In this document: positions 1-64,000 of the stretch, piece after piece | Position numbering within the stretch: position 1 is the first letter of the stretch | Layout: each line of letters starts with the position of its first letter | NCBI RefSeq assembly: GCF_040796495.1 | Contig: NZ_JBFNQN010000004.1 | Location: 248,001-312,000, forward strand | Reading direction: 5' to 3' | DNA from: Kineococcus endophyticus | Lineage (GTDB): Bacteria > Actinomycetota > Actinomycetes > Actinomycetales > Kineococcaceae | Length of the DNA: 64,000 nt | Position numbers and translations under genes: made by a program | Notes under the pieces: generated by a model | The model's database searches: none | Told to the model about the DNA's origin: nothing | What the model saw: only the letters and a program-made list of their open reading frames with translations

Positions 1-13
1 GACCAGCTCCACG

Positions 14-58
14 CAGCCGTGCGGTGGCCCTGGAAACTTCAGGACCACCGCACGGCTG
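14..58. terminator. Hairpin, 14-bp perfect stem
   Basis: Arms 14-27 and 45-58 are exact reverse complements of 14 bp. Inside the 17-nt loop, 29-32 and 40-43 can pair again. There is no T tract on either strand, which is usual for actinobacterial intrinsic terminators. It may end transcription from a gene left of the window or back up the next hairpin. Confidence 0.6.
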
Positions 59-76
59 TGTCACTGCGTCGAACGT

Positions 77-102
77 CCCGCGAGGGCTAGTGCCCTCGCG
101 GG
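77..102 (-). terminator. Terminator hairpin after the cell-wall-binding gene
   Basis: Arms 77-87 and 92-102 are perfect 11-bp complements around a TAGT tetraloop. It lies 20 bp past the stop of the minus-strand gene ending at 122, the expected place for its terminator. No U tract follows. Confidence 0.65.
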
Positions 103-121
103 GAGTCGCTCCCTCGTGCCG

Positions 122-1156
122 TCACTGCACGGCGGCGGTGGCGGCGTCGGCCGCGGCCTGCGGGACGGACGGGGTTCCACCGAAGATCCAGCCGGTGCCG
201 CGGCCGGTGTAGCTGGCCTTGTGCGCGGACAGGTAGGCGGTGGTGGTGGCGCCCAGGGAGCCGTTGAAGTCGATGAACAGCAGCGGCACCCCCTGCGACC
301 CGGCGACGGGTGCGGCCGACAGGGCGTCGGCCGCCGTGTTGTCGGCGCCGCCGACCAGGGCGACGGACTGGGTGTCGAAGTTCTGGCTGCTGGTGGCGTA
401 GTCGGCGATCTTGGTGGCGGTGTCCTGACGGCTGGTGCCGCCCAGCCGCGACGTACCCTTGGCCTGCGCGTAGACGGCGTCCGAGACCGAGCTGGTGCTG
501 CCCAGGACGACCCGGTCGGTGGTGCCGAGCTTGGTGAGCGCGTCGGACGTCGCGGTGGGCAGGGACCCGGCCTCGGTGAGCAGGATCGGGTAGTTCTTCG
601 CCCAGGCGACGGGTCCGGCGGCCAGGGCGTCAGCGGTGGAGGTGCCCGAGGCGATGAAGACCTGCTCGGGCGCGTCCCCGGAGTCGTCGGCCTCGGCGAC
701 CAGGGCGGCGGTCTGGTAGCGGTCGGCGCCGGCGATGCGGGTGACGTCCTTGCCGGCGGCCTTCCAGGCGGCCTCCTGCGCGGACGAGACGCGGTTGGTG
801 CCGCCGATGATCCACACGTTCTTCGCGCCCAGGCGGGCGATCTCTGCGGCGGTGACCGCCGGGACGGCGTTGGTGTCGGTGTAGAGGATGGGCGCCGACT
901 TCAGGCCGGCCAGGTAGGAGGCGGTGAGGCCGTCGACGGTGGCGTACCCGTTGACGATGACGACGTCGGTGGCCGACCCGTCGACGGGTTCGAGCAGCTT
1001 GGACGCGGCGACGGCGGTGGCGAACCGGTCCGAGCCGGAGATGCGGTCGTCGAACTTGAAACCGGTCGCGGCCTGGGCGGGGGCTGCCACGGCGGCAGCG
1101 CCGCCGAGGCCGACGAGCAGGGCCAGCCCGGCGGTGGCGAAGGTGTGCTTCTTCAC
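122..1156 (-). CDS. Secreted protein with three cell-wall-binding type-2 repeats
   Basis: A 344-residue protein read from a GTG with GGAG nine bases upstream. Residues 1-29 form a Sec signal peptide (KK, hydrophobic core, cleavage near AQA-A). The rest consists of three repeats of about 100 residues beginning near 39 (GSDRFATA), 140 (GADRYQTA) and 237 (GTSRQDTA), each with a following I/V-GG segment. This is the CW_binding_2 family (PF04122) known from clostridial Cwp and actinobacterial surface proteins, where three repeats bind anionic wall polymer. No second catalytic domain is present, so a structural or adhesive surface role is the inference. The same repeats recur at the C-terminus of the protein at 23964-26525. 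Confidence 0.9.
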   Translation of the reverse strand: MKKHTFATAGLALLVGLGGAAAVAAPAQAATGFKFDDRISGSDRFATAVAASKLLEPVDGSATDVVIVNGYATVDGLTASYLAGLKSAPILYTDTNAVPAVTAAEIARLGAKNVWIIGGTNRVSSAQEAAWKAAGKDVTRIAGADRYQTAALVAEADDSGDAPEQVFIASGTSTADALAAGPVAWAKNYPILLTEAGSLPTATSDALTKLGTTDRVVLGSTSSVSDAVYAQAKGTSRLGGTSRQDTATKIADYATSSQNFDTQSVALVGGADNTAADALSAAPVAGSQGVPLLFIDFNGSLGATTTAYLSAHKASYTGRGTGWIFGGTPSVPQAAADAATAAVQ

Positions 1157-1218
1157 GGTCGTGTGCTCCAAGGTGTGCGGAAGGTCGAGAGTGGGTGGAT
1201 CAGCGACACGGGTGCCGG

Positions 1219-2145
1219 TCAGCTGGTGGCGATCTCGCCGTTGAGGCCGTTGGGGTAGAACCCGCCCTTGGTGACCCCGGTGCCCGGCGTCAGGTACACG
1301 ATGTTCAGGACCTCCTGCGGGGTGCGGCTGAACGCGATGCTGTTGGCGTCGGTCGGGACGAGGTTGGCGCGGCCGCCGGAACCGACGGTGATGCCCTGGT
1401 CCTTGTCGGCGCCTGCGCCGTCGAGGGAGTCGCGGGCGTCGGAGATGAGGTTGGTGGGGGCGTCCAGGCCGTTCTCGTACAGCAGGGTGCGCACGATGCC
1501 GGAGTGGTAGGCCTCGACGGCGAGGATGCCGGCGGCGGCTTCGAGGTAGGCGGGGGTGGAGATGAGCGGGGCGGCGCCCTTGTAGGCGGTGACCCCGACG
1601 TCTTCGAAGAGGAAGGCGCCGAGGAGGAAGAACGCCTCGGAGGAGAAGGGGTCGAACGTTTCGCCCTGCTTGATGACGCCGGCGGCGACGGCGGCTCCGG
1701 TGAAGGACTCCTGCAGGTTGATGGCCGGGCGGGAGACGGCGGCCGAGCCGAGGGCGGTGCGCAGGAACTTCACGTGGGCGATCTCGTCGTTGGCGATCTC
1801 CTCGGCGTAGTAGCGCATCGCCTTGGACTTGAAGGGGACGCGGTGCCCGCCGGTGACCCCGCCCTGGGTGCCGGTGCCCGTGGCGAGGGCGTCGGCGAGG
1901 CCGTGGCCGTAGGCGGCGTAGCAGTAGAACTCGGCTTCGAGGTACTCGAGGTTCAAGGCGAAGTTGAGGACGCTGCCCTCGCTGGGGGTCGCCGCCGAGG
2001 CGGACTCGGCCGTGGCGGTCCCCACGAGGCCGGCACCGACGGCGCCGGCGGACAGCAGGCCCATGCCGCGCAGGAAGTTCCTGCGGTCGGCGGGGGTCTC
2101 GGAACTGCGGTTGATCATGTCGACGAGGAGGGTCTTCTTGAACAT
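1219..2145 (-). CDS. Tat-exported ferritin-like domain protein
   Basis: 308 residues from ATG 2145. Residues 21-27 (RRNFLRG) followed by a glycine/alanine-rich hydrophobic stretch are a twin-arginine signal, so the protein is exported folded. The body is helical, with acidic and histidine residues spaced as in the Ferritin_2 / desiccation-related family: E67 and E70, ExxH at 121-124, E181, and ExxH at 211-214. Metal (Fe or Mn) binding is therefore likely but not demonstrated; family members are linked to desiccation and oxidative stress. The Shine-Dalgarno site is weak (AAAG). It is separated by 62 bp from the downstream cell-wall-binding gene on the same strand, so co-transcription is possible. 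Confidence 0.85.
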
Positions 2146-2636
2146 GGCCAGCTTTCTGTCCGGGCACCGTGGCCGGCGCCGTCGCCACACCACCGGGAAG
2201 ACCGGTGATGTCTTGCCTGCGGGCCGTCCTCGTGGTGGGAGACCGGCCGGCAGTGCTCGTTCGGATCCACCGGCGCCGTGGATGGCCTGCCCGGTCGGTC
2301 TGTCGATCACCATGCCCGATCGCACTCGCCACCACCACCCCAAGTGACCGGGGAGTCGCGCGCCGTGTGTCGGGCGGGCGGGCTGGCGCGTCACGGAGCA
2401 CCAGGGAATCCACCATGGCGGCAGGTCCGGGTGGATCCAGACCGAGCCCCTGCCCCCGGGGACGGGGCCGAGGCCCTGGTTCCACGAAGGGTGTGAGCAC
2501 GTCCTCACGCCCCTCGAGCTGTGCTCCGGGCTCCGCCGCGTTCGGGTCGACGGACCCGACGATCAGCGGGACGGGCGGTCGAGCTCCACCGGGATGCCGG
2601 CCCAGACGCGGCGCCGGGTCTCGGCGGGACCCGGCG
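2146..2636. other. 490-bp intergenic region, no gene supported
   Basis: This stretch separates the Tat ferritin-like gene from the stop of the phosphatase gene. Reading frames across it lack ribosome sites and recognisable motifs. A small hairpin (CACCGG/CCGGTG, about 2190-2206) lies roughly 50 bp before the ferritin-like gene. The promoter of that gene should be here, but I cannot place it with confidence. Confidence 0.5.
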
Positions 2637-5291
2637 TCACCCCTCCTCGGCCTCGTTGGTCAGCTCCAACCAGACGGTCTTGCCGACCGGGTCCTCCCGC
2701 ACACCCCAGGCGCTGGTCAGGGCCTCGATGAGGGCCAGGCCGCGTCCGCCCAGAGCGTCGGGGTCGGCGGCGCTCAGCGCGGGCAGGGCCGAGTTGTCGT
2801 CGCTGACCTCCAGGCGCAGCGACGTGGCGGTGGCCGTCACCTGCAGCCGCGCCTGACTGCGCCCGTGCAGGAAGGCGTTGGTGACGACCTCGCTGACCAG
2901 CAGTTGCAAGGTGTCGCAGATGTCTCCGCACGCGGGCAGGCGGCAGCAGAAGTCGTGGACGAAGAACCGCGCCCGGGCGACCGCGGCAGGGTCGGGGTCC
3001 AGCACGAGCTCGGTGCTGCGGGCGTCCAGCCCGCCCACGGTCCCGGCCGGAGCCGGGTCGTCACCGTGCGGCTCGCGCCCGGGGGCCGACGGCTCAGGAA
3101 CCTGGCCCGCGGCAGGGAACGGGGGTGAGTCCGCCGTCTGCTGCACCGGGGGGATGTCGGTGTGCTGCGGGCCGGCCTCGGCGGGCCGGGGGCGGTCCTC
3201 GGGGTGCATCCGGATGGCCAGCACGGCGCAGTCGTCCTCGGGGTCGGGGCCGATCAGCTCCCGCTGCAGGACGTCGAGCAGGTCGGTGACGGGGACGTCG
3301 GCGTGCTGGCTGAGCACCCGGCGCAGCTCGGCCAGGCCGTCGTCCAGGCTGCGGCCGCGGTGCTCGACGAGGCCGTCGGTGTAGAGCAGCAGCAGCGAGC
3401 CCGGCGGCAGGTCGTGGACGTGGTCGTGCCGCGGGTGACCCGTGTTCAGCCCCAGCAGCAGGTCGTTGTCGGTCTGCAGGGCTTCGGTCCGTCCGTCCCG
3501 GTGCAGCAGGACGGGGCAGGGGTGGCCGGCGTTGGACCAGCGCAACCTCCGCCAGCCACGTCCACCGGCCGCCACGTCCTGGTCGGGGTCCTGTTCGATG
3601 CGCGCCACGACGGCCGTGGCCAGCGCGTGCACACCCAACCGCTGGTTGGCCGGTTCGAGCCGGTCCAGGAGCGCGGCGGGGGATTCGTCGAAGGCGTCGA
3701 CGAGGGTGCGCAGCACCGAACGCAGTTGCCCCATCTGGGCGGCGGCGGCCATGTCGTGGCCGGTGACGTCACCGATGACCAGGGTCGTCGCGCCGTCGGG
3801 CGACAGGACCGCGTCGTACCAGTCGCCGCCGACCTCCTCCCCGCGGGCGGCGGGGACGTAGCGGGCGCGGATCTCGAGGTGGTCGGGTTCGGGGAGCGCG
3901 GTGAGCATCGAGCGCTGCAGCTGTTCGGCGCCGGCGCGCCGCTGCGTGGCGTTCACCACCCGCGCCAGCGTCTGCGCGGTGTAGTCGGCCAGGGCCGTCC
4001 ACAACGCTTGGTCGGCCGGGTCGGAGGTGTCACGGGGGGTGGGCCAGACCAGCACCAGGGCCCCCAGCGTCCGCTGGCCGCGGTGTCGGACGCCGGCCAG
4101 CAACGGGACGATCACCACCGCGCCGGGGAAGTCCCAGACACCCTGGGCGGCCAGTTGGGGATCGGTGGCGAGCACCGCGTCACGGTCGTCGCAGAAGAAG
4201 GAGACGCCGTCGGCGACGGCGCGGGCGGCGGGGGCGGTGGCCGTCCGCAGGTCGAACTGCGCCCAGGCCGGATCGGTGCCGGGTGGGAAGGTGGACATGT
4301 CCACGTACCGGGCCTGGCGCTGCTCGACCTCGTGGATGAGCAGACCGAAGTGGTCCACACCCAGCTGTCCGCGCAGCAGAGCGGTGAGGATGTCGGACAC
4401 GTCGACGACGGTCTCCGCCTGCGACAGACCGCGGGACAAGCTCAACAGGAGCTGGCTGCGGGTGTGCACGGCGGTGGAGGCGGCCAGGGCGGTGGCCATC
4501 TGCCGTTCGGCGGCCACTGCGCGAGAGGTCAGCACGCGTGAGCGGAGTTCGGCGGCCGCAGCGGCGGTCAGGTCCTGCAGCAGTTCGCGGTCCCGCTCGC
4601 TCCAGCGCCGGGCGACGGTGTCCATCACGCACAGCACACCCCAGACGACCGGCTCGCCACCGCCGTCCGGGTGCTGGTCCTCCTCGGGGGTGCCGTACCC
4701 CGGTTCGGTGTCGGACCACAGGTTGTCCAGCGTCTGCAGCAGGCGGTCCTGCTCCCGCTCCCGGCCCACGCTGACGTCGTCGGTTGCGACGGTGTCCGCC
4801 TCCGCGGTGGTTCCCGCGTCCGTGGGCCCTGCGCCGGAGCGCCCGGAACTCGCAGTGCCGGGACCTGGGGAAGCGCCGGGCGGGGGGCGCGGCGAGGTCC
4901 GCCCGCCCGGGGTGTCGGCCTCGTCCGTCGTGAAGAGACGGGTGAAGTCGCTGGAGAACCTCAGCGGGGCCGCGATCCAGGCCCCGACCCCGAAGTGGCC
5001 GACCGCCTCGCGGTAGTCCTGCGCGTGGGGGTCGGTGCGGACGTCGTCCACGACCACCAGCTCGGCCGAGGCGGCGGCGTGACGGCACAGGGAGTGGGCC
5101 CAGGCCATCACCCGCTCCTGCTGCCACGGCGCGGGCATCCCCGACGCTCCCGGCAGGACGATCTCCCGGTCGCTGCTCAGCAGTGACAGCACCGCCATGG
5201 GAGACCGCAAGGTGCTCGCGGCCAGGGAGGCGAAGCGGTCCAGCACCGCGTCCGGTTCGGGCGGCAGCATCACCGCCGCCGGCCACTTCAC
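2637..5291 (-). CDS. GAF-GAF-PP2C (SpoIIE/RsbU) phosphatase with C-terminal RsbW-type ATPase
   Basis: About 884 residues. Order: a GAF-like domain interrupted by a Pro/Ser/Thr-rich insertion of some 70 residues, a second GAF domain, a PP2C/SpoIIE domain (GGDWYDAV, IGDVTGHD, SNAGHP, LLYTDG, EDDCAVL), a Pro-rich linker, and a HATPase_c_2 domain with N-box SEVVTNAFLHG and G2 box GGRGLALIEAL. Such proteins dephosphorylate a STAS anti-anti-sigma factor while carrying an anti-sigma kinase module, so both activities of a partner switch may sit in one chain. The start is uncertain: GTG 5291 is preferred because codons upstream lose the strong G/C third position; ATG 5354 is possible, and GTG 5465 would overlap the upstream stop (GTGA) with GGAGG 12 bases before it. 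Likely co-transcribed with the ferritin-like gene ending at 5462. Confidence 0.85.
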   Translation of the reverse strand: MKWPAAVMLPPEPDAVLDRFASLAASTLRSPMAVLSLLSSDREIVLPGASGMPAPWQQERVMAWAHSLCRHAAASAELVVVDDVRTDPHAQDYREAVGHFGVGAWIAAPLRFSSDFTRLFTTDEADTPGGRTSPRPPPGASPGPGTASSGRSGAGPTDAGTTAEADTVATDDVSVGREREQDRLLQTLDNLWSDTEPGYGTPEEDQHPDGGGEPVVWGVLCVMDTVARRWSERDRELLQDLTAAAAAELRSRVLTSRAVAAERQMATALAASTAVHTRSQLLLSLSRGLSQAETVVDVSDILTALLRGQLGVDHFGLLIHEVEQRQARYVDMSTFPPGTDPAWAQFDLRTATAPAARAVADGVSFFCDDRDAVLATDPQLAAQGVWDFPGAVVIVPLLAGVRHRGQRTLGALVLVWPTPRDTSDPADQALWTALADYTAQTLARVVNATQRRAGAEQLQRSMLTALPEPDHLEIRARYVPAARGEEVGGDWYDAVLSPDGATTLVIGDVTGHDMAAAAQMGQLRSVLRTLVDAFDESPAALLDRLEPANQRLGVHALATAVVARIEQDPDQDVAAGGRGWRRLRWSNAGHPCPVLLHRDGRTEALQTDNDLLLGLNTGHPRHDHVHDLPPGSLLLLYTDGLVEHRGRSLDDGLAELRRVLSQHADVPVTDLLDVLQRELIGPDPEDDCAVLAIRMHPEDRPRPAEAGPQHTDIPPVQQTADSPPFPAAGQVPEPSAPGREPHGDDPAPAGTVGGLDARSTELVLDPDPAAVARARFFVHDFCCRLPACGDICDTLQLLVSEVVTNAFLHGRSQARLQVTATATSLRLEVSDDNSALPALSAADPDALGGRGLALIEALTSAWGVREDPVGKTVWLELTNEAEEG

Positions 5292-5461
5292 GACCTCACC
5301 ACCCGCGCGGGCAGGTCGGACCGCAGGGAGTGGAGAGCGCTCACAACCAGTCATGATGCAGCACCGGACGCGCCGCGTGCCCTGCTGCGCGTTCACACCA
5401 CGGATCGCCCGGAGGGTGCGGTGCAGCGTTCTGCCGTCCGCGGGCGGTGGGGATCCGCGAC

Positions 5462-6349
5462 TCACGCGGCCATTGGGCCTCCGTCGGCGCCGAGCCGGGA
5501 GCGGTACATCTGCGCGGCCTCGCGGAACGCGGCGAGGGCGTAGCCCGGCACCTGCAGGCCCTGGCGGTGCGCCCAGAGCAGTTGGGTCTCCAGGCGGGAG
5601 ATGTCGCGCACGTTGCGTTCCAGCTGCTGGTCCAGGCCGAGTTCGACGACGACCCCGCCGAAGTCGGTGCGTTGCTCGCGGGTGCCTGCGCCCACCAGGC
5701 CGTAGCGGCGCGATCGCAGCAAGCGGGCCAGGTGCAGCTGCCAGCCGGCGATGGCGCCCGACTGGACCATCTCCGTCGCCGAGAGGCGGTAGAAGGCGAA
5801 GTGGCCTGGTTCCTGGACCTTGATGGCGTCGACGACCGTCTCCTTGATCGGGTCCTCACCCATCTGGGCCAGGCCGTCGCTCATGGCCTGGTAGGCCAGC
5901 ATCGCGGACTTCTCGGTGGCCGCACCGGTCAGGTAGTAGAGCAGTCGGATGACCTCGTGGACCACCGGGAGGTGGGCCAGAGCCCCCAGGACGCGCACCC
6001 GGGCCGGGACCTCGCCGGTGTTGGCGGTGACAGGCGGCAGGCCCAGGTGCTGGCCCAGCGTGTCCAGCAGGATGCCGTGGTGCTCCTCCTGGGGGCCCCA
6101 CACGTCGGCGTAGAACGTGCGGTCGGTCTGGCTCACGCCGGGCAGCAGGACGGCCAGTTCCAGGACGTTGCGTTCGACCTCCATCTCCACGCGGGCCATG
6201 TAGTCCATGACGTGACCGAACCGGGCCCGGACCGCGCGGCGGTCGTGGACGGTGTAGTCGGCGCTGGCCAGGTCCACCGGTGGGTGCTGCTGGGCCAGGC
6301 GGTGGACGTGGTCGCGGATCCTGGTGGCATCCACCTGCGGCTGGGACAT
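5462..6349 (-). CDS. Diiron ferritin-like helical protein of unknown function
   Basis: 295 residues, mostly helical, without signal peptide. The spacing of ligands is that of a ferritin-like four-helix diiron site: glutamates near 55-59, ExxH at 88-91 (EEHH), E146, and ExxH at 180-183 (EPGH). I cannot assign it to ferritin, ribonucleotide reductase or acyl-ACP desaturase by sequence alone; it resembles actinobacterial proteins that carry uninformative names. Diiron oxidase or oxygenase chemistry is an inference. It precedes the GAF/PP2C phosphatase on the same strand and may be its operon partner. The divergent neighbour is a molybdopterin oxidoreductase. Confidence 0.75.
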   Translation of the reverse strand: MSQPQVDATRIRDHVHRLAQQHPPVDLASADYTVHDRRAVRARFGHVMDYMARVEMEVERNVLELAVLLPGVSQTDRTFYADVWGPQEEHHGILLDTLGQHLGLPPVTANTGEVPARVRVLGALAHLPVVHEVIRLLYYLTGAATEKSAMLAYQAMSDGLAQMGEDPIKETVVDAIKVQEPGHFAFYRLSATEMVQSGAIAGWQLHLARLLRSRRYGLVGAGTREQRTDFGGVVVELGLDQQLERNVRDISRLETQLLWAHRQGLQVPGYALAAFREAAQMYRSRLGADGGPMAA

Positions 6350-6640
6350 CGGAAGTCTTCCTGAGCGTCTGGAGATGCAGACCCGCTGTCGCGAGTGCTG
6401 CGGCGGTGGTCCCGCCTCCCTCCTTCGTCACCGATCGCGTTGGGGTTGGGTGCGATGGCGTGCCGTCCGCCGTCCGGCGCAGCCACGGATCGTTCCCGGT
6501 CGGCGGGGGACCAGCGCAGGAGCGACCGCGGAGCGGGCCTCTGAGGCTCCGTGAGGGGATCGACCTCATCTGCGGGGGTGGTGGCTCCGAATGAGGGAGG
6601 TGAGGTCGACGGCACGTCGTGGGCCGTGGATCGAGGGGAG
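6350..6640. promoter_or_regulatory. Divergent intergenic region
   Basis: 290 bp between the diiron protein (minus) and the molybdopterin oxidoreductase (plus). It must hold both promoters. No tRNA, clear palindrome or small gene is visible; a GTG at 6551 is in frame with the oxidoreductase, but the codons up to 6640 have mixed third positions and no ribosome site fits. Confidence 0.4.
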
Positions 6641-8218
6641 ATGCTGGTGCACCGTCGCAGCTCGAGGGACGCCGAGGAGCGGGGCGATCGGTCGGGCCGA
6701 CGCCCACCGGGGCGTTGGTGGACGGCGGTGGGGGCCGGGTTGCTCTCCGGCGGATTGACGTTGGGCGTGGGAACGCTGCTGGCCTCCTTCATCACCCGAT
6801 CGGCCGACCCGGTGCTCGGGGTCGGGCAGGAGTTCATCGCCCGTACCCCGGAGTGGCTGAAGGAGTGGGCGATCCGGCAGTTCGGCCAGTCCGACAAGGC
6901 GGTGCTGCTGGGCAGCCTGTACGCCACCCTGGTGCTGTTGTTCGTCCTCGTCGGGCTGGTGGCCAGGCGGTCGCTGCGGGTCGGGTTGCTCGCCGTCGCG
7001 GTCCTGGGGGCGGCGGCCGTCGGCGCGACGGCGAACCGTCCCGACGCCACCGCGCTGAGCTGGCTGCCGTCCACGGTGGGCACCCTGGCCGGGGCCGGCG
7101 CGCTGGTCGTGCTGACCCGGGCGGTGCGAGGTCGAACCCCGCGGGCCGGTGGACTCCTCTCGCGCCGCTCGGTGCTGTTCGGCACGGTCGCCGGGGCCGC
7201 CGTGGTCAGCGCCGGGGGCGGAACGGTGGTGAACCGCTCGAACTCCGTCGCCGCGTCGCGCGCCGACATCCGGCTGCCCGCGCCGGCGTCCGCGGCGTCG
7301 GCTCTCCCGCCGGGCGTGGACTCGATCGACGGCATCACCCCGTACGTGACCAGCGCCAAGGACTTCTACCGGGTCGACACCGCCCTGTCGGTGCCGCAGG
7401 TCGACGTGTCGTCCTGGTCGCTGCGCATCCACGGCATGGTCGACCGGGAGGTCACCGTCAGTTTCGCGGACCTGCTGCAGGAAGACCTGCACGAACGGTG
7501 GATGACGATGACCTGCGTCTCCAACGAGGTCGGCGGGAACCTGGTGGGCAACGCGCGGTGGCTGGGAGTGCCGCTGACCACGCTGCTGGACCGGGCCGGC
7601 CTGTCGCAGGAGGCGGACATGCTGTTCTCCACCTCCACCGACGGTTTCACCATCTCCACCCCGATCGCCGACGCCACCGACGGCCGTGACTCGATGATCG
7701 CCATCGGGATGAACGGTGAACCCCTCACCGACGTGCACGGGTTCCCGGCCCGGATGATCGTGCCCGGCTTGTACGGGTTCGTCTCGGCCTGCAAGTGGAT
7801 CACCGACATCGAGGTGACCCGGTTCGACGCGAAGACCGCGTACTGGACCGACCGCGGCTGGGCGCAGCAGGCGCCGATCAAGACCGCCGTCCGCGTCGAC
7901 GTCCCCGCCTCCTTCGCCAAGGTCGCCTCCGGGCAGACCGTGCCGATCGCCGGGGTGGCCTGGGCCCAGACCCGCGGGATCAGCAAGGTCGAGGTGCGCA
8001 TCGACGAGGAGGACTGGGTCGAGGCCACCCTGGTGCCCACGGTGAACGAGAGCACGTGGGTGCAGTGGACCTACGCCTGGGACGGTGCCACCCCGGGGAA
8101 CCACACCGTGCGCGCCCGGGCGACCGACGGTTCCGGACGGCTCCAGACGCAGGACGTCGTCAAACCCATCCCGGACGGTTCCTCGGGCTGGCCCAGCAAG
8201 TTCTTCACCGTCGCCTGA
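6641..8218 (+). CDS. Membrane-anchored molybdopterin-dependent oxidoreductase (sulfite-oxidase fold)
   Basis: 525 residues from ATG 6641; GTG 6647 is equally good because GGGGAG lies six bases before it. Four N-terminal membrane segments are followed by an SRRSVLFG motif with a hydrophobic stretch, which looks like an internal Tat-type element. The catalytic domain is Oxidored_molyb, with the molybdenum-ligand cysteine in MTMTCVSNEVGG, and the C-terminus has the beta-sandwich of Mo-co dimerisation domains. The active site should face outside. The substrate is unknown; sulfite oxidase-like and MsrP-like enzymes share this fold. It is followed 212 bp later by a fasciclin lipoprotein on the same strand. 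Confidence 0.88.
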   Translation: MLVHRRSSRDAEERGDRSGRRPPGRWWTAVGAGLLSGGLTLGVGTLLASFITRSADPVLGVGQEFIARTPEWLKEWAIRQFGQSDKAVLLGSLYATLVLLFVLVGLVARRSLRVGLLAVAVLGAAAVGATANRPDATALSWLPSTVGTLAGAGALVVLTRAVRGRTPRAGGLLSRRSVLFGTVAGAAVVSAGGGTVVNRSNSVAASRADIRLPAPASAASALPPGVDSIDGITPYVTSAKDFYRVDTALSVPQVDVSSWSLRIHGMVDREVTVSFADLLQEDLHERWMTMTCVSNEVGGNLVGNARWLGVPLTTLLDRAGLSQEADMLFSTSTDGFTISTPIADATDGRDSMIAIGMNGEPLTDVHGFPARMIVPGLYGFVSACKWITDIEVTRFDAKTAYWTDRGWAQQAPIKTAVRVDVPASFAKVASGQTVPIAGVAWAQTRGISKVEVRIDEEDWVEATLVPTVNESTWVQWTYAWDGATPGNHTVRARATDGSGRLQTQDVVKPIPDGSSGWPSKFFTVA

Positions 8219-8430
8219 CCCCGCCGCGAGCCGGTCCGAGAGGGGCGGGCCGGTCCCGCCGGACCACGACGGACCACCTGGATCCGGTTCAGACCAAACC
8301 ATCGCCCGAGCAGCACCGAAGTAGAGGTGATGAAGGCGCATCGGCCACCAGCGAGCACGAGCTCGCGAGGGTGGCGGGGCGCCGGGCCCGGGCGAACGTC
8401 GCCCGGGCACACAGCGAGGAGTGAGCCACG

Positions 8431-9141
8431 ATGATGATGACTTCCACCGGCAAGCGCACGTTCTCCGCTCTGGCACTGGTCGGTGCCCTGGGACTGGGAG
8501 TCTCGGCCTGCGGCGGTTCCGACGACACGGCCGGCAGCGCCCCGAGCGATTCCATGTCCAGTTCGTCCAGCTCGAGCTCGACCACGTCGTCCAGCCCCAG
8601 CGACACCATGACCTCCGACTCCTCGATGGGTGACACCACGCCGGTTGGGTCGGGATGCGCGGACTACGCGGCCCAGGTGCCCAGCGGTGCCGGGTCCGTG
8701 GAGGGCATGGCCCAGGACAACGTCACCACCGCCGCCTCCAACAACCCGCTGCTGACGACGCTGACCGCGGCGGTCTCGGGCAAGCTGAACCCGCAGGTGA
8801 ACCTCGTCGACACCCTCAACGGTGGACAGTTCACGGTCTTCGCGCCCGTCGACTCCGCCTTCCAGGCGCTGCCGGCGCAGACGGTGGACTCCCTCAAGAC
8901 CGCCGACGGTGCGAAGACGCTGACCAGCGTGCTGACCTACCACGTGGTCCAGGGACGCATGACCCCGCAGCAGCTCATCGACGCAGGCACCGTCCCCACC
9001 GTGCAGGGGGGCACGGTCAAGGTCGGCGGAACCCCCGACGCCATGACGGTCAACGACTCGACCAAGGTCATCTGCGGCAACGTGCAGACCGCCAACGCCA
9101 CGGTCTACCTGGTCGACTCGGTCCTCATGCCCCCCATGTGA
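8431..9141 (+). CDS. Fasciclin (FAS1) domain lipoprotein
   Basis: 236 residues starting at the first of three tandem ATGs, with GAGGAG about ten bases upstream. The signal peptide ends in a lipobox, LGVSAC, with Cys27 as the lipidation site. A Ser/Thr/Asp-rich spacer follows, then one FAS1 domain with the typical boxes [15 protein letters not shown] and [10 protein letters not shown] and the C-terminal strand [16 protein letters not shown]1 domains mediate adhesion, as in mycobacterial MPT70/MPT83. It lies next to the exported molybdopterin oxidoreductase, so both probably act at the outer face of the membrane. Confidence 0.93.
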
Positions 9142-9157
9142 GATTCCCGCTGATCAG

Positions 9158-9206
9158 CAGCACGTCCACTGCGCCGGTGCCCCAGGGTGCCGGCGCAGTT
9201 GTGCTG
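9158..9206 (+). terminator. Terminator hairpin after the fasciclin gene
   Basis: An outer 6-bp stem (9158-9163 with 9201-9206) encloses a perfect 10-bp inner stem (9068-type arm at 9168-9177 with 9190-9199). It begins 17 bp after the fasciclin stop and points to rho-independent termination without a T tract. Confidence 0.6.
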
Positions 9207-9430
9207 GCACTGGGCAGAACCGCCGGCGCCACGTTCGCGCACGTGGGTGTCGCGGGTGCACGTGGAGCACCTCGTGCCCGAAGTTCTCCTGCCAGGCGCA
9301 GCCGCGGCGGGGGGCACGCTGACGACGACACCGCGTGGGGTTCGCCACAACCGGAACGCCGCCACCGACGGCGCAGGGGTGGACCGCGAACGGGCATCGG
9401 CCACCGATCCGGACGAGGCCGCAGGTGCCG
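9207..9430. other. Intergenic, nothing recognised
   Basis: The gap between the terminator of the fasciclin gene and the stop of the convergent PAS gene. Short frames here lack ribosome sites and any family resemblance. Confidence 0.4.
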
Positions 9431-10357
9431 TCAGCCGGCGGCTGTCTCGGTGTCGTGCTGCAACACCCCGACGACGTGGACCTTCCCGTCGGCGTCGATG
9501 ACGCGCTGGCCGGAGGCTCTGCACGCGATCCAGCCGCCTCGCGGGTGCCGTGCGCGGAACCGGGCCTCGTGCGGATGGGCCTCGTGGATGCACCGCTCGA
9601 AACCCGCCGCTACCGAGGGCCGGTCCTGCGGGTAGGTCCACTCCTCCAGCTCCTCCAGGACACTGGTGAACCGGGGTGCTCCGGTCCGGCCGAGGACCGC
9701 AGCACAACTGTCGTCCCAGCTGAGGACCTGCCGGTCTGCGTCCAGGTGCCAGGTGCCGATCTCGCGCACTGGACCGGCTGCAGCAGGAGTTCCCACGCTC
9801 TGAGCAGCGACAGCCGGGGACGGGGATGCGCTGGGGAGCGGCGCGGAGCGGAGTTGTCCGTGACCGTCTCGAGGTTCTCCGGCCAACGTCAGATGGGTGC
9901 GTCGCCCCTCCGGGGGTTCCTGGCGCAGGGCCGTGCGAGGTTGGGCAGCATCTCGATCGAGGTCGCGGTACTCGTCGGGCCAACGGTGGATCGACAGCCG
10001 CCCGCTGTGGTGAGGGACGTCGCCGGAGGTGCTGCGGTCGCTGCCGTGGCGGGTGCCCGGGTGGTGGGTGGCGGCGAACACTCGAGTCAGCAGCTCACGG
10101 GGGAGAGTCCCTGCGGTCAGCGCCGGGGCGGTGGACCGGCGCAGGAGAACGGCCAGGGCGTCGTAGCTGAGGCGGTCGCTCTGCACGACGTAGCCGTCCT
10201 GGGCTCCCATGTGGTCATCGCCGGCCACGGCGTCGATGAGGACGGTCAGCTCCGGTTCTGGTCCTGGGGGCAGGTCATCACCCCACAGCTGCTGCAACAA
10301 GTGCATGACGCGTTCAGCGCGGCGGCGCTGGTCGTCGTGGATGTTCAGCACGTTCAT
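9431..10357 (-). CDS. PAS-domain protein, signalling, unknown output
   Basis: 308 residues from ATG 10357, with no convincing ribosome site. The C-terminal 110 residues form a PAS_3-type fold (GTWHLDADRQVLSWDDSCAAVLGR; a later TYPQDR segment; a final VGVLQHDTE strand). The N-terminal 80 residues are helical and acidic and match nothing I know; between them lies a low-complexity Arg/Pro/His-rich linker. No kinase, GGDEF or DNA-binding domain is attached, so it may be a stand-alone sensor subunit or an eroded gene. It neighbours the degraded signalling cluster at 10.8-14.8 kb. Confidence 0.65.
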   Translation of the reverse strand: MNVLNIHDDQRRRAERVMHLLQQLWGDDLPPGPEPELTVLIDAVAGDDHMGAQDGYVVQSDRLSYDALAVLLRRSTAPALTAGTLPRELLTRVFAATHHPGTRHGSDRSTSGDVPHHSGRLSIHRWPDEYRDLDRDAAQPRTALRQEPPEGRRTHLTLAGEPRDGHGQLRSAPLPSASPSPAVAAQSVGTPAAAGPVREIGTWHLDADRQVLSWDDSCAAVLGRTGAPRFTSVLEELEEWTYPQDRPSVAAGFERCIHEAHPHEARFRARHPRGGWIACRASGQRVIDADGKVHVVGVLQHDTETAAG

Positions 10358-10795
10358 GTACGCAGCCCCGGCTTCTGCTCGGCGGGGCGCGGTGACTCCT
10401 CCTGCGGTACCGACCCCGGTCCTCCTGTGGCGGCGTCGTCTTCACCGGTGGCCCGCCCCCCATGGGAAGAGTGCTCGTGGCCAGCTCCAACTGTGCCACG
10501 GTCTGCCGCGGCGTGTCCGCGGTCGGCCCCCGCCTCGGCGGTCGGACGCGCGGCCGCCGTCCACGAGACGAAGGGGTCGGTGGGTTCACACCGCGTGCTC
10601 CTCGAACATCAGCCAGCCCTGACCGCGGACGGCATCGGGGTGGCCCGTCGACCCCATCGCGCCACGTCACGCTGATCCGACAGGCGTGGCCGGACGCGCC
10701 TGCTCGAGAGGCACGCCGCGTTCCCGGAGGTGTCCAGCCCGTCGATTCGCTGGGGACCACGTCGCCGTGAGGAGGGACCGGGCGGCCGGACGTCA
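10358..10795. other. 438-bp region without a supported gene
   Basis: Lies between the EAL fragment and the PAS gene, both on the minus strand. Frames crossing it are Arg/Pro-rich with poor codon bias. I looked for the missing remainder of the EAL domain in all frames and did not find it. It may be decayed coding sequence. Confidence 0.45.
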
Positions 10796-10981
10796 TCAGG
10801 GGACCGGCGGCTCACCTGCTCCTCCTCGAGCCAGGGGGAGGACCTCGTAGCCGATGACGGTGCCGCTGGAGACGTCGATCACCGGGCGGAAGCTGACGCC
10901 GAGGTCGTCGGTCGTGGCGACGTCCACCACCAGGTGGTCCGCCACCCCACGACCCATCGCGATGTCGTCCGTCACGGCCAC
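10796..10981 (-). pseudogene. 61-residue EAL-domain N-terminal fragment
   Basis: GTG 10981 is preceded by GGGAG at five bases, a good ribosome site. The 61 residues include FRPVIDVSSGTVIGYEVL, which matches the opening strand and helix of EAL phosphodiesterase domains (FQPIVDL..G.VVGYEAL). It then stops after a Gly/Pro-rich tail. All later EAL catalytic elements are absent, so it cannot hydrolyse cyclic-di-GMP. It may be a remnant or a small expressed peptide; the intact ribosome site leaves the second option open. Confidence 0.6.
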
Positions 10982-11040
10982 GGCTGCTCCCTCTCGTGCG
11001 TGGTGGACACGCGTCCGCCGACGGCACCATCGGCAACTTC

Positions 11041-11046
11041 TAGAAT
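11041..11046 (+). promoter_or_regulatory. Possible -10 box TAGAAT
   Basis: TAGAAT fits the actinobacterial TANNNT -10 consensus and lies upstream of the ATP-binding protein gene, in a local AT-richer pocket. No clear -35 box is seen. Confidence 0.4.
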
Positions 11047-11208
11047 GCTCTGGAGGGGTCAGGGGTGGCTGGTGGTGGAGGTCGGGCGTGGTTGGACACG
11101 CCCCGGGGTGGGCAGGAGACCGAGGAGTGTCGTCGAGAGCGTCGTCAGGCCATTGTCCGCTGGGGGCGCTGTGGACGTCGGGTCGGCCGCCAGGTGAGGG
11201 ATGTGCAC

Positions 11209-11583
11209 GTGAGCTACGCACACCGGGACCTGCCTCGCCGCCTGTCGGCGGTGGGGATGGCCCGGCACTGGGCCACCGAGCACTGCGCGGACGCCTTGAG
11301 CGAGCAGGGGCAGGCCGTGCTGGAGCTGTTGACCAGTGAGGTGGTCGCCAACGCCGTCCTGCACGGGCGCGAACCGTTGACGTTGACGGTGCAGTGCGAG
11401 CCCGGGGAGGTCACCGTCGAGGTCACCGATGCCAGCCCGGACCTGCCGGTGCTGAAGCAGGTGGCCGCGGAGGCGACCGGGGGACGGGGCGTGGCGCTGG
11501 TCGACGCGTTGGCTCAACGCTGGGGTGCGGAGCGGCGTGGACAGGGCAAGCGGACCTGGTTCACCGTGCAGGAAGGCCCGTAG
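11209..11583 (+). CDS. Anti-sigma-factor-type ATP-binding protein (RsbW/HATPase_c_2)
   Basis: 124 residues from GTG 11209, eight bases after GGTGAGGG. It contains the Bergerat-fold boxes: N-box SEVVANAVLHG, G1 region VTDASPDLP, and G2 GGRGVALVDALAQRWG. This is the stand-alone RsbW/SpoIIAB-like family, which phosphorylates a STAS antagonist and/or binds a sigma factor. A longer start at GTG 11065 has a strong GGAGGGG but would add Arg/Gly-rich residues with poor codon bias. The next genes are a half STAS domain (opposite strand) and a PP2C phosphatase, the classical partner-switching set, though the antagonist is broken. Confidence 0.85.
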   Translation: MSYAHRDLPRRLSAVGMARHWATEHCADALSEQGQAVLELLTSEVVANAVLHGREPLTLTVQCEPGEVTVEVTDASPDLPVLKQVAAEATGGRGVALVDALAQRWGAERRGQGKRTWFTVQEGP

Positions 11584-11658
11584 GACGTCCGGTCTGTCGG
11601 CCGGCCTGACGCCTTGTGGTGCGGCCGATGGGCGTGCTCGGTGCTGCGGGTCGGCGGC

Positions 11659-11865
11659 TCAGGACGCGAGTACCGCCCCTGCGGCCGCCGCCTGTTCGTC
11701 TTCGACGGTGCGGTGGCCGCCCAGGACGGGGCCCAGCTCCAAGAGGTCCAGCAGGAGGCGCACCGTGGGGCGGGTTCCGGCCAGGACGAGTCGTCCCCCT
11801 CGGCGGGCGGCGTGCCGGGCCTCGGCGAGGAGGATCCCGACGGTGGCGCAGTCCATGAAGGGCAC
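11659..11865 (-). pseudogene. C-terminal half of a STAS (anti-sigma factor antagonist) domain
   Basis: The last 68 residues of a minus-strand frame match the second half of STAS antagonists, from VPFMDCATVGILLAEARHAA through GGRLVLAG and LELGPVL. In active antagonists the segment before FMD carries two strands and a helix; here the sequence upstream of VPF is unrelated and no other frame supplies it. The residue normally phosphorylated just after FMD is Cys, not Ser. I read it as a 5'-truncated gene. It lies between the RsbW-like gene and the PP2C gene. Confidence 0.6.
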
Positions 11866-11987
11866 CTGGTGACGCCCGGTCGGCCCTTGGCCACGTTCAG
11901 CGCCGAGCGTGGCCTTGATCGGGAAGAATGGTCCTCCTCGGTCCAGAGATGGTGCCGGACACCCCGGCACCCGAAAGGCTCTTGAAC

Positions 11988-14849
11988 ATGCCTGCTGACA
12001 TGCCCGCGGACGCGTCCGCTGATGCGATGGCCGCGGGCCGGTCACCCCAGTCGTCGGACGCCCCGGAGGCCGCGGCTCCTTCCACGCCGGCACCCGAGGC
12101 GGCCGGCGAGGAACTCCTCACCGGTGCCGCGCGGATCGCCGCGGCCAGACGGCTGCAGGACGCCCTGTGGCCGGGGCTGCGGAACCCCGTGGGGTCGACC
12201 AGCGGTGGGCTCGTCCACGACTCGGACAGCGAAGGCAGGTCGCAGCAGCTCGATGAGCTGGCGGCCATGGCCGCCCGCCTCCTGGGAACCACTTCGGCCC
12301 GGATCGCGCTGCTGTCGGACGTGCAGCTGCTGGTCGGGGCAGCCGGCCCGCAACCAGCGCCGGGACCTGAGGGTGCTGAACCGCTGACGCAGTGGTTGTG
12401 CGCGCAGACCGCCGCCGCCGACGACCTCCTGGCCATTCCCGACGCCGCAGCTGACGAGGACGTCGCAGCGCTGGCGGCGGTGGCCTCGGGGGTGATCGGC
12501 GCCTACCTCGGTACCCCCCTGCGCAGCCCCTCGGGTCAGGTCGTCGGCGCGCTGTGCGTCTTCGGACCGCAGGCGCGGGCCTGGAGCCGGCAGGACACCG
12601 AGCTGCTGGCCCACATCGCGACGGCCGCGGCAGCGCAGCTGGAACTGGCCGCGCTCGGCGGGGAGCGCACCGCGGACCGGACGCTGCTGGAGCTGACGAT
12701 CGCCGCGGCCGAGCTGGGGACCTTCGACCTGGACCTGGCCACCGGTGAGCTGGTGATGGACGAACGGCTCCTGGCGTTGTCGGAGTTGACCCCGGCGACC
12801 TTCGGCGGCAGCCCGCAGGACGTGTACGCCCACATCCACCCCGAGGACCGCGAGGCGACGATCGCCGCGGTGGCCGAGTCCACCACGCACGGCGGGACCT
12901 ACTCCTCACAGTACCGGATCGTCGCCGCCGACGGCACCCACCGCTGGGTCGCTGCCCGGGGAACGACCTTGCCCGGGCCCGACGGGTCGCCGGCGCGGTT
13001 GCTGGGCGCGGCCTTCGACGTCAGCGCAGTGCGGCAGGCCGCCACCCGCGCGGAACAGATCATGGACGCGATGGCGGTCGCGTACCTGGCCATGGACGTC
13101 CGGGGCCACGACGACTGGCCCATCACCTACGTCAACGACGAGGGACAGCGGATCGCCGGCGCGAGCCGTGAGGAGCTGGTCGGTCGAAGTTTCTGGGACG
13201 CCTTCCCCGCCACGGTCGGCACGGTCTTCGAGCAGCGGTACCGCGACGCCGTGACCACCGGGCGGACGGTGACGTTCGACGCGTTCTACCCCGCACCGTT
13301 GGACGTGTGGGTCGAGGTGCGCGCCGTGCCCGAGACCACGACGTCCGGCCAGGCCCTGGGGTTGTACTTCCTGGACATCACCGCCCGCAAGAGCGCCCAG
13401 GCCGCCGCCGAGACGGCCGCCGCCCGTGCGCACCTCCTGGCCGCGGTGACCCAGGAACTGTCGGGCACCCTGGAGGTGGAGGAGGCGGTTTCGCACCTGG
13501 CCCAACGAGTGGTGCCGGCCCTGGGGGACTGGTGCCTGATCAGCATCCTGGACGACGAGGCCACCGCCACCACGCTGACCTCGGCTCGGGCCAGCACCGC
13601 GGCCGGTCGCAGTGGGGACCTGCGTCGGGGTCTGCGCGACGTGGGGGTCTGGCACCACGACGAGCAGCAGCGCGTCCTCGTGGAGAAGTACGCCGCGGTG
13701 CGCCTGAGTGAACTGAGCGACGACGCGTTCGTGTGGCAGGCGCTGCGGCAGGCGCGCCCGGTGCTGGTTCCCGACGCCACCCGTGCACTGACCGACCTGC
13801 TGGCCCCGGACGGACGAGGACGGGAACTGCTCGCCCAGCTGGCCCCTGCCTCGGGCGCGATCTTCCCGCTGCGGGGACGGGGTCGGACCGTGGGCCTGAT
13901 GAGCCTGTTCAGCGGTGCGCAGCGCTCGGCGCTGAGCGAGCAGGAGTTGTCCACCGCCGCCGAGGTCGCCGACCGCGCCGGACTGGCCCTGGACTCGGCG
14001 CGTCTGTACCGCCAGCAGCGTGACCTCGCCGAAGGTCTGCAGCGGGCCCTGCTGTCCGAACCCCCAGAACCGGACCACGGGCAGATCGTGGTGCGGTACC
14101 GCCCGGCCGGTGAGGCCGCGCAGATCGGCGGGGACTGGTACGACGCGTTCATGCAACCGGGTGGGGCGACGGTGCTGGTCATCGGTGACGTCGTCGGCCA
14201 CGACATCCAGGCCGCGGCGGCGATGAGCCAGGTGCGTACCGTGATGCGCACCATCGGGGCTCTGGGGGAGGAGCGTCCCTCGCAGATCCTCACCGAGACC
14301 GACCGAGCCCTGGCGAACCTGCAGGTGAGCACCACCGCCACCGCGATCGTGGCTCGGGTGGAGCAGATCCCGGCCGAGCGGCAGCGGGGGGTGACCCGGT
14401 TGCGCTGGTCCAACGCGGGCCACCCGCCGGCGATGGTGATCAACCCCGACGGGACGGTGCTGCCGTTGGCGGGGGCCAGTTCCGACCTGCTGCTGGGGGT
14501 GCTGCCCGGGACCCGGCGGCGCGATGCGGAGGTCGTCCTGGACCGGGGTTCGACGGTCGTCCTCTACACCGACGGCCTGGTGGAACGCCGCAGCGACCAG
14601 TCCTTGGCGGTGGGGTTGGACCGGTTGCGGGACGTCCTGGAAGAACTGGCCCAGGCCGGTGGACCGGACGGACTCGACCTGGACACGCTCGTCGATGAGA
14701 TGCTCACGCGGATGCTGCCGGCTCGCGTGGAGGACGACGCGGCCGTCGTCGCCCTCCGTCTGCACCGTCAGGACCGGCCGCGCCCAGCCGAAGCCGGGCC
14801 ACGGCGGGTGCCGCCGCACGTGCCGGACGAGCCCGGGCCCGACGCCTGA
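11988..14849 (+). CDS. GAF-PAS-PAS-GAF-PP2C sensor phosphatase (RsbU/SpoIIE type)
   Basis: 953 residues from ATG 11988. Order: Ala/Pro-rich N-terminus, GAF (about 80-225), PAS_3 (about 235-350), PAS (about 360-470), GAF (about 490-660), PP2C/SpoIIE (about 690-920). The phosphatase motifs are GGDWYDAF, IGDVVGHD, SNAGHPP, VLYTDGLVE and EDDAAVVAL, so the metal-binding aspartates are kept. The C-terminus ends about 30 residues after the phosphatase with QDRPRPAEAGP, almost the same as the linker preceding the ATPase in the protein at 2637-5291; here the ATPase is missing. Multiple sensory domains imply integration of redox or ligand signals. It probably acts on STAS proteins encoded elsewhere. 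Confidence 0.9.
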   Translation: MPADMPADASADAMAAGRSPQSSDAPEAAAPSTPAPEAAGEELLTGAARIAAARRLQDALWPGLRNPVGSTSGGLVHDSDSEGRSQQLDELAAMAARLLGTTSARIALLSDVQLLVGAAGPQPAPGPEGAEPLTQWLCAQTAAADDLLAIPDAAADEDVAALAAVASGVIGAYLGTPLRSPSGQVVGALCVFGPQARAWSRQDTELLAHIATAAAAQLELAALGGERTADRTLLELTIAAAELGTFDLDLATGELVMDERLLALSELTPATFGGSPQDVYAHIHPEDREATIAAVAESTTHGGTYSSQYRIVAADGTHRWVAARGTTLPGPDGSPARLLGAAFDVSAVRQAATRAEQIMDAMAVAYLAMDVRGHDDWPITYVNDEGQRIAGASREELVGRSFWDAFPATVGTVFEQRYRDAVTTGRTVTFDAFYPAPLDVWVEVRAVPETTTSGQALGLYFLDITARKSAQAAAETAAARAHLLAAVTQELSGTLEVEEAVSHLAQRVVPALGDWCLISILDDEATATTLTSARASTAAGRSGDLRRGLRDVGVWHHDEQQRVLVEKYAAVRLSELSDDAFVWQALRQARPVLVPDATRALTDLLAPDGRGRELLAQLAPASGAIFPLRGRGRTVGLMSLFSGAQRSALSEQELSTAAEVADRAGLALDSARLYRQQRDLAEGLQRALLSEPPEPDHGQIVVRYRPAGEAAQIGGDWYDAFMQPGGATVLVIGDVVGHDIQAAAAMSQVRTVMRTIGALGEERPSQILTETDRALANLQVSTTATAIVARVEQIPAERQRGVTRLRWSNAGHPPAMVINPDGTVLPLAGASSDLLLGVLPGTRRRDAEVVLDRGSTVVLYTDGLVERRSDQSLAVGLDRLRDVLEELAQAGGPDGLDLDTLVDEMLTRMLPARVEDDAAVVALRLHRQDRPRPAEAGPRRVPPHVPDEPGPDA

Positions 14850-14922
14850 GCGGACGTCCGAGGGCGGGTGGGCCTGCGGTCGCGGGATGTCCCGGCCCCA
14901 GGACGCGACGGGGTCGGATCCC

Positions 14923-16515
14923 CTACGAACCGACTCGGGATTCCGAACCGTCGCGGTGACGGGCGGCGACCACCCGGTCCCGACCGGCCCGCTTCGCGTC
15001 GTACAGCGCGGTGTCGGCGGCGTGCAGCAGTTCGCGCGCGCTCACGCCGTCGCCCGGCAGGGACGCGACACCGACGCTGACGGTGAGCGGCCCGGGTACG
15101 TCGAGGTCTCGCACCCTGCGGCACAACGCCTCCGCGGTGGCTGCTCCGTCGACGACACCCGGCAGGACGACGCAGAACTCCTCCCCGCCGTAGCGGGCTG
15201 CGAACGCGCCGGCCGGGAGTTCCGTCCGCAGCACCGCGCCGACGGCGCGGAGGGCGTCGTCCCCGGCCTCGTGGCCGTGGGTGTCGTTGAGCCGTTTGAA
15301 GTGGTCGAGGTCGAGCAGCAGCACCGAGAGGTTCCTCCCCGCGTTCCGCGCGTCGTCGACGGCGGCGGCGAGCGCCTGGTCGAGGGCGCGACGGTTCCCC
15401 ACACCCGTCAGACCGTCGGTCGCCGCCGCCGTCCGCAACCGGTCCACGAGTTCGGTGCGCGCCACGGTGGACGCGGCCTGGACGGTGGCCTGTTCCGCGG
15501 TCGTCACGAGTCGCTGCGGAACTCCGCCGGCTCCCAGGCGACGCAGGTGACGGCCGCCGGGTTCCTCCAGCACCAGCACCACCGTCGAGGACCCGGGGAC
15601 GGTCGCACGGACGAGGACGACCCGACCCGCGCCCGGCAGCACGTCGGCCAGGGCGGGATCGTCGTGGGCGCTGCGCAGCACGGGAACCCGGGACGCCAGG
15701 GCGTCAGCGAGCGCACCGCCGGCGGGGAGCCAGCCGGACCAGCGGACCTCCCGCACGCCGTCGGGTTCGGTGACGACGCAGGTCGCCCGGACCGTTCCGT
15801 GGCCGGCTCCGTCCTCGTGCACGAGCAGGACCGCGGCACGGCGCGCCAGCAGTTCGTCCCGGCCCAGCACGGCCAGCAGAGAACCCACCTCCGTCCCCGT
15901 CGTGCAGCGTTCGGCGTCCAGTCCGAACCGTCGCAGCAGGTCGCTGTCGTAACGACGCCGACGCAGCTCCCGCTCGTTCGCGGCCGCGAAGGCCGCCACG
16001 GTGACCACGAGCACCCACAGCGACAGCAGGTGCCAGCGCAGGTGGCCGGGGCCGGCGGCCGGGGAGGTGTCGGGCAGGATCCCCACCTGCTCGAACTCGA
16101 AGACCAGCACCAGCACGATCGAGTGCCACAACGTCACCTTGACGCCCGTGCGGAACGAGGCGAGCAGCGTCAGGGCCAGGACGTAGACGACCGCGATGCG
16201 CGGGACGGGACCCAGCAACCCGTGCAGGCAGTGCAGGACCCAGCCGAGGTAGACGCCGTCGACGAGGAGCCCGAAACCCAGGACGGTGATGGAGGCGCGT
16301 CGCGGGAGGCGCTTCCAGGACGTCGCAGCGGCCACGAGCGCCGTGGCGGCCGCGGGCTGCACGACCTCGGCCCAGGTCGCGGTGCGCTCCGAGGGCAGCA
16401 GCCAGTAGGCGCCGACGGGCATCGCGATGACGAGCAGGCGGACGAGCAGGACCCACGCCATGCGTTCGGAGAAGCTCACCAGGGACGTCGGTCTGGTGCG
16501 GGGTGACCTGCTCAT
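14923..16515 (-). CDS. Membrane diguanylate cyclase (GGEEF)
   Basis: 530 residues from ATG 16515, which overlaps the stop of the upstream surface-protein gene (ATGA). About six membrane segments fill the first 180 residues, then a GAF-like cytoplasmic region, a coiled linker, and a GGDEF domain with RYGGEEFCVVLP. The catalytic signature is intact. The allosteric I-site is lost: the RxxD position reads PAGA. The protein should make cyclic-di-GMP without classical product inhibition. Tight coupling to the NHL/Ig surface protein implies shared expression; see the matching pair at 22879-26525. Confidence 0.92.
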   Translation of the reverse strand: MSRSPRTRPTSLVSFSERMAWVLLVRLLVIAMPVGAYWLLPSERTATWAEVVQPAAATALVAAATSWKRLPRRASITVLGFGLLVDGVYLGWVLHCLHGLLGPVPRIAVVYVLALTLLASFRTGVKVTLWHSIVLVLVFEFEQVGILPDTSPAAGPGHLRWHLLSLWVLVVTVAAFAAANERELRRRRYDSDLLRRFGLDAERCTTGTEVGSLLAVLGRDELLARRAAVLLVHEDGAGHGTVRATCVVTEPDGVREVRWSGWLPAGGALADALASRVPVLRSAHDDPALADVLPGAGRVVLVRATVPGSSTVVLVLEEPGGRHLRRLGAGGVPQRLVTTAEQATVQAASTVARTELVDRLRTAAATDGLTGVGNRRALDQALAAAVDDARNAGRNLSVLLLDLDHFKRLNDTHGHEAGDDALRAVGAVLRTELPAGAFAARYGGEEFCVVLPGVVDGAATAEALCRRVRDLDVPGPLTVSVGVASLPGDGVSARELLHAADTALYDAKRAGRDRVVAARHRDGSESRVGS

Positions 16516-18635
16516 CGGTGGTCCTCGTGGTTCGTGGGTGGTTCGTACGGCAGGTCCGGCAGCGGGACCAGTGGAGCTGCCGCGAGCTTGGGGTCGCTGC
16601 GGTCCAGGCGGTCCTGCACCAGCAGGAACGCGGCGACGACGATCAGCACGCCGACGGACACCTGGCGCTGGGCGACGAGGGCCATCGCCACCTGCTGCAC
16701 CCCGGCCGCCACGGCGTCCAGGACCACCGCCGGCCCGACGTTCCGCCGCACCGACGACCCGGAGCCGGGTTCACGGGGCACCGGAAGCGCTGCCGCACCG
16801 GAGGTCGGTTGCGTGGGTGGCGCCGTCGTGCTCTCCGGCCCGGCCACGGCGTGGGCCGTCGTGGGGGATGCCGGCGGCGGGGTCGTGCGCGTCGAAGGGG
16901 CCGGGGACGACGGGGGCTCGACCGCCGGGAGGTCCGTGGTCGCGGTGCCACGCAGCGACGGGCGTGGCGTCGTGGGGGCCGGTGTCGTGGTCCTCGGCGC
17001 GGAGGCCGTGCTGGGCGTGGCGGTCGTGCTGGGCGCCGGCGGGAGGGGTTCCACGGTCGCCGTGGCGGAGGGGGCGACGGCGGTCGGCGTGGCGGTCGGC
17101 GTGGCGGTGGGCGTGGTGGTGGGCGTGGTGGTGGGCGACAGCGTCGTGGGCGGCGTGGGTCCGTCGGTCGACGGAACCACGGAGGGGCTCGCGGACGGGA
17201 CCGGCGAGGGTGTCGTCGGCGGAGGCGGCGGCACGGGGGTCGGGGACACGACGACCGGGGTCGTCGCAGTGGCGGTGGTGGTCGCGGTGGCGGTGGCCGT
17301 CGCGGTGGCGGTGGCGGTGGCGGTGGGAGTTGCGGTGGAAGTCGCGGTGGCGCTGGGGCTGGTGGCGGACGTCGTCGGCGCCGGGGGCGGCGGCGGTGCC
17401 ACCGCCTGCACCTGGAACGTGACGGTGCAGGAGTCGCTCGCGTACCGGTTGGACACGGCCAGGTCGAACGTCGAGGAACCGGCCGTGACGGGAGTTCCGC
17501 TGAGACTCCCGTCGCTGCTCAGCGACAACCCGGCAGGCAGCACGGAACCGGCGGCCACGGCGACCGTCGGCGCCGGCCAGCCGGACGTCCCGAACCGGTG
17601 GGAGTAGGCCGACCCCTCTGTGGCCACGGGAACCGGACCGGGCACGCAGCGGGCCGCGGACCCCTCGGCGATGGCGGCGATCCGCGGGGTTGCCCCGCCT
17701 CCCACGACGTCGACGAGACCGCCCGATCCGGTCGAGACCGTCGAGACGTCGAACGAGGCGGCGTCGGCCGTCCCGGTGCCGGTCGTCAGGGCGAGGACGT
17801 CGACGCGGCCCGCCCGCCAGCGGACGAGGCCGCTGCCGAAGGCGAACGTCGTCAGGACGTCGCCGGTGGTGGTGACGGCGATGCTCGTGGGGAACCCGCT
17901 GAGCGCACCGGACCCGCTGAGTTCCGGGACGCGGACGAGCGCGCCCGTCGACCGGTCCAGCCGCTTCACGTCCCCCGCGCGGTAGTCGGCCACCCACACC
18001 GTCCCGTCGGGACCGACGGCGACGTCGCGCAGTTCCTGGGCTGTGGGCGAGGTGAAGACGTCGAGCTTTCCGTCGGCGCGGACGTGCGTGAGGGCGCCCG
18101 TCGAGGCGAGCCACACGGTGTGGTCGGTGTCGACGGCGAGGCCGTACGGCGAGCCGAGCCCGGAACCCGTCGCGGGCGCGCCCTGGACCGGGGCCGTGTT
18201 CCCCGTGCCCGCGACGATGCTCAGGGTTCCGTCGCGGACGGCGAGGAGGTAGCCGCCGCCGTCGGCGACGTAGGTCGTCGCCCCGTCCACGGCCACGTCG
18301 TTGGGCTGGACGAAGGTCGAGGCCGTCGCCGGACCGGGGGTGGGACGTCCCGACGCGCCCGGGATGCCCGCCAGGACCGTGGTCGTGCCGTCCGCGGCCC
18401 GCCGCCAGACGGCGCGCCGCGGGGAGCTGACCCAGGTGAGCGCGCCGTCGACGACGGTGGCGTTGCTGGGGCTGGTGACGGGTGTCCCCGAGGTCCCGCC
18501 CGCCAGCACGGTCGCGGCGTACCCGACCGGGCCCGCGGCCTGGGCGGGAGCGACGGCGGTCGCGGCCGCGAGGGTCAGCAGGAGGACGGCGGCACCGCGG
18601 CGAGCGGTGCGACGGGCCCTCCTGGTGCGGAACAC
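16512..18635 (-). CDS. Secreted NHL-propeller/Ig-like surface protein with Thr/Pro stalk and C-terminal membrane segment
   Basis: 707 residues. A Sec signal peptide (1-33, ending AQA-A) is followed by NHL-type propeller repeats (VLAGIPGASG, NDVAVDGATTYVADGG, DVAVGPDGTVWVADYR), then a putative Ig (He_PIG) domain ending SLSGTPVTAGSSTFDLAVSN. Next comes a stalk of about 200 residues made of Thr/Ala/Pro/Ser repeats, and a single C-terminal hydrophobic segment (SVGVLIVVAAFLLV) with a short charged tail. It should display the propeller on a long stalk anchored in the membrane. It is the first gene of a two-gene operon with the diguanylate cyclase. The binding partner is unknown. Confidence 0.88.
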   Translation of the reverse strand: MFRTRRARRTARRGAAVLLLTLAAATAVAPAQAAGPVGYAATVLAGGTSGTPVTSPSNATVVDGALTWVSSPRRAVWRRAADGTTTVLAGIPGASGRPTPGPATASTFVQPNDVAVDGATTYVADGGGYLLAVRDGTLSIVAGTGNTAPVQGAPATGSGLGSPYGLAVDTDHTVWLASTGALTHVRADGKLDVFTSPTAQELRDVAVGPDGTVWVADYRAGDVKRLDRSTGALVRVPELSGSGALSGFPTSIAVTTTGDVLTTFAFGSGLVRWRAGRVDVLALTTGTGTADAASFDVSTVSTGSGGLVDVVGGGATPRIAAIAEGSAARCVPGPVPVATEGSAYSHRFGTSGWPAPTVAVAAGSVLPAGLSLSSDGSLSGTPVTAGSSTFDLAVSNRYASDSCTVTFQVQAVAPPPPPAPTTSATSPSATATSTATPTATATATATATATATTTATATTPVVVSPTPVPPPPPTTPSPVPSASPSVVPSTDGPTPPTTLSPTTTPTTTPTATPTATPTAVAPSATATVEPLPPAPSTTATPSTASAPRTTTPAPTTPRPSLRGTATTDLPAVEPPSSPAPSTRTTPPPASPTTAHAVAGPESTTAPPTQPTSGAAALPVPREPGSGSSVRRNVGPAVVLDAVAAGVQQVAMALVAQRQVSVGVLIVVAAFLLVQDRLDRSDPKLAAAPLVPLPDLPYEPPTNHEDHR
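16960..17370. repeat. Low-complexity Thr/Ala/Pro-coding tract
   Basis: The stalk of the NHL/Ig protein is encoded by imperfect hexanucleotide-like repeats; the clearest runs on the plus strand are GGCGGTGGCCGTCGCGGTGG and its variants near 17275-17350 and 17080-17130. Such tracts expand and contract readily, so stalk length may vary between strains. Confidence 0.8.
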
Positions 18636-18705
18636 GGTGGATCATCGACGCGGCCCCGTTGCGCCTTCAACTTCATCGCCCGTTCGGCCGCGACCGTGTC
18701 CCGGT

Positions 18706-19758
18706 TCAGGGCTGCACGAGCACCCGCACCGGGTTCCCGTCCCGCTCGTGCAACCGGCGGATCCCCTCCTGCACGTCCTCCAGCGGCACGACGGCGCTGA
18801 CGGACCGGGACAGGTCGAGCCGGCCGCCGGCGACGAGCCGCGCGAGCGTCCCGATGTCGGAGTTCTTGTAGCCGAGGTGACCGAGGGCCTTCTTGCGGGA
18901 CAGGTTGAACGCCAGGGACGTGCCGAGGGAGATCTCCTGGCCGGACAGCCCGACACCGACGACGCGACCGCGCGGAGCGAGCATCGCGAGCCCCTGCTCG
19001 AACGTGGTCTTGAGGCCGACCGCGTCGAACGCGACGTCGAGGAGGTGGCCGTCGGTGGCCTCGGCGATCTCCTGCCGCAGGTCGGGGTCGGCCGGGTCGA
19101 GGGCGAGGTCGGCTCCGACGGCGAGGGCGCGTTCGCGGACCGCGGGGTCGAGGTCGACGGCGACGACGGGCACCGCACCGACGAGCCGGGCGAGCTGCAC
19201 GAGGTGCGTCCCGACCCCGCCGACGCCCCACACGCCGACGGCCTCGCCGGGCTGGACGGCGGCGGTGTGCACGACGGCGCCGAACGGGGTGGAGACGGCG
19301 TCGGCGAGCAGGGCGGCCTGGTCGAGCGGAACCCCGTCGGGCACGCGGGTCAGCCCGCCGGCCTCGGCGAGGGTGAACTCCGCCCAGGCGCCGTCGTAGG
19401 CGAAGGCCATGAGCAGGACGTCGTCGCAGTTGGTGAGGTCCCCGCGGCGGCAGCGGTCGCAGCGCCGGCACGGCCTGCCGGCGGCCGGCACGACGCGGTC
19501 CCCGACGGCCCACCCCGTGACCCCCTCGCCGACCGCGGCGATGGTTCCCGAGGCCTCGTGCCCCTGCGTGATGGTTTCCGGGCCGCGGGGATCGGTGAAC
19601 GTCCCCTCCAGCAGGCCGAGGTCGGAGTGGCAGATCCCGCAGTAGGCGACGTCGATCAGGACCTGCCCCGGTCCGGGCGTCGGGACGGGAACCTCCTCGA
19701 CCGTCATCGTCCGCGTCGGGACGTGCAGGCGCTGGGCTCTCATGGTGGCGGGGATCAC
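18706..19758 (-). CDS. Zinc-dependent alcohol dehydrogenase
   Basis: 350 residues. GTG 19758 has AGGAGG six bases upstream and overlaps the stop of the hydrolase gene (GTGA). Medium-chain dehydrogenase motifs are complete: catalytic zinc ligands in CGICHSD and GHEASG, a structural zinc loop with four cysteines (CRRCDRCRRGDLTNC), and the NAD(P) fold GVWGVGGVGTH. It should interconvert a secondary alcohol and a ketone. As third gene after the Baeyer-Villiger monooxygenase and the hydrolase, it would supply the ketone for EthA or oxidise the alcohol released by ester cleavage. Confidence 0.92.
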   Translation of the reverse strand: MIPATMRAQRLHVPTRTMTVEEVPVPTPGPGQVLIDVAYCGICHSDLGLLEGTFTDPRGPETITQGHEASGTIAAVGEGVTGWAVGDRVVPAAGRPCRRCDRCRRGDLTNCDDVLLMAFAYDGAWAEFTLAEAGGLTRVPDGVPLDQAALLADAVSTPFGAVVHTAAVQPGEAVGVWGVGGVGTHLVQLARLVGAVPVVAVDLDPAVRERALAVGADLALDPADPDLRQEIAEATDGHLLDVAFDAVGLKTTFEQGLAMLAPRGRVVGVGLSGQEISLGTSLAFNLSRKKALGHLGYKNSDIGTLARLVAGGRLDLSRSVSAVVPLEDVQEGIRRLHERDGNPVRVLVQP

Positions 19759-20612
19759 GGCGTTCCTCCTGGGGTGGTGGTCCAGAACTCCTCGAGCATC
19801 CTCGCGAACTCCTCGGCCCGTTCGATCTGCGGCATGTGACCGGTCGCGGGGAACAGGTGGGTGCGGGCGTGGGGGAGGGCGCGGCGCGCGGCGTCGAGGT
19901 GGGCCGCGGGCAGGATGCGGTCCTGCTCGCCCCACACGACGAGGGTCGGGACGGGGTTCGCCGCGGCGCCGCGCAGGAGCCGGCGGCGCCACCCGCGGCG
20001 CACCCCGACCGGGGTTCCCAGCGAGCGCGCCGTCTCGTGCATGACCCGGGCGCCGTGGGGTCGTCGGCTCAGCGCCTCGGCGCGGGCGACGCGGTCGGCG
20101 GTGACGAGGTCGCGGTCGTGGAACACCGCGCGCAGCGTCCGGCGCGACGCCTCGGCGCTGGGTTCGAGCAGGCGCCGCGCGAGGACCGGGACGGTCAGCA
20201 GCCGCAGGGCCACGGTGACCTCGCGGCCGAAACCCGCCGGGTCCGCGAGGGCGAGCGTCCGCACCCGCTCGGGGTGGTCGACGGTGAACTGCAGCGCGAC
20301 GGCCCCGCCGAGGGAGTTCCCGACGACGTGCGCCGGGACGTCAATCCCGACCGCGTCGGCGAACGCCGCGACGAAGGCCGCGAGGCGCGGGACGCTGTTC
20401 GGGACCGGCAGCGGGTCACTGCCGCCGAACCCCGCGAGGTCGACAGCCCAGCACCGGAACTTCCCCGACAGGAGTTCCACCTGCTCGTCGAAGTCCTCCA
20501 GGCTGCAGCCGATCCCGTGCAGCAGCAGGACGGGGTCACCCTCGCCCTGCACGCGGTACCGGGCGCGCAGACCGTCGCCGAACGCGACGGTGCGAGGGTC
20601 GGCGAGGATCAC
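19755..20612 (-). CDS. Alpha/beta-hydrolase (esterase)
   Basis: 285 residues from GTG 20612, which overlaps the stop of the monooxygenase gene (GTGA) and has GGAG five bases upstream. Motifs: oxyanion region LLLHGIG, nucleophile elbow GNSLGGAVAL (Ser), acid in VVWGEQDRILP, and histidine in ATGHMPQIE. It belongs to the broad epoxide-hydrolase/C-C-hydrolase/esterase group. Its position between the Baeyer-Villiger enzyme and the alcohol dehydrogenase suggests that it cleaves the ester or lactone made by the monooxygenase. Confidence 0.92.
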   Translation of the reverse strand: MILADPRTVAFGDGLRARYRVQGEGDPVLLLHGIGCSLEDFDEQVELLSGKFRCWAVDLAGFGGSDPLPVPNSVPRLAAFVAAFADAVGIDVPAHVVGNSLGGAVALQFTVDHPERVRTLALADPAGFGREVTVALRLLTVPVLARRLLEPSAEASRRTLRAVFHDRDLVTADRVARAEALSRRPHGARVMHETARSLGTPVGVRRGWRRRLLRGAAANPVPTLVVWGEQDRILPAAHLDAARRALPHARTHLFPATGHMPQIERAEEFARMLEEFWTTTPGGTP

Positions 20613-22096
20613 GAGAACTCCAGCGCGCGGTCGTCGACCCGGCGGTGCTTCAGCGTCCAGCGGTCCGCGGGGTAGTTCTGCCGCAGGCGCCACGGGCTCG
20701 CGACCCCCTGCTGCGGAAGCCGTCCCGCGGCCCGCCGCACGTACCCGGAGTCGAGGTCGATGAGCGGCCGCCGCTGCGGGTCGGTGGGGGTTCCCGGGCG
20801 CACGACGCGGTGGCCGCGCCGGTCCATGAGGTCCAGCAACCGGCAGACGTGCTCGGTCACCAGGTCGACCTTCAGCGTCCACGAGGCGTTGGTGTACCCG
20901 AGGGCGAAGGCGAAGTTCGGGATCCCGGACAACATCATCCCCCGGTACACGACGGACTGCGCCGGGTCGACCCGCTCGCCGTCGACCGCGAGCCCCATCC
21001 CGCCGAGGAACAGCAGGTCCAGGCCGGTGGCGGTGACGACGACGTCCGCACCGAGTTCCCGGCCCGAGGCGAGCCGGATCCCGTCGCGGGTGAAGGTGTC
21101 GATCCCGTCGGTCACGACGGAGGCCCGGTCCGAGCGCAGGGCGCGGAACAGGTCGCCGTCGGGGACGAAGCAGACGCGCTGGTCCCACGGGTCGTACCGG
21201 GGCGTGAAGTGGCGGTCGACGTCGAAGTCCGCGGGGAGCTTCGCGGCGACCTTGCTGCGCAGCCACTCGCGCGCCTTCTGGGGTCGACGCCGGCTGAACT
21301 GGTACGTCGCGGTCGCCAGCGCCACGTGCTTGGCGCGCACGAGGGGGTAGGAGATCCTCTCCGGAACCCTGCCGCGCAACCGGTCGGCGAGGTGGTCGCG
21401 CGAGGACAGGCCGAGGACCCAGCTGGGGGAGCGCTGCAGCATCGTCACGTGCTCGGCGTCGCGGGCGAGGTTCGGGACGAGGGTCACCGCGGTGGCACCG
21501 CTGCCGATGACGACGAAGCGCTTCCCGCTCGCGTCGAGGTCCGCCGGCCAGTGCTGCGGGTGGACGACGCGGCCGCCGGCCGCGGTGAACTCCTCGGTCC
21601 CGGGGAACTCCGGTGTGAAACCCCGGTCGTAGCGGTAGTAGCCGGTGCAACTGAGGAGGAACCCGCAGGTGAGGGTGGCCCGTTCCGTGCCGCCGTCGGC
21701 CGCGGGCCGCTCGACGACGACGGTCCAGCGGGCGGCCGCGGTGGAGAACTCCGCGGAGACGACGCGGTGGTGGAACCGGATCCGTTCCTCCACCCCGAAC
21801 TCGCGCGCGGTGTCCTTCACGTACTCCCGGATCGAGGCCCCGTCGGCGATGGCCTTGCCGCCGCGCCACGGCCGGAAGGAGTACCCGAGGGTGTACATGT
21901 CCGAGTCCGAACGGACGCCGGGGTAGCGGAACAGGTCCCAGGTGCCGCCGATCGCCCCGCGCGACTCCAGGACGGCGAACGTCGTCCCGGGCCGTCGCCG
22001 CACGAGCTGGCAGGCGGCCCCGACGCCGGACAGGCCGGCCCCCACCACGAGGACGTCGAGGTGCTCGGTCGCTGCGTCGCTGTCCACGGCGACCAC
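20609..22096 (-). CDS. ethA: Baeyer-Villiger flavin monooxygenase, EthA family
   Basis: 495 residues with two Rossmann motifs (VVGAGLSGVG at 18-27 for FAD; VVIGSGATAV near 195-204 for NADPH). Between them is the Baeyer-Villiger fingerprint GGRVVHPQHWP (about 174-184). Long stretches match mycobacterial EthA as I recall it, for example GGTWDLFRYPG and MMLSGIPN followed by GYTNASWTLK. EthA oxidises ketones to esters and activates ethionamide. GTG 22096 is used; a second in-frame GTG at 22087 would suit a leaderless message from the TTGACA/AACAGT promoter. It is divergent from an EthR-type repressor and leads an operon with a hydrolase and an alcohol dehydrogenase. Confidence 0.93.
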   Translation of the reverse strand: MVAVDSDAATEHLDVLVVGAGLSGVGAACQLVRRRPGTTFAVLESRGAIGGTWDLFRYPGVRSDSDMYTLGYSFRPWRGGKAIADGASIREYVKDTAREFGVEERIRFHHRVVSAEFSTAAARWTVVVERPAADGGTERATLTCGFLLSCTGYYRYDRGFTPEFPGTEEFTAAGGRVVHPQHWPADLDASGKRFVVIGSGATAVTLVPNLARDAEHVTMLQRSPSWVLGLSSRDHLADRLRGRVPERISYPLVRAKHVALATATYQFSRRRPQKAREWLRSKVAAKLPADFDVDRHFTPRYDPWDQRVCFVPDGDLFRALRSDRASVVTDGIDTFTRDGIRLASGRELGADVVVTATGLDLLFLGGMGLAVDGERVDPAQSVVYRGMMLSGIPNFAFALGYTNASWTLKVDLVTEHVCRLLDLMDRRGHRVVRPGTPTDPQRRPLIDLDSGYVRRAAGRLPQQGVASPWRLRQNYPADRWTLKHRRVDDRALEFS

Positions 22097-22123
22097 TGTT
22101 CAACGCCCTGTCGAGTCTGTCAA
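22095..22123 (-). promoter_or_regulatory. Promoter of the ethA operon
   Basis: On the minus strand a perfect TTGACA (-35, 22123-22118) is followed after 17 bp by AACAGT (-10, 22100-22095). Transcription would start close to 22088, almost at the second in-frame GTG (22087), which implies a leaderless or nearly leaderless mRNA. Confidence 0.6.
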
Positions 22124-22136
22124 CAGGGTGTCGAAC
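22098..22136. promoter_or_regulatory. Probable EthR operator
   Basis: Arms 22098-22111 (GTTCAACGCCCTGT) and 22123-22136 (ACAGGGTGTCGAAC) are complementary at 12 of 14 positions around an 11-bp spacer. The repeat covers the -35/-10 region of ethA and lies just upstream of the ethR -10, so a bound repressor would silence both genes. The 66-bp intergenic length is close to that of the mycobacterial locus. Confidence 0.65.
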
Positions 22137-22150
22137 GACGCGGCGCGCAC

Positions 22151-22156
22151 TAGAGT
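22151..22156 (+). promoter_or_regulatory. -10 box of ethR (TAGAGT), leaderless start
   Basis: TAGAGT ends 7 bp before the GTG start at 22164, so transcription should begin at or next to the initiation codon. No ribosome-binding site is present, as expected for a leaderless actinobacterial message. Confidence 0.65.
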
Positions 22157-22163
22157 CGGGCCG

Positions 22164-22802
22164 GTGAGCGAGCCCACCGCCGTCGTCCGGGGCCGCCGCA
22201 CGTCCCGCCCCCGCGGGGACGAGCGCGAACGCGGCATCCTCGACACCGCCGAGCGGTTGCTGGGCGAGAAGTCCTACACCGACATCTCCGTCGACGACCT
22301 CGCCCGCGGTGCCGGCCTGTCCCGGCCCACCTTCTACTTCTACTTCCCGTCCAAGGAAGCGGTGCTGCTGGCGCTGCTCGACCGCGTGGTCGCGGAGGCG
22401 CGGGCCCACCGCGACGAGGCCGTCTCCTCGCCCGCGGGGGACGTCGAGACGCGCTGGCGCGCGGTCATCGGGGCCATCGCCCGGACGTTCCGCTCCCACC
22501 TCGCGGTGACGCTCGCCGCGGCCGAGGCCCGCGCGACCAGCACCGCGGTCCGCGAGGTGTGGAACGGCGTGATGGAGCGGTTCGTCGAGGAGACCGCCGC
22601 CGAGATCGAGGCCGAACGGTCCCGCGGCACCGCGCCCGAGGGTCCCCCGGCCCGCGACCTGGCGGTCGCCCTGAACTGGATGAACGAGCGGGTCCTGCAC
22701 TCCGCCTTCGCCGGGGAGGAACCCGGGCTGGCGGCCGACGACGTGGTCGAGGTGCTGCTGACGGTGTGGCTGCGGACGATCTACGGCGGTCGCGTCCCCT
22801 AG
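22164..22802 (+). CDS. ethR: TetR-family repressor, EthR type
   Basis: 212 residues from GTG 22164. The N-terminus has the EthR-like opening RGRRTSRPRGDERE, then the TetR helix-turn-helix (DISVDDLARGAGLSRPTFYF, with FPSKEAVLLALLDRVV after it), which is nearly the sequence I recall for mycobacterial EthR. The ligand domain includes LNWMNERVL and SAFAGEEP, also EthR-like. It should repress ethA and itself through the dyad at 22098-22136 and release on a hydrophobic ligand. It is divergent from ethA. Confidence 0.93.
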   Translation: MSEPTAVVRGRRTSRPRGDERERGILDTAERLLGEKSYTDISVDDLARGAGLSRPTFYFYFPSKEAVLLALLDRVVAEARAHRDEAVSSPAGDVETRWRAVIGAIARTFRSHLAVTLAAAEARATSTAVREVWNGVMERFVEETAAEIEAERSRGTAPEGPPARDLAVALNWMNERVLHSAFAGEEPGLAADDVVEVLLTVWLRTIYGGRVP

Positions 22803-22878
22803 CCGGGCGGTCGATCCGGGAACCGGTGCACCCCGGACGGCGCATCGGCCGGTGCCCCGGGGCAGCCGAGGAACCACC

Positions 22879-23967
22879 GTGCGTGCTGTCGTCCCTCCGG
22901 CCCGCCGCGAGCTGGTCCACGCGGTCGCCGTCGTCCTCGCGGCGGCCGTCGTCGTCCTGTCGTCCTGGTCGCTCGGCTCCCTGACCGGGGCCGTGCAGGC
23001 CGGGCTCGCCGCGCAGCTGCTCACCTGGTTGCCCACCGCGGCCGCCACGACGGCTTGGGCGCAGCGCCGGCTCGGTGGTGGTGACCCGACGGGCCGGACC
23101 GCGGTGCGCACGGGGGTCCTCGCCCTGGGCGTCGCGACGGCGACCGTGGCGACGGGGGTGGGGTTCCTCTACCCCGTCGTCCTGGGGATCCTGCTGTCCC
23201 GCAGCCTCCAGGTCGAGCCGCAGCGGCGTGCCCTGCTGACCTCCGCGCTCCTCGTGCTCGCAGGCTCGGTGCTCGTGCAGGTGGTCGCCCGGCGGTGCCA
23301 GGTCGACCCCGTCTTCACCGGGGCCGCCGGCGACCTGAGCGCGGCCGTCCTCGCCGTGCTGGCGGTCGTCGGTCTGTCCGACACCGTGCGCCTGGCCCGC
23401 GCGCACCGCGACGCGGCCGACGCGCTGGCCCGGGAGCAGGCCGAGCACGGCGCGGAACTCCTGCACGCCGCCACGCACGACGCCCTCACGGGGCTGCTCA
23501 ACCGGCGCGGGCTCCTCGCCGCCCTCGAGGGGACCAGCGGCCGCGGGCTCGTCTACCTCGACCTCGACGGCTTCAAACCCGTCAACGACCGCTACGGCCA
23601 CGACGCCGGCGACGACCTGCTCGTGCAGGTGGCCCACCGGTTCCGGGCGGTCGTCCGCGAGGAGGACCTCGTCGCCCGCCTCGGCGGGGACGAGTTCGTC
23701 GTCGTCGTCGCCACGAGCGACCCCGTGGCGGTGGCGCGCGTCGCCGACGCCCTCGTCGCCGCGCTGGCCCCTCCCCTCGACGTCCTGGGGCACCGTGTCG
23801 TCGTGGGCGCGGGTGCGGGGTGGGCGACACAGGCCGGGCCCGTTGCGGCGCAGGACCTCCTGCGCGCCGCGGACGTCGCGATGTACGAGCGCAAGCGCAG
23901 CCGGCGCGCCAGCGCGACGGGGCCCGCCTTCACCTCCGGGCCGCGGGAGCCGATGGACCAGACGTGA
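22879..23967 (+). CDS. Membrane diguanylate cyclase (GGDEF) with intact I-site
   Basis: 362 residues from GTG 22879, with GAGG seven bases upstream. Roughly five to six hydrophobic segments occupy residues 15-170, then a short helical linker and a GGDEF domain: RLGGDEFVVVV preceded by REED, an RxxD allosteric site. Both synthesis and product inhibition should therefore work. Its stop overlaps the GTG of the NHL/Ig/cell-wall-binding protein (GTGA), so the two are translationally coupled. It follows ethR by 76 bp on the same strand but probably has its own promoter. Confidence 0.9.
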   Translation: MRAVVPPARRELVHAVAVVLAAAVVVLSSWSLGSLTGAVQAGLAAQLLTWLPTAAATTAWAQRRLGGGDPTGRTAVRTGVLALGVATATVATGVGFLYPVVLGILLSRSLQVEPQRRALLTSALLVLAGSVLVQVVARRCQVDPVFTGAAGDLSAAVLAVLAVVGLSDTVRLARAHRDAADALAREQAEHGAELLHAATHDALTGLLNRRGLLAALEGTSGRGLVYLDLDGFKPVNDRYGHDAGDDLLVQVAHRFRAVVREEDLVARLGGDEFVVVVATSDPVAVARVADALVAALAPPLDVLGHRVVVGAGAGWATQAGPVAAQDLLRAADVAMYERKRSRRASATGPAFTSGPREPMDQT

Positions 23968-26525
23968 CCTCCGCCTCGCGCCGTCCCGTCGCCCGGTTCC
24001 GCCGACCCGCCACCTGGCTGCTCGCGATGTCCCTGCCGGTCGGGATCGTCGCGGGGGCTGCGTCCGCCCACGCGGTGGCCCCCTACGACTACGCACCGGT
24101 CGCCGCACCCGCACCCGTCACCGGCCTCACCGCGCCGAGTGCCGTCGTCGTCGACGGCAACGGGGCCGTGTACGTGGCCGAGTCCGGCGCGAGCGTCGTC
24201 AAGAAGATCGCGCTCGACGGCACGGTCACCGTCGTGGCCGGCGTCGACGGCACCGCGGGTCTCCCCGCCGACGGGAAGTTCGGCACCCCGGTGGGTCTCG
24301 CGCTCTCGCCCGACGGCAAGACGCTCTACGTCTCGGACACGGGGAACGACGTCGTCGTCAAGGTGGACACCGCGGCCACGACGCCGCCGACGACCCTGAC
24401 GGTGGTGGCCGGTGTCGTCGGCAACCCCGGCGCCCCCTCGAACGCCCCGGGGACGTCGTCCAAGCTGAACAATCCCTCGGGCCTGGCGACCGACGCGGCC
24501 GGGAACCTCTACATCGCGGACAAGGACAACCACCAGGTCGAGAGGCTCGCCACGTCGGGCGCCCTCAGGATCGTCGCGGGGAACGGCAGCGCCGCCGCCG
24601 CCAAGCCCGGTGCAGCCACGTCGTCCCCGTTGAACAAGCCCTCCGCCGTGGCCGTCGACGCGTCCGGGAACCTCCTCGTCGCCGACGCCGGGAACCGCAC
24701 CGTCGACAAGGTCGACCCCCTCTCCGGCGTGCTGTCCGTCGTCGGCAGCACGGGTTCCACCGGGTCGCCGACGGCGCTGTCGGTCGACCTGTCCGGCACC
24801 GTGTTCCTCGCCGACCCCTCCGTGGGTGGTCTGAAGAAGATGACCGGCGGTGCCGTCTCGGTCGTCGCGATCGACCCGGCCGCGATGGCGAACCCCGCCG
24901 CCGTCGCGACGACGCTCGGCGGGAACCTCTGGCTGGCCGACGGTGCTCAGGTCGCGCAGTTCGCCTCCACCGCACCGTCCGACGCGCCGCGCATCACCTC
25001 GGCACCGCCGGCCGCGGCCGCCGTCGGCAAACCCTTCTCCTTCCAGTTCACCGCGTCGGGCACCCCGACGCCGCAGTGGTCCTTCGTCGACGCGACGGCG
25101 CCGACGGGCCTGACCCTCGGGGCGGGGACGGGTGTCCTGTCCGGCACGCCGACCACCGCGGGCACCACGACGTTCACCGTCCGGGCCTCCAACGGCAAGG
25201 GGCACTTCGACCAGGTCGTCACGCTCACCGTCGGAACCCTGCCGGCCGCCCCGTCCGCCCCGACCGCGGTCGCCGGCGACGGCAAGGCGGTCGTGACGTG
25301 GAAACCCGCCGCGGCCGCCACCGGGGCGGGTGCGGCAGCCGCTGCCGTCACCGGCTACGTCGTCACCCCCGTCAAGGACGGCGTTCCCGGAACCCCGGTG
25401 ACGTTCGCCGCGACGCAGTCCTCGACGCAGGTGCTCACCGGCCTGGCGAACGGGTCGAAGTACACGTTCACGGTGGCCGCGAAGAACTCCTTCGGCACCG
25501 GCGCGGACTCCACGGCGTCCACGGCCGTCACGCCGTACGCGACCGTCCGCAAACCCGTCCTCGATGTCCCGCAGAGCCGCCTGTCCGGCAAGGACCGCAT
25601 CGAGACGTCGGTGAAGTCGTCCACGACGCTGTTCCCGACCGCGGCGTCGGCCGGTGCCGTCGTGGTGTCTGCGTCGACGAAGTACGCCGACGCCCTCGCC
25701 GGGGCCCGCCTGGCGTCCGCGACCGCCGCGCCGCTGCTGCTCACGGAGTCGGACAAGCTCACGGCCGCGACGGGCACCGAGATCTCGCGCGTGCTGGCAC
25801 CGGGCGGGACGATCTACGTCCTCGGCGGCAGCGGCACGGTCTCCACGGCCGTGGAGAACGCCCTCACCGCGCTGTCCCCGAACTTCACGGTCAAGCGCCT
25901 CGCCGGGGACGACCGGTACGAGACCGCGGCCCGCATCGCCGACGAGGTCGCCGCGCAGGCGCCGGGCACGGACACCGCGCCGGTCTACCTCGCCAACGGC
26001 GTGAACTTCCCCGACGGCCTGGCCGTCTCGGCGCTCGCCGCCCGCACGGGCGGGGTGGTCCTGCTGACCGACGGCGCGACCCTGCCGGCCGCCACGAAGG
26101 CCGCCCTGCAGGCGAAGGACCCGGGCGCCACGCGCGTCGTCCCCGTGGGCGGGGCGGCGGCCGCTGCCGCGGCGGCCCTGTCCGCCGCCGGGGGCAGCGC
26201 GTCCCGTGCGATCGTGGGGGTGGACCGCTTCGACACCGCCGCCCTCGTCGCGCAGCGCTTCACGGGCGCGGCCGGCGGCACCAAGGTCGTCGGGGTGGCC
26301 ACGGGGGACAACTGGCCGGACGCGCTCGTGGGCTCCGCCGCCGTCGGCCTCCTCGGAGGCCCGCTGCTGCTGACCTCCGGTCCGGACCTGGCGCCCGCCG
26401 CCCGGTCGGCGCTGGCCGGCCTCAACGCGGCCAAGCCGCTCACCACGGGTGTCGTCTTCGGCGGGGAGCCGTCGGTGCCGGCTGCGGCGTACGCCTCCCT
26501 CGGGAAGTCCATCGCCCAGGACTGA
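23964..26525 (+). CDS. Secreted NHL/Ig/FN3 protein with cell-wall-binding type-2 repeats
   Basis: 853 residues. After a basic N-terminus and signal sequence (cleavage near AHA) come NHL propeller repeats (PSAVVVDGNGAVYVAESG, PVGLALSPDGKTLYVSDTGN, PSGLATDAAGNLYIADKDN). These are followed by an He_PIG Ig domain (GVLSGTPTTAGTTTFTVRAS), a fibronectin-III domain (about 430-530), and three CW_binding_2 repeats (RLSGKDRIETS, RLAGDDRYETA, IVGVDRFDTA). It is thus attached to the wall non-covalently, unlike the membrane-anchored homologue at 16512-18635. GTG 23964 overlaps the preceding diguanylate cyclase stop. A surface adhesin or sensor role is inferred. Confidence 0.9.
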   Translation: MTSASRRPVARFRRPATWLLAMSLPVGIVAGAASAHAVAPYDYAPVAAPAPVTGLTAPSAVVVDGNGAVYVAESGASVVKKIALDGTVTVVAGVDGTAGLPADGKFGTPVGLALSPDGKTLYVSDTGNDVVVKVDTAATTPPTTLTVVAGVVGNPGAPSNAPGTSSKLNNPSGLATDAAGNLYIADKDNHQVERLATSGALRIVAGNGSAAAAKPGAATSSPLNKPSAVAVDASGNLLVADAGNRTVDKVDPLSGVLSVVGSTGSTGSPTALSVDLSGTVFLADPSVGGLKKMTGGAVSVVAIDPAAMANPAAVATTLGGNLWLADGAQVAQFASTAPSDAPRITSAPPAAAAVGKPFSFQFTASGTPTPQWSFVDATAPTGLTLGAGTGVLSGTPTTAGTTTFTVRASNGKGHFDQVVTLTVGTLPAAPSAPTAVAGDGKAVVTWKPAAAATGAGAAAAAVTGYVVTPVKDGVPGTPVTFAATQSSTQVLTGLANGSKYTFTVAAKNSFGTGADSTASTAVTPYATVRKPVLDVPQSRLSGKDRIETSVKSSTTLFPTAASAGAVVVSASTKYADALAGARLASATAAPLLLTESDKLTAATGTEISRVLAPGGTIYVLGGSGTVSTAVENALTALSPNFTVKRLAGDDRYETAARIADEVAAQAPGTDTAPVYLANGVNFPDGLAVSALAARTGGVVLLTDGATLPAATKAALQAKDPGATRVVPVGGAAAAAAAALSAAGGSASRAIVGVDRFDTAALVAQRFTGAAGGTKVVGVATGDNWPDALVGSAAVGLLGGPLLLTSGPDLAPAARSALAGLNAAKPLTTGVVFGGEPSVPAAAYASLGKSIAQD

Positions 26526-26537
26526 CGGTGCCGGCGT

Positions 26538-26562
26538 CCCGGCCGGTGGTGCACCGGCCGGG
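26538..26562 (+). terminator. Terminator hairpin, 11-bp perfect stem
   Basis: Arms 26538-26548 and 26552-26562 pair perfectly around a 3-nt loop, 13 bp after the stop of the NHL/cell-wall-binding gene. No T tract. Confidence 0.7.
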
Positions 26563-26571
26563 GCGCTGGAC

Positions 26572-26577
26572 TAGCGT
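26572..26577 (+). promoter_or_regulatory. -10 box TAGCGT, leaderless start
   Basis: TAGCGT ends 6 bp before ATG 26584, placing the transcription start on the initiation codon of a 34-codon frame. Confidence 0.55.
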
Positions 26578-26583
26578 TGGCTC

Positions 26584-26688
26584 ATGGACGCCGAGCGCCC
26601 CCTGTTCTGCGAGCAGCTGTCCTGCGCGCCTCCGGGCTCGGAGGGCACCGTCCCGTCGACCGCCCTGCACGCGGGGGTGGACCGGTGA
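26584..26688 (+). CDS. 34-residue leaderless reading frame
   Basis: ATG 26584 follows a TAGCGT box by 6 bp, and the frame has no ribosome site. It encodes 34 residues (MDAERPLFCEQLSC at the N-terminus) with G/C third positions in most codons, and its TGA overlaps the GTG of the antitoxin-like gene (GTGA). Its likeliest role is to carry ribosomes to the next gene by translational coupling; a functional cysteine-bearing peptide is also possible. It is too short for homology judgement. Confidence 0.5.
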   Translation: MDAERPLFCEQLSCAPPGSEGTVPSTALHAGVDR

Positions 26689-26984
26689 GCGGGCCCACGA
26701 CCGAGAGCGCGAGCACGTCCGCGGACGAGATCGCCGCCGAGTACGCCGAGGCCCGTGAGCGCGTGGCGGAGTTCCGCCGGGACGCGCAGGAGGACCCGGC
26801 GTCGGCCATCTACCCGCACGCCGACGAGACCGAGGTCGACCTGTCGGCCGTGATCGACGGGGTGCTGCGCAAGCCCCTGGTGGTGACGCGGGGCGGTGCG
26901 GAGGCCGCCGTGATCGTGTCCGTGGACTTCTTCAACCGCGCCCACGCGGCCGTCGAGCTCCTCGAGGACGACGCCACCGAGTAG
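26685..26984 (+). CDS. Phd/YefM-like antitoxin, orphan
   Basis: 99 residues from GTG 26685, overlapping the stop of the 34-codon frame. The C-terminal half (LSAVIDGVLRKPLVVTRGG, then EAAVIVSVDFFNRAHAAVE) matches the Phd/YefM pattern in which the LS..L segment and the V.TR.G strand build the DNA-binding fold. The N-terminal 50 residues are a charged helix, longer than usual. No toxin of the Doc, RelE or VapC type follows; the next gene is a transporter 160 bp away. It may be a solitary regulator. Confidence 0.65.
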   Translation: MSGPTTESASTSADEIAAEYAEARERVAEFRRDAQEDPASAIYPHADETEVDLSAVIDGVLRKPLVVTRGGAEAAVIVSVDFFNRAHAAVELLEDDATE

Positions 26985-27145
26985 CCCCTCCGGGGGCGCC
27001 CGCCGCGTCGCCGTCCTGTGTTTCGGTACAAGGGTCCAGTAGCGTGAGAACGTTGCCTCGGTACCCTTGGTCGAATGCCGTACCCCTCGCGAACGGAACC
27101 TGACCGACAGCGGACCCCCTCCGCGGCGACGGGCGGAGGCCCGCG

Positions 27146-28642
27146 GTGAAGGGCGGGGCCCGGGCGGGTCGCCGTCGGCTGCGGGTCGACGACGTCACCG
27201 TCGTCGACCGCTCCATGCTCCACCGCGCCATCGGCGGGACCGTCGTGGGCAACACGATGGAGTGGTACGACATCGGCATCTACGGCTACCTGGCCGTGAC
27301 GATGGGGCGGGTGTTCCTGCCCGGTGCCGACCCGGGGATGCAACTCCTGTTCAGCCTCGGGGTGTTCGCCTCGACGTACCTCGCGCGGCCGATCGGCGGG
27401 GTGTTCTTCGGGCGCCTCGGCGACCGCGTCGGACGGCAGAAGGTCCTCGCCGCCACGCTCATCCTCATGGCCAGCGCCACGTTCCTCATCGGCGTCCTGC
27501 CGGACCACGGGGCCGTCGGTGCGCTGGCCCCCGTGCTGCTCGTCGTCCTCAAGCTCATCCAGGGTTTCTCCACCGGCGGTGAGTACGCCGGCGCGACGAC
27601 CTTCGTCAGCGAGTACGCCCCGGACGCCCGGCGCGGTTTCTTCGGCAGCCTGCTGGACTTCGGCAGCTACCTGGGTTTCGCGCTCGGCGCCGCCGTCGTG
27701 ACGGTCGTGCAGCTGAGCACCACCGGTGAGCAGATGCTCGACTGGGCCTGGCGCATCCCGTTCCTGTTCGGTGGCGTGATCGGTTCCGTCGCCGTCTACT
27801 TCCGCCTGAAGATCGAGGAGTCGCCGGCGTTCCAGGCGACCCAGGACGAGCACGAGGCGTCGTCGGACGCGCGGGCCGAGGCCGAGGGTCGGCCGAAGAA
27901 CTCCCTGCAGCTCGTGCGCCGGCACTGGCGGCCCATGGTCATCGCGGTCGCCCTCGTGGCCGCTGCGAACAGCGTCGGGTACGCCCTGACGAGCTACATG
28001 CCCACCTACCTCACCGACTCCCTCGGCTACGACCCGCTGCACGGGACGCTCCTGACGATCCCCGTGCTCGTCGTGCTCGCGCTCTTCCTGCCCGTCGCGG
28101 GCCGCGTCTCCGACCGCGTCGGGCGTCGGCCGGTCATGTGGTTCGGCGGTGGCTGGATGATCGTCCTGGGCCTGCCGATCTTCTGGCTCATCGGCCGCGG
28201 GGACGTCGTCACCACGCTCGTCGGCCTCGTGATGCTGGCCGTGCCCGTCGCCTGCTGGGTGGCGTGCCAGGCCTCCGCGCTGCCGGCGCTGTTCCCGACG
28301 TCGAGCCGCTACGGCGGCATGGGGATCTCCTTCAACGTGGCCGTCGCGGTGTTCGGCGGGACGACCCCGCTCATCGTCGAGGCGCTGGTGCAGGCCACCG
28401 GCAACGACCTCGTCCCGGCCGTCTACCTCATGGCCACCTCCGTCGTCGGCGCGATCGGGGTGTTCTTCATGCGCGAGTCCGCCCAGCGGCCGCTGCCGGG
28501 AGCGATGCCGAGCGTCGCCTCGGAGGAGGAGGCGCACGAACTCGTCGCCACCCAGGACGAGAACCCGCTGTTCGACGTCGCGGAACTGCCGTTCCCGGCG
28601 TCGTCCGGTGACGGGGTGCGGTCGGGCTCCACGCCTGCTTGA
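27146..28642 (+). CDS. MFS transporter, metabolite:H+ symporter (ProP/ShiA-like)
   Basis: 498 residues from GTG 27146, with GGAGG six bases upstream. Twelve membrane segments are visible; the first loop shows GGTVVGNTMEWYDIGIYG and the 2-3 loop shows GRLGDRVGRQKVL, both typical of the MHS subfamily that imports proline, betaine, citrate, shikimate or alpha-ketoglutarate. KLIQGFSTGGEYAGA is also diagnostic. The substrate cannot be read from the sequence; the ProP-like signature suggests an osmoprotectant. The C-terminal 50 residues are acidic. Upstream (about 27030-27068), CAAGGGTCC and GGTACCCTTG form a loose inverted repeat around TAGCGT. Confidence 0.9.
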   Translation: MKGGARAGRRRLRVDDVTVVDRSMLHRAIGGTVVGNTMEWYDIGIYGYLAVTMGRVFLPGADPGMQLLFSLGVFASTYLARPIGGVFFGRLGDRVGRQKVLAATLILMASATFLIGVLPDHGAVGALAPVLLVVLKLIQGFSTGGEYAGATTFVSEYAPDARRGFFGSLLDFGSYLGFALGAAVVTVVQLSTTGEQMLDWAWRIPFLFGGVIGSVAVYFRLKIEESPAFQATQDEHEASSDARAEAEGRPKNSLQLVRRHWRPMVIAVALVAAANSVGYALTSYMPTYLTDSLGYDPLHGTLLTIPVLVVLALFLPVAGRVSDRVGRRPVMWFGGGWMIVLGLPIFWLIGRGDVVTTLVGLVMLAVPVACWVACQASALPALFPTSSRYGGMGISFNVAVAVFGGTTPLIVEALVQATGNDLVPAVYLMATSVVGAIGVFFMRESAQRPLPGAMPSVASEEEAHELVATQDENPLFDVAELPFPASSGDGVRSGSTPA

Positions 28643-28692
28643 GTGTGCAACCAGCAGGTCGGCGTCCGCCCGGCCGCGGGGGGAGCAGCGCG

Positions 28693-29724
28693 ATGGCCGC
28701 CACGGGAGGCAGCACGGGGTACGTGAACCCGACGGGGGACTTCCGCCGGGACCAGCGCTACCTCGAGACGCGCATCACCGCCGACGGCCGGGACGGCTGG
28801 CCGGTGGAGGCGGGCAGGTACCGGCTCGTCGTGAGCCGGGCCTGCCCGTGGGCCAACCGGGCGATCATCGTGCGCCGCCTGCTCGGCCTCGAGGACGCCC
28901 TGTCGATGGGCATCTGCGGACCGACCCACGACGAACGCTCGTGGACGTTCGACCTCGACCCCGACGGCCGGGACCCGGTGCTCGGGATCGAGCGGCTGCA
29001 GGAGGCGTTCTTCGCCCGCGTCCCCGGCTACGACCGCGGCATCACCGTCCCCGCGATCGTCGACGTCCCGACCGGCCAGGTCGTGACGAACGACTTCCCG
29101 CAGATCACGATCGACCTCTCGCTGGAGTGGACGCAGTTCCACCGCGAGGGGGCTCCGCAGCTCTACCCCGAGCACCTGCGCGAGGAGATCGACGCGGTGA
29201 ACCGGGACGTGTTCCGCGACGTCAACAACGGCGTCTACCGGGCGGGTTTCGCGGGCACGCAGGAGGCGTACGAGAAGGCGTACGACCGGCTGTTCTCCCG
29301 GCTCGACGCGCTGTCGGAGCGGTTGTCGACCCAGCGGTACCTCGTGGGGGACACCATCACCGAAGCCGACGTGCGCCTGTTCACCACGCTCGCCCGGTTC
29401 GACCCCGTCTACCACGGGCACTTCAAGTGCAACCGGCAGAAGCTGTCCGAGATGCCGGTGCTGTCGGCCTACTTCCGCGACCTCTACCAGACCCCGGGGT
29501 TCGGCGACACCACCGACGTCGAACACATCAAGGCGCACTACTACGTCGTGCACCGCGACATCAACCCAACGGGCGTCGTGCCCGCCGGCCCGGACCTGTC
29601 GTCCTGGCTGGAACCGCACGGCCGGGAAGGACTGGGCGGCCGGCCGTTCGGCGACGGCACCCCGCCGCCCCCTCCCGTCCCCGCCGAGGTCGTCCCGGCC
29701 GGTCACGCCCCGCAGGCCGGCTGA
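28693..29724 (+). CDS. Glutathionyl-hydroquinone reductase family (Xi-class GST-like)
   Basis: 343 residues from ATG 28693, with GGGAG seven bases upstream; a TTG at 28639 overlapping the transporter stop is a weaker alternative. The catalytic motif SRACPWANRAIIVR contains the Cys-Pro-Trp of Xi-class enzymes, and the C-terminal all-helical domain carries RYLVGDTITEADVRLFTTL. Relatives reduce glutathionyl- or mycothiol-linked quinols; actinobacteria use mycothiol, so the co-substrate here is inferred to be mycothiol. The tail beyond residue 300 is Pro-rich and specific to this group. Confidence 0.9.
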   Translation: MAATGGSTGYVNPTGDFRRDQRYLETRITADGRDGWPVEAGRYRLVVSRACPWANRAIIVRRLLGLEDALSMGICGPTHDERSWTFDLDPDGRDPVLGIERLQEAFFARVPGYDRGITVPAIVDVPTGQVVTNDFPQITIDLSLEWTQFHREGAPQLYPEHLREEIDAVNRDVFRDVNNGVYRAGFAGTQEAYEKAYDRLFSRLDALSERLSTQRYLVGDTITEADVRLFTTLARFDPVYHGHFKCNRQKLSEMPVLSAYFRDLYQTPGFGDTTDVEHIKAHYYVVHRDINPTGVVPAGPDLSSWLEPHGREGLGGRPFGDGTPPPPPVPAEVVPAGHAPQAG

Positions 29725-29733
29725 CGGAGCCGG
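29717..29733. terminator. Bidirectional hairpin between convergent genes
   Basis: CCGGCT (29717-29722) pairs with AGCCGG (29728-29733) across a 5-nt loop. It overlaps the stop of the GST-like gene and touches the stop of the convergent GGDEF-EAL gene. Confidence 0.5.
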
Positions 29734-31485
29734 TCAGACGCCGCCGAGCACCGCGCCGGGGGAGTCGTCGCGGTCCCGGGCGGCGAGGAGGGCGGCGACC
29801 AGGGCGGCGACGGGCTGCGGCCGCTGGTGCCAGTACCCCTGCGCCAGCGGGCACCCGAGGGCGACCAGCGCGTCCTCCTGCTCCCCGGTCTCCACGCCCT
29901 CGGCGATGACGACGAGCCCGAGGTCCCCCGACATCCGCAGCAGGCCCGCGAGCAGGGCGCGGCGCCGGTCGCTCACGGTCAGCTGCGCGGTGAAGTGCGC
30001 GTCGAGCTTGAGGAAGTCGGCGGGCATCGTGTCGAGCTGGCTGAGCGCGGAGTAGCCCGTCCCGAAGTCGTCGATGGCGACTCTCACGCCGACGGCGCGC
30101 AGTTCCTCCAGGGTGTCGCGGGTGGCGTCGGAGGCCGACTCGACGGTGCTCTCGGTGACCTCCACGACGAGCCCCGACAGGGGCCAGCCGGTCTCGGCGG
30201 CCGTGGCCAGCAGGTCGGGCACGAAGCCGGGGTCGACGAGGTGGCGTCCGGAGGCGTTGACGGTGAGGAACAGGTCGGCGCCGGTGGCCTCCCGCAGCAG
30301 GACCGCGTCCGCGCAGGCCCGGCGCGTCACGACGCGGTCGAGGTCGCCGATGAGGTCGTTGGCCTCGGCCAGCGGGATGAAGACCGCGGGGGATACCGGG
30401 CCGCGCACGGGGTGCGTCCAGCGGGCCAGGGCCTCGACCCCGACGAAGCGGGTCGCGTCGGGGCCGACCCCCGGCACCACGACGGGTTGCAGCACGACGT
30501 CGAGGGCGTGCGCGTCGAGCGCCGTCCGCAGGTCCTCCAGGAGGTCGTCGTCGGCACCGCCGGCGACGGCGACCCGGCCGCGACCCCCGGCCTTCGCCTC
30601 GTACAGCGCGGTGTCCGTGCGCCGCAGCAGGGTTCCGGGGTCCTCGGCCGCCCGCAGCTGCGCCACGCCGACGGACAGCCCGGTCGGGGCGGCCTCGGCG
30701 CGCAGGGCCTGCGCGAGTTCCTCCGCGCGAGCGAGGTCGGCGCCGGGCAGGACGACGGCGAACTCGTCACCGCCGTGCCGGGCCAGGGCCGCGGCCGGTG
30801 CGAGGGTGTGCAGGCGCGAGGACAGGCGCTCGGCGAGGTCGGCGAGGAGTTCGTCGCCGGCGGTGTGGCCGCCCTGGTCGTTGACCTGCTTGAAGTGGTC
30901 GAGGTCGACGAGCGCCAGCGACAGCGGGGCGCCCGTGCGGTGGGCCGTGGCGACGGACTCCTCGAGCCGCTCGTCGAGGCCGCGGCGGTTCAGCAGGTCG
31001 GTGAGGCTGTCGCGGGTGCCGTGCGCGGCGCGCTGGACGAGGCGGCCGATGACGGCCACGACCGCGACCTGGACGGTCATGACGGCGCCGACGACCCCGG
31101 GTTCGACCCCGCGCCAGAGCAGGCTGCCGGCGACGGCCGTGAGCAGCCACGCGGTGTGGACCAGCGCGGCCCGCCGGGCGAAGAAGTAGAGGTTGTCGAC
31201 GGCGCAGAACACGAAGACGCCGGCCACGCCCAGCGCGGTGACGTCGTCGCGGCACAGGACGACGGCGGCGGCCACGAACGCGGCCCCCTGGGCGACGACG
31301 AGGTCGAACGCCCCGCGCGGCAGGTTCCTGCCCCACAGGAGCAGGACCGAGCCGACCGCCACGGCGATGGCGGCGAGGGCGAGGATCGCCGCGCTGCGCC
31401 AGTCGGGGGCGGACCAGGACCCCGACGTCACGAGGATCGCGGCCGTGCCGCCCGCCACGTAGAAGGCGCCCGTCGTGTACGCCAT
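29734..31485 (-). CDS. Membrane GGDEF-EAL protein
   Basis: 583 residues from ATG 31485; in-frame GTGs as far as 31551 could extend it by up to 22 residues. About six membrane segments (residues 1-140) precede GGDEF (ARHGGDEFAVVLP, no RxxD I-site) and a complete EAL domain: VEALARW, VNASGRHL, EVTEST, AIDDFGTGYSAL, LKLDAHF, AEGVET and AQGYW. Both catalytic signatures are intact, so it could make or degrade cyclic-di-GMP; many such tandems are one-sided in vivo. It is convergent with the GST-like gene and follows a PP2C phosphatase gene on the same strand. Confidence 0.9.
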   Translation of the reverse strand: MAYTTGAFYVAGGTAAILVTSGSWSAPDWRSAAILALAAIAVAVGSVLLLWGRNLPRGAFDLVVAQGAAFVAAAVVLCRDDVTALGVAGVFVFCAVDNLYFFARRAALVHTAWLLTAVAGSLLWRGVEPGVVGAVMTVQVAVVAVIGRLVQRAAHGTRDSLTDLLNRRGLDERLEESVATAHRTGAPLSLALVDLDHFKQVNDQGGHTAGDELLADLAERLSSRLHTLAPAAALARHGGDEFAVVLPGADLARAEELAQALRAEAAPTGLSVGVAQLRAAEDPGTLLRRTDTALYEAKAGGRGRVAVAGGADDDLLEDLRTALDAHALDVVLQPVVVPGVGPDATRFVGVEALARWTHPVRGPVSPAVFIPLAEANDLIGDLDRVVTRRACADAVLLREATGADLFLTVNASGRHLVDPGFVPDLLATAAETGWPLSGLVVEVTESTVESASDATRDTLEELRAVGVRVAIDDFGTGYSALSQLDTMPADFLKLDAHFTAQLTVSDRRRALLAGLLRMSGDLGLVVIAEGVETGEQEDALVALGCPLAQGYWHQRPQPVAALVAALLAARDRDDSPGAVLGGV

Positions 31486-31488
31486 GAG

Positions 31489-31508
31489 CCGAGGTGTCGC
31501 CACCTCGG
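31489..31508 (-). promoter_or_regulatory. Hairpin covering the ribosome site of the GGDEF-EAL gene
   Basis: A perfect 8-bp stem (CCGAGGTG with CACCTCGG, tetraloop TCGC on the plus strand) ends 3 bp before ATG 31485. The only SD-like sequence (GAGGTGG on the minus strand) is inside it, so translation could depend on opening the stem. If a longer start is used, the hairpin would lie within the coding sequence. Confidence 0.45.
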
Positions 31509-31597
31509 GGACCCCACGCGAGAGCACAGCCACGCCACACCATCGGCGCACCCCGCCCGATCCTTGACCCTGTGCACGGGTCGATCGGGCGCGGGTC

Positions 31598-33313
31598 TCA
31601 GGGCAGGGGGCCCGCCCGGTGCAGGGCGAACCACACGACCTTCCCCGTCCCCGGTCCGTCGGCCCCGTCCACGCGGTGGCACCCCCAGGCGTCCGCGGCG
31701 ACCTCGACGAGCTGCAGACCGCGGCCGGAGAGCGCGTCGGGATCGGTCGGCAGCACCTCGGGCAGCCGGTCGTTCTCGTCGGCCACCTCCACCAGCAGGC
31801 GGTCGGCCGAACTGGACACCTGCAGCCGGATGTCGCTGCGGCCGTGGGTCACGGCGTTCGTCACGAGTTCGCTCACGAGGAGTTCGGCGGTGTCGACGGC
31901 GTCCTCGTCCCAGCCGTCCGCCGGCGCCAGCTGCCGCACGACCCTGCGCGCGGCCGCCGCGGACCCGGGCGAGCAGGCCAGCACGACGACGCGTGAACTG
32001 CCCACCGCCTCGGCGTGGGCGAGGTGCTCGCCGCCCGCCGCTCCGGCCGCGGTGGCGTGCCCGCCGACGCCGACGAGCAGGATCGTGCGGTCGTCGTCGG
32101 GAACCCCGCCGCCGCTGCGCCCCAGCCGTTCGCACAGGTCCTGGGCCCGGAAGCGCTGCGGGTCGTCGAGGGTCCGTCCGAAGGCGACGAGCATCTGCTC
32201 CAGGTCGGACTCGCGGTCCTCCACCACTCCGTCGGTCACCAGGGCCAGGAGGCTGCCAGGGGCCAGCACCGCGCGGTGCTCGGTGCGCGACTGGGAGGCG
32301 TCGACGCCCAGCAGCAGGTCGTCGACACCGGAGTCGCGCAGGACCTCGACCCCGCCGTCGGGGCGGCGCACGAGCGGCGGCGGGTGGCCGGCGTTGGCCC
32401 ACCGCACGTCCAGCGCACCGCTCGGCTCGAGGGTCGCGGTCGCCAGGACCGCCGTGGCCAGGGTCCCGGGTTCGAGGGCGGCGACGACGGCGTCGAGCCG
32501 GTCCAGCAACCGCGCCGGGCCGTCGTCGCTGTCCCAGGCCAGCCCGCGCAGCATCGTGCGCAGCCGGGTCATGGCGGCCGCGGCCCGGGCGTCGTGCCCG
32601 GCGACGTCACCGATGGCGAGCAGCAGGTCCCCGCGGGACCGGGTGAGCACGTCGTACCAGTCGCCCCCGATGCTCGCGCCCGCCTGCACGGGCTGGTAGC
32701 TGACGCCGAGGTCGAGGCCGTCGACGGCGGGCAGGTGTGACAGGACCCCGCGCTGCAGCTCCTGGGCGAGCCCGACGACGAGCGCGGTCGCCTGGTCCTC
32801 GCGGTGCCGGGACACGACCCGGTGCAGCGACGGCGCGCAGTGCGCGGCGAACACCTCCAGGAGGGTCTCCTCCTGCTCGTCGAACGCGCCCGGGGCGACC
32901 CAGGAGACCGCCAGCGACCCGTACGTCTCGTCGGCGACGTGCAGGGGCAGCAGGGCCCACCGGGCGCGACCGGTGACGTCGACGACGTCGGCCATGCGCG
33001 GGTGCACGGCGAGCGCCGCCTCGCGGTCCGGGACCAGGTAGGTGCGCCCCTCGCGGGCGGCCCGGCACGCCGGCAGGGGGCTGTCGTGGGGTTCGTAGGA
33101 GAACCGGGAGCGCAGCTCGCTGCCGAAGGACGTCGCCAGCACGAGTTCCCAGCCGCCGTCCTGCGCCCGGGTCACCAGGCCGCAGCCCGCCGACCCCAGG
33201 ATCCGCAGCCCGTGGTCGGTGAGGGCGTGCAGGACGTCCTCGAGGGTGGCGGCCGCGCTGAGGCGCACGGCGAAGTCCGCCAGGTCCTCCCAGACCGACC
33301 GCGCACCGACCAT
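31598..33313 (-). CDS. GAF-PP2C (SpoIIE/RsbU) phosphatase with C-terminal RsbW-type ATPase
   Basis: 571 residues from ATG 33313, with AGGGAG five bases upstream. Order: GAF (about 15-175), PP2C (about 190-400; GGDWYDVL, IGDVAGHD, NAGHPPPL, VTDGVVE, DDDRTILLV), a helical linker, and HATPase_c_2 (about 450-570; SELVTNAVTHG, DENDRLPE, SGRGLQLVEV). It has the same architecture as the protein at 2637-5291 but one GAF fewer. It should act in a partner-switching circuit; no STAS or sigma factor gene is adjacent. It may share a transcript with the GGDEF-EAL gene 112 bp downstream. Confidence 0.9.
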   Translation of the reverse strand: MVGARSVWEDLADFAVRLSAAATLEDVLHALTDHGLRILGSAGCGLVTRAQDGGWELVLATSFGSELRSRFSYEPHDSPLPACRAAREGRTYLVPDREAALAVHPRMADVVDVTGRARWALLPLHVADETYGSLAVSWVAPGAFDEQEETLLEVFAAHCAPSLHRVVSRHREDQATALVVGLAQELQRGVLSHLPAVDGLDLGVSYQPVQAGASIGGDWYDVLTRSRGDLLLAIGDVAGHDARAAAAMTRLRTMLRGLAWDSDDGPARLLDRLDAVVAALEPGTLATAVLATATLEPSGALDVRWANAGHPPPLVRRPDGGVEVLRDSGVDDLLLGVDASQSRTEHRAVLAPGSLLALVTDGVVEDRESDLEQMLVAFGRTLDDPQRFRAQDLCERLGRSGGGVPDDDRTILLVGVGGHATAAGAAGGEHLAHAEAVGSSRVVVLACSPGSAAAARRVVRQLAPADGWDEDAVDTAELLVSELVTNAVTHGRSDIRLQVSSSADRLLVEVADENDRLPEVLPTDPDALSGRGLQLVEVAADAWGCHRVDGADGPGTGKVVWFALHRAGPLP

Positions 33314-33637
33314 CACGACTCCCTGTCGTCGGGCGGCGGGCCCTCCACGGGTCCTCGTCCGTCAACCCAAGAGCAGACCACACCGAGGGCACGGACGCCC
33401 GGTGTGCTGGGAGGTTCCTGGACCCTCGGTGCGGCACCCGACGGCGCGACGCCTGGACGGCGTCGGCGGGGACGACGCCGAACCCCGCGCGGGGTTCGGG
33501 CATCGGACGTGCAGCAGGTGGACGCGGGGCCGACGTCGGTGCGCGGGGGCGGAGGTGGAGGCCGCGACGTCAGCGGATCAGAAACGGAGAGGCCCCTCAA
33601 CATGGGAGAGATTGCTCCGCTTCGCTAGGGTCGAGGG
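33314..33637. other. Divergent intergenic region with tandem hairpins
   Basis: Between the phosphatase (minus) and a TetR gene (plus). Two directly adjoining hairpins, 33459-33479 (7-bp stem) and 33480-33497 (7-bp stem GAACCCC/GGGGTTC, GCGC loop), stand in the middle. No small gene is supported. Confidence 0.5.
33626..33631 (+). promoter_or_regulatory. -10 box TAGGGT, leaderless start
   Basis: TAGGGT ends 6 bp before GTG 33638, giving a predicted leaderless transcript for the TetR gene. Confidence 0.55.
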
Positions 33638-34285
33638 GTGCCCCCCGACCGCCCCCTGCGCCGCGACGCCGAACGCAACCGCCGACGGCTCGTCGAGTGC
33701 GCCGCGGACCTCATGTCCCGCAAGGGTCTGGACGTCTCCTACGACGCGATCGCGCGCGAGGCCGAGATGGGCGTCGGGACCGTCTACCGCCGCTTCCCCG
33801 ACCGGCAGGACCTGCTCGACGCCGTCTTCGGCGACCACGTCGACACCGTCTGCGCCCTCGCCGAGGAGGCCGCGCGCGAGGAGGACCCCTGGCGCGGGAT
33901 CGTCGGCTTCTTCGAGCGGCAGCTCGAGCTCGAGGCCGCCAACCCGGCCCTGGGTCGTGCCGTGCGGGGCGAGGACGGCTCGCCCGCCGTCGTGCGCCGC
34001 GCCCACGAGCGCATGACCCCCGTCGTCCGCGACCTGCTCGCCCGCGCCGTCGCCGCCGGTGAGGTGCCCCCCGGCGTCACCCCCGTCGACCTCGTCGCCG
34101 TCCACCGGATGGTCGGCAGCGTGCTCGACGCCTCCCGCGCCAGTGCGCCGGAGCTGTGGCGGCGGGCGCTCGCCGTCGCGCTCGCCGGGCTGCGGCACGC
34201 CGACCTGCCCGGACCGGCCCCCACCGACGACGTGGTCGAGACCCTCTTCGGCCGCGCCCCCACGACCCCCGGAGGAACCCCGTGA
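33638..34285 (+). CDS. TetR-family regulator
   Basis: 215 residues. The N-terminal DNA-binding domain (residues 8-60) contains LRRDAERNRRRLVECAADLM and MGVGTVYRRFPDRQDLLDAVF, the classical TetR helix-turn-helix. The C-terminal half is the ligand and dimer domain. The stop overlaps the GTG of the downstream oxidase-like gene (GTGA), so the regulator probably controls its own two-gene operon. The start sits on a leaderless -10 box. The ligand is unknown. Confidence 0.9.
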   Translation: MPPDRPLRRDAERNRRRLVECAADLMSRKGLDVSYDAIAREAEMGVGTVYRRFPDRQDLLDAVFGDHVDTVCALAEEAAREEDPWRGIVGFFERQLELEAANPALGRAVRGEDGSPAVVRRAHERMTPVVRDLLARAVAAGEVPPGVTPVDLVAVHRMVGSVLDASRASAPELWRRALAVALAGLRHADLPGPAPTDDVVETLFGRAPTTPGGTP

Positions 34286-34677
34286 ACCCCGCCCTGCCCG
34301 CCGACCTCCTCGCCGTCCTGCGCGACCGCGCGCTCTGCTTCGTCACCACGCTGATGCCGGACGGGTCGCCCCAGGTCAGCCAGACCTGGGTCGACACCGA
34401 CGGCGAGCACGTCGTCGTGAACACCGTCGAGACCCACCAGAAGGCGCGCAACCTGCGCCGCGACCCCCGGGTGGCCGTCGGCGTCGCCGACCCGGCGAAC
34501 CCGATGCGGTCCTGGGCCGTGCGGGGCCGGGTGGTCTCGATGACCACGGACGGGGCGGACGAGCACCTCGACGGGTTGTCGCAGCGCTACCTCGGCCGCC
34601 CCTACCCCGGCTTCGGCGGGTCGGGCGGTGCGCGCGTCGTCGTCACCGTCGAGGTCGAGCACCTGCACACGCCCTGA
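34282..34677 (+). CDS. Pyridoxamine-5'-phosphate-oxidase-like / F420-dependent family protein
   Basis: 131 residues from GTG 34282, with GGAGG six bases upstream. The split-barrel pattern is clear: FVTTLMPDGSPQVSQTWVD, then VVVNTVETHQKARNLRRDPRVAVGV. This arrangement (including the K-x-RNL segment) is typical of the actinobacterial FDOR-B group that uses F420 or binds heme, rather than true PdxH. A reductase or detoxification role under the TetR regulator is inferred. Confidence 0.88.
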   Translation: MNPALPADLLAVLRDRALCFVTTLMPDGSPQVSQTWVDTDGEHVVVNTVETHQKARNLRRDPRVAVGVADPANPMRSWAVRGRVVSMTTDGADEHLDGLSQRYLGRPYPGFGGSGGARVVVTVEVEHLHTP

Positions 34678-34688
34678 GGCCGGACGCG

Positions 34689-34724
34689 GGAACGGCGCCG
34701 TCCCGTGCGGGGCGGCGCCGTTCC
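34689..34724. terminator. Bidirectional terminator, 12-bp perfect stem
   Basis: Arms 34689-34700 and 34713-34724 are perfect complements around a 12-nt loop, between the convergent genes ending at 34677 and 34738. Confidence 0.75.
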
Positions 34725-34737
34725 TCAGCGGAGCACG

Positions 34738-35742
34738 TCAGACGCGGACGACCATCTTGCCGGTGTTCGCGCCGCGCATCATCGACAGGAACGCCTCGAC
34801 GGAGTTCTCGATCCCGTCGACGACGGTCTCGTCGAACACGACCTTCCCCTCGGCGAACCAGCCGGTCATGCGCTCGCGGAACTCGCCGGCGAGGTGGGCG
34901 TGGTCGCCCACGATGAACCCGCGCAGCGTCAGCTTCTTGGCGACGAGCTGGAAGAGGTTCTCCGGGCCGGCGGCGCGCTCGGTGCTGTTGTACGCCGAGA
35001 TCGCCCCGCAGAGGGCGGCGCGGCCGTGCGGGTTGAAGGTGTCGATCGCCGCGGCCAGGTGGTCGCCGCCGACGTTGTCGAAGAAGACGTCGACCCCGTC
35101 CGGGACGACGGTCGGCAGCTGCTCGCGGATCGGGGCGTCCTTGTAGTTCACGGCCGCGTCGTACCCGTACTTGGAGGTGAGCAGGTCCACCTTCTCGGCC
35201 GAACCGGCCGAGCCGACGACGCGGCCCGCGCCGAGCAGCCGTGCGATCTGGCCGACGGCGGTGCCGACGGCACCCGCTGCGCCGGAGACGAAGACGGTGT
35301 CGCCCTCCTGCAGGTGCGCGACGTCGACGAGGCCGGCGTAGGCCGTCAGGCCCGTCATGCCGAGGATGCCGAGGTGGACCGAACTGGGGGCGCCGGGGAC
35401 GTCGGAGACCGCGCGGAACTCCGCGGCCGGGCCCTGGGCCACGTCGCGCCAGCCGAGGTTGTGCACGACGAGGGTGCCCTCCGGCAGGTCGGCGCTGTTC
35501 GAGGCGACGACGCGGCCGACGGCACCACCGGTCATCGTCTCGCCCAGCACGTACGGCGGGACGTAGCTCTTGGCGTCGTTCATGCGCCCGCGCATGTACG
35601 GGTCGACGGAGGTGAACTCGTTCTGGACGCGGACCTCGCCGTCGGCGAGCTCGGGCAGCTCGACCTGGACGGTGCGGAAGTCCTCCGGCGTCGGCCAGCC
35701 CTTCGGGCGGGAGACGAGCTGGACCTGGGTGCTGGTGGGCAC
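34738..35742 (-). CDS. NADPH-dependent medium-chain reductase (CurA / leukotriene B4 dehydrogenase-like)
   Basis: 334 residues from GTG 35742, with GAGAGGA upstream. Signatures: DPYMRGRMND near the N-terminus, the nucleotide fold VFVSGAAGAVGTAVGQIA, and the C-terminal GKMVVRV. No zinc ligands are present, as in the zinc-independent double-bond reductases (CurA, YncB, prostaglandin reductase). It should reduce an alpha,beta-unsaturated carbonyl with NADPH. It lies 40 bp downstream of a DUF1304 membrane protein, with a divergent TetR gene beyond. Confidence 0.93.
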   Translation of the reverse strand: MPTSTQVQLVSRPKGWPTPEDFRTVQVELPELADGEVRVQNEFTSVDPYMRGRMNDAKSYVPPYVLGETMTGGAVGRVVASNSADLPEGTLVVHNLGWRDVAQGPAAEFRAVSDVPGAPSSVHLGILGMTGLTAYAGLVDVAHLQEGDTVFVSGAAGAVGTAVGQIARLLGAGRVVGSAGSAEKVDLLTSKYGYDAAVNYKDAPIREQLPTVVPDGVDVFFDNVGGDHLAAAIDTFNPHGRAALCGAISAYNSTERAAGPENLFQLVAKKLTLRGFIVGDHAHLAGEFRERMTGWFAEGKVVFDETVVDGIENSVEAFLSMMRGANTGKMVVRV

Positions 35743-35782
35743 GGTGTTTCCTCTCGGTTGCGCAGGGTTTCAGCAGGGGGTG

Positions 35783-36175
35783 TCAGCGGGCCAAGGCGAG
35801 GACCAGCAGCAGGGCGCCGAGCAGCGCCGGCAGGATCTGGATCGAGGCCGGTCGCGCCTTGGAGCGGTCCGAGGCGAGGAGCACCACGCCGGCGCCGACC
35901 ATCGACAGCGTCCCGACGAGCACGAGGGTGCCGCCGACCGCGTGGTTCCCGGTGGCCAGCACGACGACGCCGGCGACGATCTCGATCGCCAGGAAGAGGT
36001 TGTAGAAGCCCTGGTTGAAGGCCATCGGCGCGGTGGTCCGCGCGGTGGCCTCGTCCGTGCCGAACACGGCGCGGGCGCGCGGGCGCGTCCACAGCACGGA
36101 CTCGAGCACGAACACGTAGACGTGCACGAGGGCGGCGACCAGGGACAGCACCGAAGCGGCGACGAACACGGGCAC
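35783..36175 (-). CDS. DUF1304 family four-helix membrane protein
   Basis: 130 residues from GTG 36175, with GGAG four bases upstream. Four hydrophobic helices are evident, with the family signature HVYVFVLESVLW followed by NQGFYNLFLAI. The function is unknown; homologues often lie beside TetR or MarR regulators and reductases, as here. First gene of a two-gene unit with the NADPH reductase. Confidence 0.88.
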   Translation of the reverse strand: MPVFVAASVLSLVAALVHVYVFVLESVLWTRPRARAVFGTDEATARTTAPMAFNQGFYNLFLAIEIVAGVVVLATGNHAVGGTLVLVGTLSMVGAGVVLLASDRSKARPASIQILPALLGALLLVLALAR

Positions 36176-36233
36176 TCAGCTCCTGCGGACGGGGCCCTCT
36201 GCTGGACGGCCCGTTGTGTGATGACCGTTCCAC

Positions 36234-36239
36234 TATACT
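36234..36239 (+). promoter_or_regulatory. -10 box TATACT, leaderless start
   Basis: TATACT, the best -10 box in the window, ends 7 bp before ATG 36247. The 70-bp divergent gap to the DUF1304 gene must also hold the operator of the TetR protein; no perfect palindrome is visible. Confidence 0.7.
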
Positions 36240-36246
36240 CACGTCC

Positions 36247-36837
36247 ATGGGCAGGGTGCAGACCTTCGACACCGCGACCGTCGTCCGGGCGGCGCGGGCG
36301 CTCTTCTGGGAGCGCGGCTACGAGGACGTCTCCGTCCCCGACCTCGAGGAGGCCACGGGCATCCGCCGGTCGAGCCTCTACCACGCGTTCGGCAGCAAGC
36401 GCGGGGTCTTCGACGCGGCCGTCGAGAGCTACCTCGAGGACGTCGTCCGGCCGCGACTGCGCCCGCTCCAGGAGGCCGAGGTGGCCCCCGACGCCCTCGT
36501 CACGTACCTGCAGGGCCTGCGCGCCGCCCTCGCGGACGGCCGGCCCGCGGCGGCGCAGGCCGGGTGCCTGCTGCTCAACGCCGCGACGGCTCCCGTCGGG
36601 CGGGACGAAGCCGTCGCCCAGGTGGTCCACGGCTACCGCGCCGAACTGCACGCCGCCTTCGAGCGGGGGGCGGTCGCCGCGGGGACCGCTGCGCCGCAGC
36701 AGGTCGCGACGTTGTGCACCTCGGCCGTCGTCAGCGCGTTCGTCCTGGCGCGGATCGACCCGGCCGAGGCCGTCGCGACGCTCGACGCCGTGCTCGCGGT
36801 CGTCGGGACGGGGGCTGGGGCCCGCCGAGCGGACTGA
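36247..36837 (+). CDS. TetR-family regulator (divergent to DUF1304/reductase)
   Basis: 196 residues. Helix-turn-helix: DVSVPDLEEATGIRRSSLYH followed by AFGSKRGVFDAAVESYL. The C-terminal domain, with GCLLLNAATAPVGRDEAV, fits the TetR_C subgroup that controls reductases and quinone or aldehyde detoxification. The message is probably leaderless. It most likely represses the divergent DUF1304-reductase operon; the inducer may be an electrophile that the reductase removes. Confidence 0.9.
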   Translation: MGRVQTFDTATVVRAARALFWERGYEDVSVPDLEEATGIRRSSLYHAFGSKRGVFDAAVESYLEDVVRPRLRPLQEAEVAPDALVTYLQGLRAALADGRPAAAQAGCLLLNAATAPVGRDEAVAQVVHGYRAELHAAFERGAVAAGTAAPQQVATLCTSAVVSAFVLARIDPAEAVATLDAVLAVVGTGAGARRAD

Positions 36838-36848
36838 GGGGTCCTCAG
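36834..36848. terminator. Compact hairpin shared by convergent stops
   Basis: CTGAGG (36834-36839) pairs with CCTCAG (36843-36848) around a 3-nt loop. It contains the stop codons of both the TetR gene and the convergent EAL-DICT-LOV-GGDEF gene. Confidence 0.5.
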
Positions 36849-39076
36849 ACGGTGACGCGCCTCCGCTTCACCCGGTACATCGCGTGGTCGGCGGTCCGCA
36901 GCAGGTCCTCGAAAGTGCGCCCGTCCGCGCCGGACACCGAGACGCCCGTGCTGACCCCGAGCGAGAGCTGCACACCGTGCAGGTCGACGGGGTCGGCGAC
37001 GCGGGCGGCGACGTCGGCCACCGTGCGGGCGGCGACGTCGTCGGCGTCGTCGGGGTGCAGGCCGGTGAGCGCGACGATGAACTCGTCCCCGCCGAGGCGG
37101 GCGAGCACGGCGTCGGCCGGCGTCGACTGGCGCAGGCGCCGGGCCACCTCGACGAGCAGGTCGTCCCCGGCCGCGTGGCCGAGTTCGTCGTTGACGACCT
37201 TGAACCCGTCGAGGTCGCAGAACAGCAGGGCCGTGCGGGTGCCCTCGCGGCGGAGCGCGGCCTCGACGAGGGGTTCGACGTGCCGGCGGTTCGCGAGCCC
37301 GGTCAGCGGGTCGGTGAAGGCGAACCGCTCGATGCGCCGCAGGTGCTCGCGGGACCGTTCGCGTTCGAGGTCGAGCTCCTGCTCGGCCCGGACGCGGGCG
37401 GTGACGTCGTTCTGGACGCCGATGTACTGCACGACGCGGCCGGAGGCGTCGGTGACGGGGGCGAGGTACACCTCGTTCCACCAGGGTTCGCGCTGCGGGC
37501 CGCGGTAGTTCAGCAGCACCCCGCGCCACTCCAGGCCGCCCCGCAGGGCGGTGCGGATCTCGTCGACGGTCGTCCTGTCGGTGTCCGCGCCCTGCAGGAC
37601 ACGGCAGTTGCGGCCCAGGACGTCCTCGGCCCGCAGCCCGGAGAGTTCCTCGAAGGCGGAGTTCACGTACACCAGCGGTTCGTCCGGGCGCAGCATGTCC
37701 GCGATGGCGATGCCGCTCGTCGTCGCCCCGAGGGCGCGCTGCAGCAACGCCTCCGCGGCCTCGGGGGCCACGGCCGCGGGGATCCGCGCAGGGGCGGTGC
37801 GCCGCGGCACCGTGACGGGGGCCTCCGGGACGGTCGCGGTGCGCGGAGCGACGCGGGACAGCAGCGACTGGGCGGCCGCCGCGACGGTCGTGCGTTCGTA
37901 CGTCAGCGCGTACTCGAACATCCGTTCCCGCTCCGGGCCGGCGTCACCGAGGTCGCGCGCCAGCAGCGCCGCGGCGAAGTGCGGGGCGAGGACGACGACG
38001 TCCCACTCACCGCGGACGGGGTCGTGGGGGTCCAGGGCCGCCCCGCGCACACCGGGTAGGGGGGTCTCGGGCAGGTCCTCCCCGAGCGCGCAGACGAACC
38101 CCACGCGGTCGGCGAGGTCGCGGTAGCGGCTGCGGGTGGCGGGGGTGAAGTGCCGCGCGAACTGGAACGTGGAGGCGACGACGCAGGTGTCGCCCAGGCG
38201 CATGGCCTCGCGTTCGAGCTGCTTGCTCAGTTCGATGAGCAGCGCCTTGGGGGCGCGCCGCAACGGGGTTCCCGCGGGCAGCAGGGAGAACGGCGACGGG
38301 GTCTCGGCGGCGCTCACCGGCGCCGGCGGCGGCAGGACGAGCCCGGAGACCGCGGCCGTGGGCGGCGGCGGGGCGGAGGGGCGGCCGAACAACCAGCCCT
38401 GGCCCAGCTGGGCGCCGAGGGCGCGGGCGGTGAGCAGGTGCCCCTCGTCCTCGATCCCCTCGGCCAGCACCAGGGCGCCGGTCTCCTGGGCGTAGGCGTT
38501 CACCGCGTTCATGATCTGCGCGACCGCGGGGCCGGGCCGGTCCTGCACCAGGCGCAGGTCGAGCTTGACGACGTCCGGGCGCAGCAGCGGCATGAACGCC
38601 AGCGACATCGCGTCCGCCCCGACGTCGTCGAGGGCGATGGCCCAGCCGAGTTCGCGGACGCGGGTGACGGTGCGCAGGAGTTCGGCGGGGCGCGCTGCGA
38701 GGGCGCGTTCGGTCATCTCCACGACGACGCGCAGCCCGTCCAGGGTGCCGTCGGCGAGCGCCATGAGTTCGGCCAGCGGGGCGGCGTCGAGGATCTCCGG
38801 TTCGACGTTGACGAAGAGCGTCAGGGGCGCGACGACGCCGTGCTCCAGCGCCCCGCGCAGGGCCGCGGCCCGGCAGGCGTGGTCGAGCTCGGACAGCACG
38901 CCCTCGGCGCGGGCGGCGGCGAAGAGCTGGTCGGGGCGCTGCAGCGGGCCGACGGGGCCGCGGGCCAGGGCCTCGTACGCGACGACCGCGCCGGTGTCGA
39001 GGTCGACGATCGGCTGGTAGACGCTGTGGATGGCCTGCTCGCGCAGGACGTCGTGGATCGAAGAGCCGGTCGTCAC
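36845..39076 (-). CDS. EAL-DICT-LOV-GGDEF blue-light cyclic-di-GMP enzyme
   Basis: 743 residues from GTG 39076, with AAGGA six bases upstream. Order: EAL (about 10-245; YEALARG with E35, VEMTER, LDDVGAD in place of DDFGTG, VKLD, AEGIED, LGQGW), a Pro-rich linker, a DICT-type sensory domain (about 275-430), and a PAS domain of LOV type (about 450-565). The LOV core is GRNCRVLQ with Cys at about 491, the flavin-adduct residue; flavin-contact residues follow in LLNYRG, WWNEVYL and IGVQNDVT. GGDEF comes last (RLGGDEF at about 660) without an RxxD I-site. The degenerate loop-6 motif makes phosphodiesterase activity doubtful. Light should control cyclase output. Confidence 0.9.
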   Translation of the reverse strand: MTTGSSIHDVLREQAIHSVYQPIVDLDTGAVVAYEALARGPVGPLQRPDQLFAAARAEGVLSELDHACRAAALRGALEHGVVAPLTLFVNVEPEILDAAPLAELMALADGTLDGLRVVVEMTERALAARPAELLRTVTRVRELGWAIALDDVGADAMSLAFMPLLRPDVVKLDLRLVQDRPGPAVAQIMNAVNAYAQETGALVLAEGIEDEGHLLTARALGAQLGQGWLFGRPSAPPPPTAAVSGLVLPPPAPVSAAETPSPFSLLPAGTPLRRAPKALLIELSKQLEREAMRLGDTCVVASTFQFARHFTPATRSRYRDLADRVGFVCALGEDLPETPLPGVRGAALDPHDPVRGEWDVVVLAPHFAAALLARDLGDAGPERERMFEYALTYERTTVAAAAQSLLSRVAPRTATVPEAPVTVPRRTAPARIPAAVAPEAAEALLQRALGATTSGIAIADMLRPDEPLVYVNSAFEELSGLRAEDVLGRNCRVLQGADTDRTTVDEIRTALRGGLEWRGVLLNYRGPQREPWWNEVYLAPVTDASGRVVQYIGVQNDVTARVRAEQELDLERERSREHLRRIERFAFTDPLTGLANRRHVEPLVEAALRREGTRTALLFCDLDGFKVVNDELGHAAGDDLLVEVARRLRQSTPADAVLARLGGDEFIVALTGLHPDDADDVAARTVADVAARVADPVDLHGVQLSLGVSTGVSVSGADGRTFEDLLRTADHAMYRVKRRRVTV

Positions 39077-39166
39077 CCCGTGTCCTTCGGCAAGGGGCAC
39101 CCGTTCCTGCAGCGCCTTGTCGCCCGAACGGCTCAGAGCGCACCGGGCGCGTGGGAGGGTGGCCGC

Positions 39167-40075
39167 GTGAGCGTGGTGCTGGCCGTCGACGTCGGTGGGA
39201 CCGGGTTGAAGGGGGCGGTCGTCGACGTGCACGGGCGCACCCTGGCCCGGCGCGACCGGCCGACGGCCCTGGACGGTCGCGGTCCGGCGGAGAACCTGCT
39301 GGCCCTGCTGGCGGACCTGTCGGCCCTGGCGGGTCCACAGGCACCCGTCGCCGTCGGCGTCGGAACCCCGGGCATCGTCGAGGAGGCCACGGGCACCGTC
39401 GTCTACGCCTCGAACCTCGGCTGGCGGGACTTCGGGCTGCGGGCGCTGCTGGAGGACTCGACGGGGCTCCCGGTCGGCGTGGGTCACGACGCGCGGGCCG
39501 CGGGCCGGGCCGAGCAGCTCGCCTCCGGCACGCACGGCAGCTTCGTCTTCGTCCCCATCGGCACGGGGATCGCGGCCGCGCTCGTCGTCGAGGGGACGGC
39601 GGTCTCGGGCGTCTCCGGGGCGGCGGGGGAGTTCGGGCACGTGGTCGTCCACCCCGGCGGAGAACTGTGCCCGTGCGGGCAGCGGGGGTGCGTCGAGGCC
39701 TACGCGGCCGGCGGTGCGGTGCTGCGCCGGTACCGCGCCCGGGGCGGCGAGGCGGCCTCGACGGCCGAGGTCGTCGGCCTCGTCGGCGCGGACCCGCGCG
39801 CCGACGAGGTGTGGGCGGACGCCGTCCGCGCGCTGGCGCTGGGGCTGCAGGGGCTGACCATGCTGCTCGACCCGGCCGAGATCGTCATCGGGGGAGGGGT
39901 GTCGGGGGCCGGTGCGGTGCTGCTCGACCCGCTCGAGGCCGAGCTCCGCGCGCTGCTCGCCTGGCGGTCGCCGCCCCCGTTGCGGACGGCCCGCTGGGGG
40001 TCGGAGGCGGGCCGCATCGGCGCCGCCCTGCTGGGGTTCGAGCGGGTCGGGACGACCCCGGAGTTCCTGCTCTAG
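39167..40075 (+). CDS. ROK-family sugar kinase (glucokinase-like)
   Basis: 302 residues from GTG 39167, with GGGAGGGTGG just upstream. ATP-binding motif AVDVGGTGLKGAVV at the N-terminus; the ROK signature EFGHVVVHPGGELCPCGQRG with zinc-binding CxCGxxGC; and catalytic Asp in GVGHDARAAG. Without a helix-turn-helix it is a kinase rather than a ROK repressor; glucose or another hexose is the likely substrate. Divergent from the photoreceptor gene (90-bp gap). The stop codon lies inside the first of three CTCTAGA repeats. Confidence 0.92.
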   Translation: MSVVLAVDVGGTGLKGAVVDVHGRTLARRDRPTALDGRGPAENLLALLADLSALAGPQAPVAVGVGTPGIVEEATGTVVYASNLGWRDFGLRALLEDSTGLPVGVGHDARAAGRAEQLASGTHGSFVFVPIGTGIAAALVVEGTAVSGVSGAAGEFGHVVVHPGGELCPCGQRGCVEAYAAGGAVLRRYRARGGEAASTAEVVGLVGADPRADEVWADAVRALALGLQGLTMLLDPAEIVIGGGVSGAGAVLLDPLEAELRALLAWRSPPPLRTARWGSEAGRIGAALLGFERVGTTPEFLL

Positions 40076-40131
40076 AAGGGGTTCCGCCGGGTGAGCTAAC
40101 CACTCTAGAAGGGGTTTGCTGGAACTCTAGA
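40070..40131. repeat. Three CTCTAGA repeats (operator-like array)
   Basis: CTCTAGAAGGGGTT occurs exactly at 40070-40083 and 40103-40116, and its CTCTAGA part again at 40125-40131. The intervals are 33 and 22 bp, multiples of 11, so all copies face the same side of the helix. The array ends 78 bp before the metalloprotease start, within an AT-rich pocket unusual here. A regulator-binding array is inferred. Confidence 0.6.
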
Positions 40132-40208
40132 CAGTTTCACCTAAGCAACTTACCCCGCCCAGGTGAACTGGTTGAAGGTGGGACCAGGAGTGGGCCGAAC
40201 GTCCTCCC

Positions 40209-42275
40209 GTGCCCGTTCGCCTGCCCCGCCGCCTCGCCGTCCTGCCGCTCCTGGCGCTCGCCGTCGGCGTCCCCGCGTCCCCCGCCGTCGCCGCCACCAC
40301 GACTCCGGGGACCACGGCGACCACGGTCGAGACGGGCACCCTCGTGCAGGTCGCCACCGAGACCTCCGCCCACGAGGGCGGCGCCGACCACGACGGCACC
40401 CGCACCCTCCTGCGCCGCGCGGACGGCACCTTCACCGACGTGCGGGGCGAGTCCGTCGAGCACCTCGCGACCGGCACGACCGTCCGCGCGCAGGTCCGCG
40501 ACGGTGAGGTCCTCGACGTCGCCGCCCGGCCTGGTGTGCGCACGCTGGCCGCCGCCGGCGGTCCCTCGACCGTCCGGGTCGCGATGGTCGTGCCCGCGGG
40601 CGTGACCCAGGACGCGACGCCGATGACGGCCGCGCAGGTCGCCACCTCCGTCCAGCAGACCTCGGACTACTGGTCGTCCCAGACCGCCGGGCAGGTCACC
40701 TTCCAGCTCGCCGGCGTCCAGGCCTGGACCAGCAGCAGCCGCCCGTGCTCCGACGTCGGCGGCATGTGGACCGACGCGGCGCGCGCCGTCGGTTTCACCG
40801 GCGCCCCCCGCGAGCACCTCGTCGTGGTGCTGCCGCGCACCGCCTACACGTCCAAGGCCTGCGCGGCCTACGGCCTGGGCTCGATCGGCGCCGGGCCGGA
40901 CAGCCCCGGCTACGCCTACGTCACCGACACCGAACCGTCCCTGTGGGCCCACGAGCTCGGGCACAACCTCGGCCTCGGGCACGCGAACCTGCTCTCCTCG
41001 GCCACCGCGAGCGACGTCGCCTGGAACGGCAGCGCCTACCCGGGGGCGACGCGTGTCGGCTACGGCGACGTCTGGGACGTCATGTCCTTCTCCGGCCGCA
41101 CGATCGGGCGCGGGAACCTCGGCATCGCCGGCCAGTACCGGCTCGGCCTGCTGCCCGCCGGCGTCCAGGACGTGACGACCACGGGGTCGTACACGCTGGC
41201 GGCCCTGCCGAACGCCGCCGACGGGCGGGTGCACGGCCTGCGCGCCGTCGACCCGGCGACCGGCACCGCCTACTTCGTCGAGCTGCGCGGTCGCTCCACC
41301 GGTGACGACCTCGTCGCCTCCGACGCCAGCCGCCCCACCCGCGGTGTCCGCGTCACGACCGCCGACCGCGGCGAGGCCGGTGCCACCCTCGCCCTCGACG
41401 CCACCCCGACCGGCCGCCGGGGCGACGTCGACCTGACGATCGCCCCCGGCGCCACCCTGTCGACGGCGTCGGGCCGCCTGCACGTCACCGTCACCGCCGT
41501 CGACGGCGCCCAGGCCACCGTCACGATGACGTTCGGCGACGCCCCGGGCCGGACCCCCGCCCCCGCACCGACGACCACCTCGAACACCACGACCACCACG
41601 TCCGGCAGTGGCGTCTCCTTCAACCGCGACGGCGTGAACCGCGTCGTCTCCGGACCGGTCCTGGAGAAGTACCTCGCGCTCGGTGCCCAGCGCGGGCAGC
41701 TCGGCTGGCCGACCAGCGACGCCATCGCCGTGCGCGACGGCGGGGTCGTGCAGCGGTTCGAGAACGGCCTCGTCTACTGGACGCCGGTCACCGGAGCGCA
41801 GGTCGTCGCGGGTGCGGTGCTCGGCGAGTACGCCTCGATCGGCTGGGAGGGGTCCCCGCTGGGGTTCCCGACGAGCGGCGAGATCGCCGTCACCGGCGGT
41901 GTGGTGCAGCGCTTCCAGCGTGGCCTCGTCTACTGGACGCCCGCGACCGGGGCGCACGCCGTGCGCGGGGCCGTCGAGGGTCGCTACGCCGCGGCCGGCT
42001 GGGAGCGCTCGACCCTGAGCTTCCCGACCTCCGACGAGATCCCCGTCCCCGGCGGCGTCGTGCAGCGCTTCACCGGTGGCAACGTCTACTGGACGCCGGC
42101 CACGGGCGCGCAGGTCGTCAAGGGCGCGATCCTCGGCGAGTGGGGCCGGCGCGGCTGGGAGCGGTCGCGCCTCGGCTGGCCCGTGGGCGAGGAGGTGCCC
42201 GTCCCCGGCGGCGTGCGCCAGCAGTTCCAGGGCGGCGTCCTCACCTGGACCGCCGCCACCGGCCGCGTCGCCTGA
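40209..42275 (+). CDS. Secreted zinc metalloprotease with LGFP repeats
   Basis: 688 residues from GTG 40209; no good ribosome site. Signal peptide 1-29 (AVA-A). The catalytic motif HELGHNLGLGH (His248, Glu249, His252, His258) with a Met-turn VMSFS places it in the metzincin/gametolysin-like clan. After a Thr-rich linker (about 455-470) there are four LGFP repeats (LGWPTSD, LGFPTSG, LSFPTSD, LGWPVGE), which bind the wall arabinogalactan in mycolate relatives and presumably wall polymer here. Likely extracellular, wall-associated and processed from a propeptide of about 115 residues. The upstream CTCTAGA array is a candidate control site. Confidence 0.92.
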   Translation: MPVRLPRRLAVLPLLALAVGVPASPAVAATTTPGTTATTVETGTLVQVATETSAHEGGADHDGTRTLLRRADGTFTDVRGESVEHLATGTTVRAQVRDGEVLDVAARPGVRTLAAAGGPSTVRVAMVVPAGVTQDATPMTAAQVATSVQQTSDYWSSQTAGQVTFQLAGVQAWTSSSRPCSDVGGMWTDAARAVGFTGAPREHLVVVLPRTAYTSKACAAYGLGSIGAGPDSPGYAYVTDTEPSLWAHELGHNLGLGHANLLSSATASDVAWNGSAYPGATRVGYGDVWDVMSFSGRTIGRGNLGIAGQYRLGLLPAGVQDVTTTGSYTLAALPNAADGRVHGLRAVDPATGTAYFVELRGRSTGDDLVASDASRPTRGVRVTTADRGEAGATLALDATPTGRRGDVDLTIAPGATLSTASGRLHVTVTAVDGAQATVTMTFGDAPGRTPAPAPTTTSNTTTTTSGSGVSFNRDGVNRVVSGPVLEKYLALGAQRGQLGWPTSDAIAVRDGGVVQRFENGLVYWTPVTGAQVVAGAVLGEYASIGWEGSPLGFPTSGEIAVTGGVVQRFQRGLVYWTPATGAHAVRGAVEGRYAAAGWERSTLSFPTSDEIPVPGGVVQRFTGGNVYWTPATGAQVVKGAILGEWGRRGWERSRLGWPVGEEVPVPGGVRQQFQGGVLTWTAATGRVA

Positions 42276-42282
42276 CGCCCGT

Positions 42283-42354
42283 CCCGCGTGGAAAACACTC
42301 TTTCCGCCCTCAGAACCTGTGTTCTGAGGGCGGAAAGAGTGTTTTCCACGCGGG
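42283..42354. terminator. 34-bp perfect inverted repeat (giant hairpin)
   Basis: Arms 42283-42316 and 42321-42354 are exact complements over 34 bp with a 4-nt loop CTGT. It starts 7 bp after the metalloprotease stop. The arm includes an AT-rich block (GGAAAACACTCTTTCC) unlike the surroundings. It would fold equally on both strands and could end transcription either way; its length is far beyond a usual terminator, so it may be a member of a dispersed palindromic repeat. Confidence 0.85.
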
Positions 42355-42406
42355 GGACGGGGCCTGGGACCGCGGGCGGAGCAGAGGGGTCTGGCAGGCT
42401 CGGCGG

Positions 42407-43627
42407 GTGCGCCTGCTCGTGATCACCGACGGAGTCCCGCCCGAGCACCGCGGCGGGGTGGCCAGTTCCGTGCTCGTCGAGGTCGACGAGCTGGCGCGGC
42501 GGGGGCACGAGGTCACCGTCCTCGTCCGGCGGCACGACGCCGGCGCCCCGCTCGTGGAGGACCGCGGGCACTACCGCCTGCTGCGCCACCCCGCCCCCGC
42601 GCGCGGCAGCCGCGCCTACTACGCGCACCCCGCGGCGACCCTGCTGCAGGTGCCCGGCTGGCTGCGCTCCCTCGTGGCCCGCGAGGGTTTCGACGCGCTC
42701 TACGTCCACTCCACCTTCCACGCCGCGGCCGCCGTCCGCGCGGGGCTGGGGGAGCGCACGGTGTTCCGCTTCCACGCGCCCGCCTCGCTCGAGGTCGGGC
42801 TGGACGCCGCGGGCGGGAAGTACCCGCTGGTCCGTGCGGCCGGTGGCCTGGCCGGTCGGGTCGTCGCCGACCTCACCCGGCGTGCAGAACTGGCGGCCGT
42901 CAACGGGTCGGCCCGCACGCTGACGACGAGCTGGTACGTCCGCCGGCTGCTGCAGCAGGTGCACCCGACCGCCTCGGCGCGCGTGGACGTCGTGCCCCTC
43001 GCCGTCGACCTGGACCGGTTCTCGCCCGGACCGTCCGAACGCGAACGCCTGGGGCTGCAGGGGGACCCGCTGGTCGTCACCGTGCGACGGCTCGTGCGCC
43101 GGATGGGGTTGGAGAACCTGCTCGACGCGTTCGGCGCCGTCGTCGACCGGCATCCGGGGGCGCGGCTCGTCGTGGGGGGGACGGGGTACCTGGCGGGCGA
43201 GCTGCGGGAACGGGCCGACCGCCTCGGTCTCCCGGTCGACTTCCCCGGGTTCGTCGCCGAGGACGACCTGCCCGCGCTCTACCGCTCCGCCGACCTGTTC
43301 GTCCTGCCGACGCTGGAGATGGAGGGCTTCGGGATCGTCACCGTCGAGGCGTTCGCCAGCGGGCTGCCCGTCGTCGCGACGCCCGTCGGGGCGAACCCCG
43401 AGGTCGCGGGATCGCTCGACGCCCGCACCATCGCCGCCTCCACCGCGCCCGCGGACCTCGCCGAGGCCGTCCTGCGCGGGCTGGACCTGCGCGAGGGCCT
43501 CGCAGCCCGGGCCCGGGAGCACGTCGAGCAGCGGTTCTCCCCGGCCGCGGTCGTGGACCGCGTCGAGGCCGCGCTCGCGGACGTGAGCGCCGCTCAGCAG
43601 CGGGGCGCGTCGGCCGCCAGGCGCTGA
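42407..43627 (+). CDS. GT4-family glycosyltransferase
   Basis: 406 residues from GTG 42407; a CAGGCT box six bases upstream suggests a leaderless message. N-terminal domain: ITDGVPPEHRGGVASSVLVEVDELARRGHEVTV in shape, with the Gly-rich loop of GT-B retaining enzymes. C-terminal domain: VVTVRRLVRRMGLENLLDAF, VVGGTGYLAGELRE, the acceptor loop FVAEDDLPALYRSADLFVLPT, and the E-x7-E region MEGFGIVTVEAFASGLPVV. It transfers a sugar from a nucleotide or lipid donor, probably in wall glycan or glycolipid assembly. The polymer cannot be named from the context. Confidence 0.9.
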   Translation: MRLLVITDGVPPEHRGGVASSVLVEVDELARRGHEVTVLVRRHDAGAPLVEDRGHYRLLRHPAPARGSRAYYAHPAATLLQVPGWLRSLVAREGFDALYVHSTFHAAAAVRAGLGERTVFRFHAPASLEVGLDAAGGKYPLVRAAGGLAGRVVADLTRRAELAAVNGSARTLTTSWYVRRLLQQVHPTASARVDVVPLAVDLDRFSPGPSERERLGLQGDPLVVTVRRLVRRMGLENLLDAFGAVVDRHPGARLVVGGTGYLAGELRERADRLGLPVDFPGFVAEDDLPALYRSADLFVLPTLEMEGFGIVTVEAFASGLPVVATPVGANPEVAGSLDARTIAASTAPADLAEAVLRGLDLREGLAARAREHVEQRFSPAAVVDRVEAALADVSAAQQRGASAARR

Positions 43628-44487
43628 ACCGTGCCCAGGTGCTCGGTGTCGGTCGAGGTCGTCCCCGCCGACGCCGGGTCGGGCACGGCGACGCCCGTCC
43701 GGACGAGTTCCTCGTTGACGTCGAGTCCGTCGTCGGTGCGGTACCAGCCTGCGCCCGCGACGTCGACGCGCTGCCCGATCGGCAGGTAGGAGAGCAGGTC
43801 CCGCACGTAGGCGTCGCGGCAGCCCTCGGCGGGGACGATCCCGGCCAGCTGCTGCGGGGCGGTCGTGCCGTCCAGGCCGGCGACGACCGGGACCGGTCCG
43901 GCCGACCACGCCACGAGCGTCGCGGACGCCGCGACCCGGGTGGCGGTCGCAGTGGAGGTCTGCGACGGCGCACCGCTCGCGGAACCCGTGCCGCGCACCC
44001 CCTCCTGCAGCGCCCGCTGCACGACGACGGGGTTCGGCGGGGTGCGCTGCTGACCCCAGGTGGTGAGCACCCCGGCCACGACGAGCACCACGAGACCGGC
44101 CACGACGACGACCCGGCGACGGGACCCGCGCCCGTCCACGTGGGCGGCGCCGGGGGCGAGGAGTTCGTGGTGCGGGGTCTCCTCGACGTTCTGCTCCGGG
44201 GACCACGGGGTCTCCCAGCGCGCGAGTTCCCCGCCGCCGGACAGGTCGACGCGCACGGCGGCCCCGCGGGCGGAGTAGCGCAGGTCGAGCGCCACGATGC
44301 GCCAGGGCGGGGAGTCCTCGCGGTGGACGGCGACGACGACGGCCCGGCCACCGGTGTGCAGGGGGTTGCCGTTCCCGCGGACCTTGACGAAGTCGCCGGG
44401 CCGCAGCGCCTCGAGGTCCGGTACCCGCACGGCGACCCATCGGCGGGCGGGCCCGCGTCCTGAGGCGTGCAGGAACGCTGCAGCCAT
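43594..44487 (-). CDS. Single-pass membrane protein with nuclease-like (SNase-type) outer domain
   Basis: 297 residues from ATG 44487; GTG 44430 is an alternative. The cytoplasmic N-terminal 130 residues are beta-rich (DFVKVRGNGNPLHTGGRAV), then one membrane helix (RRRVVVVAGLVVLVVAGVL), then about 150 outer residues. The outer part resembles thermonuclease-type OB folds (SYLPIGQRVDVAG, VNEELVRTGVAVPD), but I cannot see the full catalytic set, so nuclease activity is uncertain. It overlaps the end of the convergent glycosyltransferase gene by 34 bp. Divergent from a lipoprotein gene across a 20-bp dyad. Confidence 0.65.
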   Translation of the reverse strand: MAAAFLHASGRGPARRWVAVRVPDLEALRPGDFVKVRGNGNPLHTGGRAVVVAVHREDSPPWRIVALDLRYSARGAAVRVDLSGGGELARWETPWSPEQNVEETPHHELLAPGAAHVDGRGSRRRVVVVAGLVVLVVAGVLTTWGQQRTPPNPVVVQRALQEGVRGTGSASGAPSQTSTATATRVAASATLVAWSAGPVPVVAGLDGTTAPQQLAGIVPAEGCRDAYVRDLLSYLPIGQRVDVAGAGWYRTDDGLDVNEELVRTGVAVPDPASAGTTSTDTEHLGTVQRLAADAPRC

Positions 44488-44552
44488 CGGCCCCGGACGC
44501 ACCGCGGAGGCCCTGGGGCCCGGCGTGTCGCGCGATGGGTGCAGCGTTCCTG
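44470..44552. promoter_or_regulatory. 20-bp dyad between divergent envelope genes
   Basis: Arms 44470-44489 and 44533-44552 are reverse complements at 19 of 20 positions, 43 bp apart. Each arm contains a possible ATG pointing outwards and encodes nearly the same first residues (MAAAFLHA and MGAAFLNA). Either a regulator site or a duplicated, inverted gene start. Confidence 0.6.
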
Positions 44553-44594
44553 AACGCCCCGGAACGGACGGGTGCCGCGCCGCGTCCGAACCGC

Positions 44595-45470
44595 ATGACC
44601 CGCCCCGCCGCGGCCCTGCTCGCCGTCCTGCTGCTGGCGGCCTGCGCGCCGCAGGGACCCACCCCCGGGACGGCCGCGGCACCGAGCCGCGCCGACCTGG
44701 TGCCCGACGCCCACGACGGTCCGCTCACGACCACCGGAACCGTGCTCGAGGACGCCGGGCACGGGCCGCAGCTGTGCGTGGGGGCCGTCGCGACGTCCTA
44801 CCCGCCGCAGTGCGGAGGCCCTGACGTCCTGGGCTTCTCCTTCGACGACGTGCCGGCGGGCGTGTACGAAGCAGCGGTGGACAGCCGTTGGGGTTCCTTC
44901 GCCCTGACGGGGGTCGTGGAGCGGGTGGGGGACCGGGACGTCGTCCGGCTCACCGCGCCGCCGCGACCCACGACGGAACCGCTCGACCCGCCGCTGGTCG
45001 CGGAGTTCTCGGTGGACTTCACCACCCCGTGCCCCGCCCCCGCGGGCGGCTGGACCGGGCCGGACCCCGCCCGGGCGAGCGACGACGCGCTCGGCAGCGC
45101 CGGGGCCCTGGCCCCCGGGGTGCCCGGCTACACGCTGCTCTGGATCGACGAGCAGGCGCCGGGGCACCGCGTCCTGAACGTTTCGACCGCCGGTGACCTG
45201 GCCGCGATGGAGAGCGCGGTCCGCCAGGTGTGGGGCGGCGCCCTGTGCGTGAGCCCGGCCCAACGCTCGGAGGCGGACCTCGCCCGGGTGCGGGAGGAGG
45301 TCGAGGCGTCCGTGGCGCCGCTGGTGCTCGACGTGCAGCTCGACGCGAAGGCCGGCCGGGTCACCGCCACGGCCCTGCTGGCGCGGGAGTCCGACCAGCA
45401 GCGCCTGGACGAACGGTACGGCCCGGGTGTCGTCCGGCTCAGCAGCGTCCTGCGGGTGCCCTCGACCTGA
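44595..45470 (+). CDS. Lipoprotein of unknown function
   Basis: 291 residues from ATG 44595; an upstream in-frame ATG at 44535 lies in the dyad. The signal peptide MTRPAAALLAVLLLAACAPQ has a clear lipobox, LLAAC. The mature part has two regions: a beta-rich domain of about 100 residues with two cysteines (QLCVGAVATSYPPQCGGPDVLGF) and a C-terminal domain containing LNVSTAGDLAAMESAVRQVWGG. The first part resembles proteins with a CVG/PPQC motif found in many actinobacteria, without assigned role. Divergent from the SNase-like membrane protein, so both may form an envelope unit. Confidence 0.85.
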   Translation: MTRPAAALLAVLLLAACAPQGPTPGTAAAPSRADLVPDAHDGPLTTTGTVLEDAGHGPQLCVGAVATSYPPQCGGPDVLGFSFDDVPAGVYEAAVDSRWGSFALTGVVERVGDRDVVRLTAPPRPTTEPLDPPLVAEFSVDFTTPCPAPAGGWTGPDPARASDDALGSAGALAPGVPGYTLLWIDEQAPGHRVLNVSTAGDLAAMESAVRQVWGGALCVSPAQRSEADLARVREEVEASVAPLVLDVQLDAKAGRVTATALLARESDQQRLDERYGPGVVRLSSVLRVPST

Positions 45471-45610
45471 CCCGGGCCCGGCCCGTCAAGCCCCACCGCC
45501 GCCGACCGGGTGGTCCTGGCCGGACGCGCTCCAGCAGGTGCCGGGGAGGGCCGATGTCCCGGTGACGGCCGCCGAGGGGGCGACCGTGCCGATCCCCCGG
45601 GAGTTGCCTG

Positions 45611-45973
45611 ATGTCCCACGAAGCAGACACCGTCGCCGAGCGCCCGACCGGCGCGCAGACCGTGGCGCCCGTCCAGGCCTCCGCCCTCCTGTTCGCCGCG
45701 TCGATCCTGGGCGAGGGCAGCTACACCCCCGAGCAGGAGCTCAAGGGGACGTTGAACGCCGCCGGCCGCGTCGAGGCGCACACCCCTGCGCCCGTCGAGC
45801 CCGTGGTCGAGCAGGTCGTCGAGCCCGTGGTCGAGCAGGTCGTCGCGCCGGTCCCCGCGCCGCAGCCCGTCGCCCAGCCCGCGCCGACCCCCGCGCCCGC
45901 TGCCGCTCCGGCTCCCGTCGAGCGCAAGGGCTTCTTCGCCCGCCTCATCGACAAGCTCCTCGGCCGGGGCTGA
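45611..45973 (+). CDS. Small repeat protein with amphipathic C-terminus, unknown
   Basis: 120 residues from ATG 45611, with GGGAG seven bases upstream. Residues 20-50 form a hydrophobic helix (ASALLFAASILGEG) and a short acidic segment. Then comes a Val/Glu/Pro tract with repeated PVVEQVVEP units, a Pro/Ala stretch, and a final basic amphipathic helix (KGFFARLIDKLLGRG). The tail looks like a membrane-surface anchor, similar in concept to DivIVA- or MinD-type targeting helices. No homologue is recognised. Its stop is 2 bp from the end of the convergent oxygenase gene. Confidence 0.7.
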   Translation: MSHEADTVAERPTGAQTVAPVQASALLFAASILGEGSYTPEQELKGTLNAAGRVEAHTPAPVEPVVEQVVEPVVEQVVAPVPAPQPVAQPAPTPAPAAAPAPVERKGFFARLIDKLLGRG

Positions 45974-45975
45974 GG

Positions 45976-46788
45976 TCAGGCGAGCGCGAAGTCCGCGAGC
46001 GCGCTGCGCGGCACCTCCTCGGCGGGGAGCAGCACGGCGCGCTCGCGCCCACCACGGGTGGAGAAGCGGCCCTGCAGGACGAGACGGTCGCGGACCGTCG
46101 GGCGCGCTCTGCGGTGCAGCCCACGGGGATCGGTGAAGACGACGGTCCCCGTCCGTCCCTGCACGGTGGTCGTGCAGCCGGGGCCGAAGGCACGTTCGAC
46201 GTCGCGGTCGGCGAGGTGGTCTCCGGTGCGGTCGCCCCGGCGCCGGCGGCGGTGCGACGTCCGCACGTAGCTGAGGGGTCCGACGCCGTCGTGGACCTCC
46301 GTCAGGTGCAGGTGGACGTCGAGGCCGTGCGCGCCCGCGTCCCGCGTCCAGCCCCCTTCGGCGGTGGCGGGGGCGCTGGCCAGGGTCAGCACGCCGTTCA
46401 TGTCCCAGATGCGGACCTGCCGGCGGCAGTGCGCGGCGGCCACGCCGCTGATGAGCGGGTGGCGCAGGAAGCGCGCGTAGGGGTCCTCGGGGTCCACGGG
46501 CGGACGGCTCCCGAGCAGGTCGACGTCGCGCGGGACCGCACGACGGCTGCCGGGGTCGGCGACGAGCCGGCGGCGCCGGTGGACGATGTCGGCGCTCTGG
46601 TCGGCGATGAGGTCGTCGGTGCGGGACAGGACCTCGGCGAGGAGCTCGTCGGCCTCCGTTCCCGCCCCCGTGCCCAGCAGCGCCGCCAGGTCCGTCGAGG
46701 CGATGCCGTCGCGGCGCAGGTCGTCCAGGACCCGTCGGGCCTCCGGCGTCAGGTGCGCGCTTCGTCGCGGTCCGCGGAGCAGACGCAC
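45976..46788 (-). CDS. Phytanoyl-CoA-dioxygenase-like protein with altered metal site
   Basis: 270 residues from GTG 46788, with AGGAG seven bases upstream. The C-terminal half follows the PhyH fold: HLHLTEVHDGVGPLSYVRTSHR (where other members read LYLTDV..NGP..YVPGSHR) and GTVVFTDPRGLHRRARP, which includes the distal metal His and the 2-oxoglutarate Arg. The proximal HxD motif, expected just before the first strand, reads WTRD, so the first histidine is replaced by Thr. It may be inactive, use other chemistry, or bind metal differently. No pathway neighbour is evident. Confidence 0.7.
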   Translation of the reverse strand: MRLLRGPRRSAHLTPEARRVLDDLRRDGIASTDLAALLGTGAGTEADELLAEVLSRTDDLIADQSADIVHRRRRLVADPGSRRAVPRDVDLLGSRPPVDPEDPYARFLRHPLISGVAAAHCRRQVRIWDMNGVLTLASAPATAEGGWTRDAGAHGLDVHLHLTEVHDGVGPLSYVRTSHRRRRRGDRTGDHLADRDVERAFGPGCTTTVQGRTGTVVFTDPRGLHRRARPTVRDRLVLQGRFSTRGGRERAVLLPAEEVPRSALADFALA

Positions 46789-46912
46789 GGCCGGACTCCT
46801 CTCGTCGGGTCTGGGCACCGTAGCGGCGTCGTTCCGTAGATCGCCAGTGACGCGCGGTGAGATGGGGGACGTCGGCGCGCGCGGGGCGCCGCGCTGGGAT
46901 ACATCGGAGGGC

Positions 46913-47974
46913 GTGGCTGAGGAGACCCGCGGAACAGTGCTCGTGGCGTTGCTGGCGAACGTCGGCGTCGGCGTCGCCAAGGGCGTCGGCGGGGTGGTGA
47001 CGGGGTCGAGCGCGCTGCTGGCCGAGGCCGCCCACTCGGTGGCCGACACCCTCAACGAGGCCTTCCTGCTGCTCTCCCTCAGCCGCGCCGACCGCCCCGC
47101 CGACCGGACCCACCCCTTCGGCTACGGCAAGGAACGGTTCTTCTGGTCGCTGCTCGCCGCGGTCGGGATCTTCATCTCGGGGGCGGTGTTCTCGATCGCC
47201 GAGGGCGTGCACTCCCTCACCAGCGAGGCCGAGGAGACGTCGACGGAGCACTTCGTCGTCATCTACGCGATCCTCGGCGTCTCGATCCTGCTGGAGGGCG
47301 GGTCCCTGCTGAAGGCGCTGCGGCAGGTCGTGCGCGAGGCCGCGTCGGCCCGACGCCGGCTGCTCACCTACGTCGTCCGCAGCCCCGACCCGACCGTCAA
47401 GACCGTGGCCAGCGAGGACAGCATCGCCGTCCTGGGGGTCCTCGTGGCGCTCGCGGGCACGATCGCCCACCAGGTGACGGGGTCGAACGTCTGGGACGCG
47501 CTGAGCTCCATCGTCATCGGCGCGCTGCTGGCCGTCGTCGCGGTCCTGCTCGGCCGGGACACCAAGGAACTGCTCATCGGCGAGGCGGCCGACCCGGCCG
47601 TGCGGGTCGAGGCCGTCCGCGTCCTGACGGCCGAGGACGCCGTGGTGCGCGTCCAGGAGGTGCTGACCATGCAGCTCGGCCCGAAGAACGTCCTCGTGGC
47701 GGGGCGTGTGCAGTTCGCCGAGGAGCTGACCGCTCGCGAGGTCGAGGTCGTCTGCACGCGGGCCGAGGAGGAGATGCGTCGCCGGGTGCCCTCGATCACG
47801 CAGGTGTTCCTCGACCCCAGCGCGGTCTCGGCCTCGGCCGACGCGGCGGCCCGGGAACGGCTCGCCGACACCGAGCGCGAGGCCGCCGGGCTGCTCGACC
47901 CCGGCGCCGCGGCCTCGCTGCCCCAGCCCCGGACCCGCACGGGACGCGGTCTGCGCGCCGGTCCGCTGGGCTGA
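46913..47974 (+). CDS. Cation diffusion facilitator family transporter
   Basis: 353 residues from GTG 46913; ATG 46862 is in frame, but homologues usually start at this point and GGAGG precedes the GTG by two bases. Membrane segments 1-6 are clear, with metal-site residues in the second helix (EAAHSVADTLNE) and the fifth (VWDALSSIVIG), and the loop HPFGYGKERFFWSLL. The C-terminal cytoplasmic domain (about 205-330) is the usual ferredoxin-like metal sensor. Efflux of Zn, Fe or Mn is expected; specificity cannot be read. Confidence 0.92.
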   Translation: MAEETRGTVLVALLANVGVGVAKGVGGVVTGSSALLAEAAHSVADTLNEAFLLLSLSRADRPADRTHPFGYGKERFFWSLLAAVGIFISGAVFSIAEGVHSLTSEAEETSTEHFVVIYAILGVSILLEGGSLLKALRQVVREAASARRRLLTYVVRSPDPTVKTVASEDSIAVLGVLVALAGTIAHQVTGSNVWDALSSIVIGALLAVVAVLLGRDTKELLIGEAADPAVRVEAVRVLTAEDAVVRVQEVLTMQLGPKNVLVAGRVQFAEELTAREVEVVCTRAEEEMRRRVPSITQVFLDPSAVSASADAAARERLADTEREAAGLLDPGAAASLPQPRTRTGRGLRAGPLG

Positions 47975-47977
47975 CGT

Positions 47978-48682
47978 TCAGTCCCCCAGGACCTGCTCGG
48001 CGAGGTCGTCCAGCCCGCGGGCGGTGAGGCTCGGTGGGGTCGCGTGGCGGGGGTAGGAACCCGTCCCCGCGCGGTCCAGGTACGCGGTGCGCATCCCCGC
48101 ACCGGCCGCCCCGTCGAGGTCCCACGGGTGGACGGCGACGAACAGCACCTCCTCCGGGGCGAGCGAGCACACGTCGAGGGCGTGCCCGTAGGCGGCGGCG
48201 TGGGGTTTCCACGGCCCGACCGTCTCGACGGACAGGACGTGGACGACGTCCTCGCGGACCCCGGCTCGTTCCAGCAACTCCTCGCACGTCGCGAGACCGC
48301 CGTTCGTCAGGGCGACCGTGACGACGCCGTCCGCGCGGAACCGGCGCAGGCCGGCCGCGACGTCGGGGTGCAGGACGACCTCGTCGAACGCGCCGAGCAC
48401 GTGCGCGACCGCGTCCTCGAGGGGGCGGTCGAGGTCCTCGGCGGCGAGTTCGGTGCGCAGGACGTCCGCGGCGACGTCGGCGAAGGCGAGGGGTTCCTCG
48501 CGCACCGTCCGGGCGAAACCGTCGCGCAGGACGGCGGGCAGGAACCGGGCCGCCACGGCCGGTCCCGCGCCGACGGACGCCAGTCGGGCGGCGACGGCGC
48601 CGAGGTCGGACAGGGTCTCGTTGACGTCGAGGACGACGGCGGACGGACGGGGGAGTTCGGCGGGGAGTTCCGAGGGGGACAC
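47978..48682 (-). CDS. HAD-superfamily hydrolase, haloacid-dehalogenase type II-like
   Basis: 234 residues from GTG 48682; a TACGGT box five bases upstream suggests a leaderless message. HAD motifs: LDVNETLSDLG (nucleophile Asp; the second Asp is replaced by Glu-Thr-Leu as in type II dehalogenases), VALTNGG, GPWKPHAAAYGHAL and VAVHPWDLDGA. The N-E-T motif is typical of 2-haloacid dehalogenases, which hydrolyse L-2-haloacids. Substrate unknown; convergent with the cation transporter. Confidence 0.88.
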   Translation of the reverse strand: MSPSELPAELPRPSAVVLDVNETLSDLGAVAARLASVGAGPAVAARFLPAVLRDGFARTVREEPLAFADVAADVLRTELAAEDLDRPLEDAVAHVLGAFDEVVLHPDVAAGLRRFRADGVVTVALTNGGLATCEELLERAGVREDVVHVLSVETVGPWKPHAAAYGHALDVCSLAPEEVLFVAVHPWDLDGAAGAGMRTAYLDRAGTGSYPRHATPPSLTARGLDDLAEQVLGD

Positions 48683-48723
48683 GTCCGACCGTAGGCGGCC
48701 GCGAGGTTCCCCGCGACCGGGAC

Positions 48724-50733
48724 CTAGCCGGACACGACCGGGGCGGTACCGCGCAGCAGCGCCGGCACCTCCTCGGCGGGCAACGGGTGCGAGTGGTGGA
48801 AACCCTGGGCGAGGTCGCACCCGGCGGCCGCGACGGCGGCGGCCAGCGCGGGCGTCTCGACGCCCTCGGCGACGACGCGCAACGACAACCCGTGCGCGAT
48901 GTCGACGATGGAGCGGACGAGGACCGTGTCGGCGTTGCGGGCCAACGGGTCGTCCCCGGCCAGACCGTGCACGAGTTCGGGGTCGAGCTTGAGTTCGTCG
49001 ACCGGCAGGGTCCGCAGCGCGGACAGGGACGCCAGCCCCGTGCCGAAGTCGTCGACGGAGATGCTCACCCCGGACTGGCGCAACCGCACGAGGACCTCGG
49101 CGACCGTCCGGTCCTCGTGCAGGGCACCGCCCTCGGTGATCTCCAGCCGCAGGCAGTGCGACCCCAGACCCGCCGCGGCCAGCGCGTCGAGCACGGTCGT
49201 CACGAACTGGGGCCGCAGGCAGCGGGCGGGCACGTTGACCGACACCTGGACCTGCAGGTCCTCCTCGCGCCAGGCCGCGACCTGGTGCAGCGCGCGGGCC
49301 AGCACGAACGCCGTCAGGGGTTCGGCCAGCGCGGTCTCGGCCGCGGCCGGGACGAACGCGGCGGGCGGGAGCAGCCCGCGGGTGGGGTGCCGCCAGCGCA
49401 CGAGGGCCTCGACGGTCCGGACGGACCCCGAGGAGATCTCCACGACGGGCAGGTAGTGCAGGTGCAACTGCTCGTCCTCGCCCACCTCCAGCGCGGCACG
49501 CAGTTCGGCCAGGGTGCTCAGGCGCTGGGAGGAGTTCTCGTCGTCGCCCGGGTCGTAGACGGCGACGCCGGTGCGCCGGGTCTTGGCCGAGTACATCGCG
49601 ATGTCGGCCTGCCGCAGCAGCAGTTCGATCTCGTCGGTGACGTCCCCGGGGCCGTCGTCCAGGGGGTCCCGCAACGTCGCGGCGTGGTGGCGTCCGGTGA
49701 TCCCGATGCTGGCGTCCACGTCGACGGCCACCTCGGCCACCACGAGGTCACCGGCCAGCGCGAGGCGCATCCGGTCGGCCACGACGCGGGCGTCGCGGGC
49801 GGAACTGCCGGGCAGCACGACGGCGAACTCGTCGCCGCCGAGCCGGGCCAGGACGTCGCCGTCGCGGACGGCGGACCCGAGCCGGACGGCGACCTGCTGC
49901 AGGAGGTCGTCGCCGCAGGCGTGGCCGAGGGTGTCGTTGACCTCCTTGAACCGGTCGAGGTCGACCATGAGGACGGCGAGGTCGTCGCCGCCGCGCGCCA
50001 GTTCGGTCTCCAGGGTCGCGCGGAGGGCGGCGCGGTTCGGCAGGCCCGTCAGGAGGTCGTGCAGCGCCCGGTGCTGCATCTGCTCCAGCAGCACGCCCTG
50101 CCGCACCCGGGAGGCCTCGGCGAGGCGCCACATCGTGAGGGACCCGGTGCAGGCGGCGGCGAACAGCAGCGCGTGCACGACCGCGAACTGCCAGGGGTGG
50201 TGGTGGGCGGTCGCGTTGTGGAAGACGATCTGCGGGTACAGCGTCCCGACGATCCCGTGCTGGAACAGGACGTACCCGACGGCCACGGTGAACGGCGCCC
50301 ACGCCTCGTAGAGCGCGACGACGGGGACCATGACGAAGAAGTGGAAGTGCGCCTCGGTCCACCCGGAGGAGATTTGCACGATCTCCCCGGAGGCCACGAC
50401 GAGGCCGAGGGCCGCGGCGCAGGAGCGCAGCCACGCGGGCGACCAGGCCGGCAGCGCGGGGTCGTCGGCGAGGTAGCGGCGCAGGTCGTCGAAGCCGGCG
50501 GCGGCGAGGAAGACGGCCAGGACGGCCCCGAAGCCGGCGGCCTGCAGCAGCGGCAGCTTCCAGGCCAGCGCGTAGGCGGGGACGACGAGGACGTGCACGA
50601 GGAGCACGGCGCAGACCCAGCGGTGGCGCCGCCGCCACTCGGCGGGGGACAGGGCGTGGCCCTGCGGCAGCCAGCGGGTCCAGGCGTGGCGCGGAGTGTC
50701 GCGGACCGGGACTCCCGGCGCGGCGTGGTTCAC
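48724..50733 (-). CDS. Membrane GGDEF-EAL protein with His-rich sensor
   Basis: 669 residues from GTG 50733; longer starts are possible. Six or so membrane segments form an N-terminal sensor with conserved histidines (EAHFHFFVMVPVVALYEAW, VLFQHGIVG, HNATAHHHPWQF). GGDEF: RLGGDEFAVVLP with RDGD, an RxxD I-site. EAL: VEALVRW, SVNVPARCL, EITEGG, VDDFGTGLASL, ELKLD, AEGVET and LAQGF, all complete. It can in principle both make and hydrolyse cyclic-di-GMP. Divergent from another GGDEF gene, so this is a two-enzyme locus. Confidence 0.9.
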   Translation of the reverse strand: MNHAAPGVPVRDTPRHAWTRWLPQGHALSPAEWRRRHRWVCAVLLVHVLVVPAYALAWKLPLLQAAGFGAVLAVFLAAAGFDDLRRYLADDPALPAWSPAWLRSCAAALGLVVASGEIVQISSGWTEAHFHFFVMVPVVALYEAWAPFTVAVGYVLFQHGIVGTLYPQIVFHNATAHHHPWQFAVVHALLFAAACTGSLTMWRLAEASRVRQGVLLEQMQHRALHDLLTGLPNRAALRATLETELARGGDDLAVLMVDLDRFKEVNDTLGHACGDDLLQQVAVRLGSAVRDGDVLARLGGDEFAVVLPGSSARDARVVADRMRLALAGDLVVAEVAVDVDASIGITGRHHAATLRDPLDDGPGDVTDEIELLLRQADIAMYSAKTRRTGVAVYDPGDDENSSQRLSTLAELRAALEVGEDEQLHLHYLPVVEISSGSVRTVEALVRWRHPTRGLLPPAAFVPAAAETALAEPLTAFVLARALHQVAAWREEDLQVQVSVNVPARCLRPQFVTTVLDALAAAGLGSHCLRLEITEGGALHEDRTVAEVLVRLRQSGVSISVDDFGTGLASLSALRTLPVDELKLDPELVHGLAGDDPLARNADTVLVRSIVDIAHGLSLRVVAEGVETPALAAAVAAAGCDLAQGFHHSHPLPAEEVPALLRGTAPVVSG

Positions 50734-50844
50734 CCTCTGGGCATCGGCAGCGTCGACGAGACCCTGGAGACGCCTGCGGAGGACCACCCGAACGTGGCAA
50801 TCTGTCAGCGCACCACTACGCAGCGTATCTAGTAGGGAGAGTCG

Positions 50845-51987
50845 GTGGGGCGGGTGAGCCAAGATCCCGTGATCGGGGCGGCCGCCCCGCAGGTACCGGG
50901 TGACGACCACCCCCGGGTGCCCGCGTGGGCGCCCCCGTGGCTGCGAGGTGGCCTCGCCCACGTCCCGTCGCGCTGGCGGGGAGGCGGCCCGGCCGGCGTC
51001 GCCGGCCGGGCGCTGCTGCTGGTCACCGGCACGCTCGTCGCCCTGACGGTCTGGGTGCTGTCCCCCGGGACGGGCGACGTCCTCGTGCTCGCCGGGGTGG
51101 CCGCCGCCGCGGTGGTCCTGCTGGGTGCCAGCAGCGTGCTGCCCTGGCAGCGGTGGTCCCCGCGCGCTCCGATCGTCTTCCCGCTCGCCGTCATGGTGGC
51201 GCTCGCCGTCCTCGGCCGGGGCACCGAGCAGGTGGCCGGGGCCTACGTGCCGTTCTTCGTCCTCTGCTTCGTCTACGTCGGCGTCTTCCTGCCCCCGCAC
51301 ACGGCGTACGGCCTGCTGCCCGCCGCGGTGCCGCTGTACCTGCTGTCCTCCGAAGCCCTCGAGCCGACCGTCGTGGTGCGCACCGTCGTCGTCTCCTGCA
51401 CCTGGCTGCTCGTCGCCGAACTCCTCGCCCAGCTCGCGCGGCGGCAGCGGGCCGCGGCCGACGTCCTCGTCCGCGACGCCCGGACGGACCCGCTGACCAC
51501 GATCGGCAACCGCCGCGACCTCGAGGACCGCATGGTCCGCCTCGTCCCCGGGGACACCGTCGTCGTCTGCGACCTCGACCACTTCAAGCAGCTCAACGAC
51601 ACCCGCGGCCACGCGTTCGGCGACCAGGTGCTGCGCGAGTTCGGCGCCATGCTCGCCACGCACCTGCGCCGCGACGACTACGCGGCGCGCTTCGGCGGCG
51701 AGGAGTTCGTGCTCCTGCTGCACGCCAGCGGGACCGGGCCCGCGATGGACGTCGTGGAACGCCTGCGGCAGACGTGGTGCGACGGCGGCGGGGCGACGAC
51801 GTTCTCGGCCGGGTGCGCCACGCTCGACGAGGTCACGAGCGCGCAGCAGGCGCTCGTCGCGGCCGACGCGGCGCTCTACGCGGCCAAGCGGGAGGGTCGG
51901 AACTGCACCCGCAGCGCGGAGGCGGCCGACGGGTGGGGACCTAGGGTGGGGGCCGACAGCGTGCGTGACCTGTCCCACGAGCTCTAG
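50845..51987 (+). CDS. Membrane diguanylate cyclase (GGEEF)
   Basis: 380 residues from GTG 50845, with AGGGAG five bases upstream. Five to six membrane helices (about 60-200), then GGDEF: CDLDHFKQLNDTRGHAFGD and RFGGEEFVLLL, with RRDD at the I-site. Active and feedback-inhibited synthesis is expected. No EAL. It lies divergent from the GGDEF-EAL gene, with a 111-bp gap that includes the AT-rich string GCGTATCTAGTAGGG. A hydroxyacid dehydrogenase starts 9 bp after its stop. Confidence 0.9.
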   Translation: MGRVSQDPVIGAAAPQVPGDDHPRVPAWAPPWLRGGLAHVPSRWRGGGPAGVAGRALLLVTGTLVALTVWVLSPGTGDVLVLAGVAAAAVVLLGASSVLPWQRWSPRAPIVFPLAVMVALAVLGRGTEQVAGAYVPFFVLCFVYVGVFLPPHTAYGLLPAAVPLYLLSSEALEPTVVVRTVVVSCTWLLVAELLAQLARRQRAAADVLVRDARTDPLTTIGNRRDLEDRMVRLVPGDTVVVCDLDHFKQLNDTRGHAFGDQVLREFGAMLATHLRRDDYAARFGGEEFVLLLHASGTGPAMDVVERLRQTWCDGGGATTFSAGCATLDEVTSAQQALVAADAALYAAKREGRNCTRSAEAADGWGPRVGADSVRDLSHEL

Positions 51988-51996
51988 GGAGACCCC

Positions 51997-52911
51997 GTGC
52001 CCACCCCCGCCGTGCACATCGGACCGCAGGACGACCCGCAGCTGAGCGAGGCGGTGGAACGCGGCGGCGGCCGGGTCGTCCCGCTGGCCGACGCGGTGGC
52101 CCTCGTGGTCGTCGGTGGTCACGGTGACCTGCCAGAGCTGCACGACGGGATCCGCTGGGTGCAGCTGCCCTCGGCCGGCATCGAGTCCTGGGTCGAGTCC
52201 GGGGTCCTGGACCGCGACCGGACGTGGACGTCGGCGACGGGGGCGTACTCGACGTCCGTGGCCGAGGGGGCCGTCGCGCTGCTGCTCGCGGGGATCCGCG
52301 GCATCGGCCGCGCCGCCCGGGCCACGACGTGGGACAACCAGGCGCTCGACGGCGTGCAGACGTCGCTGCGCGGGGCGACCGTCGCGATCGTCGGCGCCGG
52401 CGGCATCGGCAAGGCCATGATCCCGGCGTTCCTCGGGCTCGGCGCCCGCGTCCTGGCCGTCACCCGCCGCGGGCTCCCCGTCGAGGGGGCCTACGAGACG
52501 TGGGCCGCCGACCGCGTCCGCGACGTCTTCGCCGTCGCCGACCACGTCGTCCTCGCCGCCCCGGCCACGGCCGACACCGCCGCCCTCGTCGGCGCCGACG
52601 AGCTCGCGGCCCTCGGGTCGCAGGGCTGGCTGGTGAACATCGCCCGCGGGTCCCTCGTCGACACCGACGCCCTCGTCGCGGCCCTCCGCGACGGGACGAT
52701 CGCCGGCGCCGCCCTCGACGTCACCGACCCCGAGCCCCTGCCCGACGGCCACCCGCTGTGGACCGAACCGCGCGCCATCGTCACGCCGCACTCGACGAAC
52801 CCGTCGTCGCTGCGGGGGCCGCTGCTGGCCGAGCGCGTCGAGGAGAACGTGCGCCGCTTCGCCGCGGGCGAGGACCTCCTCGGCCTCGTCGACCTCGACG
52901 CGGGGTACTGA
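51997..52911 (+). CDS. D-isomer-specific 2-hydroxyacid dehydrogenase
   Basis: 304 residues from GTG 51997, with GGGAG upstream. NAD-binding fold VAIVGAGGIGKAMI (about 127-140), catalytic Arg in NIARGSLVDTDALV, Glu in DVTDPEPLPDGHPLW, and His in VTPHSTNP. All catalytic residues are present. The substrate may be a glyoxylate- or phosphoglycerate-like acid; this subgroup is often annotated only generically. It follows the diguanylate cyclase closely and may be co-transcribed. Confidence 0.92.
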   Translation: MPTPAVHIGPQDDPQLSEAVERGGGRVVPLADAVALVVVGGHGDLPELHDGIRWVQLPSAGIESWVESGVLDRDRTWTSATGAYSTSVAEGAVALLLAGIRGIGRAARATTWDNQALDGVQTSLRGATVAIVGAGGIGKAMIPAFLGLGARVLAVTRRGLPVEGAYETWAADRVRDVFAVADHVVLAAPATADTAALVGADELAALGSQGWLVNIARGSLVDTDALVAALRDGTIAGAALDVTDPEPLPDGHPLWTEPRAIVTPHSTNPSSLRGPLLAERVEENVRRFAAGEDLLGLVDLDAGY

Positions 52912-53099
52912 CCGCCGCACCCTCCGTCACCGCTGCGCGTGCGGCCGGGGGTTGGGCTCGTCGACGCGTCGCGCTCACAGGTTGAGCCGGCTGCTGGAGC
53001 CAGCGCGCAGCGCTGGACAACGAGCCACCCCCGGCGCGCAGCGGCACCGGGCACCGGTTCGGGGTGCGGCGGGGTGGGGGGCGCGCGACGGTGGGGTGC

Positions 53100-53999
53100 G
53101 TGCAGACGTTCCTCCCGTACCCCGACTTCGCTCGGTCGGCGGCCGTCCTCGACGGACCGCGGCTCGGCAAGCAACGGGTGGAGACGCTGCAGGTCCTGCG
53201 CGCCCTCGAACTGCCCGACTACGGCTGGGTGAACCACCCCGCGGTGCGCATGTGGCGCGGGTGCACCCCGGCCCTCGTCGCCTACGGCCTGGCCTGCACG
53301 GCCGCGTGGACGAGCGGGGGGCGGGCCGACTCCACCGAGCGCCTCATCGGCGAGTTCGCGCCGCAGGTGGTGGGCCGCAGCCAGCAGGACCTGGCCGACC
53401 TCATGCCGCCGTGGCTGGGGGACGAGGCGTTGCACCGCAGCCACCGCTCGGCGCTGCTGCGCAAGGACCCCGGGTTCTACCGCCCGGTGTTCGGCGACGA
53501 CGACCCCGACGACCTGCCCTACGTGTGGCCGGACCCGCCGTCGCTGGAACCGCGGGCGCGTTCGCAGGGGCGCCTCGTGTGGGTCGCCCGGCCCGAGACG
53601 CCGCAGGCGCTGGGGGAGTTCCTCACCGAGGGCGTCGTCGGGCTCGGGACGGCGTCCGGGATCGACGTCGACGTGCGCGGCGCAGCGGAGGGGGCGACGT
53701 TGCGCGGCCTCCTCAAGGAGGTCGCGCCGGGCAAGCGTCCGGGCAAGGACCTGCGCGTGCTCGACACGTTCGTCAACGAACTCACCCCCGGCGACGAGGT
53801 TGCGGTGCCCGTGGAACGGGAAGGTGCCCTGTTGCTGGGCGAGGTCGTGGGGGAGTACGAGTTCGCGTCCGGCAAGGGCGTGTCCGTGCGGCACCGCCGG
53901 GCCGTGCGCTGGGGTGGGCGGGCCGAACGGGCCGACGTCTCGCCCCCGGCGCTGCTGCAGGACCCGCGCCACCTGTTCTGCGTCGACCTCACCGTCTGA
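53100..53999 (+). CDS. MSMEG_6728-family conserved protein
   Basis: 299 residues from GTG 53100; GTG 53091 is an alternative. The N-terminal half starts with QTFLPYPDFARSAAVLD and GKQRVETLQVL, then GWVNHPAVRMWRG, a family found in actinobacteria and phages with a conserved MSMEG_6728 region. The C-terminal half (from GRLVWVARP) resembles small nucleic-acid-binding folds of the EVE/ASCH kind (GVVGLGTASGIDVDV). Function unknown; an RNA or DNA-linked role is a guess. It precedes a HAD hydrolase by 29 bp. Confidence 0.8.
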   Translation: MQTFLPYPDFARSAAVLDGPRLGKQRVETLQVLRALELPDYGWVNHPAVRMWRGCTPALVAYGLACTAAWTSGGRADSTERLIGEFAPQVVGRSQQDLADLMPPWLGDEALHRSHRSALLRKDPGFYRPVFGDDDPDDLPYVWPDPPSLEPRARSQGRLVWVARPETPQALGEFLTEGVVGLGTASGIDVDVRGAAEGATLRGLLKEVAPGKRPGKDLRVLDTFVNELTPGDEVAVPVEREGALLLGEVVGEYEFASGKGVSVRHRRAVRWGGRAERADVSPPALLQDPRHLFCVDLTV

Positions 54000-54028
54000 C
54001 CCGAAGCTCGACAACCGGAGGAGATCCC

Positions 54029-54688
54029 TTGCCCGACACCGCGGTCCTCGACGTCGACGGAACCCTCGTCGACACGAACTACCAGCACGCGATCGCGTGG
54101 TTCCGGGCGTTCCGCCGGTTCGACGTGACGCTGCCGGTGTGGCGGCTGCACCGGGCCATCGGGATGGGCGGGGACCAGCTGGTCACCGCGGTCGCGGGCG
54201 AGGAGTTCGAGTCCGCGCACGGCGACGACGTCCGCGACGCGTGGGTCGAGGAGTTCGACCCGCTGCTGCCCGAGGTGCAGCCCTTCGAGGGGGCGCGCGA
54301 CCTGCTCGCCGAACTCGGCCGCCGCGGGTGGACGGTGGTCCTCGCCTCATCGGGCCAGGGCGCCCACGTCGACAGCTACCTCGACCTGCTCGACGCGCGC
54401 GGCCTCGTCGCGGGGTGGACGACGTCCGACGACGCGGACGCGACGAAACCCGCGCCGGACCTGCTGCAGGTCGCCCTGGAACGTGTCTCGGGCCGTTCCG
54501 GGGTGCTGCTGGGGGACTCCGTCTGGGACTGCGAGGCCGCGGGCAACGCGGGGATGCGCAGCCTCGCCGTCCGCACGGGAGGTTTCTCCGTCGAGGAGCT
54601 CACCGGGGCCGGGGCGGCCGCCGTCTTCGACTCCCTGCCCGAGTTGCTCGGTGAGATCGACCGGACGGAGTTCGCCCGGCCCTCGTGA
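54029..54688 (+). CDS. HAD-superfamily phosphatase (phosphoglycolate phosphatase-like)
   Basis: 219 residues. The start is TTG 54029, supported by GGAGGAG five bases upstream and by the motif position. HAD motifs: LDVDGTLVDTNY, LASSGQG, ATKPAPDLLQVAL and LLGDSVWDCEAAGNAG. The helical cap between motifs I and II is of C1 type. Substrates may be phosphoglycolate or a sugar phosphate. It probably forms an operon with the preceding MSMEG_6728-family gene. Confidence 0.92.
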   Translation: MPDTAVLDVDGTLVDTNYQHAIAWFRAFRRFDVTLPVWRLHRAIGMGGDQLVTAVAGEEFESAHGDDVRDAWVEEFDPLLPEVQPFEGARDLLAELGRRGWTVVLASSGQGAHVDSYLDLLDARGLVAGWTTSDDADATKPAPDLLQVALERVSGRSGVLLGDSVWDCEAAGNAGMRSLAVRTGGFSVEELTGAGAAAVFDSLPELLGEIDRTEFARPS

Positions 54689-54691
54689 CGC

Positions 54692-55978
54692 TCAGGGGGT
54701 GACGACGACGGGGACGGGGCGCAACGCGCGCCGGGCGCGCGGGACGCTGACCGTGCCGGACGGCGCGGTGGTCCCGGGCGAGGTCGTCCCGGGGGAGGGG
54801 GAGGGCTGCGCGGCCCGGGCGGCCTGGACGGCGGCGGCCACGTCGAGCATCCCCGCGCCGTACCCGTCGGGCCACGCCTGGCGCACGGCCGTCCGCGTCA
54901 GCCAGCCCTCGACCGTCGCGGCGTCGGCCGTCGGCGCGACCGCCCGCAGGAGGGCGGCGGCCGCGGCGACCTGCGGCGCGGAGAACGACGTGCCGGTGGC
55001 CAGGACGTAGGCGTGGGCGCCCCCCTCGGCCGGGTCCCCGGCGAGGACCTTCTCGCCCGGCGCGCTGAGGTCGACCGACGCGTTGTGCTGCGCCCAGGGC
55101 GCCGCCGCCCCCGACTGCAGGGACGCCGAGACGGACACGACGCCGGGGTAGCCGGCCGGGTACTCCAGGGGGTTCCCGGTGTCCCCGGAATTGCCCGCGG
55201 AGGCCACGACGACGACGCCTTGGGAGACGGCCCAGTCGACGGCGGCCGCGGTCGTGCGGTTGTAGTCGGGGCCGCCGAGGGAGAGGTTGACGACGTCGGC
55301 CCCGGCCCTGACCGCCGCCGTGATGCCGGCGACGACGGCGTCGCTCGGGCAGCCGTCCTTCGCGCAGACCTTGCCCGCCAGGACCGTCACGCTCGGGGCC
55401 ACGCCCGCGGCACCCACCCCGTTGCCGTAGGCGCCGGCGACGACCGTGGCGACCTCGGTGCCGTGCTCGACGACGATGTCGCTCGTCTCGCGGGTGAAGT
55501 TCCCGATCTGCTGCACGCGCCCGACGAGGTCGGGCTGCGTCCCGTCGACGCCGGAGTCGAGGACGGCGACCTTGACGCCGGCGCCCTGGGTGGTGGGCCA
55601 CGCCGCGAAGGCGTCGACGGCGCTCAGGTGGTAGGCGTACCGCAGGTAGGGGTCGGTGGCGAGCAGTCGCCGCGCCGGGCTCGCCACCGGGGTGCTCGTG
55701 ACGGTCGGGGTCAGCTGGTAGGTGGTGCGGACCTGGGCGTCGCTGACGGCGGGGTCGGCGTCGAGGCTGCGGACGAGGCGCGCGGCGGCCGCGGACGAGG
55801 TGGCGGTGCGCGACTCCAGGCGCGGCTGTCCGTCGACCCAGCGCAGGGCGTCGACGTGGACGGCCGGCCCCGCGGTCGCGGCGGGCACGGCGGCCTGGGC
55901 GGGAGCGGCGAGCGTCAGGGTGAGCGCGGCGGCCCCGAGCGCGAGCGCGCGGGTCGGGATTCGGGCGGGTACGGGCAC
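54692..55978 (-). CDS. Secreted subtilisin-like serine protease (S8)
   Basis: 428 residues from GTG 55978, with GGGAG five bases upstream. Signal peptide (about 1-30, APAQA-A), a short propeptide, and a catalytic domain with the triad Asp (AVLDSGVDG), His (VEHGTEVATVVAG) and Ser (GTSFSAPQVAAAA), plus the oxyanion Asn (ASAGNSG). The C-terminus is Ser/Pro/Thr-rich, ending with a basic segment (RARRALRPVPVVVTP); no obvious membrane anchor. The promoter region contains a TAGCCT -10 (minus strand, 56072-56067) overlapped upstream by a LacI-like operator. Confidence 0.9.
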   Translation of the reverse strand: MPVPARIPTRALALGAAALTLTLAAPAQAAVPAATAGPAVHVDALRWVDGQPRLESRTATSSAAAARLVRSLDADPAVSDAQVRTTYQLTPTVTSTPVASPARRLLATDPYLRYAYHLSAVDAFAAWPTTQGAGVKVAVLDSGVDGTQPDLVGRVQQIGNFTRETSDIVVEHGTEVATVVAGAYGNGVGAAGVAPSVTVLAGKVCAKDGCPSDAVVAGITAAVRAGADVVNLSLGGPDYNRTTAAAVDWAVSQGVVVVASAGNSGDTGNPLEYPAGYPGVVSVSASLQSGAAAPWAQHNASVDLSAPGEKVLAGDPAEGGAHAYVLATGTSFSAPQVAAAAALLRAVAPTADAATVEGWLTRTAVRQAWPDGYGAGMLDVAAAVQAARAAQPSPSPGTTSPGTTAPSGTVSVPRARRALRPVPVVVTP

Positions 55979-56077
55979 GGCTGCTCCCTGCGGTCGGTCG
56001 AGACGACCCTGCATCGGCCCTCCGGAGGACGGACTTGACGAACCCCTTGTGCGGTTCCCCTCCTCAGGCTAGTTTCT

Positions 56078-56102
56078 CGATTCGCATCGACGATGCGTAT
56101 CG
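56078..56102. promoter_or_regulatory. LacI-type operator 1
   Basis: A 25-bp palindrome with 11 of 12 paired positions around a central A; the core CGCATCGACGATGCG (56083-56097) is perfect. It lies in the spacer upstream of the protease -10 box on the minus strand. Confidence 0.65.
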
Positions 56103-56340
56103 ACGGCTCGTCCGCCCGGTCGACGGGTGGACGTGGGGTCTGGAGCTCTCAGGGAGGAGGGTGGGATGACGAACGACGAGCACGGCGATCGGCGGTCCCG
56201 CCCGCTGACCACGAGCCCGGCCGGGCCGTCCGGCCCGTCCCGCACGCCGTCCCCGCAGCAGTCGCCCGCGCTGTCCCCGCACCCGTCAGGGCGCGGAACG
56301 CGCTGACCCCCGTGGTGCCCCGCCCGGGCGCACCACGCCC

Positions 56341-56362
56341 ATCGTCGATACGCATCGACGAT
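56341..56362. promoter_or_regulatory. LacI-type operator 2
   Basis: Perfect 9-bp arms (ATCGTCGAT, ATCGACGAT) around ACGC. It contains CGCATCGACGAT, shared with operator 1, and lies 42 bp before the sugar-binding protein start. The regulator is not encoded in the window. Confidence 0.65.
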
Positions 56363-56404
56363 CGACCGCCCACGACGCCGTGGGTAGAGGAGAGGAAACA
56401 CCAG

Positions 56405-57652
56405 ATGGCTCGACAGACGGCTCGGTCCTCGGCCCGGCGCACGAGCAAGCGCGCCGGCCTCGCCGCCCTGCTGGTCCTCCCGCTGGCCCTCGGGGCCTGC
56501 GGCGGTGGCGGCGGGAGCGCCAGCTCGGGCAGCTCGGACACCCTGCGGGTGCTCGACTACTACAACTCCGACCCGAACAAGACGCTGTGGAACGACGCCA
56601 TCGAGGCGTGCGGCAAGACCGTGGGCATGAAGATCTCCCGCGAGTCCGTGCCCGGTGAGTCGCTCATCCAGAAGGTCCTGCAGCAGAGCTCGTCCAAGAC
56701 GCTGCCCGACGTCCTCATGCTCGACAACCCCGACGTGCAGCAGATCGCCGCCTCCGGCGCCCTCGCACCGCTCGACGACCTCGGCATCGACTCCTCCGGC
56801 GTGGCCGACGGCGTGCTCAAGGCGTCCACCTACGAGGGCAAGCTCTACGGCCTGCAGCCCGTGACCAACACGATCGCGCTGTTCTACAACAAGAAGGTCC
56901 TCGAGGCCGCCGGCGTCACCCCGCCCACCACGTGGGACGAGCTCAAGACGGCCTCGGCCAAGCTCACCCAGGGCGAGCAGTACGGGTTCGCGATGTCGAA
57001 CGTCAACACCTACGAGGGCACCTGGCAGTTCCTGCCCTTCATGTGGTCCAACGGGGGCGACGAGAAGGACATCGACACCCCGCAGACCGCCGCGGCCCTG
57101 CAGCTGGTCAAGGACCTCATGGACTCCAAGTCGCTGTCCCAGTCGTCGGTCAACTGGACCCAGGCCGACGTGGCCGACCAGTTCACGGCCGGCAAGGCCG
57201 CGATGATGATCAACGGCCCGTGGAACTTCGGGACCCTCGACAAGGTCTCCGGCCTCGAGTACGGCATCGTGCCGATCCCCGTCCCGCAGGCCGGCGGCAA
57301 GACCGTCTCGCCCTTCGGCGGTGAGGCGTGGACCGTGCCGCAGACGGGCGACGAGGACAAGCAGAAGAAGGCCGCCGAACTCGTGCAGTGCCTCAACAGC
57401 GACGACAACGAGGTGAAGATCTCCCTGGGTACCGGGACGGTCCCGACCAAGCCGGCGCTGGCCGACCAGGTCACCTCGCAGAACCCGAACCTCAAGGCCT
57501 TCGCCGACCAGGTCCCGGACCTGCGGGCGCGCACCGGTGAACTCGGCGCCGAGTGGCCCAAGGCCGCCACGAAGATCTACACCGCCGTCCAGAACGCGCT
57601 CGTCGGTGGGATGACGCCGGAGGACGCGCTGAAGCAGGCGCAGAATGGCTGA
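56405..57652 (+). CDS. ABC sugar-binding lipoprotein
   Basis: 415 residues from ATG 56405, with GAGGAGAGG upstream. Lipobox LALGAC near residue 32. Family 1 extracellular solute-binding protein: TLRVLDYYNSDPNKTLW at the mature N-terminus, YGLQPVTNTIALFYNKKVLEA, and MINGPWNFG. It delivers an oligosaccharide or sugar to the two permeases that follow (the first overlaps by 8 bp). Putative LacI operators upstream suggest induction by its sugar. The sugar is unknown; ThuA in the same operon hints at trehalose or a related disaccharide. Confidence 0.93.
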   Translation: MARQTARSSARRTSKRAGLAALLVLPLALGACGGGGGSASSGSSDTLRVLDYYNSDPNKTLWNDAIEACGKTVGMKISRESVPGESLIQKVLQQSSSKTLPDVLMLDNPDVQQIAASGALAPLDDLGIDSSGVADGVLKASTYEGKLYGLQPVTNTIALFYNKKVLEAAGVTPPTTWDELKTASAKLTQGEQYGFAMSNVNTYEGTWQFLPFMWSNGGDEKDIDTPQTAAALQLVKDLMDSKSLSQSSVNWTQADVADQFTAGKAAMMINGPWNFGTLDKVSGLEYGIVPIPVPQAGGKTVSPFGGEAWTVPQTGDEDKQKKAAELVQCLNSDDNEVKISLGTGTVPTKPALADQVTSQNPNLKAFADQVPDLRARTGELGAEWPKAATKIYTAVQNALVGGMTPEDALKQAQNG

Positions 57653-58613
57653 CGCCTCCGTGGGCTCCACGAGCGTCGCCTCCCGCACCGCCCCGCCGGC
57701 CTCCGAGCCGGCGGGGCGGGGTGCGGGGCAGAAGCTCCGCACCCGGCTCGTCGAGGTCGCGTTCATCGTGCCCGCGGTCGTCTACCTCGTCCTGTTCTTC
57801 GGGTACCCCGTCGTCAAGAACGTCCTCATGGGGTTCCAGGAGTACACGACCAAGACGTTCTACACGGGTGAGGCCCCGTGGGTCGGGCTCAGCAACTACA
57901 GCGCCGTCGTCGGCAACGCGATCTTCGACCGAACGTTGTGGAACACCGTGCTCTTCACGGCCGGTTCCATCGTCGGGCAGTTCGCCCTGGGGCTGGCGAT
58001 CGCGCTCTTCTTCCACAAGCGGTTCGCCCTCTCCGGCGTCCTGCGCTCGCTCATCCTGCTGCCCTGGCTCATCCCGATGATCGCGGGCACGGCCGTGTGG
58101 CGGTGGATCCTCGACACCGACAACGGTGCGCTGAACCGGATCCTGTCCGCGATCCCCGGGCTCGACCTGAACCCGAACTGGCTGACCTCCCCGCAGCTCG
58201 CGCTCGTCGCGGTCATCGGGGTCAACATCTGGCTCGGCATCCCGTTCAACATGACGATCCTCTACGGCGGTCTGCAGGAGATCCCCGAGGAGCTCTACGA
58301 GGCCGGCGCCCTCGACGGCGCGACCGGCTGGCGCGCGTTCCGGCACATCACGTGGCCCATGCTGCGACCGGTGGTGACGGTGGTCCTCGTCCTCGGGGTC
58401 GTCTACACGCTCAAGGTGCTCGACGTGATCCTCGGCCTCACCAACGGCGGGCCGGCGAACTCGACGCAGACCATCTCGACGTTCTCGTACGACATGTCGT
58501 TCCGGCAGTTCGACTTCGGCCAGGGCGCGGCGCTCGGGAACATCCTCATCCTCATCTCCCTCGTGTTCGCCGTGGTCTACCTGCGGATCAACCGGAAGGC
58601 GGTCGACGAATGA
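57645..58613 (+). CDS. ABC sugar permease, MalF type
   Basis: 322 residues; ATG 57645 overlaps the binding-protein gene by 8 bp. Six membrane helices, with the EAA loop reading EELYEAGALDGATGWRAFRH and ITWPMLRP. This is the first of two permeases of the CUT1 group. Its last codons overlap the start of the second permease (ATGA). No ATPase is encoded nearby; actinobacteria commonly use one shared ATPase (MsiK type) for several CUT1 systems. Confidence 0.93.
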   Translation: MADASVGSTSVASRTAPPASEPAGRGAGQKLRTRLVEVAFIVPAVVYLVLFFGYPVVKNVLMGFQEYTTKTFYTGEAPWVGLSNYSAVVGNAIFDRTLWNTVLFTAGSIVGQFALGLAIALFFHKRFALSGVLRSLILLPWLIPMIAGTAVWRWILDTDNGALNRILSAIPGLDLNPNWLTSPQLALVAVIGVNIWLGIPFNMTILYGGLQEIPEELYEAGALDGATGWRAFRHITWPMLRPVVTVVLVLGVVYTLKVLDVILGLTNGGPANSTQTISTFSYDMSFRQFDFGQGAALGNILILISLVFAVVYLRINRKAVDE

Positions 58614-59479
58614 GCGCGGTCGTCCCCACGCGCGTGCAGGCCGGCGCCGACGTCCGGCCGGCCGGGAAGGCGCCCCGGCGCCCGGTCTACACGGTCATCG
58701 GCATCCTCATCCTGGCGTTCATGCTGTTCCCGCTGTACTGGATGGTGAACGTCTCCCTGCAGCCCGCCGGGAACGCGGTCGCCACCCCGTGGTTCCCGTT
58801 CGACTTCAGCCTGCGCGGGTACACCACCGCCATCTCCGAGCAGGGCCGCAACCTCGTCACGTCGCTGCTCATCAGCCTCGGCGCGGTCGTGTTCAGCCTG
58901 CTCATCGCCACCCCCGCCGCCTACGCCATGGCGCACTTCAAGCTCGGCCGCTGGGCGACGGTCGTCCTGTTCGGGATCCTCGTCACGCAGATGGTGCCGG
59001 GCATCGTCGTGGCCAACGCGCTCTACTCCGCCTACAGCGACCTCGGGCTGCTGAACACGCTGCCGGGCCTGATCCTCGCCGACTCCGCGGCGGGCATCCC
59101 GTTCTCCATCATCCTCATGCGGGCGTTCATGGGGTCGATCCCGGCCTCCATCGTCGAGGCCGCCTACGTCGACGGGGCCGGGCACGTCCGCGCGTTCTTC
59201 TCGATCGTGCTGCCGATGAGCCGCAACGCGCTCATCACCGCCGGCCTGTTCACGTTCCTGTTCGCCTGGGGCGACTTCCTCTTCGCCCTCACCCTGACCA
59301 CCACCGCCGACCTGCGCCCCATCACACTGGGGCTGTACACCTACGTCGGCAGCTTCGTCGCGGACTGGTCGCCCATCATGGCGACGGCCGTCCTCTCGTC
59401 GCTGCCCGCCATCGCCCTGCTCGTCCTGGCCCAGCGGTACGTCGCCGCCGGCGTCACGGGCGGCGCCGTGAAGTCCTGA
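58610..59479 (+). CDS. ABC sugar permease, MalG type
   Basis: 289 residues from ATG 58610, coupled to the preceding permease by ATGA. Six membrane helices; EAA loop [20 protein letters not shown] followed by LPMSRNAL. It pairs with the MalF-type protein to form the channel. The following ThuA-like gene begins 22 bp later. Confidence 0.93.
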
Positions 59480-59501
59480 CAACACCTGTGGAGCACCAGA
59501 G

Positions 59502-60284
59502 ATGATCAACGTCACCGTGTGGGGCGAGAACCGCCACGAACAGCTCGAACCCGACGTCGCGAAGCGGTACCCGAACGGCATGCACGGCGCGATCGCCGAG
59601 GGCATCGAGGCCAACCTCGGCGAGGCCGTGACGGTGCGGACCGCCACCCTCGACGACCCCGAGCACGGCCTGACCGAGGAGGTCCTGGCCGGCACCGACG
59701 TCCTCACCTGGTGGGGCCACGCGGCCCACGACGAGGTCTCCGACGAGGTCGTCGAGCGCGTGCAGCGCCACGTCTTCGCCGGCATGGGGCTCATCGTCCT
59801 GCACTCGGGGCACTGGTCGAAGGTGTTCACCCGCCTCATGGGCACCTCCTGCACGCTGCGCTGGCGCTCGGAGCACGACCGCGAACTGCTGTGGACGGTC
59901 GACCCGACGCACCCGATCGCCCAGGGCGTGCCGCACCCCCTGGTGATCGAGGAGGACGAGATGTACGGGGAGTTCTTCGACATCCCCACCCCCGACGAAC
60001 TCGTCTTCATCTCCAGCTTCTCCGGCGGGGAGGTGTTCCGCTCCGGCTGCACCTTCAAGCGCGGGTTCGGCAAGATCTTCTACTTCCGCCCCGGCGACCA
60101 GGACTTCCCGACGTACTTCCACGAGGGTGTGCGCAAGGTCATCTCGAACGCCGTCGAGTGGGCCGTCACCGTGCGCCCGGAGCGGACCGCGCCGGTCCTG
60201 CTGCGCTACGACACCGAGGACTTCTTCAACGGCCACGGGTACGAAGGCGCGCTGGACCCGGAGAAGCAGGAGAAGCAGCAGTGA
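59502..60284 (+). CDS. ThuA-family protein (trehalose utilisation)
   Basis: 260 residues from ATG 59502, with GGAG eight bases upstream. The fold is a class-I glutamine-amidotransferase-like Rossmann variant: [51 protein letters not shown] and [14 protein letters not shown]. In rhizobia ThuA acts with the oxidoreductase ThuB in trehalose and related disaccharide catabolism; the same pairing is found here. Its exact reaction in this organism is not established. Stop overlaps the next start (GTGA). Confidence 0.9.
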
Positions 60285-61381
60285 CCCGGCTCGTGCTCGT
60301 CGGGGCCGGCGGGATGGGCCGGGCCTGGCTCGGCACCATCCTGCGCAACCCCGACGCCGAGCTCGCCGGCGTCGTCGACCTCGACCTCGACGTCGCCCGC
60401 GCGGCGCTGGCAGAGGTGGAGGGCCAGATCGATGGTGTCGTCGCCGCGGACGTCGCCGTCGGGCAGGACGTCGTCGAGGTCGCCCGGCGCACGGGTGCCG
60501 ACGCCGTCGTCAACGTCACCGTCCCGCAGGCCCACCACCCCGTGACGACCGCGGCGCTGTTCGCCGGGTTCCCCGTCCTGGGCGAGAAGCCCGTCGCCTC
60601 GACCGTGGCGCAGGCCCTCTCCCTCGTCGCCGCCTCGGAGGTGAGCGGACAGCCGTTCCTCGTCTCGCAGTCGCGCCGGTACAACCCGCACGTGGAGGAG
60701 TTCCGCGCGCAGGCCGCCGTGCTGGGCGACCTGGGGGCGTTGTCGACGGAGTTCTTCAAGGCCCCGCACTTCGGCGGGTTCCGCGAGGAGATGGCCCAGC
60801 CGCTGCTCGTGGACATGGCCATCCACCAGTTCGACCTCGCGCGGTACCTGCTCGACGCCGAACCGGTGTCGGTGTACTGCGAGTCCTTCAACCCGCCGTG
60901 GTCCTGGTACTCCGGGGACGCCAACGCCGCCGCCGTGTTCGAGATGTCCAGCGGCGCGCGGTACTCGTTCACCGGGTCCTGGTGCGCGCCGGGCGTCGAG
61001 ACGTCGTGGAACGGCTCGTGGCGGCTGTCCGGCGCGAACGGGTCCGCCGTCTGGAACGGCGACGACCGTCCGGTGCTGGACGCCGACGGCGAGCCGGGGG
61101 AGTTCAGCGACCCCGGCCAGGAGATCGCCGGCTCGCTCGCGGCGTTCGTCGCGTTCCTCACCCGCGGGGCGGCGTTCTCCGGCGAGGTGCACGACAACGT
61201 CCTGAGCCTGGCGATGGTCGAGGCCGCGGTGGAGTCGGCCGGTTCCGGGGCGCGCGTCCAGCTGGACGACGTGCTGGACCGCGCCTACGCCCGGGCCCTG
61301 GCCGACGAACAGCGCGAGGACGTCGCGACGGCCCTCAAGGGCTGGTCGTCGGTGCGCACCGCCCTGTCCGGCGGTCGCTGA
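60281..61381 (+). CDS. Gfo/Idh/MocA-family oxidoreductase (ThuB-like)
   Basis: 366 residues from GTG 60281, with AGGAG eight bases upstream and 4-nt overlap with the ThuA-like gene. NAD(P)-binding [14 protein letters not shown], the GEKPVAS motif with catalytic Lys, and the His in [14 protein letters not shown]. It should oxidise or reduce a sugar C3 or C2 position. Together with ThuA it completes a sugar-oxidation operon downstream of the ABC importer. Confidence 0.93.
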
Positions 61382-61534
61382 CCGGGTCCGCCGACCGGCG
61401 GGCGCAACGGGGTGGGTCGTGGGTACGGTGGCGACGGTCGAACCCACGGCCGCCCCGCTCTCCGGAGGTGTCGCCGTGGCCTGCCCACCCGTGCCGTCAC
61501 GCGTCCTCCCCCGGCTCGTCCTCGCGGCACGACC

Positions 61535-61816
61535 GTGAAGACGGCGGCGAGCGGCAGCTGGGTCCCCGACGAGGGGGGCAGCCGGCTGCCCGCGGGCGAG
61601 GCCCACGCGTGGGAACCCGGGCGGAACGCGACGGTGTGCGGGGTTCCGCTGCACCGCGCGGGGTTGGCCCGGTTCCCGCACGTGGAGTTCTCCGACCTCG
61701 ACGCGCTCACCGGTGGCAGCGGCGACCGGGTCCGGTGGGCGTGCCCCCGCTGCCTCGCCGCCACGGGCGGCCGGCGGGCCGGGCGGCGGTGGGCGCGCAC
61801 CGACCCCCGACCGTGA
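61535..61816 (+). CDS. Small conserved actinobacterial protein with CxxC
   Basis: 93 residues from GTG 61535; no good ribosome site. Conserved-looking patterns: HAWEPGRNATVCGVPLHRAGLARFP-type segment (61600-61680), FPHVEF, and WACPRCLAATG. Similar short proteins with a C-G-x-P-L and a CPxC motif are common in actinobacteria without known role; zinc binding by the cysteines is possible. It follows the sugar operon by 153 bp. Confidence 0.6.
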   Translation: MKTAASGSWVPDEGGSRLPAGEAHAWEPGRNATVCGVPLHRAGLARFPHVEFSDLDALTGGSGDRVRWACPRCLAATGGRRAGRRWARTDPRP

Positions 61817-61853
61817 CCGGAGCCGTGAGGGAGCCCCGGGTGACGGCGGTGCG

Positions 61854-62375
61854 TCAGGCCGGGACCTTCGAGCTGTGGTGGGAGGAGATGAGCCACCGGC
61901 CGTCGGGCTGCTGGGAGTAGACGTACGTGAACCGGGCCGGGACCACCGACTGCTGCCCCGTCGCGGGGTCGGTGACGGTGAAGTCGTACAGGCCCGTGTG
62001 GGTCGCCAGGCCGGGCCGCTCGACGGCGATGTACGACTCGGTGATCTCGCCCTGCGGACGGTTCGGCAGGAACGTGTCCGCGAAGTAGCCGCGGATCTCC
62101 TCCGGGGTGTCCTTGACGTCGCCGGACAACGTGGACAGGAGCACGGCGTCGGGGGCGTAGAGGTCCGCGACCTGCTGCGCGTCGCCCGTCGCGAGCGCCG
62201 CGTTCCAGCTCGTGAACAGGTCGGTCACCTCGGCGTCGGTGAGCTGGACCGGGCTGGCCGGGCCGCTGCTCGGTGCGGCCGCGGGGCCCTGACCGGCCAC
62301 CGCGGCACCCCCGCACGCGGTGGTGACGAGGGCGACGCCGGCCAGCAGGGGGACGAGGACGGTTCGGGTGCGCAC
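61854..62375 (-). CDS. SnoaL/NTF2-like lipoprotein (DUF4440 / SgcJ type)
   Basis: 173 residues from GTG 62375, with GAGAGGA upstream. Lipobox LVTTAC at about residue 21. The mature domain has the NTF2-like alpha/beta cone: LTDAEVTDLFTSWNAALATG, VADLYAPDAVLLST, IRGYFADTFLP, and the C-terminal strands ARFTYVYSQQPDGRWLI, SSHHSSK. Family members are ligand binders or association modules. Role unknown. Confidence 0.88.
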   Translation of the reverse strand: MRTRTVLVPLLAGVALVTTACGGAAVAGQGPAAAPSSGPASPVQLTDAEVTDLFTSWNAALATGDAQQVADLYAPDAVLLSTLSGDVKDTPEEIRGYFADTFLPNRPQGEITESYIAVERPGLATHTGLYDFTVTDPATGQQSVVPARFTYVYSQQPDGRWLISSHHSSKVPA

Positions 62376-62487
62376 GTCGGGGTTCCTCTCGGTCGGTGCG
62401 GCGGTGTCCGCCGCGGCGTGCCACCACCCTCCCGAGCCGCCCGGCAACGGCCGGCCAACGTCCCGGCAGGAGAACGGCAAGCCTTGG

Positions 62488-63882
62488 TCAACCCTCCGGT
62501 CGACCGGCTCCTGCACCCGCCCCCGGCCAGCGCAGGACGACGGACAGCCCGCCGCCGGGGGCCGTGGTGAGGTCGACGGACCCGCCGTCGTGCTCGACGA
62601 GCCGCCGCACGACGGCCAGGCCCAGCCCGCTGCCGTGCCGCCGCCCGGGGGCCTGCCAGAAGCGGTCGAAGGCCCGGGCGCGTTCTGGCGCCGGCAGCCC
62701 GGGACCCTCGTCGTCGACGCGCAGCTCGACGTCCCCGTCGCGGCGGCGCGCCGACAGCGTGATGCGGGACCCGCGGGGGGAGACCGACACCGCGTTGTCG
62801 AGGACGTTGTCCAGGACCTGCTCGACCGTCCCGGGCGTGGCCGCGACCGGACCCGGCAGCGCGTCGGGGCGGTCGACGTGCAGCAGCAGCCCCGCGTCGT
62901 CGGCCGCCGCGCGCCAGGACGCGACCCGGCCGCGCACGACGGCGGCGAGGTCCACCCCGACCGGGGCGGTGGCGCCGGACTCGGCCCGGGCGAGGGTGAG
63001 CAGCGAGCCCACGAGGCCGCTCATCCGCGCCAGCTCGGCGTCCACCCCGTCGAACCCCTCGTCCAGCGCCTCCACGAGGGACGGGTCGGAGGCACTGTCC
63101 CGCACCGACTCCCGCAGGTTGTCGACCTGCAGGCGCAGCGCCGTGAGCGGCGTCCGGAGCTGGTGGGAGGCGTCGGCCGTGAAGGCCCGCTGGGAGTCCA
63201 GCAGGGCGCTCGTCCGGGCGGCGCCGTCGTTGAGGGTCCGAGCCAGGGTGGCGATCTCCGGCGGGCCCCCGACGGGCGCCCGGGCGCTGAGGTCGCCGCG
63301 CCCGTGCCGCGCCGCCACCGCCTCCAGGCGGCGCAGCGGACGCACCAGGGTCCCGGCCAGCAGCACCGCCAGACCGCCGGCGAGGACGAGCACCGCCCCG
63401 CCGACGCCGAGGCGGAAGACCCAGATGTCCCGGATGCGGCGTTCCACGTCGTCGGCGGGGGCCACGACCTGCACGACCGCGACGACGCGGCCGTCCTGCA
63501 CGGCCGGGACGACGACGGAGACGGCGCGCCGGCCGGGGACGTCGGGGTCGAGGTCGGCCGCCGCACCCCAGCGCGGGGAGGTGGTGCGCCCGGCGAACGC
63601 CGCCTGCACCTGCGCGTCGGCGCGGTCCCGGTCGGCGGCCTGCACGAGGCGGACGACGGAGCCGGTGGCCTGCCGGAAGTCGCGGGTCCGGTCGGTGACC
63701 GCCGTGGCCGCCGCCGCGTCGGTGCGCAGCGTCAACGGCACGAACAGCCGGGCCTCGCGCTCGGCGGTCTCCTCCAGCGTCTGCCGCAGCAGGGACGCCG
63801 AACTGGCCGCCACCGGCACGGTGAACAGGACCAGCGCCACGGCGACGAGCACGAGGTAGCTCGCGACGAGGCGCCGCCTCAC
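62488..63882 (-). CDS. Sensor histidine kinase
   Basis: 464 residues from GTG 63882, overlapping the response-regulator stop (GTGA). Two membrane helices (about 5-30 and 155-180) flank an outer sensor domain; then HAMP (LVRPLRRLEAV), HisKA with SHQLRTPLTAL (phosphorylated His), and HATPase_c with NVLDNAVSVSPRG, DEGPGLP and GSGLGLAVVRRL. It autophosphorylates and passes the phosphate to the upstream regulator. Signal unknown; extracytoplasmic domain about 120 residues. Confidence 0.93.
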   Translation of the reverse strand: MRRRLVASYLVLVAVALVLFTVPVAASSASLLRQTLEETAEREARLFVPLTLRTDAAAATAVTDRTRDFRQATGSVVRLVQAADRDRADAQVQAAFAGRTTSPRWGAAADLDPDVPGRRAVSVVVPAVQDGRVVAVVQVVAPADDVERRIRDIWVFRLGVGGAVLVLAGGLAVLLAGTLVRPLRRLEAVAARHGRGDLSARAPVGGPPEIATLARTLNDGAARTSALLDSQRAFTADASHQLRTPLTALRLQVDNLRESVRDSASDPSLVEALDEGFDGVDAELARMSGLVGSLLTLARAESGATAPVGVDLAAVVRGRVASWRAAADDAGLLLHVDRPDALPGPVAATPGTVEQVLDNVLDNAVSVSPRGSRITLSARRRDGDVELRVDDEGPGLPAPERARAFDRFWQAPGRRHGSGLGLAVVRRLVEHDGGSVDLTTAPGGGLSVVLRWPGAGAGAGRPEG

Positions 63883-64000
63883 CCGGCCACCGCCTCGAGC
63901 CGGAACCCCACCCCGCGCACCGTCTGCACCTCCACGACCCCGGACAGCTTGCGGCGCAACGACCCCACGTGGACGTCGAGGGTGCGGCCGGACCCGTGGA
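63879..64000 (-). CDS. OmpR-family response regulator, C-terminal part (truncated by the window edge)
   Basis: The last 40 residues of a winged-helix DNA-binding domain are visible: GRTLDVHVGSLRRKL and VEVQTVRGVGFRLEAVAG before the stop. This is the recognition-helix and wing region of OmpR/PhoB regulators. The gene continues past the right edge. Cognate of the histidine kinase, with which it overlaps by 4 nt. Confidence 0.9.
   Translation of the reverse strand, partial: HGSGRTLDVHVGSLRRKLSGVVEVQTVRGVGFRLEAVAG

Follow-up and report, generated by a model that had tools for sequence, protein, structure and literature searches.

LOV-GGDEF diguanylate cyclases and LOV-GGDEF-EAL proteins are both already known, as described in passages of PMC10396304 and PMC8846402. 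In the relevant passages of PMC10396304, the linkers measured from the D(I/V)(T/S) motif to the leucine of DxLT fall into two classes, of 35 and 21 residues, and the LOV domain of a LadC protein is required to carry the motifs FxxxT(G/E)Y, Gx(N/D)C(R/H)(F/I)L(Q/A), and N(Y/F)xxx(G/D)xx(F/L)xN. Passages of the same paper report that LOV-GGDEF pieces cut from LOV-GGDEF-EAL proteins displayed no light-regulated synthesis, and a Mesorhizobium LOV-GGDEF protein is described, in an excerpted source, as being repressed by light; any prediction of the direction of a light effect in the protein discussed below is, therefore, unsafe. The DICT domain, which accompanies EAL, LOV, and GGDEF in that protein, is placed among domains without discernible purpose in a passage of a 2022 review (PMC8846402), and a part in the response to light has been predicted for it, as cited in an excerpt of a 2021 paper (PMC8612252).

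The window analyzed here, a 64,000-nucleotide stretch of a Kineococcus endophyticus contig, encodes the EAL-DICT-LOV-GGDEF protein P0001 (Table 1). The place, strand, and four-domain content which a prior sequence-only reading had assigned to this open reading frame were borne out by translation and by Pfam-A, all four domains (EAL, DICT, PAS, and GGDEF) exceeding the curated cut-offs. Chance resemblance was ruled out by the domain E-values together with the existence of a protein family. A ribosome-binding-like GAAGGA was read off the sequence 6 nt upstream of the GTG start. The closest solved relative by sequence is 8c05 (“sensor domain-containing diguanylate cyclase”), which matches across LOV-GGDEF at 1.7e-39 and is presumably the structure of LadC described in PMC10396304. 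In a full-length model of P0001, residues 559 to 587 form a single helix, and pLDDT falls below 50 over residues 413 to 496, which leaves the LOV pocket outside the usable part of the model.

Table 1. Coordinates of P0001 and its parts within the window
Feature	Position	Strand	Basis or detail
EAL-DICT-LOV-GGDEF protein P0001, 743 aa	36845..39076	(-)	GTG start 39076; stop 36845-36847
EAL domain, residues 11-233	38378..39046	(-)	Pfam-A 3e-39
EAL loop 6 DDVGAD, residues 150-155	38612..38629	(-)	Residue reading
DICT domain, residues 274-375	37952..38257	(-)	Pfam-A 3e-11; predicted fold ~263-412
LOV (PAS) domain, residues 445-558	37403..37744	(-)	Pfam-A PAS match
LOV core GRNCRVLQ, residues 488-495, putative adduct cysteine C491	37592..37615	(-)	Residue reading
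LOV-to-GGDEF linker, 35 residues, D557 (DVT) to L591 (DPLT)	37304..37408	(-)	Predicted helix 559-587
GGDEF domain, residues 586-739; GGDEF motif 662-666	36860..37321	(-)	Pfam-A 6e-39
Missing inhibitory site (RxxD) position, residues 653-656 = PADA	37109..37120	(-)	Residue reading

The gene is located between a convergent TetR-type gene on one side and a divergent ROK-type gene on the other (both named from their translations), and an operon explanation was rejected. Comparison of four window neighbors with 36 loci by tblastn identified, among the closest relatives, the TetR gene beside three, the ROK stretch beside three (these matches showing DNA conservation only), and the oxidoreductase beside two; the SpoIIE-like neighbor yielded a weak match near one locus only (L002). 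The flanks of whole-genome loci extended to 1.5 kb at most, and the absence of a neighbor there means little. A scan of the locus for promoter and terminator patterns yielded none, which says little at this G+C content. The genome to which the window belongs contains one DICT match, five sequences with the canonical LOV core (P0001 included), and three PilZ domains, which are possible c-di-GMP receivers.

A single protein search located 579 relatives of P0001 on genome contigs, and among the best 80 of these 579, which were retrieved, 22 (L002-L023) were near end-to-end matches with 53 to 70% identity in the best segment. These derive from Pseudokineococcus, Kineococcus, Geodermatophilus, Blastococcus, Motilibacter, Cellulomonas, and Quadrisphaera; L022 is without a LOV domain and L023 is split across two frames. 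A near full-length copy (65 to 87%) was also present in each of the ten congeners searched, the match in G007 containing one TGA. None of the 5000 records to which a plasmid search was limited, a limit which it reached, spanned 80% of the query. DICT was found in 31 of 396 phylum genomes and 47 of 394 class genomes (both samples including the genome of the window), and 57 loci from these samples, rather than every place found, constituted the DICT census: 24 DICT alone, 16 EAL-DICT, five EAL-DICT-LOV-GGDEF, three DICT-GGDEF, one GGDEF-EAL-DICT, and eight unmatched. DICT directly behind EAL is thus a frequent combination (22 of the 57 loci), and in part of these LOV-GGDEF comes after it. The gene is a member of a protein family conserved among soil actinobacteria. 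Its architecture is not peculiar to it, recurring across the relatives, the ten congeners, and the DICT census. No description of the EAL-DICT-LOV-GGDEF architecture was encountered in the titles, abstract openings, and passages covered from the literature on DICT, LOV, GGDEF, EAL, and actinobacteria, a scope outside which LOV catalogues lie, and the architecture is not claimed as unreported.

In a quick 67-row tree of the EAL-DICT part, the proteins with a 35-residue linker fell in one clade of 41 rows (SH-aLRT 100), with linker length changing once, long branches and open forks making such event counts unsure. Its composition reflects several exclusions: L023, with its broken frame, was present in the first alignment and excluded afterwards; duplicates (L006 of L093, L123 and L124 of L097 and L098, and L180, the second copy of L094) were dropped; and L119-L122, L125, and L127-L129 (divergent paralogues or sequences without DICT), L145, the frame of which is cut, and those DICT census loci in which EAL was not matched were likewise left out. 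The choice of relatives by similarity favors conserved domains. Within the clade, 31 rows possess a LOV domain and a GGDEF motif, six possess a LOV domain with a broken GGDEF motif (L013-L016, L017, and L087), and four are without the LOV cysteine or the LOV domain (L112, L113, L022, and L018b). Nine of the 41 rows have a broken GGDEF motif, and none has lost any of the checked EAL residues (see below); L112 retains the letters GGDEF but is without some other active-site residues, and all four LOV-less rows have lost the cyclase. L087 shows two departures from the full checked GGDEF set (GGDAF and K626R).

The LOV domain of P0001 carries a cysteine in a GXNCRxLQ core, and the complete core and polar flavin-contact positions described in the sequence-only reading are indeed present: in a 21-sequence alignment, C491, R492, L494, Q495, R508, N523, N534, and Q555 are invariant and N490 is nearly so. 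By analogy of position, N490, Q495, N523, N534, and Q555 are presumed to be the flavin contacts, and R492 and R508 the phosphate arginines. Two rows, L112 and L113, harbor a LOV-like domain without the cysteine (core GRSARHLD) in which the N and Q contacts are gone too, a joint loss which argues that the other members bind flavin for a purpose. None of the three LadC LOV motifs is found in P0001, departures which were absent from the sequence-only reading, and among the clade's 37 Cys-LOV rows they occur in 0, 28, and 0, respectively, compared with 4, 5, and 1 of six LOV-bearing rows outside the clade. The N...N hairpin of the clade is one residue longer than that of the LadC motif, with W replacing F, and V493 of P0001 occupies a position at which 30 of the 37 rows carry F. 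Such misses across the clade indicate, at the level of sequence, that it has a LOV variant of its own, for which flavin photochemistry is predicted.

With regard to the linker, a length of 35 residues is shared by P0001, 8c05, and every one of the clade's 37 Cys-LOV rows (counted by script in 36 and by eye in L185), and all five measured EAL-DICT-LOV-GGDEF rows outside the clade (L096, L116, L144, L170, and L186) have 21. Residues E571 and R572 are invariant at mid-linker within an otherwise hydrophobic pattern (36 rows) and could allow a register switch. Several features by which LadC proteins are recognized are found in P0001, namely, one PAS/LOV stretch followed by one GGDEF domain, DxLT (DPLT, residues 589 to 592), GG(D/E)EF, and a linker of the long class, and the wording of the definition does not bar an EAL and a DICT domain in front. 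Filing of the protein as LadC is nevertheless ruled out by the absence of the published LOV motifs, and the 35-residue linker supports only a LadC-like mode of working, not LadC membership.

The GGDEF domain had been read as lacking an I-site, and this description was upheld. D621, K626, N629, D630, H634, D638, R660, and the GGDEF motif, comprising all checked active-site residues, are present, and PADA stands in place of RxxD. The latter is retained in 34 of the 41 clade rows, those without it being P0001, L083, L084, L085, L087, L092, and L185. Through this loss the cyclase of P0001 should be free of product feedback. According to passages of PMC12805367, some MsLadC I-site variants shift that protein toward dark activity, by analogy with which the cyclase of P0001 may be both feedback-free and incompletely shut off in darkness. 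Nine rows have a damaged active site (L013-L017, L022, L018b, L112, and L113). Each of them retains R653, D656, and R660, while K626 is kept in none, N629, H634, and G663 in one, and D621 and E665 in two. The reference for this comparison was 25 intact rows chosen for having an I-site, with L087 (broken and without an I-site) in neither group, and 15 of 51 conserved columns are kept in all nine damaged rows anyway, for which reason the retention of the I-site is no more than suggestive.

The EAL domain had been designated degenerate, and the DDVGAD of its loop 6 was read correctly. Over its full length (DDVGADAMS), this loop departs from the canonical DDFG(T/A)G(Y/F)SS at the F and the second G, to which extent the designation stands, but every checked metal and catalytic residue (E35, N90, E120, D150, D151, K171, E206, and Q226) is kept, as is the loop-6 anchor E123. 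None of the nine is lost in any of the 41 clade rows, in which loop 6 reads DDVGAD (30 rows) or DDVGAE (11 rows), and a decaying EAL domain was ruled out on account of this invariance. Among 22 EAL-DICT frames drawn from the DICT-only census, 18 keep the nine residues, three have lost them (L139, L142, and L183), and one is cut (L145). All 18 intact frames read DDVG or DDIG, and a loop of this type thus appears, from these alignments, to be characteristic of the examined EAL-DICT proteins with an intact EAL. Residues of the set are also lost in L097 and L098, and these five cases indicate that some EAL-DICT proteins manage without catalysis. The EAL domain of P0001 is, on its residues, probably competent as a phosphodiesterase.

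Constraint on the four domains was assessed by a counting method, which renders dN/dS values rough at high G+C content. Between P0001 and its four nearest relatives, and also within those four, dN was lowest for EAL and DICT (0.03 to 0.14 each), followed by LOV (0.05 to 0.20) and GGDEF (0.08 to 0.36), which likewise speaks against a decaying EAL. In Blastococcus L013-L016, where the catalytic residues of GGDEF are gone, dN/dS was 0.12 for EAL, 0.14 for DICT, 0.18 for LOV, and 0.42 for GGDEF. In intact groups, LOV values lay between 0.17 and 0.26 in five of six (the sixth, L012 and L021, reaching 0.59), and GGDEF values ranged from 0.20 to 0.64 (including 0.41, 0.51, and 0.64), a range which encloses the broken group; the loss of catalysis has, therefore, not visibly freed the domain. 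Among the four domains, GGDEF ranked first in dN/dS in seven of eight groups, the exception being L112/L113, the linker of which gave 1.4. EAL-DICT emerges from these values as the more constrained half, with EAL among the best-preserved parts of the family. Because LOV remains constrained in L013-L016 despite the broken cyclase, it would retain a task, most simply the control of EAL-DICT, which it probably also serves, to the extent that few sequences and a counting method can indicate.

The DICT domain itself (PF10069) scored 43.9 bits against a Pfam cut-off of 23.8, and all 22 members of A3 matched the profile at E values of up to 5 (best, 1e-13). An AlphaFold2 model, built from an alignment of 23 rows of which one (L006) was cut at a misplaced stretch, displayed an alpha/beta fold (pLDDT, 88). 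Foldseek returned no match at E ≤ 0.001 and a sequence search for solved relatives none that was credible (best E, 0.43). The top Foldseek match was polyphosphate kinase 1 (E, 4e-3; probability, 0.99; TM, 0.47), followed by dihydrodipicolinate reductases (probability, ≤0.41) and, weaker still, the NgoAVII R protein and Tdp1. Polyphosphate kinase 1, the NgoAVII R protein, and Tdp1 are presumably phospholipase-D-like; such a fold is not claimed for DICT, sequence searches having given no support.

Taken as a whole, P0001 is proposed to be a soluble, dimeric, blue-light-responsive c-di-GMP enzyme which combines a LadC-like cyclase without feedback and a probably hydrolyzing EAL domain, a reading to which we would give an even chance were it not for the misses of the published LadC LOV motifs, which lower it to slightly less than that. 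Under blue light, Cys491 in the LOV domain would form an adduct with the flavin, upon which the LOV dimer would rearrange and impose a register shift on the 35-residue coiled-coil (residues 557 to 591), so bringing two GGDEF domains together for c-di-GMP synthesis, as in the long-linker MsLadC. EAL-DICT would most likely hydrolyze c-di-GMP under the control of EAL dimerization, with DICT and the LOV dimer as its inputs, and a single photoreceptor would, in this manner, shift the balance of two opposing outputs. What the sequences show is the domain content, the conserved residues, the length of the linker, and how loss and constraint are distributed; we infer flavin binding, the response to light and its direction, EAL turnover, and the coupling of the dimer. 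A light-controlled cyclase with a sensor-like EAL had been suggested before; the LOV residues, the intact GGDEF domain, and a linker of the length found in a proven light-activated cyclase favor its first element. The EAL domain is not decaying but may still be silent and sensor-like, loop 6 being of consequence in other EAL enzymes.

In a competing account, the protein is a light-controlled diguanylate cyclase whose EAL domain is catalytically silent and tunes the cyclase as a c-di-GMP sensor. The F and both glycines of loop 6 are described in passages of PMC2994820 as important for positioning the loop in other EAL enzymes, and with DDVGAD in place of DDFG(T/A)G, that is, with the F and second G missing, EAL turnover may be low or absent. 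YkuI, the EAL structure of which was solved with c-di-GMP, departs at this loop too (DNIGKESSNL), and a cyclase without an I-site would profit from another feedback sensor. Yet P0001, unlike YkuI, keeps both loop aspartates and the EGIE stretch, and the nine residues do not vary in the clade and survive in most census frames; moreover, FimX, whose EAL is inactive, is described in an excerpt of PMC5301497 as being without the metal motif. A silent EAL is, on balance, unlikely, albeit an alternative of some weight.

The opposite assignment, in which the real output is a blue-light-regulated phosphodiesterase and GGDEF, even with its motif intact, is mainly a regulatory binder of GTP or c-di-GMP, is modeled on Synechococcus SL2, a LOV-GGDEF-EAL blue-light phosphodiesterase according to passages of PMC8846402. 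The high dN/dS of GGDEF, the survival of R653 and D656 in the nine rows L013-L017, L022, L018b, L112, and L113 despite lost catalytic residues, and the continued constraint on LOV in L013-L016 are consistent with it. However, P0001 combines retained catalytic residues with a lost I-site, the opposite of a binding-only GGDEF; L087, with its broken GGDAF, is also without an I-site; the invariant linker matches that of a light-activated cyclase; and high GGDEF dN/dS is seen with intact motifs too, all of which render this assignment quite improbable. Less probable still is a flavoprotein whose signal is redox state or oxygen instead of light. LOV-like domains may report the redox state of their flavin, as described for RmcA in a passage of PMC8846402, and the lack of the three published LOV motifs moved our estimate for this idea upward from an even smaller one. 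The PASd domain of RmcA is, in that passage, without the adduct cysteine, which is present in 37 of the 41 clade rows, and the two cysteine-less LOV-like rows have lost the flavin contacts as well; sensing of this kind would be highly improbable.

Extended to the family, the proposed bifunctional enzyme suggests a broader scheme, which is conceivable but doubtful: one LOV dimer would drive two opposite outputs, a C-terminal feedback-free cyclase, reached through a LadC-like coiled-coil, and an N-terminal EAL-DICT phosphodiesterase, and within the clade GGDEF would have gone both ways, becoming an I-site-less cyclase (P0001 and its nearest kin) or a non-catalytic I-site keeper (Blastococcus, Quadrisphaera, and some paralogues) which reports c-di-GMP to EAL, under LOV control where LOV was kept. 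If true, the family would present a series made by nature, running from the complete bifunctional enzyme through LOV proteins whose cyclase is dead to EAL-DICT proteins that lack LOV. In such a series one could study how one LOV dimer communicates with both GGDEF and EAL and whether a DDVG-type loop 6 permits catalysis. It would, furthermore, link DICT with a light-sensing domain in a protein open to experiment and would suggest light control of c-di-GMP in free-living actinobacteria.

Among described systems, SL2 of Synechococcus elongatus, as presented in passages of PMC8846402, unites LOV, GGDEF, and EAL in one chain, as does P0001. The latter differs in having EAL first and DICT added, with LOV still directly before GGDEF. 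In BlrP1, a BLUF-EAL blue-light phosphodiesterase, a blue-light flavin sensor controls an EAL dimer (passages of PMC3989770). Its photoreceptor is of another fold than that of P0001. BlrP1 is also presumed to be without GGDEF and to possess a canonical loop 6. YkuI of Bacillus subtilis (EAL-YkuI_C) resembles P0001 in its non-canonical loop 6 and in the sequence after the loop, and differs from it, by alignment, in not keeping the second loop aspartate and the EGIE stretch. The order of YkuI, with EAL first and a sensory domain behind, is taken to be that of P0001, and YkuI is assumed to have neither LOV nor GGDEF. P0001 is proposed to work like MsLadC (passages of PMC10396304 and PMC12805367), with which it shares LOV followed by GGDEF, the 35-residue linker, the DxLT and GGDEF motifs, and, by eye, a comparable spacing of hydrophobic and polar residues along that linker; P0001 departs from it in the defining LOV motifs, in the EAL-DICT part which precedes LOV, and in the loss of the I-site which MsLadC has.

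A second, divergent paralogue family was identified within the genus (L125, L119, L120, L122, L127 and L129), one member of which, L125, is encoded in the same genome as the protein under study. In this family, loop 6 of the EAL domain reads DDLGA[DE] or DDVGAD, the metal/catalytic residue E120 is replaced by aspartate, and the EAL domain is followed by a GGDEF-like stretch which lacks the motif itself, with what looks like a DICT remnant between the two. Two EAL-DICT proteins from a different family within the order (L097 and L098) have lost nearly all of the EAL metal/catalytic residues, which indicates that EAL domains linked to DICT can turn non-catalytic.

Blastococcus sp. TF02-09 was found to carry two tandem copies. 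The homologue of Geodermatophilus dictyosporus (L023) is spread across two reading frames (covering query residues 14-330 and 329-740), which may reflect a sequencing error or a pseudogene. Behind L191, another LOV core in the Kineococcus endophyticus genome, lies sequence resembling the beginning of a PP2C-type phosphatase, and a link to the general stress response is possible. The product of the frame at window 31598-33316, near the EAL-DICT-LOV-GGDEF gene, is a possible stress signalling protein.

Features discussed in the text
Feature	Location	Strand	Remarks
Divergent paralogue L125	G000:C14:132590-133333		Same genome as the window
LOV core L191	G000:C2:369771-370124		Same genome as the window
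GAF-like, SpoIIE-like phosphatase and HATPase-like stretches	window 31598-33316	-	One frame; translation read by eye
Complete EAL-DICT-LOV-GGDEF copy	L018:3977-6253		Blastococcus sp. TF02-09
Second copy	about L018:6366-8171		Directly behind the complete copy; without LOV, GGDEF broken
Predicted DICT fold	window 37832-38329	-	
LOV hairpin RGPQREPWWNE	window 37472-37504	-	Residues 525-535

The predicted DICT fold displays a weak likeness to polyphosphate kinase 1 and to other phospholipase-D-like proteins (best E value, 4e-3); no sequence-level support for this likeness was found. The LOV hairpin of the 35-linker clade (EAL-DICT proteins with a 35-residue LOV-to-GGDEF linker) exceeds the published motif, N(Y/F)xxx(G/D)xx(F/L)xN (PMC10396304), by one residue in all 37 rows with the LOV cysteine.
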